Shown here one piece after another: positions 1 to 51,167 of a stretch of DNA of 51,167 nt. The translations under genes and the position numbers were made by a program. The notes beneath the pieces were generated by a model. It was not told the origin of the DNA and did no database searches. It saw only the letters and a list, made by a program, of their open reading frames with translations. The first letter of the stretch is position 1. Each line of letters opens with the position of its first letter. Origin of the DNA: an uncultured SAR86 cluster bacterium. Its GTDB lineage: Bacteria > Pseudomonadota > Gammaproteobacteria > Magnimaribacterales > D2472. The stretch is from NCBI GenBank assembly GCA_902509965.1, contig CABWZP010000006.1, positions 1 to 51,167 of the forward strand, in the 5' to 3' direction.

Positions 1-761
1 TTCTTCATGCCATCATCAAAGTCATCACAGTTTATTGCAGCTTCAACACATTTTATAATTTGCCCAGGAGCAAACTGACCTTTTCTAGTCTTAGCAGCCA
101 TTGCCTTTGCTTCAAGCAATACATTCTCAGAACCTCTTGCTGCTATCACTTTTTCGTTTAAATCCCTTACTTTTGGATGATTTTGCGTTTCTGAGCTTAC
201 TTTTTGAATAAATTTAATAGAATCATTGATTAAATCGTCTGAAACTTCGTCAATAATACCCATTGATAAGGCTTTTTTAGCGTTAACATGCATACCCGTA
301 AGCATCATTTTAAGCGCTTCAGCAGGACCAACAAGTCTAGGAAGTCTCTGAGTCCCTCCAGCTCCTGGTAAAAGCCCTAAATTAACCTCAGGAAGACCAA
401 CAAATGCTGCAGGACCGGCAATTCTGTAGTTACATACTAAAGCAGTCTCTAATCCTCCACCTAAAGCTGAACCATTTATTGCAGCAACAACAGGCTTTGA
501 GCAAAATTCAAGCCTTTTAAAGGCCTCATCAAGGCCTGGCCCATCTGGATTCTTACCAAATTCAGATATATCAGCACCAGCAATAAATGACCTGCCAGCA
601 CCTGTGAGAACAACACCTAACACATCAGGGTCATTTTCAGCTTTATCTATGTTATTAACAAAACCAGCTCTAACACCATCGCTAAGTGGATTAACAGGCG
701 GATTGTCTACAGTTAGTATAGCTACGCCATCTTTAACTTCGTAATGTACTGTTCCTTTCAA
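1..761 (-). CDS. Enoyl-CoA hydratase / 3-hydroxyacyl-CoA dehydrogenase, N-terminal part (cut by window edge)
   Basis: I translated this by hand from the minus strand. The product is an enoyl-CoA hydratase (crotonase fold) domain as found at the N-terminus of bifunctional beta-oxidation enzymes (FadB/FadJ/peroxisomal type), which hydrate 2-enoyl-CoA and then oxidise 3-hydroxyacyl-CoA in the cytoplasm. Visible crotonase signatures are the oxyanion-hole stretch 'SFIAGADISEFG', 'ALGGGLETAL', and the catalytic-glutamate region 'LPEVNLGLLPGAGGTQRLPR'. I chose a TTG start at 759-761 because AGGAG (768-772) sits 6 nt upstream and no ATG precedes the conserved start. The reading runs off position 1 after about 250 residues, beyond the hydratase core, so a dehydrogenase part is likely but unseen. 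It could also be a stand-alone long hydratase. Confidence 0.85.
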   Translation of the reverse strand, partial: MKGTVHYEVKDGVAILTVDNPPVNPLSDGVRAGFVNNIDKAENDPDVLGVVLTGAGRSFIAGADISEFGKNPDGPGLDEAFKRLEFCSKPVVAAINGSALGGGLETALVCNYRIAGPAAFVGLPEVNLGLLPGAGGTQRLPRLVGPAEALKMMLTGMHVNAKKALSMGIIDEVSDDLINDSIKFIQKVSSETQNHPKVRDLNEKVIAARGSENVLLEAKAMAAKTRKGQFAPGQIIKCVEAAINCDDFDDGMK

Positions 762-830
762 TTTATTCTCCTAAAAATATCAAGAAATGCATTATACATA
801 AAAAATAATGATTTTATTTTATAAAAACTA

Positions 831-858
831 TTGATATATTATTATAAGCATGCATAAT
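831..858 (+). promoter_or_regulatory. Candidate sigma70 promoter of the sRNA-like element
   Basis: TTGATA at 831-836 and CATAAT at 853-858 are separated by 16 nt. A start near 864 would place the 5' end exactly at the foot of the 864-902 hairpin. The region is AT-rich, so the match is suggestive only. Confidence 0.35.
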
Positions 859-863
859 AATAC

Positions 864-945
864 ATGTCAGCAATTCTCTCCCCCTATTTAGATAGCTGAC
901 ATCCTCTGGAATTAGATGGAGGGCTCTGCCCTCCACTCTTTTAAT
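864..945 (+). ncRNA. Candidate small RNA with C-rich loop and intrinsic terminator
   Basis: Two hairpins follow one another in a gene-free gap. The first has a perfect 8-bp stem, ATGTCAGC (864-871) with GCTGACAT (895-902), closing a 23-nt loop that contains TCTCCCCCT, complementary to a strong Shine-Dalgarno sequence. The second is an 8-bp G+C-rich stem (917-924 with 928-935, loop TCT) followed by CTCTTTT, which is the form of a Rho-independent terminator. A plausible promoter lies just upstream. This architecture is that of a trans-acting sRNA of about 80 nt. It could instead be the attenuator leader of the micro-ORF at 962 or of the glutathione peroxidase at 1061. I do not recognise a named family. 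Confidence 0.45.
917..945 (+). terminator. Rho-independent terminator of the candidate sRNA
   Basis: The stem TGGAGGGC/GCCCTCCA has a three-base loop and is followed by CTCTTTTAAT. It is the strongest G+C hairpin in the first kilobase and sits between the beta-oxidation gene and the peroxidase gene, so it would end a short plus-strand transcript. Confidence 0.6.
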
Positions 946-961
946 AAAATTAAGGTTTAAT

Positions 962-1048
962 ATGAAAAAATATGTTGATAATTTAGAAGTTTTTGTTTTA
1001 GTTACGCTATTCCTAAGCTCAATTTATGCAATAACCCCAATAGTATAG
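962..1048 (+). CDS. Putative 28-residue membrane micro-protein
   Basis: This short ORF runs from ATG 962 to TAG 1046-1048. AAGG (952-955) lies six bases before the ATG, a plausible ribosome-binding site in a genome where most genes lack a clear one. The peptide has a charged head (MKKYVDNLE) followed by an uninterrupted hydrophobic stretch of about 19 residues (VFVLVTLFLSSIYAITPIV), i.e. one possible membrane segment. It lies directly after the candidate sRNA terminator and 12 bp before the peroxidase gene. No function can be assigned. A chance ORF is possible at this length. Confidence 0.35.
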   Translation: MKKYVDNLEVFVLVTLFLSSIYAITPIV

Positions 1049-1060
1049 TATTATCGCTGC

Positions 1061-1585
1061 ATGAAAAACTTAGCACTATTATTCACTCTGATATTCGGGA
1101 TATCCACCCATGCTTGTACAAATCTGTTAGATTCAGACTTAAAGGTTCTTGATTCATCTGATAGAGTTAATATGTGTCAGTATGAAGGCGATGTAATTCT
1201 AGTTGTAAATGTTGCTAGTAAATGCGGCTACACATACCAGTACGAGGGCTTACAAACTTTATATGATGCATATAAAGAACAAGGATTAGTTGTTGTTGGT
1301 ATACCATCTAGGGATTTCAGGCAAGAATATACAGAAGAATCATCTGTGGCAGAGTTTTGCTCTACTGAATATGGTGTTAACTTCCCAATGTTTGCAACTG
1401 CAAAAGTAAGAGGAGATAGAGCTCATCCTTTTTATAAGAAATTAGCAAAAGAATCTGGAATGACTCCTAATTGGAATTTTAACAAGTACCTTATTGGCAG
1501 GGATGGAAAAGTTTACAAAGGTTACAGATCTAAGGTTAAGCCTGACTCTGAAATACTTATCAATGCTATAGAAAGACTTCTTTAA
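1061..1585 (+). CDS. Glutathione peroxidase family protein, exported, 2-Cys type
   Basis: 174 residues. An N-terminal hydrophobic segment (about residues 3-18) looks like a Sec signal, so the enzyme probably reduces (lipid) hydroperoxides in the periplasm. The GPx fold signatures are present: peroxidatic Cys55 in 'NVASKCGYT' (Cys, not selenocysteine), Gln88, and Trp138/Asn139 in 'PNWNFNKYL', completing the catalytic tetrad. Cys100 in 'EFCSTEYGVNFP' sits where thioredoxin-dependent GPx enzymes carry their resolving cysteine, which suggests thioredoxin-like reductants rather than glutathione. The usual 'FPCNQFGGQE' block is altered to 'IPSRDFRQE', losing a cysteine that most relatives keep. Its stop codon overlaps the rpiA stop codon of the opposite strand. 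Confidence 0.88.
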   Translation: MKNLALLFTLIFGISTHACTNLLDSDLKVLDSSDRVNMCQYEGDVILVVNVASKCGYTYQYEGLQTLYDAYKEQGLVVVGIPSRDFRQEYTEESSVAEFCSTEYGVNFPMFATAKVRGDRAHPFYKKLAKESGMTPNWNFNKYLIGRDGKVYKGYRSKVKPDSEILINAIERLL

Positions 1586-2223
1586 ACCTCGCTTATTAGC
1601 ACAATACTTGGCTTCTGAAAGCTAAAAACTCCATTATCTACAACCCCGGCAAAAGAATTAAGCTTTAATTCAATAGCTTCTGGGTCAGATAGGTCTAACC
1701 CTTTAACATCGAGTATTTCATTACCTTGATCAGTTGTAGTTCCGATTCTTAATTCCGGCACACCACCTAATGCAAGAATTCTTCTTGCCACCAAACTTCT
1801 AGATTCAGGAATTACTTCAACTGGAAGAGGGAATTCTCCAAGTTGATTTACAATCTTTGATTTATCAACAATACAAATAAAATCCGTTGCAGCAGAGGCT
1901 ACAATTTTTTCTTTTGTATGAGCAGCCCCCCCACCTTTAATTAAATTATTATTCTTATCAACCTCGTCAGCTCCATCGATATAGAAATCAATTCCATTAA
2001 CATCATTTAAATTAAAAACCTGAATGCCCTTCGATTTAAGTAAGCGTGAAGAAGCATGTGAGCTTGATACAGCACCTTTAAAAAGATGAGAATAATTATC
2101 TAATTCATCAATAAAATAGTTAACAGTAGAACCAGTACCTATACCCAAAACCATCGAAGAAGTTAACTTATCCTTGATAAAGTCCATAGCTTGTTTAGCA
2201 ACATTGATTTTTGAGGCACTCAT
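1582..2223 (-). CDS. rpiA: Ribose-5-phosphate isomerase A
   Basis: 213 residues from the ATG at 2223, close to the 219 of E. coli RpiA. It interconverts ribose-5-phosphate and ribulose-5-phosphate in the non-oxidative pentose phosphate pathway (cytoplasm). Family signatures seen are 'LGIGTGSTVNYFI' (phosphate loop), 'FYIDGADEVD' with the active-site Asp residues, 'LIKGGGAAHTKEKIVA' and a C-terminal region 'GVVDNGVFS'. The reading frame stays open upstream to 2352, but the extra residues do not resemble RpiA and would run into ilvA, so I take the internal ATG ('MSASKINVAKQAM'). No Shine-Dalgarno is visible. A -10-like TATTAT lies only about 6 nt before the ATG, so the mRNA may be leaderless. 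Confidence 0.93.
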   Translation of the reverse strand: MSASKINVAKQAMDFIKDKLTSSMVLGIGTGSTVNYFIDELDNYSHLFKGAVSSSHASSRLLKSKGIQVFNLNDVNGIDFYIDGADEVDKNNNLIKGGGAAHTKEKIVASAATDFICIVDKSKIVNQLGEFPLPVEVIPESRSLVARRILALGGVPELRIGTTTDQGNEILDVKGLDLSDPEAIELKLNSFAGVVDNGVFSFQKPSIVLISEV

Positions 2224-2236
2224 GCAGGTATAATAC
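2204..2236. promoter_or_regulatory. Overlapping divergent promoters of rpiA and ilvA
   Basis: A perfect TATAAT (2229-2234) points toward ilvA, with TTGATT (2204-2209) 19 nt upstream. The surrounding GTATAATAC reads GTATTATAC on the other strand, giving a shared -10 for rpiA. The rpiA start codon lies inside the ilvA promoter, so the two transcripts cannot easily start at once. Confidence 0.45.
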
Positions 2237-2260
2237 AAGAAATTTAATAAGACTATTACT

Positions 2261-3808
2261 TTGAGACTAAAAATAAATAAAACAGGAAGCTTCAAGCATT
2301 CTAAAAAATATATAAAACTCATTAATGAGGCTAATGTATATGACGTTTCCATTAAAACACCTGTAACTTTTGCTACAAATATGACAGCAAAAATTGATAA
2401 TGAAGTTTATTTAAAAAGAGAAGATCTACAGCCTGTTTTTTCTTTTAAGAGCAGGGGAGCATATAACAAAATTCTTAGCTTGACCCCAGCTCAAAAAAAG
2501 AAGGGTGTAATAGCCGCATCTGCAGGAAATCATGCACAGGGAGTAGCTTTTGCTTGTAAAAAATTAAAAATACCTTGCTCAATAGTTATGCCTGTAACCA
2601 CGCCTGATATCAAAGTGAGGTCAGTTAAAAATTTCGGTGCAAAAATATTACTAGAAGGTGACAGTTTTAATCAAGCTGTAAAAGCAGCTTTAAAAATAGC
2701 TAAAACTAAAAAAATAGAATTCATACATCCTTTTGACGATCAATATACGATTGCAGGTCAGGGCACTATTGGTCAAGAAATATTAGAAGCTGATGATGAA
2801 TATGATGCAATTTTTCTTCCGGTTGGAGGAGGGGGGCTACTGGCCGGGGTTTCTGCTTGGATAGCCCAACATACAAAAAAAGTAAAAATTTATGGCGTTG
2901 AGGTTGAAGATTCTGCATGTCTATTGGAAGCTATTAAATTTGATAAAAGAGTTAGACTAAGAGAGGTTGGTTTATTTGCAGATGGCGTAGCAGTAGAGCA
3001 AATCGGTAAAAATAATTTTGATGTTATTAAAGAATGTGTTGATGGTGTAATAACTGTTAGTGTTGATGAAGTTTGCGCAGCTGTTAAAGATATATTTGAA
3101 GATACCCGAGTTCTTTCAGAACCAGCTGGTGCATTAGCCTTAGCTGGATTAAAGAAATATAGTAAAAAAATTAAAGGCAAAAAGTTTTTAGCAATTAGCA
3201 GCGGAGCCAACGTCAACTTTGAAAGATTAAGTTATATTGTTGAAAGATCTGAGTTGGGTGAAAATAGAGAGAAAATACTCAGTATACAAATTCCAGAACA
3301 GCCAGGCAGTTTTTTGAGGCTTTGTAGAATTTTTGGCAAAGCACAGATAACAGAATTCAATTATCGAATGGCTGATGAAAGTAAAGCTTTTGTTCTTGTT
3401 GGCATTAAAACTAAGACTGAAGAATCATTTAAAGCCTTAAAAGGTAAATTAAAAAAATCCAAATTCAAATTTAATGATTTAACAAAAAATGAGATCTCTA
3501 ATGATCACTTGCGCCATATGGTTGGCGGAAGAAATAATCAAGATGCAGACAAAAATTCTGAGCGGATTTTTAGAAGTGAGTTCCCGCAAAAACCCGATGC
3601 ATTGATAAACTTCTTAAGAGACTTTGGTACGAATTGGAATATTTCTTTATTCCATTATAGAAATTTAGGTGCAGCTTTTGCTAAAGTTCTTATAGGTATT
3701 CAAGATAATCCTAAAAGCAGTAAAAGGCTTGAGGCTCACCTTAAAGGATTAGAATATAACTTTGTTGAAGAAACAACCAATAATGCTTATCAGGATTTCC
3801 TTCGATAA
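2261..3808 (+). CDS. ilvA: Threonine ammonia-lyase, biosynthetic
   Basis: 515 residues with a TTG start at 2261; no ATG occurs before the conserved core. The PLP-dependent enzyme deaminates threonine to 2-oxobutanoate, the first committed step to isoleucine. The catalytic domain carries the PLP lysine (Lys63 in 'FSFKSRGAYNK'), 'SAGNHAQGVA', and the phosphate-binding loop 'PVGGGGLLAG'. Two C-terminal ACT-like regulatory domains follow ('IQIPEQPGSFLRLCRIFG' and 'FPQKPDALINFLRDFG'), the arrangement that gives isoleucine feedback control in the long (IlvA) form. It stands alone: no other ilv gene is nearby. Its promoter is shared with rpiA, giving a leader of about 20 nt. Confidence 0.93.
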   Translation: MRLKINKTGSFKHSKKYIKLINEANVYDVSIKTPVTFATNMTAKIDNEVYLKREDLQPVFSFKSRGAYNKILSLTPAQKKKGVIAASAGNHAQGVAFACKKLKIPCSIVMPVTTPDIKVRSVKNFGAKILLEGDSFNQAVKAALKIAKTKKIEFIHPFDDQYTIAGQGTIGQEILEADDEYDAIFLPVGGGGLLAGVSAWIAQHTKKVKIYGVEVEDSACLLEAIKFDKRVRLREVGLFADGVAVEQIGKNNFDVIKECVDGVITVSVDEVCAAVKDIFEDTRVLSEPAGALALAGLKKYSKKIKGKKFLAISSGANVNFERLSYIVERSELGENREKILSIQIPEQPGSFLRLCRIFGKAQITEFNYRMADESKAFVLVGIKTKTEESFKALKGKLKKSKFKFNDLTKNEISNDHLRHMVGGRNNQDADKNSERIFRSEFPQKPDALINFLRDFGTNWNISLFHYRNLGAAFAKVLIGIQDNPKSSKRLEAHLKGLEYNFVEETTNNAYQDFLR

Positions 3809-3813
3809 TTATT

Positions 3814-6093
3814 CTAAAACCTTAATCTAAGTTTTATTGCAAAAATTTTACCTGAAGGCTCATTCCATGAGTCCTCGATGATTGTGAGGCTATCAGATTC
3901 AATATTTTCTTCAAAAATATTACCACCTTGGCTATAAACTATATAAAGATTTGATAAAGGCGCTAACTCATATTTATATCTAATCTGGAAAGCAGCCTCA
4001 CCTACATTAAAAGGATTTACCTTTTGGTCACTGCGAATAATATAGCCTTGTTCATTGGACATTAAGCTTGTCGGGTTAGAGGCATTTAAGGCAACAAACT
4101 GACCTTTAAGTCTTAATTCATGCTTATCGCCTTTAAAATAATTCATATTAAATGATAGGAATTTTTCTGTTGAATCATATGCAGCTAAATAATTCTTATC
4201 TACCCACTTTAGCCAATCTTTTTGATCTCTATAATTAAAACTAAGCCCCATGGTTAAAAAGTCTTTAGGAAAAAAGTAATATGATGCTGAAGCCCATGTT
4301 TTTTTATAACCTTTAGAAGCCCATGATGTATTTTTATCACCTCTTTCAAAGTTAAGTCTTGCACCTATAGCAAAATTTGAAAAATTCATTGAATCGTAAC
4401 TTCCACCAAAACTATACCTTGCTGGCCTTTTCACAAAAGGCGATAAGAAATATTTTCTAGTTATAGTTGTGTTTTTTCCTGAAGACTTATATACACCCCA
4501 TAAAGCAAATTCATTGGTATCTTTTAATTCAATTTCAATTTTTGGGTTAATAAAATTTTCTATAGTATTACCATTTGTATCACTTTGGTGTCCATAGCGG
4601 ATTGAATATTCTATGTTTTTATACTTTGACTCATTAGAAAAGTATCTGTCAAAAGATGATCTGCCACCAAAGGATATCCAATCATTTTTTTGAAGATAAC
4701 CCATATCATTAATGTCTAAGTCATCTCCATAATAATGAATTCCGAAGTTATGATTATCATCTTTAGTTGGCTTGTATCTCAGGCTGGCTTTATAACCTAA
4801 TGAAGATTTATTGTCAGCCTCAGCATGAAGTAGGATTGATGAGACCCTTAATTTATCACTAACAATGTGATCATAATCTATGGTATTTACTATTGCTGTT
4901 CTATCTAGAATAGGGTCATCTGTATAGGTAATCATGTAACCAAGAGTCTTATTATTATTTTCCTGTTTTATTCTTCCAGCATAGTAAGAACGACCTAGTG
5001 AAAAATCTTCATCTTGTTCGCTTGCTGTGAAGAAACCATATTCAGTGCCCCCTTCTTTTTGAGTATACCTAAGGGCATAATCAAGATCTGAATATTCTTG
5101 CTTGGAGTCATTGCACAAATCTTCATTAATTGATTGGCTGCAATTATATGAAGGCTTTGACCCAATTCTTCTGGTGTGCATTATTTTTAATCTGTCTCTG
5201 TCAGTAATATCAAAGATAGTTTGATTTTCATTAAAAAAAGCTCTCTTCTCACCATATAAAGTTTCTTCAGCTGAGAAATTCACAACCACATCATCACTCT
5301 CAACCTGACCAAAATCTGGATTGAATGTAGCATTTATTTGTTTTCCAGTACCTGTATTATAAAAAATTTCAATACCAACCTTATTAATTTCATTACCAGT
5401 TACAGAGTCATTTGCTGAAACGATATATGGGAAGTAGTTAATATTTCTTTTAGCTGGATAGCTATCTATCTCATATTCATTTAACTGATACATGTATTTA
5501 TCTCTTTCAGGATGCGTTTTAGCAGTACCCACCAAATTCCCATCAAAGGCTGTATATCTAAAAGCTCCAAATTTGATTGTTCTCTTGCCCGTTATAGGCA
5601 GCATATTACCAATTGACCAGGGAATAAAAATTTCAGAAACCCAATTCTCATTATTGACTTTTGTAAAACCAACCCAGTCACCATTCCAATCATAGCTTTG
5701 ATCATTACCATTTCTTATAGTTGAATCAAGTAAAGAATTTCCTAATGAGAGCATAAATGTATATGCAGTATTTCCATCACCATCAAAATCTACCACAAAC
5801 GCATTCCTATCAGTTTTGGTGTTCCATTCATCTCTAACATGCTTATATGAACCCATTGAATTAGGGTCTTGAGAATTTATAAAACCAACATATATACCAT
5901 TTTCATTAGAAAATATTTTGACAATCGTTTTCTTATTAGATTCTTCTAATGTATACGGAAAAACATCATAAAATGTTGAAAAGGAATCTGCATCAACCCA
6001 TTCAGGCTCATCAAGAACGCCATCAATATCTAATGCTAATGTTTCCATTGCAAAAAGAATAGACAGAGATAAAATTAGATTTAATGTTTTCAA
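3814..6093 (-). CDS. DUF5916 / family-9 carbohydrate-binding-like outer-membrane protein
   Basis: 759 residues with a signal peptide (about residues 1-20). The N-terminal part (about 22-210: 'DIDGVLDEPEWVDAD...', 'GIYVGF', 'RDEWNTKTDRNAFVVDFD', 'EIFIPWSIG') is the CBM9-like beta-sandwich that precedes DUF5916 regions. The rest is rich in alternating aromatic/polar strands ('FNPDFGQVESDDV', 'FNENQTIFDI') and ends in Phe, as outer-membrane barrels do. Proteins of this type sit in the outer membrane of marine bacteria and are presumed to handle large substrates, but no activity has been established from sequence. It ends 5 bp from the converging ilvA gene. No sugar-degrading or TonB neighbour is present to suggest a substrate. 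Confidence 0.8.
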   Translation of the reverse strand: MKTLNLILSLSILFAMETLALDIDGVLDEPEWVDADSFSTFYDVFPYTLEESNKKTIVKIFSNENGIYVGFINSQDPNSMGSYKHVRDEWNTKTDRNAFVVDFDGDGNTAYTFMLSLGNSLLDSTIRNGNDQSYDWNGDWVGFTKVNNENWVSEIFIPWSIGNMLPITGKRTIKFGAFRYTAFDGNLVGTAKTHPERDKYMYQLNEYEIDSYPAKRNINYFPYIVSANDSVTGNEINKVGIEIFYNTGTGKQINATFNPDFGQVESDDVVVNFSAEETLYGEKRAFFNENQTIFDITDRDRLKIMHTRRIGSKPSYNCSQSINEDLCNDSKQEYSDLDYALRYTQKEGGTEYGFFTASEQDEDFSLGRSYYAGRIKQENNNKTLGYMITYTDDPILDRTAIVNTIDYDHIVSDKLRVSSILLHAEADNKSSLGYKASLRYKPTKDDNHNFGIHYYGDDLDINDMGYLQKNDWISFGGRSSFDRYFSNESKYKNIEYSIRYGHQSDTNGNTIENFINPKIEIELKDTNEFALWGVYKSSGKNTTITRKYFLSPFVKRPARYSFGGSYDSMNFSNFAIGARLNFERGDKNTSWASKGYKKTWASASYYFFPKDFLTMGLSFNYRDQKDWLKWVDKNYLAAYDSTEKFLSFNMNYFKGDKHELRLKGQFVALNASNPTSLMSNEQGYIIRSDQKVNPFNVGEAAFQIRYKYELAPLSNLYIVYSQGGNIFEENIESDSLTIIEDSWNEPSGKIFAIKLRLRF

Positions 6094-6154
6094 TTGATTT
6101 TTCCTCAGGCTAATTTTAGCTACTTCTTTTTAAATTTCTATCTCTATATTTCAA

Positions 6155-6721
6155 TCAATATCTATGAAAACCCTGCTCAGTAAATACAAGATCAAATTTA
6201 AGATCATGAGGCTCACCAAATTCATCATTTATCAATTGAAATTCGTAACCTAAGCCAATTATTATTGCCTTATCATTAAGATATTTTAAATCTTGCAGAG
6301 CTCTATCATAGTAGCCACCTCCATGGCCAAGTCTTGATCCTTTTTTATCAATGCCAACAAATGGTAAAATTAAAAGATCAAATTTTTCAGCAGGCAAGAT
6401 ATCTTGATCAATAGATTCAAGAATATTAAATTTATTAATAACCAAATTATCTTCACTGACAAATTTATTAAAATGAAGCTTGTTTTCTTCTAAAACTCTA
6501 GGAATGTAGACTTTTTTGTTTTTATTAAGCATTTTTTTTCTGATGGCATCAGTTTTAACTTCACTTTTTGACGGCATATAAATAAGAACATTTTCATGCT
6601 TTAAAGTCTTTACATATTTGAGACAATTCAGTTGAATTGTCGCTGAGGTCTTTATAATTTCTCTCTCAGACATTAATGATAATTTGCGCTTGAGAGATTT
6701 TCTAAATTTAGTTTTGATCAT
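6155..6721 (-). CDS. ygfA: 5-formyltetrahydrofolate cyclo-ligase
   Basis: 188 residues, usual for the family (E. coli 182). It converts 5-formyl-THF to 5,10-methenyl-THF with ATP in the cytoplasm, salvaging a dead-end folate. The C-terminal signature 'LPFVGIDKKGSRLGHGGGYYDRAL' region (about 123-146) and the N-terminal basic helix followed by 'IYMPSKSEVKTD' fit. It lies just downstream of the 6S RNA on the same strand, the classic gammaproteobacterial ssrS-ygfA arrangement, so it is probably co-transcribed with and processed from the 6S precursor. A small GATTC/GAATC hairpin (6725-6737) sits immediately before the start codon. Confidence 0.93.
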   Translation of the reverse strand: MIKTKFRKSLKRKLSLMSEREIIKTSATIQLNCLKYVKTLKHENVLIYMPSKSEVKTDAIRKKMLNKNKKVYIPRVLEENKLHFNKFVSEDNLVINKFNILESIDQDILPAEKFDLLILPFVGIDKKGSRLGHGGGYYDRALQDLKYLNDKAIIIGLGYEFQLINDEFGEPHDLKFDLVFTEQGFHRY

Positions 6722-6739
6722 AAAGATTCAGCGAATCAA

Positions 6740-6912
6740 CAAACCAATTCACCGCTATGTGCTATACCTGAACCGAAAGGACAGGTGGTGAACTTCTTAT
6801 CGAATCAGGCTTCCCTCAGAGGAGGTAATGCTCAACAACGACATTGGATTATCACCAGATAATTTAATATCGGTTCAAAATTAATTAACACATTGGCAAA
6901 TGAACCAGAATG
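6740..6912 (-). ncRNA. ssrS: 6S RNA
   Basis: About 173 nt between zapA and ygfA, exactly the conserved location. Read on the minus strand it contains the 6S-like blocks GAACCGATATT, GTTGAGCATTACC, GAGGGAAGCC and TTCACCACCTG, in the order seen in E. coli 6S RNA. The ends pair (TTCATT with GGTGAA, then ATGTG with CACAT), giving the closing stem around a long internal bulge that mimics an open promoter. 6S RNA binds sigma70 RNA polymerase and adjusts transcription in stationary phase. A perfect TATAAT (6920-6925) 7 nt upstream fixes the 5' end near 6912; the 3' end is approximate. Confidence 0.9.
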
Positions 6913-6919
6913 TCTAATT

Positions 6920-6925
6920 ATTATA
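6920..6925 (-). promoter_or_regulatory. -10 element of the 6S RNA promoter
   Basis: Minus-strand TATAAT with the 6S RNA beginning about seven bases downstream. The -35 region is poorly conserved (CTTTTC about 17 nt upstream). This gives 6S RNA its own promoter in addition to read-through from zapA. Confidence 0.55.
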
Positions 6926-6955
6926 AATTAATTAATTATTATGAAAAGTAGAATA

Positions 6956-7228
6956 TTACTTTTGTAGAACTTCCTCAATGCTCTGAATCATAACCTGCAT
7001 TGAATCTTGGTCTTCATCATTTGTTGATGAAGAATTATTTTTTTTAAGAAACTTGTTAGCTAAACTTAAGCCTGCAAGAATCAAAGCATTACTTTTATTA
7101 TCAATACCATCTAATTCAGAGTTTAATAGTTCAGCAGCATTAATTAATGCGTCTTTTTCTTCAATAGGACATGAAAGGCTAATATCTCTTCCAAAAATTT
7201 TTAATGCGACTATCTCCATCTCACTCAT
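6956..7228 (-). CDS. zapA: Cell division protein ZapA
   Basis: 90 residues. It is a small cytoplasmic protein that bundles FtsZ protofilaments at the division ring. The N-terminal beta-hairpin 'IVALKIFGRDISLSCP' and the helix 'KDALINAAELLNSEL' are ZapA-like, and the C-terminal half is an amphipathic coiled-coil helix (for example 'ALILAGLSLANKFLKK'). The position upstream of 6S RNA/ygfA and downstream of the small coiled-coil gene at 7221 agrees with gammaproteobacterial order. Start at 7228; an internal Met at codon 4 is also possible. Confidence 0.9.
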   Translation of the reverse strand: MSEMEIVALKIFGRDISLSCPIEEKDALINAAELLNSELDGIDNKSNALILAGLSLANKFLKKNNSSSTNDEDQDSMQVMIQSIEEVLQK

Positions 7229-7433
7229 TTATATCCACCTTTTTACTTAATTCGGCCACTTGATCATTTAACAAATCAATTTCTTTAGTATATTTAAGTT
7301 TGGAAGACTTCCAGTCTCTTTCTCTTTTAACATAAGAATCAATTATTCCCCGCTGCTCATCAAATCTATTAATTAGTTTATTAAGCTGTAATTTAAGGCT
7401 AGCTAGAACTGTTTTTTCTTCAGACTCATTCAT
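7221..7433 (-). CDS. Small coiled-coil protein of the TIGR02449/ZapB-like type
   Basis: 70 residues, almost entirely heptad-rich helix ('LASLKLQLNKLINRFDEQ', 'IDLLNDQVAELSKKVD'). A small protein of this length and character is commonly encoded immediately before zapA in gammaproteobacteria (family TIGR02449). It overlaps the zapA start by 8 nt, so the two are translated together. The role is unproven; a division-ring scaffold partner is the natural guess. The identification rests on position and coiled-coil character more than on a unique motif. Confidence 0.75.
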   Translation of the reverse strand: MNESEEKTVLASLKLQLNKLINRFDEQRGIIDSYVKRERDWKSSKLKYTKEIDLLNDQVAELSKKVDINE

Positions 7434-7497
7434 GTTTTTAGTTTAAATCTACCAACAGTAGTTGGGAAGTTTAATTTAAAAGAGTAAAATTAATGTT

Positions 7498-8790
7498 ATG
7501 AGTAAAGTATATCAAAAAAGAAGACAAACATTAGGCAATCTACTGCCTATGGATTGTGCAATTATTATTCCTGGGGCTGATCTTAAATATAGAAATGCAG
7601 ATTCTTCTTATAACTTCAGACAAGATAGTAGTTTTTTCTATTTATCTGGTTTCTGTGAAGCAAACTCAACTATGCTCATAGTAAATACCAATGGCGTAAT
7701 CACATCCTCTGTTTTTGTTCCAAGAAAAGATAAGTTAAAAGAAATATGGGATGGTTTCAGAGAGGGTCCGGAGGGAGCTAAGGAAAATTATTTATTTGAA
7801 AATGCCTTTAACAATGATGAGATTGACTCTGAACTTCCAAATTTAATTAATGGGATGAATAAAGTTTTTTATCCTTTCGGCAAAAAAGATGGATTTGATC
7901 AATTAGTAATAAATTGGATGAAATCAGCAGGAACAAAAGATAGGCACAGTAAGGCAATAGATATTGCTGATGGCTCTTCTTTGATTGGAAACCTCAGATT
8001 AATCAAGGATAGTGATGAAATCGAAATCATGAAGCAGGCTGCAAATATTTCGGCTGACGCCCATATGGAAGCTATGAAAGCTGTAAAGCCAGGCATGAAT
8101 GAACAGTCGATTGAAGCTTTGTATTTGTATGAATTTGCAAAACAAGGTGGTCGATTTGCAGCTTATACTCCTATTGTCGCTGGTGGAGATAATGCATGCG
8201 TTCTTCATTATGTAGATAACAACCAAGACTTAAATGGGTCAGACCTTTTGCTTGTTGATGCTGGTTGTGAATTTAAGATGTATGCATCAGATATTACGCG
8301 AACATTTCCAATCAGTGGAAAGTTTTCAGCAGAACAGCTTGCTGTATACAATGTTGTATTAGAAGCTCTTCATAAAGCTACAGAATGCGTAAAAGTTGGA
8401 AATAACATAATGGATCCGCAGATCACGTCAGAAAAAGTAATTACTAAAGGATTGGTCGAATTAGGAATCCTTGAAGGTGATGTTGATGATTTGCATCAGC
8501 AAGGAGCTTTTAAAGATTTCTATATGCACAAGATTGGTCATTGGCTGGGCCTTGATGTCCATGATGCTGGCGACTATATGGAAAATGATGATCATATGCT
8601 TTTTAAGGCCGGAATGGTAACTACAGTTGAGCCTGGTATTTATATTAGTAAAGATGCTAATGTCCATGATAAGTGGAAAGGTATAGGCATTAGAATCGAG
8701 GATGATATTCTTGTAACTGAATCAGGTAATCTTAATTTAACTGCTAAAGTCCCATCTGACCCAAAAGAAATCGAAGCCTTAATGGCCTAA
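7498..8790 (+). CDS. pepP: Xaa-Pro aminopeptidase P
   Basis: 430 residues (E. coli PepP 441). It is a cytoplasmic dinuclear manganese peptidase that releases the N-terminal residue before proline. The N-terminal creatinase-like domain (about 1-170, 'FRQDSSFFYLSGF') precedes the pita-bread metallopeptidase domain with the ligands in 'LLVDAGCEFKMYASDITRTF' (two Asp), 'HKIGHWLGLDVHD' (His), 'VEPGIY' (Glu) and 'GIRIEDDILV' (Glu). It begins the plus-strand pair pepP-ubiH (7 bp apart), divergent from the zapA cluster, the same neighbourhood as in E. coli but without ygfB in front. Confidence 0.93.
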   Translation: MSKVYQKRRQTLGNLLPMDCAIIIPGADLKYRNADSSYNFRQDSSFFYLSGFCEANSTMLIVNTNGVITSSVFVPRKDKLKEIWDGFREGPEGAKENYLFENAFNNDEIDSELPNLINGMNKVFYPFGKKDGFDQLVINWMKSAGTKDRHSKAIDIADGSSLIGNLRLIKDSDEIEIMKQAANISADAHMEAMKAVKPGMNEQSIEALYLYEFAKQGGRFAAYTPIVAGGDNACVLHYVDNNQDLNGSDLLLVDAGCEFKMYASDITRTFPISGKFSAEQLAVYNVVLEALHKATECVKVGNNIMDPQITSEKVITKGLVELGILEGDVDDLHQQGAFKDFYMHKIGHWLGLDVHDAGDYMENDDHMLFKAGMVTTVEPGIYISKDANVHDKWKGIGIRIEDDILVTESGNLNLTAKVPSDPKEIEALMA

Positions 8791-8797
8791 AAACTTT

Positions 8798-9949
8798 ATG
8801 GAACATCCTGTCATAATTTCTGGAGGAGGGATTATTGGTTGTTATGTTCATTTGCGCTTAAAACAAGCTGGCATATTGTCACAAGTAATTGAGAAAGGAT
8901 CACCATTAAAAGTTTCAAGTCAGAATATTAGAACTATTTCTCTCAACCCTAGCACCTACAAGCTTCTATTAGAAATAGGTATTGAGTTAGAGTCTGCATC
9001 AGTTAAAACTATAAAAGTATCTGATGGAGATAGCTCTGGAAGAATTCAATTTACTGCTGATGAAGTCAATGAAGAAGCACTATCACATGTAGCTATGTTT
9101 GATGAGCTCCTAGAAAAAATACAAGATAAAGCTTTAAATGCTATTAAGTATGAATCTGAAATAACTTCCATCTCTAAGTTAGACACATTAACAAAAATAA
9201 CCCTGAATAATAATTCTGAACTTCAAACTTCACTTCTTATTGGTTCCGATGGAAGAAATTCACCAGTAGCAAAACTATCAAATTTTGTTTCCAAAACAAA
9301 TGATTACAAGCAGACAGCTTTTACTTTTTTAGCAAAAGAAAAATCAGATCATAATAATTCAACCGCAAGCCAGATTTTTTCCAATAAAGGAATTTTTGCA
9401 TTAATGCCAATTAAACATTTAAATGAAAATATGTTTTCAGTAGTTTGGTCTGTACCTAATGAGCTTTTAAAAGATACCAATAAAGATAATTTTATTGCTG
9501 AAAACATTGATGCAATGACATCAAAAATTAACTCAAAAATTACATTAGAATCCAACATTATAAGTTTTCCACTATCCAATCATCATCTTGATTCTTATAT
9601 GAAAGAGGGCGTTGTTGTTGTTGGAGATGCTGCTCACTCTATTCATCCTTTAGCTGGACAAGGCATAAACCTTGGTTTTGCTGACGCAGATATTTTATGT
9701 GAAGAAATAATAGAAGCCTTTAAAAAAGGTTATTCGATTGGATCCTATAGAGTCCTAAAGAAATATGAAATAAGAAGAAAATCAATTAATGAAATTATGC
9801 TCAAAGCCATGGATGGGTTTATCGGATTATTTGGCTCAAACAACATATATATTAAAGTTTTAAGGGGCCTTGGATTAAAATTTTTTAACAAGATCTCGTT
9901 TATGAAAGTATTTTTTATTAATCATGCCTCAGGATCGCATAAGCTATGA
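8798..9949 (+). CDS. ubiH: UbiH/UbiF-type FAD-dependent ubiquinone hydroxylase
   Basis: 383 residues. A flavoprotein monooxygenase of the ubiquinone pathway that hydroxylates the polyprenylated aromatic ring, acting at the inner face of the membrane. It shows the Rossmann dinucleotide motif near the N-terminus ('IISGGGIIGCYVHLRL'), the 'GSDGRNSPV' loop, and the second FAD motif 'VVVGDAAHSIHPLAGQG' (about 273-289). E. coli has ubiH then ubiI after pepP; here only one gene follows, so it could serve either ring position. The symbol is given by position and family and is not certain among UbiH/UbiI/UbiF. Confidence 0.85.
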   Translation: MEHPVIISGGGIIGCYVHLRLKQAGILSQVIEKGSPLKVSSQNIRTISLNPSTYKLLLEIGIELESASVKTIKVSDGDSSGRIQFTADEVNEEALSHVAMFDELLEKIQDKALNAIKYESEITSISKLDTLTKITLNNNSELQTSLLIGSDGRNSPVAKLSNFVSKTNDYKQTAFTFLAKEKSDHNNSTASQIFSNKGIFALMPIKHLNENMFSVVWSVPNELLKDTNKDNFIAENIDAMTSKINSKITLESNIISFPLSNHHLDSYMKEGVVVVGDAAHSIHPLAGQGINLGFADADILCEEIIEAFKKGYSIGSYRVLKKYEIRRKSINEIMLKAMDGFIGLFGSNNIYIKVLRGLGLKFFNKISFMKVFFINHASGSHKL

Positions 9950-9969
9950 TTGTTGAGTTGCTTTTTAAA

Positions 9970-9984
9970 TGAGAATGATTATCA
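9970..9984. promoter_or_regulatory. Fur box upstream of the iron-binding lipoprotein gene
   Basis: TGAGAATGATTATCA matches the 7-1-7 Fur operator (TGATAATNATTATCA) at 13 of its 14 specified bases. It sits in the 66-bp gap between the ubiH stop codon and the start codon of an Fe(III)-binding protein, an expected Fur target. Binding here would repress the gene when iron is plentiful. Confidence 0.75.
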
Positions 9985-10015
9985 TCTAAATACTAATTTA
10001 CTTGATTTTTTTAAA

Positions 10016-11014
10016 ATGAGATTTTTACTATTTTTATGTCTTTCGGTTTTACTGGTTTCATGTAGCCAAGAAAAACCTTCGGATCTTCTTACAATCTATA
10101 CATCTAGACAACCACAACTTTTAGAGCCTTTGTTGGAACAATATAAGGAAAAAACTGGTATAGAGGTAATATTACTTTCAGGCAAAGCGCCTCAGCTAAT
10201 GGAAAGAATCGCTGTAGAAGCCAATGCAACAGAAGCTGATATATTTATGACAGTTGATGCTGGGGTATTATGGCAAGCTGGCGAAAAAGGAATTTTTGAA
10301 GAAATTAATTCAGAGATTTTAAATAAAAATATACCAGAACACTTAAGAGATGCTAATGGTAAGTGGTTTGGTTTATCAAAAAGAGCTAGGACAATTGTGT
10401 ATAACTCTGACTTAGTTTCTGCTAAAGACCTTACTTCATATGAAGATTTGGCTTATCCAAAGTGGGCAAATAGACTCTGTTTAAGAACTTCAACCAAGGT
10501 TTACAATAGATCACTTATTGCAAGCATGATAGATGCGGATGGTTTTGCAGCTACAAAAAATGTTGTTCAGGGTTGGGTAAATAATCTTGCTACTGAAGTT
10601 TTTTCAAGTGACACACAGGTTCTAAAAGCAGTCTCAGCAGGACAATGTGCAGTGACAATAGTAAACACGTATTATTTGGCAAGACTTGCTGATGATCCAA
10701 AATATTCAAATTTAAAATTACATTGGGCTAATCAAGGGGGCAGAGGAACTCATGTCAATATTTCAGGTGCTGGAGTTATTAAATATTCTAAGAATAAAAC
10801 TGAAGCAACTAAATTATTAGAATGGTTATCCTCTAATGAAGCCCAGGAGACTTATGCTGGAGCAAATAAGGAGTACCCAGTTATGGATGCGATTGCAGTA
10901 GGCTCAATTCTTAAAAATTGGGGCCCTTTTAAAGAAGACCTTATCTTAGTAGAAAAATTAGGATCTCTCCAAAAAGAGGCAGTGCTTTTAGCTCAAGAAG
11001 CTGGATATAAATAA
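10016..11014 (+). CDS. Iron(III) ABC-transporter substrate-binding lipoprotein (FutA/FbpA family)
   Basis: I take ATG 10016 as the start (332 residues), because it begins a clean lipoprotein signal with lipobox 'LLVSC' (Cys16). The longer frame from 9950 would put the Fur box inside the gene. Type-II periplasmic binding-protein features are 'IYTSRQPQLLEPLLEQY', 'TEADIFMTVDAG', and the 'NTYYLARL' tyrosine pair that typically co-ordinates ferric iron. It would capture Fe(III) in the periplasm for a FutB/FutC-like permease and ATPase, but neither is encoded nearby, so the transporter is split. A Fur box lies 31 bp upstream. Confidence 0.88.
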   Translation: MRFLLFLCLSVLLVSCSQEKPSDLLTIYTSRQPQLLEPLLEQYKEKTGIEVILLSGKAPQLMERIAVEANATEADIFMTVDAGVLWQAGEKGIFEEINSEILNKNIPEHLRDANGKWFGLSKRARTIVYNSDLVSAKDLTSYEDLAYPKWANRLCLRTSTKVYNRSLIASMIDADGFAATKNVVQGWVNNLATEVFSSDTQVLKAVSAGQCAVTIVNTYYLARLADDPKYSNLKLHWANQGGRGTHVNISGAGVIKYSKNKTEATKLLEWLSSNEAQETYAGANKEYPVMDAIAVGSILKNWGPFKEDLILVEKLGSLQKEAVLLAQEAGYK

Positions 11015-11051
11015 GATTTAATGGAGTAAATAAACTTGGGATTAAGAGAGT

Positions 11052-11288
11052 TTAAACTTTTTCGCCGCGTGAGCGCATCTCTTTAAGAACTTCACTAATA
11101 CCTTTTTTATCAATAATACGCATTCCCTTGGCTGAGACTTTAAGGTTTACAAACCTATTTTCAGATTCAACCCAAAACTTATGTGTATGCAGGTTAGGAA
11201 AAAACTTTCTTTTAGTCCTATTGTTAGCATGAGAAACATTGTTTCCTGATTGAGGAATCTTACCGGTTACTTGACAAATTTTACTCAT
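11052..11288 (-). CDS. rpmB: 50S ribosomal protein L28
   Basis: 78 residues, the standard length. Recognised by '[20 protein letters not shown]' near the N-terminus and '[14 protein letters not shown]' in the middle. A structural protein of the large ribosomal subunit. In most gammaproteobacteria rpmG (L33) follows directly; here only 37 bp separate rpmB from the converging iron-binding gene, so rpmG must be elsewhere. Confidence 0.96.
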
Positions 11289-11463
11289 AGAAACGCGATT
11301 TTATATATAACCGCGACACTTAGCAATACTATTAGCAATTAATATCAATTTTTATAAATGTTTTACTATCACAAATACCTAGCTTGCAAATGGATTTAGA
11401 ATGGGAGAAAGTAGCAACTTATAAAAAAATTAAATTTTCTAACAAACCAAAGGATTTTATCTC

Positions 11464-11919
11464 TTGTTAAATATAAAAATAAAAATCATTAACCCTAAAA
11501 TCGGAACTCAAATACCCTTACCTGAATACAAGACTTCTGGATCAGCCGGAATGGATGTTAGAGCATGCCTGAAAGAGACAATCACTTTAGAGCCTGGTAA
11601 CACAGAAATGATACCTTTGGGGTTTGCAATGCATATTAATGATACAAATGTAGCAGCGCTAATAATTCCAAGATCAGGACTTGGATCGAAGCATGGAATA
11701 GTATTAGGAAACCTAGTTGGGCTTATAGATTCAGACTATCAGGGTGAATTAATGGTTCCAGCCTGGAATAGATCTAATGTGGATTTTACAATTTCATCTG
11801 GAGACAGAATCGCACAAATGGTTATAGCACCTGTAATCCAGGCAAGCTTTGAAGTTGTAAGTGATTTTGAGGAAACTGAAAGAGGGGATAAGGGCTTTGG
11901 GAGTTCTGGAGTAAAATGA
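11464..11919 (+). CDS. dut: Deoxyuridine 5'-triphosphate nucleotidohydrolase (dUTPase)
   Basis: 151 residues, normal for the homotrimeric family. It hydrolyses dUTP to dUMP and pyrophosphate, keeping uracil out of DNA and feeding thymidylate synthesis. All five motifs are visible: 'SAGMDVRA' (1), '[12 protein letters not shown]' (2), '[11 protein letters not shown]' (3), 'GDRIAQMVI' (4) and the C-terminal '[11 protein letters not shown]' (5). The start is TTG 11464 with AGGA at 11451-11454. In E. coli dut follows coaBC; here coaBC is missing and rpmB is the divergent neighbour. Confidence 0.95.
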
Positions 11920-11924
11920 ATTTA

Positions 11925-12131
11925 CTATTTCTTTTTTCCAAATCTCTCTTCGAAACGTTGAACTCTTCCACCAGTATCAATGATTTTTTGCTTTCCAGTA
12001 TAAAAAGGATGACATGCAGAACATATATCTAATGACAAGTCATCTTTTAATGTGCTCATGACAGTAAAGGTATTACCACAACCGCAAGTTGCTTTAATTT
12101 CTTTGTATTCTGGATGTATATCGCTTTTCAT
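11925..12131 (-). CDS. rpmE: 50S ribosomal protein L31 (zinc-binding type)
   Basis: 68 residues. It has the four-cysteine zinc site of the C+ form: 'TCGCGN' (CxC) and '[10 protein letters not shown]' (CxxC). Tail '[14 protein letters not shown]' is typical. It is divergent from priA across 59 bp, the same arrangement as in E. coli. No zinc-independent paralogue is seen in this window. Confidence 0.96.
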
Positions 12132-12190
12132 AATAAATCTAAAATTTGGATGAGAACTATAACAAATAAGTCGATCTTTTCAATTAAAAC

Positions 12191-14167
12191 ATGAATATTT
12201 TTTATTACGACATTGCCATCCCTATTCCTGTTAGAGAAACATTTACCTATAAATCAAAAGAAATTTTAAAAAGCGGATCAAGAGTAGCAGTTAAATTTAG
12301 AAATAAAGATATAGTCGGCTATGTAGTGCAGCAGCTTAATGACATGCCAGATTTTTCAACAACTGAAGTCTCTGAAATACTAGATAGTGAGCCAATCTTC
12401 AAGCCTTCAGATATGCAAATTATTTTATGGTTAGCAGACTACTATCATCACCCTTTAGGAGAAGTATTTGACACATTTTGCCCACCAGCATTAAGAAAAA
12501 TAACAAAAACTGATAGCTTGTTGTCAGTTGAAGAGCCAATTTATTCAATTTTAGAAAAAGATAAACAATTTGAGCTTAACAAAGAGCAAGAAAGTTGTAT
12601 AAAAGAAATTAAAAGTCTTAGAGGATTTGATCCTTGTCTCTTATATGGTGTAACAGGCTCAGGCAAAACAGAGATATATCTTCAAACTGCTGGCTTTTAT
12701 CTATCTAAAGGCAGCTCAATTTTAATTCTTGTTCCAGAAATTTCTTTAACCCCTCAGTTACAAGAAAGGTTTATCAATAGATTTGGAGCTAATATTGGCA
12801 TTTATCATTCAAGGCAAACTCCAAAGCAAAGATATAATGTTTGGCAAAAAGCTAGAAATGGAGAGATAAAAATAGTAATTGGAACTAGGTCTGCTATTTT
12901 GAGCCCTTTAACAAATTTAGGCCTGATTATAATTGATGAAGAGCATGATCAGTCATACAAACAACACGAAGGCTTTAGATTTTCTGCTAGAGATGTAGGC
13001 ATCAAGAGAGCACAAATTGAAAAAATTCCAATAATTCTTGGAACAGCAACACCCTCATTGCAAACTTTAAAACTAGTTGAAGATAAAAAATATAAACAAG
13101 TAAATCTTCTAAAGAGGGCAAATGGTTCAAAACCACCAGGTTTTATAACATTAGATATTAATGATTCAAAGCTTGAATCTGGAATCGCAAAAGAATCACT
13201 AGACGCAATAAAAAATACGCTAAATAGAAATAAACAAGCACTTGTGTTTATTAATAGAAGAGGCTTCTCTCCCTTGTATGAGTGTAATAACTGTAGATGG
13301 GTAGCAGAATGTAAATCATGTGATGCCCGCTTAGTTTTTCATCATGGCCTAGATAGATTGATTTGTCATAGATGCGAGTCTGCATATGGTCTCCCAACAA
13401 GATGTCCAGAGTGTTCCAGTTCTAATCTTAGTCTGCAGGGCTCAGGCACAGAAAGGATAGAATTATTCTTAGAAAAGTATTTTAAAGATACAGACATTAT
13501 TAGGCTGGATCACGACACTACCAAAAAGAAAGGTTCGCTAGATGAAATTATAGAAAAAGTACATGAATCAAATTCTGCAATTTTAGTGGGCACTCAAATG
13601 CTTGCTAAAGGACATGATTTTCCCAAGGTAGAATTGGGAGTAATACTTAATTGTGATGCAGGTATCACAAGCCCAGATATAAATAGCCTCGAAAAAATTT
13701 CACAGCTATTAATTCAAGTTTCTGGCCGTGTGGGAAGACGGGATAGCAATGGCAAAGTATTAATCCAGACTAGATATCCAGAAGATAAAAATCTAAAAGA
13801 ATTAAAATCTGGTGATTATCTTCACTTTGCTCTAAAAAATTTAAAACAAAAAAAGGAACTTCACCACCCACCATATTCTGCAGTTTGTTTATTAAGAGCA
13901 AGTTCTCCCTTAGCCGATCATAATATTAAATTTTTATCAAAGGTGGCTAATACTTTGAATATTGAATCAGAAATATCAGCAATTGGACCAATACCATCAA
14001 TAATCTCAAAGACTAGAGGAAACCTTAGACACCATCTAATTATTCAGACTGGATCAAAAACTCTTTTAAATAAATATGTAAAGGATGTTATTGATTCAAT
14101 TTTATCCTGGGATGAAACTAAAAAAGTTAGATGGTTCTTTGATATTGATCCGATTGATTATAGTTAA
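12191..14167 (+). CDS. priA: Primosomal protein N' (replication restart helicase)
   Basis: 658 residues, somewhat shorter than E. coli PriA (732). It is a superfamily-2 3'-to-5' helicase that reloads the replisome at stalled forks. Seen in order: N-terminal 3'-DNA-binding domain ('PVRETFTYK'), Walker A 'GVTGSGKTE' (about 153-161), DEEH box ('LIIIDEEHDQS'), 'GTATPSLQTL', then a paired zinc-binding region ('CNNCRWVAECKSCDARL' ... 'CHRC' ... 'CPECSS'), and helicase motifs V/VI 'GTQMLAKGHDFP' and 'QVSGRVGRRD'. Its stop overlaps the convergent amidase gene by 4 bp. Confidence 0.95.
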   Translation: MNIFYYDIAIPIPVRETFTYKSKEILKSGSRVAVKFRNKDIVGYVVQQLNDMPDFSTTEVSEILDSEPIFKPSDMQIILWLADYYHHPLGEVFDTFCPPALRKITKTDSLLSVEEPIYSILEKDKQFELNKEQESCIKEIKSLRGFDPCLLYGVTGSGKTEIYLQTAGFYLSKGSSILILVPEISLTPQLQERFINRFGANIGIYHSRQTPKQRYNVWQKARNGEIKIVIGTRSAILSPLTNLGLIIIDEEHDQSYKQHEGFRFSARDVGIKRAQIEKIPIILGTATPSLQTLKLVEDKKYKQVNLLKRANGSKPPGFITLDINDSKLESGIAKESLDAIKNTLNRNKQALVFINRRGFSPLYECNNCRWVAECKSCDARLVFHHGLDRLICHRCESAYGLPTRCPECSSSNLSLQGSGTERIELFLEKYFKDTDIIRLDHDTTKKKGSLDEIIEKVHESNSAILVGTQMLAKGHDFPKVELGVILNCDAGITSPDINSLEKISQLLIQVSGRVGRRDSNGKVLIQTRYPEDKNLKELKSGDYLHFALKNLKQKKELHHPPYSAVCLLRASSPLADHNIKFLSKVANTLNIESEISAIGPIPSIISKTRGNLRHHLIIQTGSKTLLNKYVKDVIDSILSWDETKKVRWFFDIDPIDYS

Positions 14168-15435
14168 ATAGCTATATTAATTTTTTGTCCAGGATAGATA
14201 GATTTACCACGAAGATTATTAAGATCTATTATTTCATCAACTGTCACACCAAATCTTATAGCAATTTCTGATATCACATCACCTTTTTGTATGGTGTATT
14301 CAACACTTGATTGTACAGGGTCCATGAAAGTATTTGGTTTAGGCTTCTCTTTAAAGTAATTGTGAATTCCTAGGAATATTGATCTTGCTATCATGCGTCT
14401 GCCTGGTTTGCCTTTCAGTCTAGCAGCATCCTCAGGATTTGATAAAAAACCAGATTCTACTAGCACAGAGGGGATATCTATGGATTTTAGGACTCTAAAA
14501 TCTGCAAATTCAACATTTTTTTTATGTAATTTCGTATATGGATCTAGCCTTAACTTTTCTAGAATTTTATTACCTAAAAGAACGCTATTTTCTATCTTTG
14601 CCTCATAAACTAATTGATATAAAGTTCTAGCAGCATCTTCATCAAAATCATTCACATCTAATTTTCCAATCTTTGCTTTTACCTCAGGATTATTTGCGAG
14701 CTCTTTTTTTGAAAGATTTTCAGCTGTAATGCTAGAAGCTTCCTCCGACCAAACAAAAACTGAAGCACCTTTTACTGAGGATAATCTAAAAGCATCAGCA
14801 TGAATAGAAACAAAAATATCAGCCCCAAATTTTCTTGCATTTTGATACCTATCATTAAGGTCAACAAAAGAATCATCTCCTCTTATCATTATTGGTTTAT
14901 AGCCTTTTGTATCCCTAAGAGTTCTTTCAAGTTCTTTAGCAATGAGAAGTGTTATATCTTTTTCTAAAATGTTTAGCTTGCCAATGGCTCCTGGATCTTT
15001 GCCACCATGACCGGCATCAATGGCAACAATAATATCTCTTATATTTTTTTTGAGTTCATTATCTTTTTTTATTTCGAAGATTAATAAAACATGATCATTT
15101 TTTTCAATTTGCCAAGGTTTCTTCCAGTAAACAGATTCATATAAATCAAGCACTATTCTTGCGGTTGTGCCGTCTTGAGAAGCTCGTATTTTCTTGATTG
15201 GATAATTTTGACGACTATCTAATGCTTCCTTTAACTCAGAATCTTTTACATCAATAACAATTCGAGAAGGCTCATCTAAAGCATAAGAGTTAATTAGCGA
15301 TACTTTACTTATCTTAAATGTAATTCTTATTTCACCAGTTGGTAGTTCTTTAATTGATGAAAACTCTACTAGATTTGAACTATAGCTATCTAAACTAATA
15401 AAAAATAAACAGCTTAGAATAATTAATTTTTTCAT
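14164..15435 (-). CDS. N-acetylmuramoyl-L-alanine amidase (AmiB/AmiC type, AMIN + Amidase_3 + LysM)
   Basis: 423 residues. A signal peptide (about 1-19) is followed by an AMIN domain (about 20-130) that targets the septum, the zinc amidase domain with 'VAIDAGHGGKDPGAIG' (His, Zn ligand), 'VSIHADAF' (His) and 'VLVESGFLSNPEDA' (catalytic Glu), and one C-terminal LysM motif ('YTIQKGDVISEIAIRFGVT', about 379-423). It splits the stem peptide from glycan in daughter-cell separation. It follows tsaE with 2 bp spacing as in E. coli (tsaE-amiB), but the mutL-miaA-hfq genes that usually come next are absent. Confidence 0.92.
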   Translation of the reverse strand: MKKLIILSCLFFISLDSYSSNLVEFSSIKELPTGEIRITFKISKVSLINSYALDEPSRIVIDVKDSELKEALDSRQNYPIKKIRASQDGTTARIVLDLYESVYWKKPWQIEKNDHVLLIFEIKKDNELKKNIRDIIVAIDAGHGGKDPGAIGKLNILEKDITLLIAKELERTLRDTKGYKPIMIRGDDSFVDLNDRYQNARKFGADIFVSIHADAFRLSSVKGASVFVWSEEASSITAENLSKKELANNPEVKAKIGKLDVNDFDEDAARTLYQLVYEAKIENSVLLGNKILEKLRLDPYTKLHKKNVEFADFRVLKSIDIPSVLVESGFLSNPEDAARLKGKPGRRMIARSIFLGIHNYFKEKPKPNTFMDPVQSSVEYTIQKGDVISEIAIRFGVTVDEIIDLNNLRGKSIYPGQKINIAI

Positions 15436-15437
15436 TT

Positions 15438-15902
15438 TTATTTATCTTCTTTCATTAATTTTTCAATAAGAATTGTATCTCCAATCATTTCTATTTTCCT
15501 GCTATTTTGATAATGCATCATATTAATTTTAAGATTGGCCATCCTTTTTCCTTCAACTTTTTCAGGCCATTCTATGAATATTACTTTTTTGCCGTTAAAG
15601 TCTCGATTCAGCTCAAGCATTTCAACATCTTCTTCTATTTCAGTTCTATAAAGATCAATATGAAGAATTAGAAATTCTTCAAAGTCATACTCTTCGCAGA
15701 TAGTATAGGTCGGGCTTTTAACAGAACCTCGCCAACCAAGCGCTCTTAGGACACCTCTAACTAAAGTGGTTTTACCAGCACCAAGGTTACCTTGAAGATG
15801 AAACTCAAATATAGAATCATTAGATTCTTTAATGAGAGCAGCAATATTACTCCCAAAATTTAAAGTTTCACTTTCATCTTTAAGAATATAATTTTCTATC
15901 AT
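15438..15902 (-). CDS. tsaE: tRNA threonylcarbamoyladenosine biosynthesis ATPase TsaE
   Basis: 154 residues. A small P-loop ATPase that powers the TsaB-TsaD-TsaE cycle making t6A37 in ANN-decoding tRNAs. Walker A 'GNLGAGKTTLVRG' (about 38-50), 'SPTYTICEEY' and 'HIDLYR' (Walker B region), and 'FIEWPEK' are the family signatures. It overlaps nnr by 4 bp and precedes the amidase gene by 2 bp, so it is translated within that operon. Confidence 0.95.
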   Translation of the reverse strand: MIENYILKDESETLNFGSNIAALIKESNDSIFEFHLQGNLGAGKTTLVRGVLRALGWRGSVKSPTYTICEEYDFEEFLILHIDLYRTEIEEDVEMLELNRDFNGKKVIFIEWPEKVEGKRMANLKINMMHYQNSRKIEMIGDTILIEKLMKEDK

Positions 15903-17374
15903 TTATGATTAATTTTTTTTCTAATTAAAGGAATTAATTCTGAAGCTGCTAATCCTTTTTCACCATGCAATTTTACAAATTCACTGCCAGCTAGTCCATG
16001 AGCAGCTACAGCTAACAGAGAAGCATTCTGCGCAGATAATCCTTGAGCTATAAAACTACCAATTAGTCCTGCTAGGATGTCTCCTGTACCACCCGTAGCC
16101 AGCTCAGGACCGCCTTCTTCACATACATATATTTTGTCATCAGCAATTACAGTTCCAGCTCCCTTAAGAATAATAGTTGCATTATATTTATCTTTTAAAT
16201 TTCTTGCTGCCTTGATTCTATCCTTTTGTATTTCTTGAGAAGATAGTCCTAAAAGATCTGCTGCCTCGCCAGGATGAGGCGTAAGAATAATCGAGCTCCT
16301 GATTGCTTCAAGAGAAATATTATTTTTTGCTATATAACGCAGAGCACCAGCATCAAAAATAACTGAGCCATCATTATTTTCTAAATGTTTGATTAGCATC
16401 TTAATCATTTGCTCAGACCAAGAGCTTAGAGATAGCCCAGGACCACAAACAAAAACATTCTTATCAACCAAAGCTGAAACAACTTCCTCAGGCTGATCAC
16501 ATCCTATTGTCATAATCTCTGGATTACGAACCAGAGAGGCTTTCAAATGAACTTCATGACTAATGAGAGAAACTAAACCAGAACCTGATTTCAGAGCTAC
16601 TTCAGCAGCCATGATCGCAGCACCACCCATATTCTTATCACCACCTAATACAAGGGTACTTCCAAAGTTACCTTTATGGCTATTTGAAGATCTTTTTTGC
16701 AGCAAGTCTTTTACATCTTTAAAGGTATATGCGGTAGCAGTAGCTCGACTTTCTTTTTCCATATGTAAATTTAAATTATGAAAATGTTTTTCTCCTGTAG
16801 CGATTTTACCCTCATTAAGACTTAACCCTAATTTTCTGCCCACAAAACTGATGGTTTTTTTTGCATTAACATAAGCCTCACATGCAACTCCAGTATCTGG
16901 ATTAATGCCTGATGGTATATCTATTGATAAAATATTCTCATAAGAATTCATAGTTTGTATTAAATTAATTATGCTCATATCAAGAGACCCCTTAAGGCTT
17001 GTTCCAAAAATAGCATCAATAATAAGAACATCCTTATGAAGATTATTTAAAATTAATGGTTCATGTATTAAATTCAGATCACGAGCATTATTAAAAGCTT
17101 CAAAACATAAATGACTTTTAGTTTTATGTTCTAAAGCATTTATTATCTTGACGTCAAAACCTGCTTTATATAGATAAATTCCAACATAGTAGCCATCACC
17201 ACCATTATTTCCCGGGCCACATACACAAATATATTTCTTATTTTTGAAATTTTGTTCTATATATTCTGCAGTGATTTTTGCAGCTTGAAGCATGAGCTCT
17301 TTATCTGAATTTCCTTTGCCAAAATATATCCTTTCATATTCTTGTACCTGCGAGCTAAGAAATAATTTTTTCAA
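15899..17374 (-). CDS. nnr: Bifunctional NAD(P)HX epimerase / ADP-dependent NAD(P)HX dehydratase
   Basis: 491 residues, the full two-domain form. It repairs hydrated NADH/NADPH: the N-terminal YjeF_N domain epimerises R-NAD(P)HX ('CVCGPGNNGGDGYYVG', 'DAIFGTSLKG', 'SIDIPSGINPDTG'), and the C-terminal ribokinase-like domain dehydrates the S form using ADP ('NFGSTLVLGGDKNMGGAA', 'TPHPGEAADLLG', 'ATGGTGDILAGLIG'). It lies first in the conserved nnr-tsaE-amidase order and starts 3 bp after the propeller gene. No anomalies seen. Confidence 0.95.
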   Translation of the reverse strand: MKKLFLSSQVQEYERIYFGKGNSDKELMLQAAKITAEYIEQNFKNKKYICVCGPGNNGGDGYYVGIYLYKAGFDVKIINALEHKTKSHLCFEAFNNARDLNLIHEPLILNNLHKDVLIIDAIFGTSLKGSLDMSIINLIQTMNSYENILSIDIPSGINPDTGVACEAYVNAKKTISFVGRKLGLSLNEGKIATGEKHFHNLNLHMEKESRATATAYTFKDVKDLLQKRSSNSHKGNFGSTLVLGGDKNMGGAAIMAAEVALKSGSGLVSLISHEVHLKASLVRNPEIMTIGCDQPEEVVSALVDKNVFVCGPGLSLSSWSEQMIKMLIKHLENNDGSVIFDAGALRYIAKNNISLEAIRSSIILTPHPGEAADLLGLSSQEIQKDRIKAARNLKDKYNATIILKGAGTVIADDKIYVCEEGGPELATGGTGDILAGLIGSFIAQGLSAQNASLLAVAAHGLAGSEFVKLHGEKGLAASELIPLIRKKINHK

Positions 17375-17377
17375 AAA

Positions 17378-18754
17378 CTAATCGGCTTGAAAGAAGGCCA
17401 CTCTATCAGAATGGAAGGATCCAATATAGATTTTATTTTTGAAAGGATAGGCTGTAGTTGGAAATCCAAATACAGTTTCTTGAAATGAATATATATTTTT
17501 CTTTTTAAGAGAAACAAGATCAATTTCATGAATAGAAAATGGCAATGAACAAGTAACGCTAATTTCTATATCACAGTTCATCATTACATCAATCGTCTCA
17601 TGATCTAGAGAAGTAAGCCAAATAGATTGATCTAGCAATATCATATTATCAGGTGAATTTATTTTATATCTTCCGATAGATTCACCATTTAGAAGGTTTA
17701 TAACACGTAATTCATCACCAAGATTATAATTAACATACAAAAGCTCACTATCTTCATCTAGCCCAATGCCGTTAGGTTGACCTCCATCTGATCCAACCAC
17801 CTTACTAAAATTCTTTTTATCCCACTTTAAAACATACCCAGTAGAATATTTAAATAGAGCTGCACTTAACCACTCATTTACCGTTATATCTCTTTCATAC
17901 ATATGGGTAACATAAAATGACCCATCTCTTTTTATACTCAAATCATTAAAATAATTCTCCTCAGGAGCAATTACACAGCCTCTCCAAGTCATTAGCCAAC
18001 TATTAGCATCTTGAGTTAATTCAAAAAATTCAACAGATTCAAAAGGGGAGTGATTTACAACACCAAACTGGATCAGTCCATCATCTCTTTGTATCAAATC
18101 AACACCATGAGGGCCAAAATTATCAGATGGATTCCTTTTGCAACTTGGATCTCCCCATACATTTTCTCCAAATTTAATCTGAGGTATTATTTTTGTTCCA
18201 TCACTTATCCTAAGCAGCGCAAAAGATCCTTCACCATCTTTCTCTTCATAGGGCTTTATTCCCCCAAATTCTGACATTAAGAAAAATTTATTATCTGGTA
18301 AGAGGGCCATATCCTCTGGATTATTAAATCCACAATACAAAGATATTGATTCATCAGATTGACATTGATCTATATTTTTTACCGGCCCCATATAATCTCG
18401 GGAAACCATAAGCAAAGTTAAACTAAAAAAAAGTAAACTTAATGGGATAGTGAATTTGAAATAATTTTTAGCGAAAATATCAGCAAATTTATAAACTAGA
18501 TTTTCAAATAATATAGCTATAAAACCTCTGAATATTGAGACTATACCAAAGATAAACAGAGTATTTTTCCACACTCTATCGGACCAAGAAAAATCAACTA
18601 TATAGAGCAAGAATGAGCCTATTATTAAAGCTAAGATGCCTGATAGTTTTATATTAGATGAATCTAATATAACCTCCATCAGTTGCAGCATTATTTTTTT
18701 AAATAATATTATTAAACTAAAACATAAAAAAATAATTGCTAATATTTCATTCAT
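17378..18754 (-). CDS. Membrane-anchored paraoxonase/SMP-30-like beta-propeller protein
   Basis: 458 residues of unusual layout. The first about 130 residues contain four hydrophobic segments (near 3-22, 38-55, 64-84 and 99-116), then a long soluble part with spaced Cys residues and propeller-like repeats. Stretches such as 'NFGPHGVDLIQRDDG', 'YFNDLSIKRDGSFYVTH', 'QPNGIGLDEDSELLYV' and 'NSPDNMILLDQSIW' resemble the calcium-binding loops of paraoxonases and SMP-30/gluconolactonases (N and D ligands). I infer a lactonase- or esterase-like six-bladed propeller held on the periplasmic face of the inner membrane. Substrate unknown. Three bp separate it from genes on both sides, so it belongs to the hydrolase-to-amidase transcription unit. 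Confidence 0.55.
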   Translation of the reverse strand: MNEILAIIFLCFSLIILFKKIMLQLMEVILDSSNIKLSGILALIIGSFLLYIVDFSWSDRVWKNTLFIFGIVSIFRGFIAILFENLVYKFADIFAKNYFKFTIPLSLLFFSLTLLMVSRDYMGPVKNIDQCQSDESISLYCGFNNPEDMALLPDNKFFLMSEFGGIKPYEEKDGEGSFALLRISDGTKIIPQIKFGENVWGDPSCKRNPSDNFGPHGVDLIQRDDGLIQFGVVNHSPFESVEFFELTQDANSWLMTWRGCVIAPEENYFNDLSIKRDGSFYVTHMYERDITVNEWLSAALFKYSTGYVLKWDKKNFSKVVGSDGGQPNGIGLDEDSELLYVNYNLGDELRVINLLNGESIGRYKINSPDNMILLDQSIWLTSLDHETIDVMMNCDIEISVTCSLPFSIHEIDLVSLKKKNIYSFQETVFGFPTTAYPFKNKIYIGSFHSDRVAFFQAD

Positions 18755-18757
18755 GCC

Positions 18758-19660
18758 TCAACTTCTCCATTTATAGATAGCTACTTTAATTATAGCAACT
18801 ATCTCAAGAGGCTTATCTAATGGCACATGGTGAGCAGCACCAGGCACTTCTACAAAGTCCATTACTTCCTCAAACTCTTTTTCCATAAAGTTTAAGATTT
18901 TTGAACCAAGAAGCATGCTATTGCCTCCATAAATATATAAAGCTTTACACTGAATATTAAATTTATATTCTGAGAGACGGCCTAGTTTCCAAAATAAAGT
19001 ATCATCAAATTTCCATCTCCAGCCTTCCTCTGTTTCATAGATTGAGTGCTCAGCTATATACCTTAAATACCAATCATTCTCACATTCTTGAGCGGGCATT
19101 AATCTAAATCTTTTAACAATTGAAAGCTTATCTTCATAATATTTAATCATTCTCAAAGGACCGGTACTTCTGTGTTTTGCATAGTCATAATCTGGGGGCC
19201 TTATAGGAGTATCAATCATGACTAGATAATCAACTATATCTGGATGTTCAGTTGCAACAAAACCAGCCACATGACCTCCGAGAGAATGACCCACTAGAAT
19301 TATATTTTTATCATTACTAATTAGTTGTTCAGAATCTAATATATCAATCATTGCTTTTGAAAAAGACTCAAAGCTGTAGTCTTCTCTATGCGCAGAGTCT
19401 CCCATTCCAGGAAGATCAATTGCAAGAACATATGCTGTATCTGAAAACTGTGGAGCAATAGGATCCCACCATTTCATATGTGCCCCAGTTCCATGTACTA
19501 AAAAAATTACGTTTTTACTATCTTTATTCCCCCATACTTTATATGCAACTTTATGATCCTCTGAGATTATAGTTTTGCATTGAGATTCATGTGTAATTGA
19601 ATCCTGGAACCAATCAGGAGCACAAGAAATATCATTTTGAAGATTGTCAGTAACTTTCAT
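18758..19660 (-). CDS. Alpha/beta-hydrolase fold protein
   Basis: 300 residues without a signal peptide. The fold signatures are the oxyanion region 'VIFLVHGTGAHMKWWDPIAP', the nucleophile elbow 'LVGHSLGGHVAG' (Ser in GHSLG), an acid within 'KALYIYGGNSML' or the following strand, and a late His in 'VPGAAHHVPLDKP'. The family covers esterases, lipases, haloalkane dehalogenases and lactonases; the substrate cannot be read from sequence. It is first gene of the tight minus-strand run ending in the amidase and is followed by the paraoxonase-like propeller, hinting that the two may act on related esters or lactones. Confidence 0.85.
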   Translation of the reverse strand: MKVTDNLQNDISCAPDWFQDSITHESQCKTIISEDHKVAYKVWGNKDSKNVIFLVHGTGAHMKWWDPIAPQFSDTAYVLAIDLPGMGDSAHREDYSFESFSKAMIDILDSEQLISNDKNIILVGHSLGGHVAGFVATEHPDIVDYLVMIDTPIRPPDYDYAKHRSTGPLRMIKYYEDKLSIVKRFRLMPAQECENDWYLRYIAEHSIYETEEGWRWKFDDTLFWKLGRLSEYKFNIQCKALYIYGGNSMLLGSKILNFMEKEFEEVMDFVEVPGAAHHVPLDKPLEIVAIIKVAIYKWRS

Positions 19661-19700
19661 TGCACGTATTCTAAGCTATAAAATGCAAATAACTAACTAA

Positions 19701-20495
19701 ATGAATACTCAAATAATAACACCTGCGGCAACTGTTTTAATTATAAGAGACGGCCAAAAGGGCATTGAAGTATTTATGGTAGAAAGGTCAAATAGACCTC
19801 CATTCGGGAATTTATTTGTTTTTCCAGGAGGCAAGATAGATCAAAGTGACAATGATCATAGAGCACAATCATTATGTAGGAGCATCTTAGATGAAGAAGC
19901 GTCATCATTATTAGGGATTGAAAAAAATGGACTTGGTTATTGGATAGCCTGTGTTAGAGAATGTTTTGAAGAGGTGGGGATATTATTAGCAGAAAAAAAA
20001 GATGGCTCTAAATTAAATCTTAATGGTTTAGAAAAAGAAAAATATCAAAAATATAGACAAGATTTACTTGATAACAAAATAAGTTTTTATGATATTTGTA
20101 CTCAAGAAGGATTAGAGCTATTAACAGAAAATATAGCGCCCTTTTCTCACTGGATAACTCCGGACATTGAAGTGAAGAGATTTGATACCAGATTTTTCAT
20201 TGCGTGCTTGCCTGAAAATCAAACAGGCATTCATGATGGAAATGAATTGGTAAATAGTCTTTGGATCTCTGTAGATGAAGCTATTAAAAAAGCTTATGCA
20301 GGTGAAATGAATATGATAATGCCGACCATTAAAAATCTTGAGCAATGTAAAGGTTTTAAGACCATTAAAGATTTATTAGATCACCAACAAAAACTTACAA
20401 ACAAAGATATACCACCTATTTTGCCTAAGTTTTTTAAAAAAAATGGTAACTGGATAGGCCTATTGCCTGGGGATGAGGGGTATGATGACAACTAA
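19701..20495 (+). CDS. Nudix hydrolase, NUDT7/NUDT19-like
   Basis: 264 residues. The N-terminal 'AATVLIIRDGQKGIEVFMVERS' and 'NLFVFPGGKID' lead to a Nudix box whose second half is 'CVRECFEEVGILLAE' (REx2EExG). The first half is stretched by an insertion between the glycine and the helix, as in NUDT19-like CoA diphosphatases, so acyl-CoA or CoA hydrolysis is a reasonable but unproven role. It shares one base with the following metallo-beta-lactamase gene, so the two are one operon; they diverge from the hydrolase gene at 19660. Confidence 0.82.
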   Translation: MNTQIITPAATVLIIRDGQKGIEVFMVERSNRPPFGNLFVFPGGKIDQSDNDHRAQSLCRSILDEEASSLLGIEKNGLGYWIACVRECFEEVGILLAEKKDGSKLNLNGLEKEKYQKYRQDLLDNKISFYDICTQEGLELLTENIAPFSHWITPDIEVKRFDTRFFIACLPENQTGIHDGNELVNSLWISVDEAIKKAYAGEMNMIMPTIKNLEQCKGFKTIKDLLDHQQKLTNKDIPPILPKFFKKNGNWIGLLPGDEGYDDN

Positions 20496-21301
20496 TGACT
20501 AGCCTTATAAAAAAGATAACAGCACCAAATGGAGGGGTCTTTACTGGAGGAGGCACTAACACTTATCTAATAGGCAAAGAGGATGTTACCGTTGTTGATC
20601 CAGGTCCTTATATTCAAAGCCACTTAGATGAGATTATCAAAGCTGGCAACAATAATATCAAAAGGATAATTGTTACCCATACTCACAAAGATCATTCACC
20701 AGGTGCAAAACCCTTAGCAGAAACTTTAAAGGTTCCGGTAATAGGATCTTTTGCAAAGTTTGATATGTCTATTCAAGATGAAACATTTGAGCCTGATCAA
20801 ATTCTTTACGACAAAGATATTATCACTACTAGCGAATACACAATCGAAGCTATCCATACACCTGGGCATGCTTCTAATCACTTCTGCCTTTTAATTCAAG
20901 AAGAAAAATGTCTATTGACAGGAGACCATATTATGAATGGTTCTACTGTTGTAATAGCCCCGCCTGATGGAAATATGACCGAATATCTAGATTCACTTAA
21001 GAAACTTGATAATTTTGATATTAAATTGTTAGCACCTGGACACGGTGATTACCTTAATGATCCAAAATTAGTTACAAACTGGATCTTTAATCATAGATTA
21101 ACTAGAGAAGAGAAAGTTCTTCAATCAATGCAAAAATTAAAAGAGACCGCAATAGAAGATCTTTTGCTAGATGTTTACGATGATGTTGACCCGCATCTTC
21201 ATCCAATTGCACTATGGAGCTTAGAGGCTCATTTAATTAGGCTAGAAGAGAGTAATTTTGTAACAAAACTAGAAAACGATCACTGGAGAATAATCAGCTA
21301 G
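20495..21301 (+). CDS. Metallo-beta-lactamase fold hydrolase, LACTB2-like
   Basis: 268 residues. The zinc motif 'VTHTHKDHSPGAKPL' (HxHxDH, about 62-67), 'HTPGHASNHFCLL' and 'LTGDHIMNGS' (Asp ligand), and the later 'LAPGHGDYL' (His ligand) define the fold. The C-terminal winged-helix-like tail ('HPIALWSLEAHLIRLEE') is the LACTB2 type, a group that includes RNases and acyl-thioester hydrolases. It is co-transcribed with the NUDT19-like gene, a pairing that suggests joint acyl-CoA or nucleotide turnover. Converges end-to-end with the lipoprotein gene at 21302. Confidence 0.85.
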   Translation: MTSLIKKITAPNGGVFTGGGTNTYLIGKEDVTVVDPGPYIQSHLDEIIKAGNNNIKRIIVTHTHKDHSPGAKPLAETLKVPVIGSFAKFDMSIQDETFEPDQILYDKDIITTSEYTIEAIHTPGHASNHFCLLIQEEKCLLTGDHIMNGSTVVIAPPDGNMTEYLDSLKKLDNFDIKLLAPGHGDYLNDPKLVTNWIFNHRLTREEKVLQSMQKLKETAIEDLLLDVYDDVDPHLHPIALWSLEAHLIRLEESNFVTKLENDHWRIIS

Positions 21302-21733
21302 TTACTTTTTACCATTTTTACTGCAATTGTAATACTTAGAATTTGGCTGATTTTTTGGACTAATACCAGTTAAATTTAATTCACAATTAAGATCTTTTGA
21401 TTCATCATTTAGGTCCAATTCAATGGTTTCAATGAATTTCTTATCATCGGGAAGCTTTATATTGTTGCTGTTATTTATATTCTCAACTGCATCATCATAA
21501 TTTTCTGAGTCTAGGCAATCAAAATAGTCATAGTGCTCCACAATTGGACTGATTTCATCTCCTCTAATGCGAGGCTTGTTCGCACCAAGGGTCTCTTGAA
21601 CACACCTTGTTGACTTTGCATCATATGCTTTATTTATTATTGGTATATCAGAACTCAGTGGAGAATAAGGATCAATTGTTGCGCAACTAGATGTGGCAAC
21701 TAGCACTAAAAATATAATTCTATTTTGCATCAT
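21302..21733 (-). CDS. Hypothetical lipoprotein
   Basis: 143 residues. It has an N-terminal signal with a lipobox ending 'LVATSSC' (Cys17) and an acidic, Asn/Asp-rich mature part with four further cysteines (in 'STRCVQE', 'FDCLD', 'LNCEL' and 'YNCSK'), which could form two disulfides in the periplasm. It overlaps the acs stop by 4 bp, so it is translated with acetyl-CoA synthetase although no functional link is evident. I recognise no family. Confidence 0.65.
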
Positions 21734-23652
21734 TCTTTTGACCTAATTAAATCTTCTACAACGCTTGGATCTGCTAATGTTGAGGTATCACCAAGGCTAT
21801 CAAATTCACTTTCAGCAATTCTTCTTAATATTCTTCGCATTATTTTACCTGACCTAGTTTTTGGGAGCCCGGGCGCCCAATGAATATGATCTGGCTTTGC
21901 AATAGGACTAATTTCATTTGAAACAAATAATCTTAATGTATTTCTTAATTCATCTTCATATGCTTCACCTGACATTAAGGTTACATAGGCATAAATTCCT
22001 TGACCTTTAATAGGATGATCAAATCCAACTACTGCTGCTTCTGCAACCTTTGGGTGGAGAACTAAAGCGCTTTCAATTTCTGCAGTTCCAAGTCTGTGCC
22101 CAGATACATTAAGAACATCATCGACTCTTCCAGTTATCCAAAAGTAACCATCTGAATCTCTTTTAGCGCCATCACCAGTAAAATAAATTCCATCATATTG
22201 TGAGAAATATGTATCAAGCATTCTTTGATGATCACCATAAATACTTCTGATTTGACTAGGCCATGATTGAGTTATTACAAGATTGCCGGAATTATCACCC
22301 TCAAGTATCTCCCCCTCAGGATCAATAAGTTCAGGCTTTACTCCAAAAAAAGGAAAAGTTGCAGAACCAGGTTTCACTGGAGTTACCCCAGCAATTGGAG
22401 ATATAAGAACAGAGCCAGTTTCTGTTTGCCACCAAGTATCAACAATATGACATTTACTATTTCCAACTACTGAATAATACCACTCCCAGGCCTCTGGGTT
22501 AATTGGCTCTCCAACAGTTCCAAGTATTCTCAATGATGTCCTATTAGTTTTAAGAACAGGCTCATTACCTTGTGACATTAATGCTCTTATAGCAGTAGGA
22601 GCAGTATAAAAAATATTAATTTTGTGCTTATCGCATACCTCCCAACACCTTGAAGCATCTGGATAGGTTGGTACACCCTCAAACATTAAGCTTGAGGCAC
22701 CATTTGATAAAGGGCCATATACAATATAAGTATGACCAGTAATCCAACCAACATCTGCTGTACACCAATAAATATCATCTGAGTTGTAGCCAAAGAGATA
22801 TTTAAAAGATATATGGGCACCTAAAATATATCCAGCAGTTGTATGCATAACTCCTTTAGGTTTGCCTGTAGAACCTGATGTATACAAAATAAATAATGGG
22901 TCTTCTGCATTCATAGACTCTGGAGCACATTCTGCCATTTGCTTGTCTACGATATCGTGATACCAAATATCAACTTTGTCATTCCAATCAATATCACCAC
23001 CTGTTCTTTTGATAACTAGATTTGCTTTTACATCAGGACATTTTTTAAGAGCTATATCTACATTTTTTTTCAGGGGAACTATTTTCCCACCTCTATAACC
23101 CTCATCGGCGGTAATAACTAAAGAACAATCTGCATCTAAGATTCTATCTTTTAAAGCTTCAGGAGAAAAACCACCAAAAACAACAGAATGAACTGCTCCT
23201 ATTCGAGCACAAGCAAGCATTGCATAAGAGGCCTCAAGTATCATAGGCATATAAATACATACTCTTGAGCCTTTAGTAATGCCTAGTTCTTTTAATGCAT
23301 TTGATAGTTTACATACTTCATCATGAAGTTCTTGATAGGACACAGAACTAGTTTCACTAGGATTATCTCCCTCCCATATTAAAGCAGTTTTATCCGCATT
23401 TTCTTCTAAGTGCCTATCAATACAATTTGCAGATATATTTAGCTTTCCATCTTCAAACCATGTTGCATCTACAAAATTACCATTAGTGACTTGAGTAAAA
23501 GGCTTGATCCAATCTAAATTTTCTTTTGCCATTTCACTAAAAAATTCTTTGGGATTATTAATAGAATCCTCATACATAGATTTATACTCATCTAAATCTT
23601 TAATATATGGATTTGTAATGTTTTTTTGAGGGTTATAAATTTTATCTTTCAT
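21730..23652 (-). CDS. acs: Acetyl-coenzyme A synthetase
   Basis: 640 residues, family length. It activates acetate through acetyl-AMP to acetyl-CoA. Adenylate-forming signatures are '[20 protein letters not shown]' (phosphate loop), '[11 protein letters not shown]', '[20 protein letters not shown]', and the C-terminal '[12 protein letters not shown]' whose lysine is the residue acetylated in regulation of this enzyme. The N-terminal Acs domain begins near residue 35. The gene follows the deoxynucleoside kinase by 36 bp. It indicates use of free acetate as a carbon source. Confidence 0.96.
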
Positions 23653-23688
23653 AAAAATCTTTTTATCTAAAAAGTAGATGCAAGCTTA

Positions 23689-24354
23689 TTAAATAATTGA
23701 AGGTTGTGGATTGATGAATTTCTTACCTTTAGGATCTGACATTATTTGACCTACTAACATATCAAAATCATCATCATTTGATTCAAGATTTATATCAGCT
23801 GCATTTACAATTAATAAAGGAGATGATTCATAGTAAAGAAAGAAACTTTTATAGGCATCATTTAGTCTTTCAAGATAATCTGGAGTCAAGAATTGCTCAT
23901 TAGGATTACCTCTTTTACCTATTCTATTCATCAAAACATCAACAGGAGCTTGTAAATAGATTACTAAGTCAGGAGTAGGGGCATCAATAGTTAAATGTTC
24001 ATAAATTTTGTCATATAAATCCATTTCTTCATTAGACAAAGTTACTTCTGCAAAGAGTCGATCTTTTTGAATTAAAAAATCTGCTACTCTAACTGTTTCA
24101 AATAAACTCCTTTGTTTAAGTTCCTCAATTTGTTGCATTCTCTGGAACAGAAAAAACAATTGTGTTGCCAGAGCAGATTGACTTGGATTTTTATAAAAAT
24201 TCTTTAAAAAAGGGTTTTCTGAGGGACGTTCTAAAAAAGCATCATAATTAAAGTTAGTAGCTAGTTTATTTGCAAGTGTCGTTTTACCAACCCCTATTGG
24301 GCCTTCGATTGCGATGTACTTTGGAAGCGGGTTTTCTTTGATAGCCAGTTTCAT
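23689..24354 (-). CDS. Deoxynucleoside kinase family protein
   Basis: 221 residues. A P-loop kinase, 'YIAIEGPIGVGKTTLANKL' (Walker A, about 16-24), with 'FLERPSENPFLKNFYKNP', 'VADFLIQKDRLFAE' (the DRS/DRF-type motif) and the lid-like 'RIGKRGNPNEQ'. Such enzymes phosphorylate deoxyadenosine/deoxyguanosine for dNTP salvage. It stands where gammaproteobacteria often have folK (after pcnB); folK itself is not present in the window. Substrate preference cannot be told by eye. Confidence 0.88.
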   Translation of the reverse strand: MKLAIKENPLPKYIAIEGPIGVGKTTLANKLATNFNYDAFLERPSENPFLKNFYKNPSQSALATQLFFLFQRMQQIEELKQRSLFETVRVADFLIQKDRLFAEVTLSNEEMDLYDKIYEHLTIDAPTPDLVIYLQAPVDVLMNRIGKRGNPNEQFLTPDYLERLNDAYKSFFLYYESSPLLIVNAADINLESNDDDFDMLVGQIMSDPKGKKFINPQPSII

Positions 24355-24381
24355 TAATAAAACAATATTTTTTTATTAAGA

Positions 24382-25608
24382 TTATATTAACTCACTCCAG
24401 AAACCAAATTTTTTGTCAGATTCATTCTCTCTTTCAACTTTTAATTTATTAATTACTGAGTTTCTCTCATCTTCATTTTGTTTTTGAAACTTAGTCCACC
24501 AATCTCCAAGATTTGAATTTTCTTTAGCTGCCGCCTCCCTAATTAATAAAAAATCATAAGCTGCTCTAAATCTGGGATGCTTCACAAGCTTATGTGGAAA
24601 ATTACCTATTCTGCTTTCAAGCTTCAATTGCAAGACCCAAATATCTTTAATATAGGTTTGAAATTTTCTTGGTATTGCAGTTAATTGATGTTGATTACGC
24701 AGAACTTCATCCATTGATCTAAAAAATTTTCTAATATTCACTTCCTTATTTTTTGAACATTTTTTTATAAGCGATGGCCATAATAGGGCAGCCATTAAAA
24801 ATCCTGGAGTAATAGATTGATTATTGGCTATCCTTCTATCTGTATTTATTAATGCCTCTAACATTACATTCATTGTAAATTCTGAGAAGTTTGGGTCTGT
24901 TAAAATCAAATATTTAGCTATTCCAAATGAATCTAGCTTTTTAAAGTTTTTTTCTGCGTGACCATGTAAAAATATTTTACAGAATTCATCAAAAAGTCGT
25001 GCATTAGAGACTCCTGATAGCAGATAGCTCTTGTCATAAATTGCGTCCTTTACTCGATTATCTATTTTAAAGTTCAGCTTGGTACTAAATCTTACAGCTC
25101 TTAGCGCCCTTACTGGGTCTTCTTCAAATCTTCCCTGAGGATCCCCTATAGAAACTAATATTTTTTTATTAATATGTTTTAACCCAGCATGAAAGTCTTG
25201 AATTTCATTTTTTATAGGGCAGTAATAAAGAGCATTTACAGTGAAATCTCTTCTATGACAATCTTGCTGGATAGTTCCCCAAGTATTATCTCTTAGAATT
25301 TTTTCAGTGTCGTCTTTAACAAGAGTATCTGAGTTCTGTTTGCCAGCTCTAAATGTTGCAACCTCTATTAACTCTGACCTATTAAACACATGAACAAGTT
25401 GAAATCTCTTTCCAATAATTCTTGAGGCTTTAAATATTTTTCTTACTTCTTCAGGAGTGGCATTAGTTGCTATATCAAAGTCTTTAGGAGCAATTCCATT
25501 CAAAGCATCGCGGATACATCCGCCTACTAGATAAGCTTCATAATCATTATCTTGAAGAGTTTGGATAATTGAAATAGCGAAAACGCTAAATTTACTAGAG
25601 TCTAACAA
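24382..25608 (-). CDS. pcnB: Poly(A) polymerase I
   Basis: 408 residues. A class-II nucleotidyltransferase with 'YLVGGCIRDALNGIAPKDFD' (the G[G/S]..RD and DxD catalytic region, about 22-42) and 'RRDFTVNALYY', and PcnB-specific 'ATPEEVRKIFKASRIIGKRF'. The long C-terminal half with 'HPRFRAAYDFLLIREAA' separates it from CCA-adding enzymes, whose C-terminal regions differ. It adds 3' poly(A) tails that promote RNA decay. It sits downstream of dksA and a small ORF; in E. coli gluQRS takes that middle place. Confidence 0.88.
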   Translation of the reverse strand: MLDSSKFSVFAISIIQTLQDNDYEAYLVGGCIRDALNGIAPKDFDIATNATPEEVRKIFKASRIIGKRFQLVHVFNRSELIEVATFRAGKQNSDTLVKDDTEKILRDNTWGTIQQDCHRRDFTVNALYYCPIKNEIQDFHAGLKHINKKILVSIGDPQGRFEEDPVRALRAVRFSTKLNFKIDNRVKDAIYDKSYLLSGVSNARLFDEFCKIFLHGHAEKNFKKLDSFGIAKYLILTDPNFSEFTMNVMLEALINTDRRIANNQSITPGFLMAALLWPSLIKKCSKNKEVNIRKFFRSMDEVLRNQHQLTAIPRKFQTYIKDIWVLQLKLESRIGNFPHKLVKHPRFRAAYDFLLIREAAAKENSNLGDWWTKFQKQNEDERNSVINKLKVERENESDKKFGFWSELI

Positions 25609-25636
25609 TTGTACGAGATTAAGTTATTCAATGATT

Positions 25637-25861
25637 TTATTTTTTTATGAATTTTAATTCTGTTTCCCAATTCTTTTTATTGGTTTTGTAATATTCAGTA
25701 CCTTGTTGAGCCAAGATAATCCTGCCGCCATCCATATCAATCCTTATGCTATCTGTAGTTATGACTCCGCCATATCTATCATGGAAAACTCCCATGATGT
25801 CACCTGTTTTATCTTCAGTATGAATATTGTGTATTAATTCTATTAATTCTTCTTTTTTCAT
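25637..25861 (-). CDS. Small conserved-looking protein of unknown function
   Basis: 74 residues, acidic N-terminal helix ('KKEELIELIHNIHTEDKT') followed by beta-rich sequence ('GGVITTDSIRIDMDGGRIIL'). No signal peptide or membrane segment. It lies 15 bp after dksA and 28 bp before pcnB on the same strand, so it is part of that unit. I do not recognise the family. Confidence 0.6.
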   Translation of the reverse strand: MKKEELIELIHNIHTEDKTGDIMGVFHDRYGGVITTDSIRIDMDGGRIILAQQGTEYYKTNKKNWETELKFIKK

Positions 25862-25876
25862 TAAGAATAATAAAGA

Positions 25877-26449
25877 TTAACCACTGTGTTGCTTCTCTTT
25901 AATTTCATCAAGAGTTTTACAGTCTATGCAATGAGTTGCAGTTGGCCGGGCTTCTAATCGTTTAATGCCTATGTTGACTCCACAAGACTCACAATAGCCA
26001 TAATCATCTTGTTTTAAGAGCTCTATAGAGGAAGCAATTTTATTTATGAGTTTCCTTTCTCTATCTCGGGTTCTTAATTCAAATGCAAATTCCTCTTCTT
26101 GCGAGGCCCTATCTAAATCATCTGCAGGTTTTTCACCTTTGTCTTTTAGATGTTCAAAAGTTTTCTGCATCTCCTCTCTAAGATCTTCACGCCAATTAAC
26201 TAGGATTTCATTAAAGTGCCTTTTCATGGCAGCACTCATGTATTTCTCTTTTTTCTTTGGTTTATATGCAGATAGCTTTTTCTTAGCTACTACTTTTTTA
26301 GCCACAGCTTTCTTAACTGCTGGCTTTTTCTTAGCTACTACTTTTTTAGCCACAGCTTTCTTAACTGCTGGTTTCTTCTTAGCTACTACTTTTTTAACCA
26401 CAGCTTTCTTAACTGCTGGTTTCTTCTTAGCTACTACTTTTTTAGCCAC
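25877..26449 (-). CDS. dksA: DksA transcription factor with N-terminal Lys/Ala repeat tail (5' end unclear)
   Basis: The C-terminal about 120 residues are a full DksA: coiled coil with the tip motif 'DDLDRASQEEEF' (the D-x-x-D-x-A residues that reach into the RNA polymerase secondary channel), 'RTRDRERKLINKI', and a Cys4 zinc finger (CESC ... CIDC). DksA works with ppGpp to tune rRNA and amino-acid promoters. The N-terminal about 60 residues are tandem KKPAVKKAVAKKVVAK units, like AlgP/histone-H1-type tails. The open frame begins only at a GTG inside the repeats (26449). An ATG at 26540 with similar Lys-rich coding (22 codons) joins the same frame if one base of the A7 run at 26484-26490 is skipped, so the true gene may span 25877-26540. 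Confidence 0.9.
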   Translation of the reverse strand: MAKKVVAKKKPAVKKAVVKKVVAKKKPAVKKAVAKKVVAKKKPAVKKAVAKKVVAKKKLSAYKPKKKEKYMSAAMKRHFNEILVNWREDLREEMQKTFEHLKDKGEKPADDLDRASQEEEFAFELRTRDRERKLINKIASSIELLKQDDYGYCESCGVNIGIKRLEARPTATHCIDCKTLDEIKEKQHSG

Positions 26450-26473
26450 AGCTTTCTTGACTGCTGGCTTCTT
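26282..26473 (-). repeat. Four 48-bp tandem repeats inside dksA
   Basis: Near-identical 48-bp units begin at 26282, 26330, 26378 and 26426, each starting CTTAGCTACTAC on the plus strand and encoding a 16-residue Lys/Ala/Val unit. Only a few substitutions separate the units. Copy number may vary between strains by slippage without changing the frame (48 is a multiple of 3). Confidence 0.92.
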
Positions 26474-26540
26474 AGCAGCTGTCTTTTTTTGTTTGCTTTG
26501 TGGTCAATTTTGATTTTTTATCAGAATTTGCTTTAGTCAT
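26472..26540 (-). pseudogene. Out-of-frame 5' fragment of dksA (ATG to frameshift)
   Basis: ATG 26540 opens 22 codons reading MTKANSDKKSKLTTKQTKK, then DSC and a TAA at 26472-26474. The run A7 (minus strand, 26484-26490) just before the divergence means that removal of one A continues as KQKKTAAKKPAVKK..., directly into the dksA repeat region. In the downstream frame a TGA at 26504-26506 blocks any earlier start. This is therefore the probable real N-terminus, split by a frameshift, a base-calling error or programmed slippage. Confidence 0.55.
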
Positions 26541-26595
26541 TAAAAAAAAATATAATTTTTTAGGGCTGCAAAGTAGCAGAATCCGATAAAATTTA

Positions 26596-27597
26596 CTAGT
26601 ATTTTTGTATATTATTTTTTACTTCCAAGTAACCATCCATAGATAATCTCGGTCCAAAGGTCTCAACTACCTTCGAGGCTGCATAGTTTGAAAATTTTGC
26701 ACAGGAAGCTAATGGCATGTTTTGCAAATAAGCATACATAAAAGAACCAGCAAACATATCGCCAGCACCATTAGTGTCTACAGGCTGTATTAGTTCTCCT
26801 GAAACACGATCAGCACTCCCATCAGCAATGACAACGCTGCCCTTGGCTCCAGTAGTAATTACTGAAGTAAACGATTTTTCCTTTAGAGCAGAAATTGCAT
26901 CATCGAGATTATCCTTCCCAGTGAAAGCCTTGGCTTCATCATCATTTCCAAAAACCATATCTATCCCATATGATTCAATAGTTTCAAACTTATCTCTGAA
27001 TCCCATTACAATTCCAGGATCAGAAAGCGATAACGCCTTTAAAATATCCTTATCTTTTAAAAATTCAAGAACAGCAAGAACCGCGCTAAAGTTTTCATCA
27101 CTAGTTACCATATAACCTTCGATATAAAATATTTTTGAATTAGCAATTGCTTCTAAATCTAAATCCATTGAACTCATGCAAGCACTTACGCCAAGCATAC
27201 TAACCATTGTTCTTTTAGCATCTGGAGTAACTAGAATTAAGCATTTGCCTGTTGGAAGCTCTAGTTCTTCTTCGCTATAACCCTTGTGGTAGACACCAGC
27301 ATTTTTCAGACTATCTAAATAACGCATGCCATCATCATCTTTTGAGACTCTGCAAACATGATGACATTGAGCGCCATAGCTTGATGATGCAACTAAAGAG
27401 TTTGTAGCTGATCCACCACAATCAGAGACTGACTCAGTTCCAAGCTCTTCAAGCTTCTTAGTAATTTCATTTTGCTCCTCTGCTGATACTAACGTCATTT
27501 GATCTGCTTCCAAGCCTACAGATTCTAAGAAGTCATAAGAAACCATGTATTGAGTATCAACAAGAGCATTTCCTAAAGCGCAAATATCGTATTTCAT
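26596..27597 (-). CDS. PfkB-family sugar/nucleoside kinase (adenosine-kinase-like)
   Basis: 333 residues. The ribokinase fold is shown by 'DICALGNALVDTQYMV' at the start, 'GGSATNSLVASSSYGAQCHHV' region (substrate glycine loop), and the ATP/catalytic motif 'PVDTNGAGDMFAGSF' near residue 285, whose Asp is the base. Within PfkB kinases the overall pattern resembles the adenosine-kinase-like group found in many marine proteobacteria; fructokinase or another sugar kinase remains possible. It follows hemL by 3 bp on the same strand. Confidence 0.82.
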   Translation of the reverse strand: MKYDICALGNALVDTQYMVSYDFLESVGLEADQMTLVSAEEQNEITKKLEELGTESVSDCGGSATNSLVASSSYGAQCHHVCRVSKDDDGMRYLDSLKNAGVYHKGYSEEELELPTGKCLILVTPDAKRTMVSMLGVSACMSSMDLDLEAIANSKIFYIEGYMVTSDENFSAVLAVLEFLKDKDILKALSLSDPGIVMGFRDKFETIESYGIDMVFGNDDEAKAFTGKDNLDDAISALKEKSFTSVITTGAKGSVVIADGSADRVSGELIQPVDTNGAGDMFAGSFMYAYLQNMPLASCAKFSNYAASKVVETFGPRLSMDGYLEVKNNIQKY

Positions 27598-27600
27598 TTT

Positions 27601-28890
27601 TTATAATCCTTCCTTAATAACAAGTTCTATCTTTTGTAAAACCATATTTAAAATATTTTCATCATGTTGAGTTGAGATAAATCCTGCTTCATACTTTGAA
27701 GGAGCAAAATAAATTCCATTAGCCAAACATGAGTTTAAAAATTTAATAAACATACTATCATTTGTAGCAACCACATCGTCAAAATTATTTGGCATCTCGC
27801 TCGTAAAAAAGAAACCAAACATCCCACCCATTTGATTTTTAACAAAATCAATATTATTTACATCCATGATTTTTGCCATGCCGTCTAAAAGATATGAAGC
27901 CTTCATTTCTAAACTTTTATAAGGGTCAGTCTTGATAAGCTCAGCAAGAAGAGCTTCGCCAGCCGCCATTGCTAGTGGATTTCCTGATAAAGTTCCAGCT
28001 TGATATATAGGACCTTCTGGCGCAAGTTGATCCATAAGATCAGACCTTCCACCAAATGCACCTACTGGGAGGCCAGCCCCAATTACTTTTCCTAAAGCAG
28101 TAAGATCTGGTTTTATATCATATAGCTCTTGGGCACCACCCAAAGAAACTCTAAAACCACTCATAACTTCATCAAATATAAGTATTGAATTATTTTGTGA
28201 AGAAACCTCTCTTAATAACTCAAGAAATGATTTATCAGCAGGCACAAAGCCCATATTCCCCGCAACTGGCTCAATAATTATTGCAGCTAAATCACTTTTT
28301 ACTTCATCAAAAACTCTTAAAAAGTGTTCTTTATCATTATAAGGACAGCTAATGGTCAATGATGCTAACTCTGCTGGAACTCCAGGAGAGTCAGGCAGGC
28401 CAAAGGTTGAAACCCCTGATCCAGCTTTTACTAGTAAAGAATCAGCATGACCGTGATAACAGCCTGTAAATTTAATAATTTTGTTTTTACCAGTACATCC
28501 TCTTGCAAGCCTTATGCAACTCATCGTTGCCTCTGTTCCAGAATTCACCATTCTAATTTTTTCTATAGATGGAACACATTGCTTAATAAGCTTTGCAACA
28601 CTTGACTCTAATTTTGTTGGAGCGCCAAAGCTTGTTCCAGCTTCAATTTGCTTATTTACTGCAGCGACTACTTTTGGATGAGTATGACCCATGATCATAG
28701 GACCCCAGGACCCTATAAAATCAACATATTCGTTATGATCTTCATCATATAAAAAGGCCCCTTTTGCACTTTTAAAGAAAATGGGCGAGCCACCAATATT
28801 TTTAAAAGCCCGAACAGGCGAATTAACACCACCAGGCATAAGATTTTGTGCTTCTTTAAATAATTCTTTTGATGTATTAATTTCTTTCAA
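27601..28890 (-). CDS. hemL: Glutamate-1-semialdehyde 2,1-aminomutase
   Basis: 429 residues, family length. A PLP-dependent enzyme turning glutamate-1-semialdehyde into 5-aminolaevulinate, the last step of the C5 route to haem. Signatures: 'LMPGGVNSPVRAFKNIGG' at the N-terminus, 'MVNSGTEATMSCIRLARG', 'KFTGCYHGHADSLLVKAGSG', 'LIFDEVMSGFRV', and the PLP lysine in 'ALGKVIGAGLPVGAFGG' (about residue 267). With hemG 80 bp upstream on the same strand it forms a small haem locus. Confidence 0.96.
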   Translation of the reverse strand: MKEINTSKELFKEAQNLMPGGVNSPVRAFKNIGGSPIFFKSAKGAFLYDEDHNEYVDFIGSWGPMIMGHTHPKVVAAVNKQIEAGTSFGAPTKLESSVAKLIKQCVPSIEKIRMVNSGTEATMSCIRLARGCTGKNKIIKFTGCYHGHADSLLVKAGSGVSTFGLPDSPGVPAELASLTISCPYNDKEHFLRVFDEVKSDLAAIIIEPVAGNMGFVPADKSFLELLREVSSQNNSILIFDEVMSGFRVSLGGAQELYDIKPDLTALGKVIGAGLPVGAFGGRSDLMDQLAPEGPIYQAGTLSGNPLAMAAGEALLAELIKTDPYKSLEMKASYLLDGMAKIMDVNNIDFVKNQMGGMFGFFFTSEMPNNFDDVVATNDSMFIKFLNSCLANGIYFAPSKYEAGFISTQHDENILNMVLQKIELVIKEGL

Positions 28891-28969
28891 TGTTTTTTCC
28901 CAAGAAAAATATCGTATCTTTAAAATTTATATTCAAATTAGAAAGCAATGATATCAAACTTTTAATGAG

Positions 28970-29497
28970 TTACTTCAATATCAATATTTGATTAGCAAAT
29001 TCCTCTACCTTGCTCCAGTTTGTAAATTCATGAGCCTTAGACATATCTGTTGGACCTTTTGTAATCCACATAATTAAACGAATCATATGTTTATCTACAA
29101 ATTTATATTTTTGGTAATCTATTTTACCTCCAAATACACCTAATAATGCAGGCTTCCAAGGTGACAATGTTAGAAACTTTTCCATATATGGGTTTGTGTC
29201 TGGAGAATTTTTTTCAGGTTTTCTAGCAACAGCATTCACAGAAAAAAATACATTATTATTAGCCTCTAGGATAGAAATATTATTTTCAATAAACTGAAAT
29301 AACTTAGGGTTATGTTTACCATACCTTATGCTTGCGCCAATAACTATTTGATCATAGTTAGAAATATTTAAATTATTAACATCATCTATCGATACTATTT
29401 CCGTTGATCTGGTCAGTTCAATTATGGAGCCTATTTTGTTACAAACAGCCTTAGTTTGCCCATCTGTAGTTGAATATATAATTAGAGTTGATGACAT
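28970..29497 (-). CDS. hemG: Protoporphyrinogen IX dehydrogenase, flavodoxin type
   Basis: 175 residues (E. coli HemG 181). Flavodoxin-fold FMN protein: 'IIYSTTDGQTKAVCNKIG' is the FMN phosphate loop, 'VIGASIRYGKHNPKLFQFI' is typical of HemG, and 'FGGKIDYQKYKFVDK' and 'MWITKGPTD' give the C-terminal insertion that distinguishes HemG from flavodoxins. It oxidises protoporphyrinogen IX with quinones as electron acceptors, at the membrane. Adjacent hemL supports the haem assignment. Confidence 0.88.
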   Translation of the reverse strand: MSSTLIIYSTTDGQTKAVCNKIGSIIELTRSTEIVSIDDVNNLNISNYDQIVIGASIRYGKHNPKLFQFIENNISILEANNNVFFSVNAVARKPEKNSPDTNPYMEKFLTLSPWKPALLGVFGGKIDYQKYKFVDKHMIRLIMWITKGPTDMSKAHEFTNWSKVEEFANQILILK

Positions 29498-29612
29498 TTA
29501 GTTATTTATATTATGTAAAACTATTTTAGCCTTTCCTAGATAATTATTCAGATCAATTTTCCAATTAAAATAATTTTTATTTGGAATCTGATAAGATTGT
29601 TTTTAATATATT

Positions 29613-29954
29613 ATGACTACAGAAAATTTAATACAATCTCTCGCTTTAACAGACTCCGCGGTCCAGAGAATTGCTTTTGTTATTAATGCTGAAAAAAAAT
29701 CTAGGTTTAGAGTTTATGTAACTGGAGGAGGTTGTTCAGGCTTTCAGTACGGTTTTAAATTTGATGATGATGTTGCTTTTGATGATGAGATATTAGATTA
29801 CGAAGGTTTCTCTGTATTGCTAGATTCTCTTTCTTATCCATATTTGTATGGGTCAACTTTGGATTATGTTGAAGATTTATCTGGTGCAAAATTTGTAATA
29901 AATAACCCAAACGCAAAAACTACTTGTGGTTGTGGGGAGTCTTTTGCTATATAG
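29613..29954 (+). CDS. erpA: Iron-sulfur cluster insertion protein ErpA
   Basis: 113 residues (E. coli 114). A-type Fe-S carrier that hands clusters to apo-proteins. The three invariant cysteines are in 'GGGCSGFQYGFKFDD' (Cys near 41) and the C-terminal 'TTCGCGESF' (CxC). Divergent from hemG and convergent with anmK (8-bp overlap), matching the Pseudomonas/E. coli neighbourhood of hemL, erpA and anmK. Confidence 0.95.
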   Translation: MTTENLIQSLALTDSAVQRIAFVINAEKKSRFRVYVTGGGCSGFQYGFKFDDDVAFDDEILDYEGFSVLLDSLSYPYLYGSTLDYVEDLSGAKFVINNPNAKTTCGCGESFAI

Positions 29955-31050
29955 ACTTAGTAATAGATCCCAACAATGCTGGAAGAATTCTATTGTTTTT
30001 TAATAACACCGCTGAGGGAATATTATTAACCCTTCTATATGCCAGCCAACCAAAAGCCATAGATTCAATTGCTTGAGTATCGAAACCAAGATCTGATGTC
30101 AGCCTAACCGGCATATTTAAATGAAAAGAAATTCTTTTTAAAAGAGTTTTATTCCTGCTGCCACCTCCACATACATAAATATTCTTAAAATCATGCCTTT
30201 CTTTCCTAATTGCATTTGAAATAGTTAATGCTGAAAATTCTGTAAGAGTTGCAAGCACATCTTTTTTATCATGTTTTAAAAGATTTTTAGATATATAACT
30301 AAAGTTAAATAATTCTTTGCCAGTAGATTTGGGCATTCTTTTTTTAAGAAAACTATTTGATAATAGTTTTTTAAGCTCTTTTTGATTAACTTCACCCTTC
30401 TCAGCAATTGAACCATTTCTATCAAATTCTATATCGAGGACCCTAGTGCAATATGCATCCATTAATGCATTACCAGGACCAGTATCTGTTCCAAAATAAG
30501 ATCCATCAGTATTAACAAATGTATAGTTTGAAATTCCACCAATATTTAAAATAATTCTAGATTCTTTCTTAGATTTAAAAAGCTCAGCATGGAACTCTGG
30601 AACAAGCGGGGCTCCTTCACCACCTTTTGCAATATGCATATTTCTAAAATCACTTACGACCGTGGTTCCCGTCAGAGCTGATACTATATTTGGATCACCA
30701 ATTTGTGTTGAAAAATTATTTTTTATATTTGGTTCATGTCTTATAGTTTGACCTGAAATACCAACAGCAATATTTTGAGGGTTTTTAAGAACATTTTTAT
30801 CTATTATTCTTGAGACTGCTTTTGCAAAAATTAAACCTACTTTTTTATTTAATACTCCAAGATCAGATAAAGAGATTAAGTTATTAGATATTGTATTTCT
30901 TATATCATCACTGAGATTTCTAGGAATTTTGATTGAATCAAATGCTTCTAACTTTATATTTTTCTTATTTACTGAAATTAGCGATACATCGACTGCATCA
31001 TGGCTAGTGCCGCTCATTGCACCTATATATAACTTTGAATTAGTTGGCAT
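29947..31050 (-). CDS. anmK: Anhydro-N-acetylmuramic acid kinase
   Basis: 367 residues. It phosphorylates and opens 1,6-anhydroMurNAc during cell-wall recycling. Recognised by 'YIGAMSGTSHDAVDVSLI' (ATP loop), 'ISGQTIRHEP', 'RNMHIAKGGEGAPLVPEFHA', 'LNIGGISNYTFV', and 'GTDTGPGNALMDAYC'. It overlaps the M23 peptidase gene by 11 bp, a conserved pairing that links wall hydrolysis and recycling. Confidence 0.96.
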   Translation of the reverse strand: MPTNSKLYIGAMSGTSHDAVDVSLISVNKKNIKLEAFDSIKIPRNLSDDIRNTISNNLISLSDLGVLNKKVGLIFAKAVSRIIDKNVLKNPQNIAVGISGQTIRHEPNIKNNFSTQIGDPNIVSALTGTTVVSDFRNMHIAKGGEGAPLVPEFHAELFKSKKESRIILNIGGISNYTFVNTDGSYFGTDTGPGNALMDAYCTRVLDIEFDRNGSIAEKGEVNQKELKKLLSNSFLKKRMPKSTGKELFNFSYISKNLLKHDKKDVLATLTEFSALTISNAIRKERHDFKNIYVCGGGSRNKTLLKRISFHLNMPVRLTSDLGFDTQAIESMAFGWLAYRRVNNIPSAVLLKNNRILPALLGSITKSI

Positions 31051-32290
31051 TAGGGTCCAAGTTATTAAATCTATCTAATAGCTTATTGTTTTCAGCCAAT
31101 AATGCAAAAAAGTTATCCTTTTGTTCTGAAGGTACAGGTTGAGCAGAAGGGAGTTTAACTCTGACTGGATCCGTTCTTTTTGAGCCAACCTTAAATTCAT
31201 AATGCAGATGAGTGCCTGTAGCAGCGCCTGAATCACCAACATAACCTATCGTTTGACCTTGAGAAACTTTCGATCCAACTTTTAATTTTTTATTAAAGCT
31301 TTCCATATGTGCATATAAAGTAGAGATATTGCCGCCATGTTTAATTTGGATTGTTCTTCCATAACCAGATTTAGTGCCTATAAACTTAATTACACCATCA
31401 CCAGATGCTCTTATTGGAGTATTTCTAACTGCGGCATAATCAACACCGTTATGTGCTTTAATTCTATGCAAAATAGGGTGCATTCTGTTTGGATCAAAAT
31501 GCGAGCTTATGTAAGCAAAATCTAAAGGAGCTCTTAAAAAAGCCTTTTTTATATTATTACCAGAGCTATCATAATATTCTTTCCCTGTTTCTTTATTTAC
31601 AAACCTATAGGCGTTAAAAACTTCACCTTGATTAACAAATTCAGCAAATACAATATCCCCATTTTGGGCAATTTCACCCTCTGCGTAAACAGTTTCATAA
31701 ATTAGCCTAAAGGTATCACCTTTTCTAATATCAAAAACAAAATCAATATCCCAGCCAAACAAATATGCCAAATCCATAATAACGCTATCAGGGATATCAG
31801 CTTTGAGACCAGCTTCATAAAAAGATGAATCTATCGTCCCACTTTTAAAGCTGGTAACTATTTCAGGGTTCTTTACTATTTTAGTTATAGTAATTTCATC
31901 CTCGATATTGATTACCAGTGAATTAATATTATCTTTGATAATTTCTATTTTAATTATTTCATCATCAAGATAAGTAAACTGCATTTTATTGCCTGGCCTA
32001 ATGTCTCTTAGTGACCCAGCACTATCCTTTCTGAAGACTTTATATGCTGTATTTAATGGCACTTTAAATTCCTCAAATATTATAGAAAGATTTTCTCCAT
32101 CTTTAACAGTATAAAAATCATAGGATTTAGTAAGAGGTGAAGTTGAAATTATTTCCTCTGATTCAAAAATATCTTCTACAGGTAATTCAGGATTATTTTT
32201 TAGATCAATATTAACAAGCAGAATAAACCCTACAAATATAAGGAATATGATCATCACATACTTAAAAGAAACTCTTTTAAATCCAATCAT
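31040..32290 (-). CDS. M23-family murein endopeptidase (MepM-like) with LysM-like domain
   Basis: 416 residues. One N-terminal membrane segment (about 11-29) anchors it in the inner membrane facing the periplasm. An OapA/LysM-like module ('YTVKDGENLSIIFEEFKV') follows, then the lysostaphin-type domain with the zinc ligands in 'HNGVDYAAVRNTPI' (H and D), 'GGNISTLYAHMES' and 'GTHLHYEFKVG' (HxH). It cuts peptide cross-links to allow wall growth. Order tyrS, M23 peptidase, anmK, erpA is known from pseudomonads; here putA is inserted between tyrS and this gene. Confidence 0.93.
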   Translation of the reverse strand: MIGFKRVSFKYVMIIFLIFVGFILLVNIDLKNNPELPVEDIFESEEIISTSPLTKSYDFYTVKDGENLSIIFEEFKVPLNTAYKVFRKDSAGSLRDIRPGNKMQFTYLDDEIIKIEIIKDNINSLVINIEDEITITKIVKNPEIVTSFKSGTIDSSFYEAGLKADIPDSVIMDLAYLFGWDIDFVFDIRKGDTFRLIYETVYAEGEIAQNGDIVFAEFVNQGEVFNAYRFVNKETGKEYYDSSGNNIKKAFLRAPLDFAYISSHFDPNRMHPILHRIKAHNGVDYAAVRNTPIRASGDGVIKFIGTKSGYGRTIQIKHGGNISTLYAHMESFNKKLKVGSKVSQGQTIGYVGDSGAATGTHLHYEFKVGSKRTDPVRVKLPSAQPVPSEQKDNFFALLAENNKLLDRFNNLDPNAN

Positions 32291-32292
32291 AT

Positions 32293-35200
32293 TTATTCTT
32301 TATCTAAATTAAGTAGCTCTGTATTTCCACCAAAAGCCACTGTATTTTTAGAAACTACTCTTTCATTCACAAATTGTAATAAATAGTTTGGGCCTCCTGC
32401 CTTGAGACCACATCCTGAAAGCCCTTCACCACCAAATGGCTGTACACCTACTACTGCTCCAACCATGTCTCTATTAACATAAGCATTTCCAGCCGATAGT
32501 AACCCTGATATTTCAGCGTGCTTGGACTCAATTCGAGAATGGATTCCAAGGGTTAAACCATAATTTTTATCATTAATTTCAATTAAGTTTTCTTTTAAGG
32601 TAGATGCTTTATATTTATATATGTGCAAGATTGGCCCAAACTGCTCTTCGTTAATTTCATCTAATGCATTTAGTTCTATTAAGCATGGCGAAATAATATT
32701 TTTTTCAGCAAGGTGCTCGTGTGATTGAAACTTTTTATTAGAGCTAGTGAATGAATTGATATAGGTTTCTAATTTTTTAAAAGCATCTACATTAATAATT
32801 GGGCCAACATCAGTTTCAAAATTATTGGGAGCGTCTAAAGTTAATTCCTTCATTGCTCCGGTGAGTATTTCCCACATATCTTCATATATCTCTTCTTGAA
32901 CAAGAATAAGTCTAAGGGCAGAACATCTTTGACCAGCTGAATTAAACGCTGATCTAATAACATCATCAGTTACTTGTTCTAAGAGGGCACTTGAATCAAC
33001 CACCATTACATTTAGTCCACCTGTTTCAGCAATTATTGGTGTTATAGCTCCTTCTTTTGAAGCCAAATTTTTATTTATATATTTTGCAGTCTTATGTGAG
33101 CCTGTAAAATTAACTCCTTGGATATTATCAATAAGACTTAGCGCATCTCCTTGTTCTGCTCCTCCTAGAATTAATTGCAATGCTTCTTTGGGAACACCTG
33201 CTTTATGAAAGAGTTCTATTATTTTAAAGCCTATTATTGATGCATGCTCTGATGGCTTTGCTATTACATTATTTCCAGTAACTAATGCTGCACTGATTTG
33301 TCCTACGAGAATAGCAGCAGGAAAGTTCCAGGGGCTTATGCATAAAAATGTTCCCTTGGGATGATAAGAGATTTCATTTAGTTCACCTGTTGGTCCCTTT
33401 AATTCAATAGATTGAGATTGAATATTATTAGCTTCATTACAATAAAATCGTAAAAAGTCCTCAGCTTCTCTTAATTCATCCCAGGCATCATGAATTGTTT
33501 TACCCGTTTCATGTAATAGAAGATGCAAGAGTTCATCTGAATTAGCCTGAATGAGATCAGCCATTTTTTTTAAGATGCTAGTCCTATGAGTAATATTTGT
33601 TTTACCCCAGTCATAATTTGTAGATTTTGTGCTAAAGCTATTTATTATTGTTTCAGGATCATCAAATTTTACTGATCCTATACAGCCTCCATCACATAGT
33701 GACTTAATTTCATGCGCAGGACTTGAGGATTGAAATGATGATTGCACATCATAATTAGTATCTTTAAATTTTTGCAGATTCAACTTTATGTTGTCTATAT
33801 TTTCTCTCTCAGTTAGATCTAAGCCAGGAGAGTTAATTCTGTTATTAAACATATCTTTAGGTAATTGTATTTTTAATAAATCATTTTTTTCTAATTTTGA
33901 TTCTAATACTTTTGCAGGATTTTCTGCTAATTTTTTAGGATCAACTTCTGAATCAAGAAGCCTGTTTATAAATGAACTATTTGCTCCATTCTCTAATAAC
34001 CTTCTTACTAGGTATGGCAATAAATCTTTATAGGCTCCAATAGGTGCATAAATACTAGCATTTGGAATATGCTCGCACACTTTATTAGCTGAATCATATA
34101 ACAATTCACCCATTCCAAATAATCTTTGAAATTCATACATCTTGTTGTATCCCATATGGTAAATAGCAGCAATAGTATGAGCATTATGAGTTGCAAACTT
34201 AGGATAAATTTTCTCTATATCAAAAATTTTCTTTGCAGTATGGAGGTAACTCAAATCAGTTAGATTTTTATTTGTAAAAACTGAATATCCTGGATGAGAT
34301 TTAATCTGTGATTGCTTGATTTCATAATCCCAATAAGCACCTTTAACCAGCCTTACATGAATAGGCGCTCTTTCTTTTAATATATCTTCTGCCCAATCAA
34401 TAATTTCTAATGATCTTTTTCCATAGGCCTGAACTGCCATACCTATGTTATTCCAATCTTTATATTTTTTATTTAATAAAATTTTCTTAACCAGCTCAAG
34501 TGAAACTGAAAGTCTATCTTGCTCCTCAGCATCAATTGTTACCTCAACATCTTTTTTAAATGCCAAGTCCACCAATGCTTCTAATTTTGGGATTAAGTTG
34601 TTTTTTATATGAGTTTGATTAAGCATTTCATACTTAGGACTTAAAGCAGAAATTTTAATAGATATTCCATTATTAGCTCCATGCTTTTCATTAATAGCAC
34701 TTACATTCTTAATGGCATCTTCGTAAGCTTTAAAATAGTTATTAGCTTGAGTTTCAGTCCTGGCTGCTTCACCCAACATATCAAAAGAGTAGGAATTGTT
34801 CTCAATACCTTTAATCTTATTAATATCCTCAAAGTCTCTACCCATAACAAATTCACCACTTAGAATTTTCATTGCCATCATAATGGCTTCTCTTACAGGT
34901 ATTTCACCCGACTTTTTAGTTAACTTATTAAGCCATTTAAGAGGATTATTTGAGAGTTCATCTGAAGGCTTTATAACCTTGCCAGCTAGCAAAAGACCCC
35001 AAGTAGATGCATTTACAAGCAGACTATCAGCCTTATTTAAATGTGCTTCCCAAGAACCTGCTGAAAGCTTTTCGGAGATTAAAATGTTTCTTGTTCTGCT
35101 ATCAGGAATTCTAAGCAATGATTCTGCTAAACACATCAGAGCAACGCCTTCATTATTTGAGAGGCCGTATTCGCTCAGAAATGCATCAAGTTGAGTCCGC

Positions 35201-35340
35201 TCACTCTTTCTATCTCTGCAAAGCTTAATAATATTTACAGCATCTTCTTCTATAGATGTGTTATTAAGAAACTGACTATCAGCTATAAAATTTTTAGCTA
35301 AAATTTCTTCGGAATAAAATTTTTTTTCCATAACTGACAT
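32293..35340 (-). CDS. putA: Bifunctional proline dehydrogenase / L-glutamate gamma-semialdehyde dehydrogenase
   Basis: About 1015 residues from ATG 35340; a TTG at 35385 would add 15. It oxidises proline to glutamate in two channelled steps: a FAD-dependent PRODH barrel (about 130-480; 'DAEEQDRLSVSLELVKK', 'VRLVKGAYWDYEIK', 'RRLLENGANSSFINR') and an NAD-dependent P5C dehydrogenase (about 530-1000; 'ISPWNFPAAILVGQ', 'ETGGLNVMVVDSS', catalytic Cys in 'FNSAGQRCSALR'). There is no N-terminal ribbon-helix-helix domain, so it is not a self-repressing trifunctional PutA. It lies 2 bp before the M23 gene, apparently inserted into the tyrS-M23 neighbourhood. Confidence 0.94.
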   Translation of the reverse strand: MSVMEKKFYSEEILAKNFIADSQFLNNTSIEEDAVNIIKLCRDRKSERTQLDAFLSEYGLSNNEGVALMCLAESLLRIPDSRTRNILISEKLSAGSWEAHLNKADSLLVNASTWGLLLAGKVIKPSDELSNNPLKWLNKLTKKSGEIPVREAIMMAMKILSGEFVMGRDFEDINKIKGIENNSYSFDMLGEAARTETQANNYFKAYEDAIKNVSAINEKHGANNGISIKISALSPKYEMLNQTHIKNNLIPKLEALVDLAFKKDVEVTIDAEEQDRLSVSLELVKKILLNKKYKDWNNIGMAVQAYGKRSLEIIDWAEDILKERAPIHVRLVKGAYWDYEIKQSQIKSHPGYSVFTNKNLTDLSYLHTAKKIFDIEKIYPKFATHNAHTIAAIYHMGYNKMYEFQRLFGMGELLYDSANKVCEHIPNASIYAPIGAYKDLLPYLVRRLLENGANSSFINRLLDSEVDPKKLAENPAKVLESKLEKNDLLKIQLPKDMFNNRINSPGLDLTERENIDNIKLNLQKFKDTNYDVQSSFQSSSPAHEIKSLCDGGCIGSVKFDDPETIINSFSTKSTNYDWGKTNITHRTSILKKMADLIQANSDELLHLLLHETGKTIHDAWDELREAEDFLRFYCNEANNIQSQSIELKGPTGELNEISYHPKGTFLCISPWNFPAAILVGQISAALVTGNNVIAKPSEHASIIGFKIIELFHKAGVPKEALQLILGGAEQGDALSLIDNIQGVNFTGSHKTAKYINKNLASKEGAITPIIAETGGLNVMVVDSSALLEQVTDDVIRSAFNSAGQRCSALRLILVQEEIYEDMWEILTGAMKELTLDAPNNFETDVGPIINVDAFKKLETYINSFTSSNKKFQSHEHLAEKNIISPCLIELNALDEINEEQFGPILHIYKYKASTLKENLIEINDKNYGLTLGIHSRIESKHAEISGLLSAGNAYVNRDMVGAVVGVQPFGGEGLSGCGLKAGGPNYLLQFVNERVVSKNTVAFGGNTELLNLDKE

Positions 35341-35467
35341 TTGTAGTATTTTAATCTTATGTTCATAACTATCAATGTTTGCCAATGCTTAAATGAGTTT
35401 TGATATAGTTATGAAAACCTAGGAATTTTCTAAATCTATTAATAATATTATGGTAGTCTAGCAATAT

Positions 35468-36655
35468 ATGAAAGAGGCATTAAAACTAATAAAACGAGGC
35501 ACTGACGAGATTCTTACAGAAGCAGATCTGAAAAAGAAACTGGATTCTGGAAAGCAATTAGTTATAAAGGCTGGCTTTGATCCTACCGCACCTGATTTAC
35601 ACCTTGGTCATACTGTATTACTTAATAAATTAAGACATTTTCAAGAATTGGGCCATAAAGTTATATTTTTGATTGGTGATTTTACTGGTCAAATAGGAGA
35701 TCCTTCAGGAAAAAATAAAACGAGGCCAACTCTTGATGCCAAAGAATTAGCAGAAAATTCTAAAACCTATCAAAAGCAAGTTTTTAAAATCTTAAAAAAA
35801 GAATTAACTGAAGTTCGTTTCAATTCCGAATGGTGTAATGACCTTGGAGCAAGTGGACTTATTCAACTTGCATCTAAATATAATGTTGCTCGAATGCTTG
35901 AAAGAGATGATTTCAATAAACGCTATAACGCCAATCAAAGCATTGCAGTTCATGAATTTTTATATCCTTTAATCCAAGGTTATGACTCTGTAGTTTTAGA
36001 AGCAGATGTGGAATGTGGAGGTACAGATCAAAAATTTAATTTATTGGTTGGGAGAGAGCTTCAAAGATCTTATGATCAAGATCCGCAAGTTGTCCTGACA
36101 GTTCCTATTCTTGAAGGATTAGACGGAACCAATAAGATGTCAAAATCACTTAATAATTATATCGGTGTCGATGAAGCCCCAGATGAGATGTTTGGAAAAA
36201 TTATGTCAATTTCAGATGATCTCATGTGGAGATGGTTTGAGTTACTTAGCTTTATTTCAGAAAAAGAAATCGCCTCATTAAAAAATGAAATGGATGCAGG
36301 AAAAAATCCAAGGGATATAAAATTTATTTTAGCTGAGGAACTCGTTAATAGATTCCATGCCGATGGTGACGGCGAAGCATGCAAGGAAGCATTTTTACAA
36401 AGATTTCAAAAAGGCTTAATGCCTGAAGATATTCCAGGCATTTCTATTGATATAGATGGCGATAGTATACCTTTAGTTAATTTATTAAAAAATACTGAAA
36501 TGGTAGCTAGCACCTCAGAGGCAGCAAGACTTATTAAGCAGGGTGGGGTCAAAATAGATTCCAAGAAGGTAGAAGATCCTAAGCTAGAAATCAAAAAGGG
36601 CAGCGAAGCTATCTATCAAGTTGGAAAAAGAAAATTTTTAAAAATAAAGGTTTAA
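35468..36655 (+). CDS. tyrS: Tyrosyl-tRNA synthetase
   Basis: 395 residues. Class-I aminoacyl-tRNA synthetase with the HIGH-like 'HLGHT' (residues 45-49) following '[11 protein letters not shown]', the 'GGTDQKFN' tyrosine-binding stretch, the KMSKS loop '[12 protein letters not shown]' (about 226-237), and a C-terminal S4 RNA-binding domain ('[20 protein letters not shown]'). The sequence is the TyrZ-like variety common in pseudomonads. Followed after 2 bp by an FKBP lipoprotein gene. Confidence 0.95.
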
Positions 36656-36657
36656 AT

Positions 36658-37143
36658 ATGAAAAAAGTATTTCAGTTATTTGTTTTATTTATGTTGGTTG
36701 GTTGTGGCCAAGAAGAAAGTATTAGCCTCGCTGTTCCTCAAAATGTAATGGATAAAAATATGCAAGATGGAGAGCTATTTCTTCAATCCAATCTTTCCCA
36801 AAATGGAGTCATAGAAGTTGAACCAGGATTACAATATCTTGTTATTAATAATGGTGACGAGGGAGCAAGGCAGCCCCGTCCATCTGATAAAGTAACTGCC
36901 CATTTTCATGGAACTCTTTTAGATGGAAGTGTGTTTTGGAGCTCGGTTGACATGAATGACCCATTGGTTATCAAACCATCTCAATTAATTCCAGGTTGTC
37001 AGAAAATTTTACCTCTTATGAGATTAGGCGATAAATGGAAAGTCTTTATTCATCCTGATATGGCATACGGAGTAGAAGGGCGACCAACCATTCCATCAAA
37101 TTCAGTTTTAACTTTTGAGATTGAGCTTTTAGCAATCAACTAA
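36658..37143 (+). CDS. FKBP-type peptidyl-prolyl cis-trans isomerase, lipoprotein
   Basis: 161 residues. Lipoprotein signal with lipobox 'FMLVGC' (Cys16), then a short linker and one FKBP domain (about 50-160) with 'PSDKVTAHFHGTLLDGSVFWSS', 'LIPGCQKILPLMRLGDKWKV' and 'HPDMAYGVEGRPTIPSNSVL' region. A periplasmic folding helper of the Mip/FkpA type but without the long dimerisation helix those have. Probably translated with tyrS, 2 bp upstream, though this need not mean a shared function. Confidence 0.9.
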   Translation: MKKVFQLFVLFMLVGCGQEESISLAVPQNVMDKNMQDGELFLQSNLSQNGVIEVEPGLQYLVINNGDEGARQPRPSDKVTAHFHGTLLDGSVFWSSVDMNDPLVIKPSQLIPGCQKILPLMRLGDKWKVFIHPDMAYGVEGRPTIPSNSVLTFEIELLAIN

Positions 37144-37153
37144 TCGCTAGAAC

Positions 37154-37579
37154 TTACTGCTCTTGATTTTCCTCAGAAGCAGCCTCTTTTCTTAATTTAA
37201 TTTTTGATAAGCTAATCTTATCTTTCATGGTCATAATATAGGCTGATACAGCTAGTAGTAATATGCCTGAAGCTTCATAGATAATATTAATACCATCAAA
37301 ACCCTTGCTTTGAATTACTATCATTCGAGTTAAAGCGGTAATGGCAATAATAATTGGAAGTGTTACTGGAATACGTTTATCTCTATAAAAGATACCGACC
37401 ATTCCCAGGACTTCTGCATAGATAAATAGTAAGAAAAGATCACTCAGGTCGACAACCTGGACCATAATAATTCTTTCTAATTCCATGAATGCTGCAAAAA
37501 GAGTTGCCAAAGCAATTGCCGCTAAAATAACTCCTTCACTAAACCATATAAATTGCTGTAACCACTTATTTTCTTTCAT
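37154..37579 (-). CDS. psiE: PsiE-family inner-membrane protein
   Basis: 141 residues with four hydrophobic helices (about 10-32, 42-63, 72-88 and 99-117). The pattern 'LFLLFIYAEVLGMVGIFYRDKRIPVTLPIIIAITALTR' region is characteristic of PsiE (phosphate-starvation-inducible E). The function is unknown in any organism, though E. coli psiE responds to phosphate limitation. No Pho box is evident in front of it by eye. Confidence 0.82.
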   Translation of the reverse strand: MKENKWLQQFIWFSEGVILAAIALATLFAAFMELERIIMVQVVDLSDLFLLFIYAEVLGMVGIFYRDKRIPVTLPIIIAITALTRMIVIQSKGFDGINIIYEASGILLLAVSAYIMTMKDKISLSKIKLRKEAASEENQEQ

Positions 37580-37663
37580 AGATCTATTAAAAACAAAAAA
37601 GTTCTATTTAACAAGATTTAAAAGAATCATTTTTTATATATATGCAATTTAAATTAATTAGAA

Positions 37664-37741
<78 letters not shown>

Positions 37742-37800
37742 GAAAGTTCGGGATCGCCATTTTAACTGTTATCTGATAAAGATAGAAGAATTATTTGAAA

Positions 37801-38190
37801 TTAAAGATCACCATCTTCGCGAAGTTTTTTTCTGATCTTTGTGGCGCTAATATCTGTAATTGCTTCCTCAAAACTCTCTTCTTCGAAGACATAACCCACA
37901 CCTCGACCATAGGTAATATTTACAATATTAGGCACAAGCATGATTTCGTATTCTTTACCTCTTTCAAATCCATCCACTTGAAGACCATCCTCTATGTTCT
38001 TACAAACTGTATCCCAGTCAAAGGGATTATCATCCTGACCATCTCCGCCTGAAGCGCCCTGAACATCTCTGACTTGAATAGCCACTTGCCCAGTTTTTGC
38101 AACACATCTTTTAAATAGTGCTTGATGGCCATCATGCCATGGCTGCCATCTCCCTAACATTTGAACAGTTGGCTTTTTCCAATCAAACAT
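37801..38190 (-). CDS. Small HxGH nucleotidyltransferase-like protein
   Basis: 129 residues. 'MLGRWQPWHDGHQALFKRC' (residues about 11-29) carries the [HT]xGH motif of cytidylyl/adenylyltransferases, and 'DISATKIRKKLREDGDL' matches the C-terminal ISST-R-like motif of this superfamily. The enzyme would join a nucleoside monophosphate to a phosphorylated substrate. It overlaps the APS-kinase-like gene by 8 bp. The base composition is visibly richer in G+C than the neighbours, and pairs like this are known from marine phages, so transfer is possible. Substrate unknown. Confidence 0.72.
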   Translation of the reverse strand: MFDWKKPTVQMLGRWQPWHDGHQALFKRCVAKTGQVAIQVRDVQGASGGDGQDDNPFDWDTVCKNIEDGLQVDGFERGKEYEIMLVPNIVNITYGRGVGYVFEEESFEEAITDISATKIRKKLREDGDL

Positions 38191-38593
38191 TTTTTAATAT
38201 CTCCTTGGCCACATCATCGTGATTATGATCATTCCATTCAGTAATATGAAAACTTACATTTTCAGGATTTTGAAATAACTTATTAGTATCCTCGTACCTT
38301 CCTTCCCTGATAGTATCCATCCATACAACAATATCTGCAGCAAAGTTTTCTCTAGTTTCTTGAGTAGGGCAAACAAAATCACATACTACATATCTTCCAT
38401 GTGATTTCTCAAAATCAGCAAAGCTACGCATTCGAAGTGACTGTCTTCTTCTGCCTTCGTCTGAAAAGTCCCAATCATTTGCCATTTCACGAACCTTATC
38501 TGCGTTATACCAGGCTGCACTTAATAGAGGCACTAACCTTTCTGTGAGATAGGTTTTACCACTTCCAGGTAAACCCATTACTAAAACTTTCAT
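38183..38593 (-). CDS. Adenylylsulfate-kinase-like P-loop protein
   Basis: 136 residues. Walker A 'VMGLPGSGKTYLTERL' (about 5-20) and 'WYNADKVREMANDWDFSDEGR' follow the APS-kinase pattern ('NAD.VR...DWDFS..GR'), and 'YVVCDFVCPTQETR' and 'IVVWMDTIREGRYEDTNKLF' also agree. The protein is about 60 residues shorter than true CysC, and no other sulfate-assimilation gene is nearby, so a different phosphoryl acceptor is likely. It is translationally coupled to the nucleotidyltransferase at 37801: together they could phosphorylate and then nucleotidylate one small molecule. Confidence 0.75.
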   Translation of the reverse strand: MKVLVMGLPGSGKTYLTERLVPLLSAAWYNADKVREMANDWDFSDEGRRRQSLRMRSFADFEKSHGRYVVCDFVCPTQETRENFAADIVVWMDTIREGRYEDTNKLFQNPENVSFHITEWNDHNHDDVAKEILKNV

Positions 38594-38631
38594 GCATTAA
38601 TCCTTATTATTAATTTAGTTAATGGCATCTA

Positions 38632-39333
38632 CTAAGAGTTCTTTATAGATTTATACAAGCTATAGTATATATAAGCCCATGGGAATACGAAGGTATATTC
38701 AATCAGGCCTGCAAAAACTAGTTGAGGAAGCGAGCTTCCTCCATCTGCTGCCATTGGCAAGATTGAAAAAGGTAGCATTGCCAAAGCAGCACTTAAAGCA
38801 ATAAAGCTAAAAGTTAAGAAGAATAATATAGTTCCATGCTCGTCTGTTACTTCCCATGATTTAGCAATAGATTCTCTAACGCCTTTATTTTCAAACATTA
38901 TGTAAGCAGGAGTTAATCCCAATCTGCCAAATAAATAGAACCCAGGCAAAACTAGCATTAGCAATCCAAGGGTAAAAATAATATAACAAAGTACTAAAGC
39001 ACCTAAGAGCGGAAAGAATTTTTTAAACCCAATAAATAAAGCATCAAATGGTTTAATCTCTTGACCTTCGGTTAATGCATTAAATGCAATAAAAGCTCCA
39101 CCAGTAAAAGAAATGCTTAAAATAATAGAAATAAATGAAAGAAGCGTAATTGGTAAAGAGTTAGCTTCAAAATACATTGTAATATCATCAAGATTTCCAG
39201 CTTCCATTAATAGTGCTGCATCGGTTAAATAATAAGCAGTTATTACCTCAACTAAAAAGACAGGAAATGCCAAAACTGCAAGAAACTGCCAATGCGTATA
39301 TGCAAATTGCCAAGCTGATTTAAATTGGTTCAT
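38632..39333 (-). CDS. Multi-pass inner-membrane protein, YciC/GDPD-membrane-domain-like
   Basis: 233 residues with about six hydrophobic helices (near 17-38, 57-80, 105-132, 138-150, 172-195 and 205-225). The stretch 'GRLGLTPAYIMFENKGVRESIAKSWEVTDEHGTILF' region, with a conserved 'S..A...SW..T' pattern between helices, is typical of the YciC (UPF0259) and related families. Role unknown; envelope maintenance is the usual guess. Its start region overlaps the longest frame of the divergent peptidase gene. Confidence 0.65.
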   Translation of the reverse strand: MNQFKSAWQFAYTHWQFLAVLAFPVFLVEVITAYYLTDAALLMEAGNLDDITMYFEANSLPITLLSFISIILSISFTGGAFIAFNALTEGQEIKPFDALFIGFKKFFPLLGALVLCYIIFTLGLLMLVLPGFYLFGRLGLTPAYIMFENKGVRESIAKSWEVTDEHGTILFFLTFSFIALSAALAMLPFSILPMAADGGSSLPQLVFAGLIEYTFVFPWAYIYYSLYKSIKNS

Positions 39334-39360
39334 AATAGTAAAAAATTTAAATTAAAAGTT

Positions 39361-41472
39361 ATGAGAAATATTATAGTCTACAGTTTTTTCTTTGTCCTAT
39401 TCAGTTGCTCAACTGAAACAGTAACTGACACTGATTCAATTACTTACCCTAAATCAAGAACGGTTCCTTTTATAGAAATACTTCATGGAACTGAGATATC
39501 AGACCCTTATAGGTGGCTTGAAGATTTTACCGGCGATGAAGCAAATGCTTGGGTCGAGAAGCAGAATGCTTTCACACAGACTTATATTAAAGATACTGCA
39601 ACCAAAACTGCTATAAAAGCTGACCTATCTAAAATATGGGTGAGTGATTCTGTAAGCACACCTTTTATGAGGGAAGGTAAGACTTTTTATTATTTTAATG
39701 ATGGAAATTGGCAACAAAGCAAACTTATGATGAAAGCATGCGACACCTGTGCAGAAGAGGTTTTGCTTGATCCAAATCTTTTTTCAGATGATGGAACAAT
39801 TTCTCTTGGAAGTATTAGCATTAGTCCGAATGCAGAGTATATGGCTTATTCTATTTCAGATGGTGGTTCTGACTGGAAGAGTTGGAAGATTATGAAAATA
39901 GCAGATAAATCTATGCTCGAAGATAGTCTTTTATGGACAAAATTTTCTGGGGCTGTTTGGGAAAATGATAATTCTGGGTTCTATTACCTAAAATATGATC
40001 AGCCAGATGGGGAAGCACTTCTTGAAGTCAATAAAGCACCTCAACTTCTATTCCACACTCTGAATACTGCTCAATCAAATGATAAATTAATCTATAAGAA
40101 TTCTGAAAATCCAAGATGGAGTTTTGGAATAAACGTTGTTAAAGATACTTCTTATAAGATTTTATCAATTGGAGAGGGAACAGATGAGAGAAATAGAGTT
40201 TATATCCAGCTAGAAGCTAATGGTAAATTCATTCCTCTAATTGATGAACTTATTGGTGCATACAACTTAATATCCTCCAAAGAAAATATCTTATGGTTTT
40301 ATACAACCGCAAATGCTCCTAATGGAAAAGTGGTTAAATTAGAAATAAAAGAAGATCAAAGCACTGAATGGTCAGAAGTTATTTCTGAGACTAAAAATTC
40401 GATCTCCAGTGTTAACGTAATTAATAATTCATTTGTTGTTATATATCTAGAAGACACACTTTCTTTAGTAAATTTTTATAATTTAGATGGCTCCTTTAGT
40501 CGCACGCTTAGTGGAAATTTTAAGGGAAGTATTGGTGGTTTTGGGGGAAATATTGATGACACTGAAACTTATTTTAGTTTTACAAATTTCACAACACCAT
40601 CCCAGATACACAAAATAGATCTCACTAATAATTCTAGTAAATTATTTTGGGCTCAAGAGTTAAAGGACTTTACAGTCTCAGATTATGTTTCTGAACTAAG
40701 ATTCTATAAATCTAAGGATGGAACAAAAATACCACTTCACATAAGCTATAAAAAAACGACAAAGCTTAATTCCTCATCACCCGTTTTGCTTTATGGCTAC
40801 GGTGGATTCAATATTTCAATCCTGCCAAGATTTTCAAAAAGTTACTTAGCTTGGATGAATCAAGGCGGCGTTGTAGCTGTTGCAAATCTTAGGGGCGGCG
40901 GTGAATATGGCGGAGCTTGGCATGATGATGGAAAGCTTTTTAATAAGCAAAATGTCTTTGATGACTTTGCATATGCAGCGAAGTATCTTCATAAATCTAG
41001 AATTGGATCGAGTTCTACTACTGCCATTCAAGGTGGTTCCAATGGAGGCTTATTGGTTGCAGCTACTATGCTACAAAATCCAAAGTTATTTGCAGCTGCT
41101 ATTCCTCAGGTAGGGGTTTTAGACATGTTGCGATTTAATAAATTTACTATTGGTTGGGCATGGGAAAGCGACTATGGGTCTCCTGAAAAAACTAATGAGT
41201 TTTATAATCTTTTATCTTATTCCCCATACCACAATATTGAAAATGGGGAATGTTATCCTCCTACTCTTGTAACAACTTCAAAAAGAGATGACAGAGTTGT
41301 TCCATCCCATTCATTTAAATTTGCTGCGAGACTTCAAGCCTCACAGGGATGTGAAAACCCAATTCTGATAAGAATAGAGGACAGGGCTGGTCATGGTGCA
41401 GGCACTCCAAAAGACAAAAGGATTGAACAAATCTCAGATGTATATGGATTTGCCTTATCTTCAATGAATTAA
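39361..41472 (+). CDS. Prolyl oligopeptidase family serine peptidase, lipoprotein
   Basis: 703 residues from ATG 39361, which starts a lipoprotein signal ('FFFVLFSC', Cys16); the longer TTG frame from 39325 would overlap the divergent gene. The N-terminal seven-bladed propeller starts with 'DPYRWLEDFTGDEANAWV', the classic POP opening. The hydrolase domain has 'VLLYGYGGFNISILP', 'ANLRGGGEYGGAWHDDGK', the nucleophile in 'AIQGGSNGGLLVAA', Asp in 'SKRDDRVVPSHSFKF' and His in 'RAGHGAGTPKDKR'. It would cut proline-containing oligopeptides at the cell envelope. Followed after 7 bp by an MFS symporter. Confidence 0.93.
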   Translation: MRNIIVYSFFFVLFSCSTETVTDTDSITYPKSRTVPFIEILHGTEISDPYRWLEDFTGDEANAWVEKQNAFTQTYIKDTATKTAIKADLSKIWVSDSVSTPFMREGKTFYYFNDGNWQQSKLMMKACDTCAEEVLLDPNLFSDDGTISLGSISISPNAEYMAYSISDGGSDWKSWKIMKIADKSMLEDSLLWTKFSGAVWENDNSGFYYLKYDQPDGEALLEVNKAPQLLFHTLNTAQSNDKLIYKNSENPRWSFGINVVKDTSYKILSIGEGTDERNRVYIQLEANGKFIPLIDELIGAYNLISSKENILWFYTTANAPNGKVVKLEIKEDQSTEWSEVISETKNSISSVNVINNSFVVIYLEDTLSLVNFYNLDGSFSRTLSGNFKGSIGGFGGNIDDTETYFSFTNFTTPSQIHKIDLTNNSSKLFWAQELKDFTVSDYVSELRFYKSKDGTKIPLHISYKKTTKLNSSSPVLLYGYGGFNISILPRFSKSYLAWMNQGGVVAVANLRGGGEYGGAWHDDGKLFNKQNVFDDFAYAAKYLHKSRIGSSSTTAIQGGSNGGLLVAATMLQNPKLFAAAIPQVGVLDMLRFNKFTIGWAWESDYGSPEKTNEFYNLLSYSPYHNIENGECYPPTLVTTSKRDDRVVPSHSFKFAARLQASQGCENPILIRIEDRAGHGAGTPKDKRIEQISDVYGFALSSMN

Positions 41473-41479
41473 ATTAAAT

Positions 41480-42814
41480 ATGAGCAACCAAGTCCAATCA
41501 AATATGCAGAAAGTAGCATATACAGCTTTAGCTGGAACTAGTATTGAGTGGTATGACTTTTTCTTATATGGCGCAGCAGCAGCACTTATTTTCCCTACAG
41601 TTTTTTTTGGTGAAGCATCTCCCTCAACAGCATTGATATTATCTTTTCTTACTTTTGCAGCAGGTTTTATAGCAAGGCCAATAGGTGGAATTATATTTGG
41701 TCATTTTGGAGACAGAATTGGAAGAAAAAAGACATTAGTAACTGCCTTAATATTAATGGGCGTTTCGTCAACTTTAATTGGCTTGTTGCCAACTTATGCA
41801 ATGATTGGAGTAACCGCTCCTATTTTATTAACAACTCTTAGATTTGCACAAGGAATAGCTATCGGTGGCCAGTGGGGTGGCGCAATGTTGCTAGTGACTG
41901 AGAGCGCGCCCTCAAACCAAAGAGGTTATTATGGTGCCTTTGCACAAGCAGGAGCTCCTGCTGGTGTTATCCTAGCAAATCTAGCATTCATTATTACAAG
42001 CGCATCAGTATCTGATGAATCTTTTCTTGCCTGGGGTTGGAGAATTCCCTTCTTAGCAAGCGCGCTTTTAATAGCTATTAGTATGTATATTCAACTCAAT
42101 TTGGAGGATACAAAAGCATTTAAGGAGCTTCAGTCATATAAAGAGAATCATTTAAAAGATAATAATCTAAATAAAACCTCTTTTAAAAAATCACCAATTA
42201 TTGAAGCAATTAAAAAATACCCTAAAAGAATTATTCTCGCTGCTGGAGCATTTTTATCTATACAAGTAACTTTTTATATTTTAATTGCTTTTATGCTTGT
42301 CTATGGAGTTTCCGATACTAATTTATCTCGTGCAGATATTTTGACAGCAATACTTATAGCTTCAGCTATTCAGATTCCAGTTCAATTTGTCTTTGCATCC
42401 TACTCAGATAGGCATGGAAGAAAGGGTATTTTTATGCTCGGTGCTGTACTTACAGCGCTGTGGGCATTTGCTATCTTCCCATTAGTAGACACTGGTAGTT
42501 TTTGGCTAACAGTATTAGCAATTACTGGAGGACTGGTATTCCTTGCAATGATGTATGGCCCTCAGGCAGCTTTTTTTACAGAGCTTTTTACGACTGAGGT
42601 TAGATATTCTGGCGCAACACTAGGTTACCAATTTGGTGCTATTGCAGGTGGGGCATTTGCTCCTTCAATTGCAGCATTTCTATGGACAGAATATGACATA
42701 GTTTGGGTATCTGCATACATAGCATTTGCATCCTTATTAACACTGCTTTCGGTCATGACTCTCACTGAAACTTTTCAGACCGATCTCAATGAAACAACCT
42801 CACAAGAGATTTAG
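41480..42814 (+). CDS. MFS metabolite:H+ symporter (MHS family)
   Basis: 444 residues with 12 predicted helices. 'SIEWYDFFLYGAAAALIFP' in the first helix and 'GHFGDRIGRKKTLV' after the second are MHS-family marks (ProP, ShiA, KgtP, citrate carriers), and the second-half repeat 'YSDRHGRKGIFMLGAV' is present. It probably uses proton motive force to import an organic acid, betaine or similar solute; the substrate cannot be read. Proteorhodopsin elsewhere in the window could supply that force. Likely co-transcribed with the peptidase. Confidence 0.88.
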   Translation: MSNQVQSNMQKVAYTALAGTSIEWYDFFLYGAAAALIFPTVFFGEASPSTALILSFLTFAAGFIARPIGGIIFGHFGDRIGRKKTLVTALILMGVSSTLIGLLPTYAMIGVTAPILLTTLRFAQGIAIGGQWGGAMLLVTESAPSNQRGYYGAFAQAGAPAGVILANLAFIITSASVSDESFLAWGWRIPFLASALLIAISMYIQLNLEDTKAFKELQSYKENHLKDNNLNKTSFKKSPIIEAIKKYPKRIILAAGAFLSIQVTFYILIAFMLVYGVSDTNLSRADILTAILIASAIQIPVQFVFASYSDRHGRKGIFMLGAVLTALWAFAIFPLVDTGSFWLTVLAITGGLVFLAMMYGPQAAFFTELFTTEVRYSGATLGYQFGAIAGGAFAPSIAAFLWTEYDIVWVSAYIAFASLLTLLSVMTLTETFQTDLNETTSQEI

Positions 42815-42900
42815 TATTTAGTCATAAAATGATATAGCTTGTATTCAATATAATTTTTGAATTATGATCACGTAAGTAATTTTTTTTATGGGAGAGAAAT

Positions 42901-44097
42901 ATGAAAATTTTATGTGTATTGTATGATGATCCGAAAACAGGCATGCCAGAACGATATGCCAGAGACGATTTACCTAAATTAGACAAATATCCAGATGGAA
43001 TGAGTCTTCCTTCACCTAAAGGTATAGATTTCACTCCTGGTGAATTGCTTGGTTGTGTATCTGGAGAGCTTGGACTTAGAAAATTCTTAGAAGATGCTGG
43101 ACATACCTTAGTTGTAACCTCTGATAAAGATGGTGAGGGATGTGAGGCTGATAAGGAACTAGTTGATGCGGATATTGTTATATCTCAGCCATTTTTTCCA
43201 TATTATTTAACTAGAGATAAAATGGAAACAGCGCCAAATTTAAAAATGGCAATTACTGCTGGGATTGGATCAGACCATGTTGACCTTCAAGCTGCCATGG
43301 ACAATAACGTTGATGTTGTTGAAGTAACTTATTGTAATTCTCGCTCTGTTGCCGAACACATTGTAATGATGATCTTGTCTATGGTTCGTGATTACCATAC
43401 TCAACATAGAATCGTAAAAGAGGGTGGATGGAATATAGCTGATGCTGTCCAAAGATCATATGATGTTGAGGGTATGCATGTTGGAACCGTGGCTGCAGGA
43501 AGAATTGGTATTGATATGCTAAGAAAAATGAAACCATTTGATGTGCATCTTCACTACTTTGATATTCATAAACTTTCTGATGAAATAGAAGCAGAATTAA
43601 ACCTTACCTATCATGACTCTGTGGAGTCACTAGTTGCTGTTTGTGATGTGGTTAATATTAGCTGTCCATTGCATCCTAAAACTGAACATTTATTTGATGA
43701 TGAAATGATTAGCAAGATGAAACGAGGTGCATATATTATTAATACAGCTCGTGGAAAAATTTGTGATAAAGATGCTATTGCACGAGGCTTAGAATCTGGA
43801 CAATTAAGTGGATACGCTGGGGATGTTTGGTTCCCTCAACCAGCACCAAATGATCATGTCTGGAGAACAATGCCTAATCACGGAATGACTCCTCATACTT
43901 CCGGCACTTCATTATCTGCTCAAACAAGATATGCTGCTGGGGTTAGAGAAATTCTAGAATGTTTCTTTGCTGGTGAGCCAATTAGAGAGCCGTATTTAAT
44001 TGTTCAAAATGGTGATTTAGCAGGAATGGGAGCACATTCCTATACAAAAGGAACAGCCACAGATGGTTCAGAAGAGGCTGCAAAATATCAGAAATAA
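42901..44097 (+). CDS. fdh: NAD-dependent formate dehydrogenase
   Basis: 398 residues, equal to the family length. A D-2-hydroxyacid-dehydrogenase-fold enzyme without metal or selenium that oxidises formate to CO2 and yields NADH. Seen: 'PGELLGCVSGELGLRKFLE', 'TAGIGSDHVDLQAA', 'EVTYCNSRSVAEHIVMMIL', catalytic Arg in 'NTARGKICD', and the C-terminal 'MTPHTSGTSLSAQTRYAAG' with the catalytic His. The glycine-rich NAD loop reads 'GTVAAGRIGIDML'. RBS GGGAGA precedes the ATG. The gene stands alone and ends in a strong terminator. Confidence 0.95.
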   Translation: MKILCVLYDDPKTGMPERYARDDLPKLDKYPDGMSLPSPKGIDFTPGELLGCVSGELGLRKFLEDAGHTLVVTSDKDGEGCEADKELVDADIVISQPFFPYYLTRDKMETAPNLKMAITAGIGSDHVDLQAAMDNNVDVVEVTYCNSRSVAEHIVMMILSMVRDYHTQHRIVKEGGWNIADAVQRSYDVEGMHVGTVAAGRIGIDMLRKMKPFDVHLHYFDIHKLSDEIEAELNLTYHDSVESLVAVCDVVNISCPLHPKTEHLFDDEMISKMKRGAYIINTARGKICDKDAIARGLESGQLSGYAGDVWFPQPAPNDHVWRTMPNHGMTPHTSGTSLSAQTRYAAGVREILECFFAGEPIREPYLIVQNGDLAGMGAHSYTKGTATDGSEEAAKYQK

Positions 44098-44115
44098 TAT
44101 TTGATCAGTAATTAT

Positions 44116-44147
44116 AAAAAAAGCCTTCTTGAAAGGCTTTTTTTTTC
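44116..44147 (+). terminator. Rho-independent terminator after fdh
   Basis: AAGCCTT (44121-44127) pairs with AAGGCTT across a five-base loop, followed by a run of eight or more T. It isolates fdh from the thiamine operon, whose riboswitch begins only about 30 nt further on. Confidence 0.88.
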
Positions 44148-44177
44148 GAATAAAAAAGAATAATATAAAAACATAAC

Positions 44178-44260
44178 TGCAAAGGGGCGGTCACTCTGAC
44201 CTGAGATCTTAACAGAAACCCTTTGAACCTGATCCATTTAATAATGGCGGAGGAATTGCA
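44178..44260 (+). promoter_or_regulatory. TPP (THI-box) riboswitch controlling translation of the TonB receptor
   Basis: The conserved THI-box blocks are all present: GGGGCGG (44184-44190), CTGAGA (44201-44206), CCCTTTGAACCTGATC (44219-44234) and ATGGCGGAGGA (44244-44254). Closing helix P1 is TGCAA (44178-44182) with TTGCA (44256-44260), the last base being the A of the AUG. The only Shine-Dalgarno (GGAGGA) is inside the aptamer's 3' strand. Binding thiamine pyrophosphate would therefore hide both SD and start codon, and no separate expression platform is needed. No terminator lies between aptamer and gene. Confidence 0.93.
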
Positions 44261-46368
44261 TGAATACTATTAGAACTAGTCTATTTATTACTTTATTTGT
44301 TTCTTTTTTTAGTTCTCAGATAATATCTGAAACTATAGAAGAGATTATTATCAAAGGCGATTGGCGCCAAACCTCAGCAGATCAAGAAGACTCGAGTGTT
44401 TTTGTGCTCGATGAAGAGATAATAAAATCGCAACCACTTAAACATTTTGAACAACTTTCTTATTTAGTACCTAATTTGAATTTTGCAGCCAGTGATTCTA
44501 GAGCACGTTATTTCCAAATTAGAGGTATTGGCGAAAGGTCAGGGTATCAAGGAACTCCTAATTCCTCAGTAGGATTTTTGATAGATGATATTGATTACTC
44601 AGGACAAGGAGGAATTGCTACAACTTTTGATCTCGATCAAATAGAGATTTACAGAGGGCCCCAGGGATCAAGAATTGGCGCAAATGCTTTAGCTGGTTTA
44701 ATTTATATAAAAACTAAAGATCCAACTGATAAGTTTGAAGGCACAAGCGAGTTTACAATAGGATCATATGGAACTAAGAGCGCAGGTGTTGCTTTTGGCG
44801 GACCACTTAAAGTAAACAATGATCTTTCTTATAGGCTTGTTTTAAGAAAAGATAAATCTAATGGCTATAGAAAAAATTTATATCTCAATAAATCTGACAC
44901 ATCCAGAAAAGACGAGGCAACCGCTCGCTTAAAAATTAATTGGAAATTTGATGATCAAACATCAATTGATTTTTTGGTTATGCAGGTCGATATAGACGAT
45001 CCTGCTGATATTTGGACTATAGACGGTAGTTTAAATACTTTATCTGATAGACCTGGAATGGACTCACAAAAAACTAATGCTTATGGATTAAAAGTATTTC
45101 GTGCATTAAATGGTTTTGAAATCCAAAGTCTTACAAGTTCCACAGATACTGATGTTGTATTTAGTTATGATGCTGACTGGGGAAATCCAGATTCTCATGC
45201 ACCCTATATTTATAACTATTTTTCTGAGACATTAAGAGATAGAAGCTCATTTAGCCAAGAATTTAGGCTAATTTCGGATAAATCAGACTTTTTATCAAAT
45301 AATCTTTTGGAATGGGTAGTTGGAATGAACTATCTAGAGCTTAAAGAGACAAATTTAAAATATGATGATGGTATTTATGGTGATCCTGCAGACCCATATG
45401 GTCCTTATTTCAGTGAATCTTCTTCTTCAAGTTCATATAAATCAGAAAACTTCTCTTTTTTTGGGAATATAGATTATCTACTTTCAGAATCAATAAGGAT
45501 ATCTTTAGGTTTAAGAATGGAGGATTGGAAATCAAAATATTCAGATTCTTTTGGAGAATCATTTAATCCTTCAAATGAAATGTCCGGAGGTAAAATATCT
45601 TTGATAAAAAATATAGATAGTGGATCTAATATTTTTATTAGTATTGCTAAAGGATATAAGCAAGGTGGATTTAATCTTGGTTTAGGTTTAGGTGGAGATA
45701 TTTCAATTAATGATCTTACCTATGATCCAGAATTCCTTACTAATTATGAAATAGGCATCAACTCTAAAATTATGAATTCTAAATTAAATATTGAAAGTGT
45801 AATATTTTATTCTGATCGAGAAGATCAACAAGTTTTGATTTCTACTCAAGTGAATCCAACAGATCCAAATACTTTTTCATTTCTAACTCAAAATGCTGCT
45901 GAGGGAATTAACTATGGCCTAGAAATAAATCTAGATATGCAGCTAACAAATGATTTTAATATATTTGCAAATTTAGGAATTCTCAAAACTGAAATTAAAA
46001 ATTGGGAGTCTCGTCTAGATCTTGAAGGCCGATCACAAGCTCATGCTCCAGAAAGAAGTTATGCTCTTGGTTTTAATTGGGCCTTGCAGGCTAATACTTA
46101 CTTATCTGCAGATGTGACTGGTAAAAGTGAATTTTATTATTCAGATTCTCATAATAATAAATCAAAGTCATACAACCTAATGAATATAAACTATGGCTAT
46201 GAAAAGAATAATTGGACTTATGGATTATGGGTGCGAAATGTCTTTGATACTTACTACTCAGTAAGAGGTTTTTACTTTGGAAATGAAGCTCCTAATTTTG
46301 AAGATACATTATACGAAAGACATGGAGATCCTAGGCATATGGGAATATCAGTGAGATATGACTTTTAG
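44260..46368 (+). CDS. TonB-dependent outer-membrane receptor, probable thiamine transporter
   Basis: 702 residues. Signal peptide (about 1-22), TonB-box-like 'EEIIIKG', plug domain ('FEQLSYLVPNLNFAASDSRARYFQIRGIGERS', 'FLIDDIDYSGQGGIATTFDLDQIEIYRGPQGS' regions), and a beta barrel ending 'MGISVRYDF' with the terminal Phe. It would import a bulky or scarce substrate through the outer membrane with TonB energy. The TPP riboswitch in front and the PnuT-like permease and kinase behind identify thiamine (or its phosphates) as the substrate by context. The permease start codon overlaps its 3' end. Confidence 0.92.
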   Translation: MNTIRTSLFITLFVSFFSSQIISETIEEIIIKGDWRQTSADQEDSSVFVLDEEIIKSQPLKHFEQLSYLVPNLNFAASDSRARYFQIRGIGERSGYQGTPNSSVGFLIDDIDYSGQGGIATTFDLDQIEIYRGPQGSRIGANALAGLIYIKTKDPTDKFEGTSEFTIGSYGTKSAGVAFGGPLKVNNDLSYRLVLRKDKSNGYRKNLYLNKSDTSRKDEATARLKINWKFDDQTSIDFLVMQVDIDDPADIWTIDGSLNTLSDRPGMDSQKTNAYGLKVFRALNGFEIQSLTSSTDTDVVFSYDADWGNPDSHAPYIYNYFSETLRDRSSFSQEFRLISDKSDFLSNNLLEWVVGMNYLELKETNLKYDDGIYGDPADPYGPYFSESSSSSSYKSENFSFFGNIDYLLSESIRISLGLRMEDWKSKYSDSFGESFNPSNEMSGGKISLIKNIDSGSNIFISIAKGYKQGGFNLGLGLGGDISINDLTYDPEFLTNYEIGINSKIMNSKLNIESVIFYSDREDQQVLISTQVNPTDPNTFSFLTQNAAEGINYGLEINLDMQLTNDFNIFANLGILKTEIKNWESRLDLEGRSQAHAPERSYALGFNWALQANTYLSADVTGKSEFYYSDSHNNKSKSYNLMNINYGYEKNNWTYGLWVRNVFDTYYSVRGFYFGNEAPNFEDTLYERHGDPRHMGISVRYDF

Positions 46369-46945
46369 TCTTATGTGTCCAATCTTAATAGAGATAATAG
46401 CAGTAATATTCGCTATTATTTATCTATTATTAGCTGTAAAACAGGACGTAAGATGCTGGTATGCGGCAATTTTTAGTTCTAGTCTGTATTTTTTTATAAT
46501 GATGTCAGCAAATTTATATATGGAAGCATATTTGCAGATTTTTTATATATTAATGGCCATATATGGATGGCTCCAGTGGAATAAAGTTAGTCAAAATAAA
46601 TCTAAATTTATTGTTAGAACATGGAGTATGAAGCAGCATCTTATTATTATTTCTTTAGTAGTTTTACTGGCTTACACTTCAGGTAGTTTACTAAATATTT
46701 ATACTGAAGCAGCATTACCATTTATAGATGCCTTTACAACATGGGGAGCAATTATTGCTACCTATATGGTTGCAAAAAAGTTATTAGAGAATTGGATATA
46801 TTGGTTTGTTATAGACTCAATATCAGTAATATTATTTGCTACACGTGGTTTATATTTAACTTCATTATTATTTTTTGTTTATCTAATAATTATTTATTTT
46901 GGTTACAAGAGATGGACAAAAATAAAACATGAGATGAATGATTAA
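46358..46945 (+). CDS. pnuT: PnuC-family permease, probable thiamine transporter PnuT
   Basis: 195 residues with about seven hydrophobic helices. 'EIIAVIFAIIYLLLAVKQDVRCWYAA' region at the N-terminus and 'MAIYGWLQWN' (the W-x-x-W-type motif) are PnuC hallmarks. PnuC relatives carry nicotinamide riboside, while the PnuT branch carries thiamine by facilitated diffusion and relies on a kinase to trap it. The riboswitch and the kinase gene point to PnuT. The start overlaps the receptor gene by 11 bp (a second ATG lies at 46373), and the next gene overlaps by 8 bp, so all three are translationally coupled. Confidence 0.88.
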   Translation: MTFSLMCPILIEIIAVIFAIIYLLLAVKQDVRCWYAAIFSSSLYFFIMMSANLYMEAYLQIFYILMAIYGWLQWNKVSQNKSKFIVRTWSMKQHLIIISLVVLLAYTSGSLLNIYTEAALPFIDAFTTWGAIIATYMVAKKLLENWIYWFVIDSISVILFATRGLYLTSLLFFVYLIIIYFGYKRWTKIKHEMND

Positions 46946-47759
46946 TTTACAAAATAAAATTAATAAAATTTCTGGTAATTTTAAATTAGAAAATGAAATA
47001 AAATCTGGACCAATATCAAAAATATTTTCTTGTGAGTTTAATAATATTAAATCAATTGTCAGATTTGATTTACCCCTTGCCTCTAAATTAAATTTAAATC
47101 GTATGAAAGAAATTATGATTCTTAACGAGATCAGTTTTTTAAATCAATCACCTAAAATACTATTTGAAAATATCAGTGAAGGGATTTTAATCTGGGAATA
47201 TATTCCAGGAGAACAATTAAATTTTTCTCAAAAAGATGAACAATTGTTAACAGATTTAAGTAGGTCATTAAAAAAAATACATAAAATAAAATTATCTAAA
47301 AGCTTAGTTACAAATTTTAATGAATCAATTATTTTTTATAAAACATTATTAGTTAATTCACCGAATCAAAAATTAATTAATAAAAGTCTTAAGCTATTTG
47401 AAGAAATAAATGATGAAGATTCACAACTTGTTTTTAGTCACAATGACTTAAATATAACTAACTTATTAATTGGAAATAATATTTATTTTCTTGATTGGGA
47501 ATATGCAAGCATGAACAGTCCTTATTTTGATATTGCTTCACTTGTTGCTTCTTTTAACTTAGATCACTCAGAAATTAATATTCTTGTAGAAGGTTACTCA
47601 GATAACTTTATTGCTATTAATAAAGAAAAACTTAAAAAATGGGTTAGTTTTACTTATTATTTGGATTACTTATGGAGAATATCTATTTTGAAATTAGATG
47701 CTTCATACAAGCAAAGCATGAAATTAGATGAATTTGAGAATTTTTTAATAAATTTATAG
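46938..47759 (+). CDS. APH/choline-kinase-fold phosphotransferase, probable thiamine kinase
   Basis: 273 residues. The catalytic loop 'VFSHNDLNITNLLIGN' (HND...N, about 173-188) and the metal-binding 'IYFLDWEYASMNSPYFDIASL' region (DWE) are those of the aminoglycoside phosphotransferase/ThiK/LicA fold. As third gene of a TPP-riboswitch operon with a PnuT-like permease, it most likely phosphorylates incoming thiamine. The gene is markedly richer in A+T than its neighbours. It ends 7 bp before the convergent gene at 47767. Confidence 0.85.
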   Translation: MINLQNKINKISGNFKLENEIKSGPISKIFSCEFNNIKSIVRFDLPLASKLNLNRMKEIMILNEISFLNQSPKILFENISEGILIWEYIPGEQLNFSQKDEQLLTDLSRSLKKIHKIKLSKSLVTNFNESIIFYKTLLVNSPNQKLINKSLKLFEEINDEDSQLVFSHNDLNITNLLIGNNIYFLDWEYASMNSPYFDIASLVASFNLDHSEINILVEGYSDNFIAINKEKLKKWVSFTYYLDYLWRISILKLDASYKQSMKLDEFENFLINL

Positions 47760-47766
47760 GTTTTAG

Positions 47767-48231
47767 CTAATTTAGTAAGAAAAATACAATCATTACACCT
47801 ATTACAAGCAATATAAGAAGATTATTATCAAAAGACTCAATTAAGCTGTCTTTTGTTGGGAATCTTAAGGACTTTATATAGTCCATATCTAAGTACTCTT
47901 CTAAAAATCCATCTTTTTCAGAATTTTTAGTAATATTTTTAGCATTTTCATTACTTACACCTGACATTGACTCATTTGACATTATTTTATCCTCCAAATT
48001 GTCGTTTTCTACATATCTATTATTTGTACTCATGGCTTCAATTGATACTAATTCTGCCAGTATTTCATCTCTTTTGTCCCTAGCAACCTTAATATCAGAA
48101 GTTTCTAAGGATTTCTTTATAAAATCTTTACCAATTATTTTTGAAACCTTTTTAGAAACTCTTTTTTGTATAAAATATATATCTTTATTTTTTCCTCGTA
48201 ATACAAGGTATTTATCATGATTTGTACTCAT
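47767..48231 (-). CDS. Tail-anchored protein with phage-integrase N-terminal-like (DUF6538-type) domain
   Basis: 154 residues. The first about 60 ('KYLVLRGKNKDIYFIQKRVS', 'IKKSLETSDIKVARDKRDEI') look like the arm-binding domain that begins many tyrosine recombinases (pattern YL..R...YY.RRVP..L...G...I..SL.T.D...AR). No SAM-like core or catalytic domain follows. Instead there is an acidic, Asn/Ser-rich linker (about 65-130) and a single C-terminal hydrophobic segment 'LLILLVIGVMIVFFLL', i.e. a tail anchor. The start codon lies in one of a set of direct repeats that continue upstream. I know no described family of this form; a membrane-tethered DNA-binding regulator is an inference. Confidence 0.55.
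   Translation of the reverse strand: MSTNHDKYLVLRGKNKDIYFIQKRVSKKVSKIIGKDFIKKSLETSDIKVARDKRDEILAELVSIEAMSTNNRYVENDNLEDKIMSNESMSGVSNENAKNITKNSEKDGFLEEYLDMDYIKSLRFPTKDSLIESFDNNLLILLVIGVMIVFFLLN
48023..48034. repeat. Intragenic copy of the TTTGTACTCAT repeat
   Basis: TTTGTACTCATG matches the 48221 repeat for 11 bases but lies inside the gene, where on the minus strand it codes again for Met-Ser-Thr-Asn. It could be a further binding site or a trace of duplication of the gene's own start. Confidence 0.6.
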
Positions 48232-48327
48232 AATGCACTAAGATAGTATTAATTTGTACTCATAATATGCCATAAAATTTTTTACAAATCAAATAAATGT
48301 ACCCATATTATAATTTGTACTCATATT
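48221..48327. repeat. Direct repeats TTTGTACTCATAAT upstream of the integrase-domain-like gene
   Basis: Copies begin at 48221 (overlapping the start codon), 48253, 48296 (degenerate, ATGTACCCATAT) and 48314 (one mismatch). All have the same orientation, with spacing of 32, 43 and 18 bp. A minus-strand TATAAT (48307-48312) lies between the last two, so the copies bracket a likely promoter in the 165-bp gap shared with the divergent gene at 48397. This looks like an operator array. Confidence 0.7.
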
Positions 48328-48396
48328 ATCTATAATTTTTTATTTCATATCCTATATATTCTTTTCCATGAGTTATGTAATAATACTTTTTAAATT

Positions 48397-48615
48397 ATGA
48401 AGACAATTATTACTGTACTTATAAATCATATAAAATCTTGGAATATGGTGTGGTTTGGCCTTATTTTTTGGGGTAGTGTGTTGAATGCATTTGCTGCTGA
48501 GTTTGGCTTGTTAGCAAATAACCCTAATTTATCTTATTTTTTCTTTTTATTTGGGCTTATTCTTGGTCTTGTAGCTAAGTTTAGAGGCACATGGTTATGG
48601 ATTCCAGCAGAGTAG
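48397..48615 (+). CDS. Small two-helix membrane protein
   Basis: 72 residues with two hydrophobic segments (about 17-36 and 47-61) and a short C-terminal 'FRGTWLWIPAE'. No known motif. Its 3' end overlaps the desaturase-family gene by 25 bp, so the two are translationally linked; it might be a small partner or assembly factor of that membrane enzyme. It diverges from the repeat-preceded gene at 48231. Confidence 0.6.
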   Translation: MKTIITVLINHIKSWNMVWFGLIFWGSVLNAFAAEFGLLANNPNLSYFFFLFGLILGLVAKFRGTWLWIPAE

Positions 48616-49481
48616 ACATCTACTCCTTTGCAAATGAAAAAGAGATTGCTAGATCTTTTTCTAAAAGGTTTCAATGGGAAATGGCTTTGATTGGTTTAGG
48701 CCAAGCTGCTGTTTTTTTATCTTTATGGCCACTTGTGATTTTAAATGTTATTCCTTTATGGATAGGTGCTATTACTGCTACTTTTTGTGCCTTATTTGCA
48801 TATTTACCTTCTCATGAAGCTCAGCATGGCAACTATTCAAGAGGTAAGGCTAATCGGAGATGGATTGATTCCCTTGTAAGTCACGTTACCTTGATTACAT
48901 TAATGTTTCCTCATCACATTATGAGAGCAACTCACATGAAACATCATGCTTACACTAACGATCCTCATAAAGATGTTGATTATGATACAGCCTCATCAAG
49001 CTCGCTTTTAGAGGTTTTTTTGCGTTCGAATGAATCTACTGCTAAATACGATAAATATCTCGAAGTATTTAAGGATGATAGCAATTTTGTAAAATCTTTT
49101 GAAAAGGGAGCATTAGTTGGTTTAGCATACAGAGGAACTTTGATGACCTTAGTTATATTTTTTCCTCTTGAGGCTCTTTTCCTTTGGTGGCTTCCGAGCA
49201 AAGTTGGAGTAATGTATTTGTCTACTTTTTTCTCTTGGTATCCTCATTATCAAATGGAAACAGGTCGCTATAAAGATACTAGATTTTGGCATCATTTATT
49301 ACCACGATATATAAATCACTCTATGCAATTACATTTTGTACACCATCTTCATCCTGGTATAGGTCATTTTGATGAGCCTAAAGCAATTGAAGCCTTAAAA
49401 CCTTTCCTAATAGAAAGGGGAGTCCCAGGAGCTGATCAAATCCCAGATCGAGTATCTTATAACCCACTAATCAAATTATAA
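48591..49481 (+). CDS. Fatty-acid-desaturase-superfamily membrane enzyme (possible carotenoid hydroxylase/ketolase or acyl desaturase)
   Basis: 296 residues with four hydrophobic helices. All three histidine boxes for the di-iron site are present: 'SHEAQHGN' (75-79), 'THMKHHAY' (115-119) and 'HFVHHLHP' (about 262-267), with 'HHLLPRYINHS' between. Enzymes of this fold use O2 to desaturate acyl chains or hydroxylate/ketolate carotenoids. The pattern with HxxxH-HxxHH-HxxHH also fits bacterial beta-carotene hydroxylases, which would be notable next to a retinal protein, but I cannot distinguish them by eye. The ATG at 48597 is an alternative start. Followed after 4 bp by a nitroreductase gene. 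Confidence 0.8.
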   Translation: MVMDSSRVDIYSFANEKEIARSFSKRFQWEMALIGLGQAAVFLSLWPLVILNVIPLWIGAITATFCALFAYLPSHEAQHGNYSRGKANRRWIDSLVSHVTLITLMFPHHIMRATHMKHHAYTNDPHKDVDYDTASSSSLLEVFLRSNESTAKYDKYLEVFKDDSNFVKSFEKGALVGLAYRGTLMTLVIFFPLEALFLWWLPSKVGVMYLSTFFSWYPHYQMETGRYKDTRFWHHLLPRYINHSMQLHFVHHLHPGIGHFDEPKAIEALKPFLIERGVPGADQIPDRVSYNPLIKL

Positions 49482-49485
49482 ATTT

Positions 49486-50139
49486 ATGCATGTATCCAAA
49501 GCAGTTGAATCAAGACAGTCTATTAGAGAGTATTTAGAAAAGCCTGTTGATAATCAGCTTATAAGGGAAATCTTGGAAAAATCTGCAAGAGCGGCCAATG
49601 GAGGCAATCTTCAGCCATGGCAAATTTTTGTTATTAACAAAGAGAGTATGGCAGATTTTTTAAAACATCAATCTGAATGGGCTAAACCTGAAACTCCAGC
49701 ATATGATATTTATCCACCTAAACTAAAGGAGCCCTATAGAACCTCTAGATATGAACTAGGGGAGCAGATGTATTCCTTGCTTGGTATTGATCGTGAAGAT
49801 AAAGAAGGTCGTTTTATGCAGGTCTTAAAAAACTTTGAATTCTTTGGCGCTCCTGCTGCAATCTTTTGCTTTGTTGATAAGCAAATGGGACCACCGCAAT
49901 GGTCAGACTTAGGTATGTTCTTACAAACATTTATGTTGTTAGCTCAAGAGGCAGGGCTTGATACATGCGCTCAAGAAGCATGGTCAATGAAACAAGAAAG
50001 TGTCAGCGATTTCTTTAAAGTAGATAATGAAACAATGGTTTTTTGTGGCATGGCTATAGGTCACAAAGATCCAGAAGCAACAATTAATAAACTCAGAAGT
50101 GAGCGTCGCCCTATAGATGAATGGGCTACTTTTGTATAA
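49486..50139 (+). CDS. Nitroreductase family FMN oxidoreductase
   Basis: 217 residues. 'AVESRQSIREYLEKPVDNQL' (FMN-phosphate Arg-Ser-x-Arg motif) and 'ARAANGGNLQPWQIFVI' open the fold; 'LGMFLQTFMLLAQEAGLDTCAQEAW' region and 'FCGMAIGHKDPEATINKLRSER' close it. It probably reduces quinones, nitro compounds or unsaturated bonds with NAD(P)H. Four bp after the desaturase-family gene, so likely in one transcript; it may act on the same lipid or on redox cofactors. Converges with proteorhodopsin on a shared terminator. Confidence 0.88.
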   Translation: MHVSKAVESRQSIREYLEKPVDNQLIREILEKSARAANGGNLQPWQIFVINKESMADFLKHQSEWAKPETPAYDIYPPKLKEPYRTSRYELGEQMYSLLGIDREDKEGRFMQVLKNFEFFGAPAAIFCFVDKQMGPPQWSDLGMFLQTFMLLAQEAGLDTCAQEAWSMKQESVSDFFKVDNETMVFCGMAIGHKDPEATINKLRSERRPIDEWATFV

Positions 50140-50170
50140 ATTAATTAATAATCCAGAATAATTTTGAACA

Positions 50171-50205
50171 AAAAAAACCCGGTATAAAACCGGGTTTTAA
50201 TTTTA
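50171..50205. terminator. Bidirectional terminator between the nitroreductase gene and proteorhodopsin
   Basis: A perfect 10-bp stem, AAAACCCGGT (50174-50183) with ACCGGGTTTT (50189-50198), and a five-base loop. T tracts lie on both sides: TTTTAATTTT on the plus strand and a run of seven T on the minus strand. It is stronger in the minus (proteorhodopsin) direction. Confidence 0.93.
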
Positions 50206-50216
50206 GCTTGTGCTAA

Positions 50217-50969
50217 TTATGCTGATGCAGATTCTTTAACTGCAACATGCCAGATAACTAAACCAAATAGAATCTTGTTAACAAAGTCAGCAAGATTATA
50301 AACAATGTTTAAGTTAGAAGCATATACGCCTTCGCCACCCATTAGGTAACCAGCAGCATATCCAGCAGGGTATATAGCCCAACCTACAATAATGATCCAC
50401 ATCATAGTGTTGTAAGCAGACATAACAGCAGGACTTGCTTGATTAACAGCATTTTTTCCTTCTCCAGCCCATAGCTCATAAATCATGTACAACCATGCAG
50501 CTACACCAATGATAAACGCAGGTAACACAGCCATGATTCCAGCTTCACCCATGTATCCAAATAAAAGCATTACTAGCGAACCGCCAAGTAATTTCTTGAA
50601 TAATGAACCAGCAACATTAGTACATGCAGCAAGGATTAAGTAGAACTCAACCATTAACAATGGAACAGTTAGCAACCAATCGATATATCTAAATACAGTT
50701 GGTGTTTCACCAGTATCAATCCATACGCCTCTCATATACAAGTAATGCCAGAAAGCAATACCAGTAACAAGACCGGATACAGTTAATGATGTTTTCCATT
50801 TTGAGCTTACGTTATCTCTTTCAACAAAAAAGAAAACAGTTGCTGCTAATAAAGCTGCAGTAACTAGCCAAAATGAGACACCAGTAAGGTCACTAGCTTG
50901 AAGATCACCGCCGCTTGCAGCGAATGATGGAAGTGCAATAGCACTCGTCAACAATAATAACAATTTCAT
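50217..50969 (-). CDS. Proteorhodopsin, green-tuned light-driven proton pump
   Basis: 250 residues: cleavable signal (about 1-17) and seven helices. Key residues by direct count: His75, Asp97 (proton acceptor, in 'FRYIDWLLTVP'), Leu105 (green-absorbing spectral type; Gln would be blue), Glu108 (proton donor) and Lys232 (retinal Schiff base, in 'DFVNKILFG'). Overall it closely resembles the SAR86 proteorhodopsin known from environmental clones. It pumps protons outward in light, feeding ATP synthase, symporters and TonB-driven import. Phe152 is present in the helix where antenna-binding rhodopsins have Gly. RBS GGGGG precedes the ATG by 7 nt. No retinal-synthesis gene (blh, crt) lies in this window. 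Confidence 0.98.
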   Translation of the reverse strand: MKLLLLLTSAIALPSFAASGGDLQASDLTGVSFWLVTAALLAATVFFFVERDNVSSKWKTSLTVSGLVTGIAFWHYLYMRGVWIDTGETPTVFRYIDWLLTVPLLMVEFYLILAACTNVAGSLFKKLLGGSLVMLLFGYMGEAGIMAVLPAFIIGVAAWLYMIYELWAGEGKNAVNQASPAVMSAYNTMMWIIIVGWAIYPAGYAAGYLMGGEGVYASNLNIVYNLADFVNKILFGLVIWHVAVKESASA

Positions 50970-51021
50970 ATACTACCCCCAGTAGTTCAATAAGAAATAA
51001 CATAATTTCTTAAATATTAGA

Positions 51022-51036
51022 TGAGAATGATTCTCA
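51022..51036. promoter_or_regulatory. Fur-box-like palindrome in the proteorhodopsin promoter region
   Basis: TGAGAATGATTCTCA is a 7-1-7 inverted repeat with perfect half-sites, differing from the Fur consensus TGATAATNATTATCA only at the symmetric fourth positions. It lies 53 bp upstream of the proteorhodopsin start codon. Its left half is identical to that of the operator at 9970-9984, in front of the iron-binding lipoprotein. A minus-strand -10-like TATACT (51046-51051) lies just upstream, so a bound Fur dimer would cover the start site. Confidence 0.6.
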
Positions 51037-51167
51037 ATGTATGTAAGTATAATAAATCTTACCAATAAACTAAAGTTTTAATTAGATAAAGTATATTTCT
51101 GTTATATATAAAATATATATATATATGATATTTACTAGATGCTCTCTTAAAATGTTTTTGTTATATT
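51037..51167. other. AT-rich non-coding end of the window
   Basis: No ORF, RNA or hairpin is convincing here. The stretch near 51100-51125 is a TA-dinucleotide run. It would hold the upstream part of the proteorhodopsin promoter and possibly that of a gene beyond the window. Confidence 0.5.

Follow-up and report, generated by a model that had tools for sequence, protein, structure and literature searches.

A small gene in the genome of an uncultured SAR86 cluster bacterium starts within an array of short direct repeats and appears to encode a DNA-binding domain attached to the membrane, which raises the question of what the protein does with these repeats and which genes it serves. The locus lies near one end of the window, by which we mean the whole stretch of 51,167 nucleotides that was analysed. 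In gene orientation the repeat reads ATGNGTACA, with GTACA as its core. The preliminary description of this DNA reported four repeats over the start codon and promoter and a fifth inside the gene, and all five were confirmed. The gene, its parts and the sites have these coordinates:

47767..48231, minus strand: gene for the predicted tail-anchored DUF6538 protein, 154 amino acids, stop codon within the coordinates, 36 homologues.
48049..48207, minus strand: DUF6538 arm-binding-like domain, residues 9-61 (Pfam PF20172, E = 8.4e-6).
47854..48006, minus strand: disordered, variable and mostly acidic linker, about residues 76-126 (from pLDDT and charge).
47773..47853, minus strand: predicted C-terminal membrane helix (tail anchor), residues 127-153 (from model and hydropathy).
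48223..48231, minus strand: site 1, ATGAGTACA, the start codon together with codons 2-3 (Ser-Thr).
48255..48263, minus strand: site 2, ATGAGTACA, at -32.
48298..48306, minus strand: site 3, ATGGGTACA, at -75.
48316..48324, minus strand: site 4, ATGAGTACA, at -93.
48025..48033, minus strand: intragenic site 5, ATGAGTACA, at +198, read as Met-Ser-Thr at residues 67-69.

DUF6538 is the sole Pfam match of the protein. The match of residues 9-61 amounts to 25.8 bits in hmmscan, just under the cut-off of 27, and the same protein obtained 27.4 bits in a whole-genome search, a borderline pass; its homologues score up to 31.4 bits. The domain alignment contains 26 invariant columns across 31 homologues, and the domain is under constraint (pN 0.080, pS 0.524 between the window gene and its nearest relative, L002). 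No recombinase core was found in the 154 residues; the protein thus lacks both the core-binding and the catalytic domain of a tyrosine integrase. AlphaFold2, which was run on 25 homologues, predicts strands at residues 8-12 and 19-24, a helix at 27-33, a strand at 37-42 and a long helix at 47-75, followed by disorder at 74-112 (pLDDT <50) and a helix at 127-153. The domain modelled alone gave the same beta-beta-alpha-beta-alpha order. The arm-binding fold of integrases is a three-stranded sheet plus one helix (PMC8138268), and the predicted order of strands and helices fits it. Searches of solved structures with the models of the full protein and of the domain alone gave no significant match, and the fold is therefore assigned from sequence and topology; a profile search against solved structures produced one weak, irrelevant match and comparison with phage integrase models weak matches only. 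The linker has a median net charge of -3 among the homologues. All 36 full-length proteins reach a hydropathy of at least 2.05 over 19 amino acids, and in 34 of them zero or one residue follows the membrane helix. With a single C-terminal hydrophobic helix and an N terminus predicted to be cytoplasmic, the window protein is predicted to be tail-anchored. The integrase-type domain, the missing recombinase core, the acidic linker and the membrane helix of the preliminary description are therefore retained.

Whether the repeats are more than chance cannot be read from their number in the window: searched as a 14-mer with three mismatches, the repeat was seen 14 times against 15.8 expected, which is not beyond chance. 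In a pattern search of the organism's own 1.08-Mb genome (82% complete) the 12-mer TATGNGTACAWW occurs five times, of which four are at this locus, and ATGNGTACA occurs 13 times, of which five are here. The eight copies of ATGNGTACA away from the locus are fewer than the 22 matches of a reversed control pattern. What matters is the clustering of the sites and their comparative conservation and not raw 14-mer abundance, and the comparative test is decisive. A scan for sigma-70 promoters upstream in the window gave eight matches against 7.3 expected, none of which stands out as strong, and the overlap of sites and promoter is therefore deduced from position and from an integrase relative (see below).

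The homologue scan returned 36 proteins, mostly from SAR86, and the window protein was matched in 52 of 203 genomes of the order, in most of them in the tail-anchored form. All 37 genes, the window gene included, have one to four site copies within 150 bp upstream, and in 35 of them a copy lies on the start codon itself; one gene has no start-codon copy even with a relaxed motif. With this relaxed motif a tandem pair is found at -11 and 0 in nearly all genes and at -10 and 0 in two, and the window gene and L002 have the pair at -32 and 0 instead. Outer copies group near -32, -53, -63, -74, -82, -93, -106, -116 and -135. Unique site distances recur with a period of 10.4-10.5 bp (R about 0.6, scan-corrected p 0.0005) in a test that counts related genomes as independent. 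The pairing of domain and repeats that had been suspected from one sequence is thus conserved in other SAR86 bacteria. Two further loci depart from the pattern: L053 (G082:C4:32924-33022) is a remnant with only the C-terminal part of a tail-anchored gene, a stop codon and no array, and L054 (G083:C1:388222-388632) has a normal array and start with a disrupted domain region, possibly a pseudogene or an assembly artefact.

The array could serve a one-component regulator of neighbouring genes, the desaturase and proteorhodopsin, or of a wider regulon. In the window it does lie between divergent genes, and the preliminary description had named the divergent desaturase-family operon close to proteorhodopsin as a possible target. 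The downstream neighbour is a kinase-like gene shared by 28 of the 34 genes with a called neighbour. Upstream the neighbours vary (dehydrogenase, rhodopsin, nitroreductase, desaturase or unrelated genes) and change between clades while the array stays constant. The gene occupies other genomic positions in two groups (L013, L019, L027 and L028; L006 and L023), and intergenic DNA also differs between homologues while the gene-array pair is kept. Since the array travels with the gene and the upstream neighbour changes, control of the desaturase and proteorhodopsin side is disfavoured, and this part of the earlier interpretation did not hold.

The genome scans, complete on the 1.19-Mb main contig of the related, nearly complete genome G100, speak against the wider regulon too. 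A position matrix built from 96 promoter sites found a single site cluster on this contig, namely this promoter, and the top four matches were its four copies. As in the window's own genome, where four of the five TATGNGTACAWW copies are at the locus, the repeat is not scattered at random. Twelve further genomes searched with ATGNGTACAWW had close tandem clusters at the gene only, with G070 as one clear exception, and neither search revealed a recurrent second promoter. The G070 array, the only second array away from the gene in the scanned genomes, would fit a regulon, as it stands upstream of another membrane ORF: at L211 (G070:C16:13174-13205) three tandem copies 11-12 bp apart precede an ORF of 160 amino acids in a variable, lipoprotein-rich region. 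Taken together, we regard a regulator of neighbours or of a regulon as very unlikely. Recurrent single sites elsewhere look on inspection like coding coincidences, examples being the Rieske CTH motif (TGT ACN CAT) and, near dnaA, an apparent glycyl-tRNA synthetase ORF. For the tail-anchored form no target except its own gene was found in the genomes scanned. L019 and L028 contain a second triple array with spacings of 21 and 11 bp (+1254 to +1286 and +1217 to +1249 from the gene start, respectively), which includes a degenerate copy of the gene start and no gene, and which lies upstream of a small ORF resembling a secreted protein.

Sites inside the gene, whose conservation the preliminary description had missed, give further information on what is under selection. 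Beyond codon 10, 27 of the 37 genes have extra copies, 46 in total, located in the linker (41), in the last 30 codons (5) and never in the conserved domain. Resampling of synonymous codons with each protein kept (200 rounds) yielded a mean of 1.7 and a maximum of 5 copies, so that the 46 seen are an excess of about 27-fold. Copies on the opposite strand (30 of 46) mostly read x-V-P-I/M, and of those on the same strand eight read M-S/G-T and eight E/G-Y in another frame. Val-Pro pairs are encoded as GTA-CCC in 31 of 34 cases in these genes versus 11 of 752 in the G100 genome. This excess, on both strands and in differing frames, indicates selection on the DNA motif, which is a strong argument against reading the repeats at the RNA or peptide level. 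Such a reading would make them repeated start codons, leader peptides or remnants of duplicated gene starts; every forward copy does contain ATG, copies can encode MSTN or MGT, and the degenerate gene start in L019 and L028 is a duplicate of this kind. Yet most copies inside the genes point the opposite way and the remainder use two frames, and sites are also present upstream of Rieske, GltD-like and integrase genes. We therefore consider it extremely improbable.

These other genes show where the domain may have come from. A DUF6538 match is present in 124 of 202 genomes of the order, exactly one in each, and four architectures were read: the tail-anchored form, a Rieske fusion, a GltD-like fusion and a full tyrosine integrase. 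In a sister genus, g3, the Rieske protein of cytochrome bc1 (TIGR01416, E = 2.6e-56) carries the domain at its N terminus; Rieske frames matched outside g3 are 193-218 amino acids long, too short for the domain. The GltD-like NAD(P)-binding oxidoreductase fusion heads a Kor operon, in which the next gene at the loci read encodes a 2-oxoacid oxidoreductase alpha subunit, and G100 has no close homologue of the fusion. Neither fusion was part of the preliminary description. Fused partners of DUF6538 are mostly Fe-S or redox proteins, and in one SAR86 family (L214, L136-L164) the DUF6538-GltD-like gene is the first of an operon that also encodes 2-oxoacid oxidoreductase subunits, is divergent from an iscR-iscS-type operon and shares the GGTACA array region with it. 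The full integrase with the domain was found in G041 (L046). In a tree of the domain (75 columns) this SAR86 integrase, the tail-anchored proteins and the Rieske fusions form one clade (100/98), within which the tail-anchored and Rieske forms are grouped (98/93); a position of Rieske beside one tail-anchored sequence (96/75) is not firm. The GltD-like fusions and one KorA fusion are placed elsewhere, which points to two or more independent captures of integrase domains, in a tree of a short domain with several long branches. Both membrane-bound forms have as their closest relative a SAR86 tyrosine integrase whose promoter contains GGTACA sites, and the descent from an integrase that was proposed earlier is thereby supported.

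The sites follow the domain into these relatives. The nine Rieske fusions are preceded by 33 relaxed copies versus 0.14 expected, and the 30 GltD-like fusions by 76 GGTACA versus 6.9 expected, which in many cases include the palindrome GGTACATGTACC. The promoter of integrase L046 (TTGACT-TATAAT) has GGTACATT in its spacer and GGGTACATT directly past the -10 element. In integrase-type DUF6538 genes of other Proteobacteria, searched over 110 bp before the domain match, the best short direct repeat is spaced 12-13 bp in 23 of 30 cases; 13 of the 30 have a repeat with at least 9 of 10 bases matching, and several repeats are GGTACA. Because repeats precede the domain in these integrases and sites follow the domain in SAR86, recognition of a tandem repeat in the own promoter is probably ancestral, and GTACA probably constitutes the recognition code of the DUF6538 domain in SAR86. 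The tandem repeats of the other proteobacterial integrases (L181-L210), right before the domain start, often adjoin a tRNA gene, and their sequence differs between integrases, suggesting domain-specific recognition. In g3 (L043-L045, L047-L052) a conserved frame of about 50-60 amino acids begins with a site copy (MGTNNRKYPDIKG in L045) after a purine-rich stretch. It stands between the array copies and the fused Rieske gene, about 160-190 bp before the latter, and is possibly a leader peptide or what remains of an older gene start.

The SAR86 integrase, with its closely related domain and the GGTACA sites of its promoter, would also fit a role in immunity, in which array and protein act as decoys and compete with mobile-element integrases that use the same recognition code. 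Such an integrase was seen only once in about 200 genomes of the order, and viral contigs contained nothing related to the SAR86 integrase or to the tail-anchored family. A decoy would moreover leave the membrane anchor and the Rieske and GltD-like fusions unexplained, and we deem it highly unlikely.

The explanation that we favour, with somewhat more confidence than doubt, is that a domesticated arm-binding domain became a DNA-binding protein which sits in the membrane, acts autogenously, probably as a repressor, and holds its own locus there. The domain very likely binds the ATGNGTACA sites, and autogenous control by the tail-anchored protein is likely as well; putative operators in the own promoter are present, conserved and confined. 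In this model a DUF6538-type integrase arm-binding domain, a flexible linker and a C-terminal helix would place the DNA-binding part on the cytoplasmic side. Most often two tandem copies spaced by 11 bp cover the start codon, and together with outer copies at approximately whole helical turns upstream they would allow many membrane-bound molecules to sit side by side on their own promoter and occupy the array cooperatively. The occupied array would cover the gene start and thereby repress transcription, and we consider repression rather than activation reasonably probable. In the lac system a second operator serves as loop partner, and the intragenic copies in the linker coding region may do the same. 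Since the repressor would be membrane-bound, the repressed state would hold the locus at the membrane, and the bound state would keep the gene at the inner membrane. In the manner of PutA, the Rieske and GltD-like fusions would control their own operons. A regulator that targets only itself needs a further output, of which the analysis revealed none, and this is a weak point that counts against our best explanation. The most likely output would be homeostasis, by a circuit that tethers the locus when the sites are bound; alternatively, the circuit may set the level of a membrane protein with a second role, or the tether itself may be the function. That physical anchoring of the locus has a physiological role is conceivable and somewhat doubtful.

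The protein could instead be a dedicated chromosome-to-membrane anchor, with the array as a centromere-like site at one locus and autogenous binding as the means and not the purpose. It is consistent with this that sites are restricted to one locus, that intragenic sites exceed the needs of promoter control, that a related domain is carried by another membrane protein, Rieske, with sites at the Rieske gene, and that L019 and L028 have a second array without a gene. On the other hand, the distance of the locus from dnaA is inconstant (about 105 kb in g8, 22-37 kb in g5 and 272 kb in g6), other SAR86 carry the domain on a GltD-like enzyme without obvious anchor, and the DUF6538 match is absent from many SAR86 genomes. 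A constant position near the origin or terminus, as expected of a chromosome-segregation anchor, was not found. We consider a dedicated anchor unlikely, and anchoring of the origin as a general role was rejected because genera differ in the dnaA distance, with extremes of 22 and 272 kb. In G100, 10 kb separate the gene from the cumulative GC-skew minimum and 105 kb from dnaA. On contig 1 of this genome the GC-skew minimum, the TA-skew maximum and the gene-strand minimum coincide at about 311,377, about 95 kb from dnaA (407 kb), and the third-codon-position skew has its minimum at 395 kb instead.

Returning to the favoured explanation, the gene-array pair is real and conserved, and it is undescribed in the literature searched, in which we found nothing on DUF6538 and no precedent for the Rieske fusion. 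It looks like an unrecognised self-controlling link between DNA and membrane in SAR86, in which a DNA-recognition module of mobile elements and its cognate sites have been reused as a portable cassette for self-regulation. SAR86 bacteria are among the most abundant bacteria of the surface ocean, and they carry the module joined to a tail anchor or to an Fe-S protein of respiration; a DUF6538 domain that is more distant is attached to a metabolic oxidoreductase. If true, this would be a concrete case, open to testing, of a membrane protein that is tied to the gene encoding it, and binding of GTACA repeats could be assigned to a Pfam domain of unknown function that is common in integrases. A tether for a single locus built from a captured arm-binding domain, by which in one genus, with the domain on Rieske, the bc1 complex would itself hold and control its own gene at the membrane, is a rather unlikely extension.

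Three known systems come close. Firstly, the arm-binding domains of tyrosine integrases such as lambda Int and Tn916 Int (PMC8138268) have a fold that agrees with the strand and helix order predicted for the window protein, which, as far as can be inferred, likewise recognises short direct repeats, and DUF6538 integrases have tandem repeats just before the domain start, as the window protein has its array. Unlike integrases, the window protein has a membrane helix instead of core-binding and catalytic domains, and its sites are in its own promoter and gene and not in an att site. Secondly, regulators of the CadC/ToxR type (PMC6320335; PMC7888679) have in common with it an N-terminal cytoplasmic DNA-binding domain and a single membrane helix, and in both cases protein and locus would become fixed at the membrane once the protein binds DNA; in E. 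coli, CadC is reported to be localised by DNA binding (PMC6320335). The window protein differs from these regulators in its DNA-binding domain, in its target, which is its own gene, and in having no periplasmic sensor: it has no Pfam match to a winged helix-turn-helix or a periplasmic sensor, and it ends in the membrane. Lastly, trigger enzymes such as PutA (PMC5293562) combine an N-terminal DNA-binding domain with a metabolic protein and act as autogenous repressors, and may serve as a model for the GltD-like and Rieske fusions. The domain is ribbon-helix-helix in PutA and an integrase arm-binding domain here, and the window protein has no enzyme part. There is a substantial chance that this combination of membrane-anchored regulator, autogenous repressor and captured integrase domain has no described counterpart.
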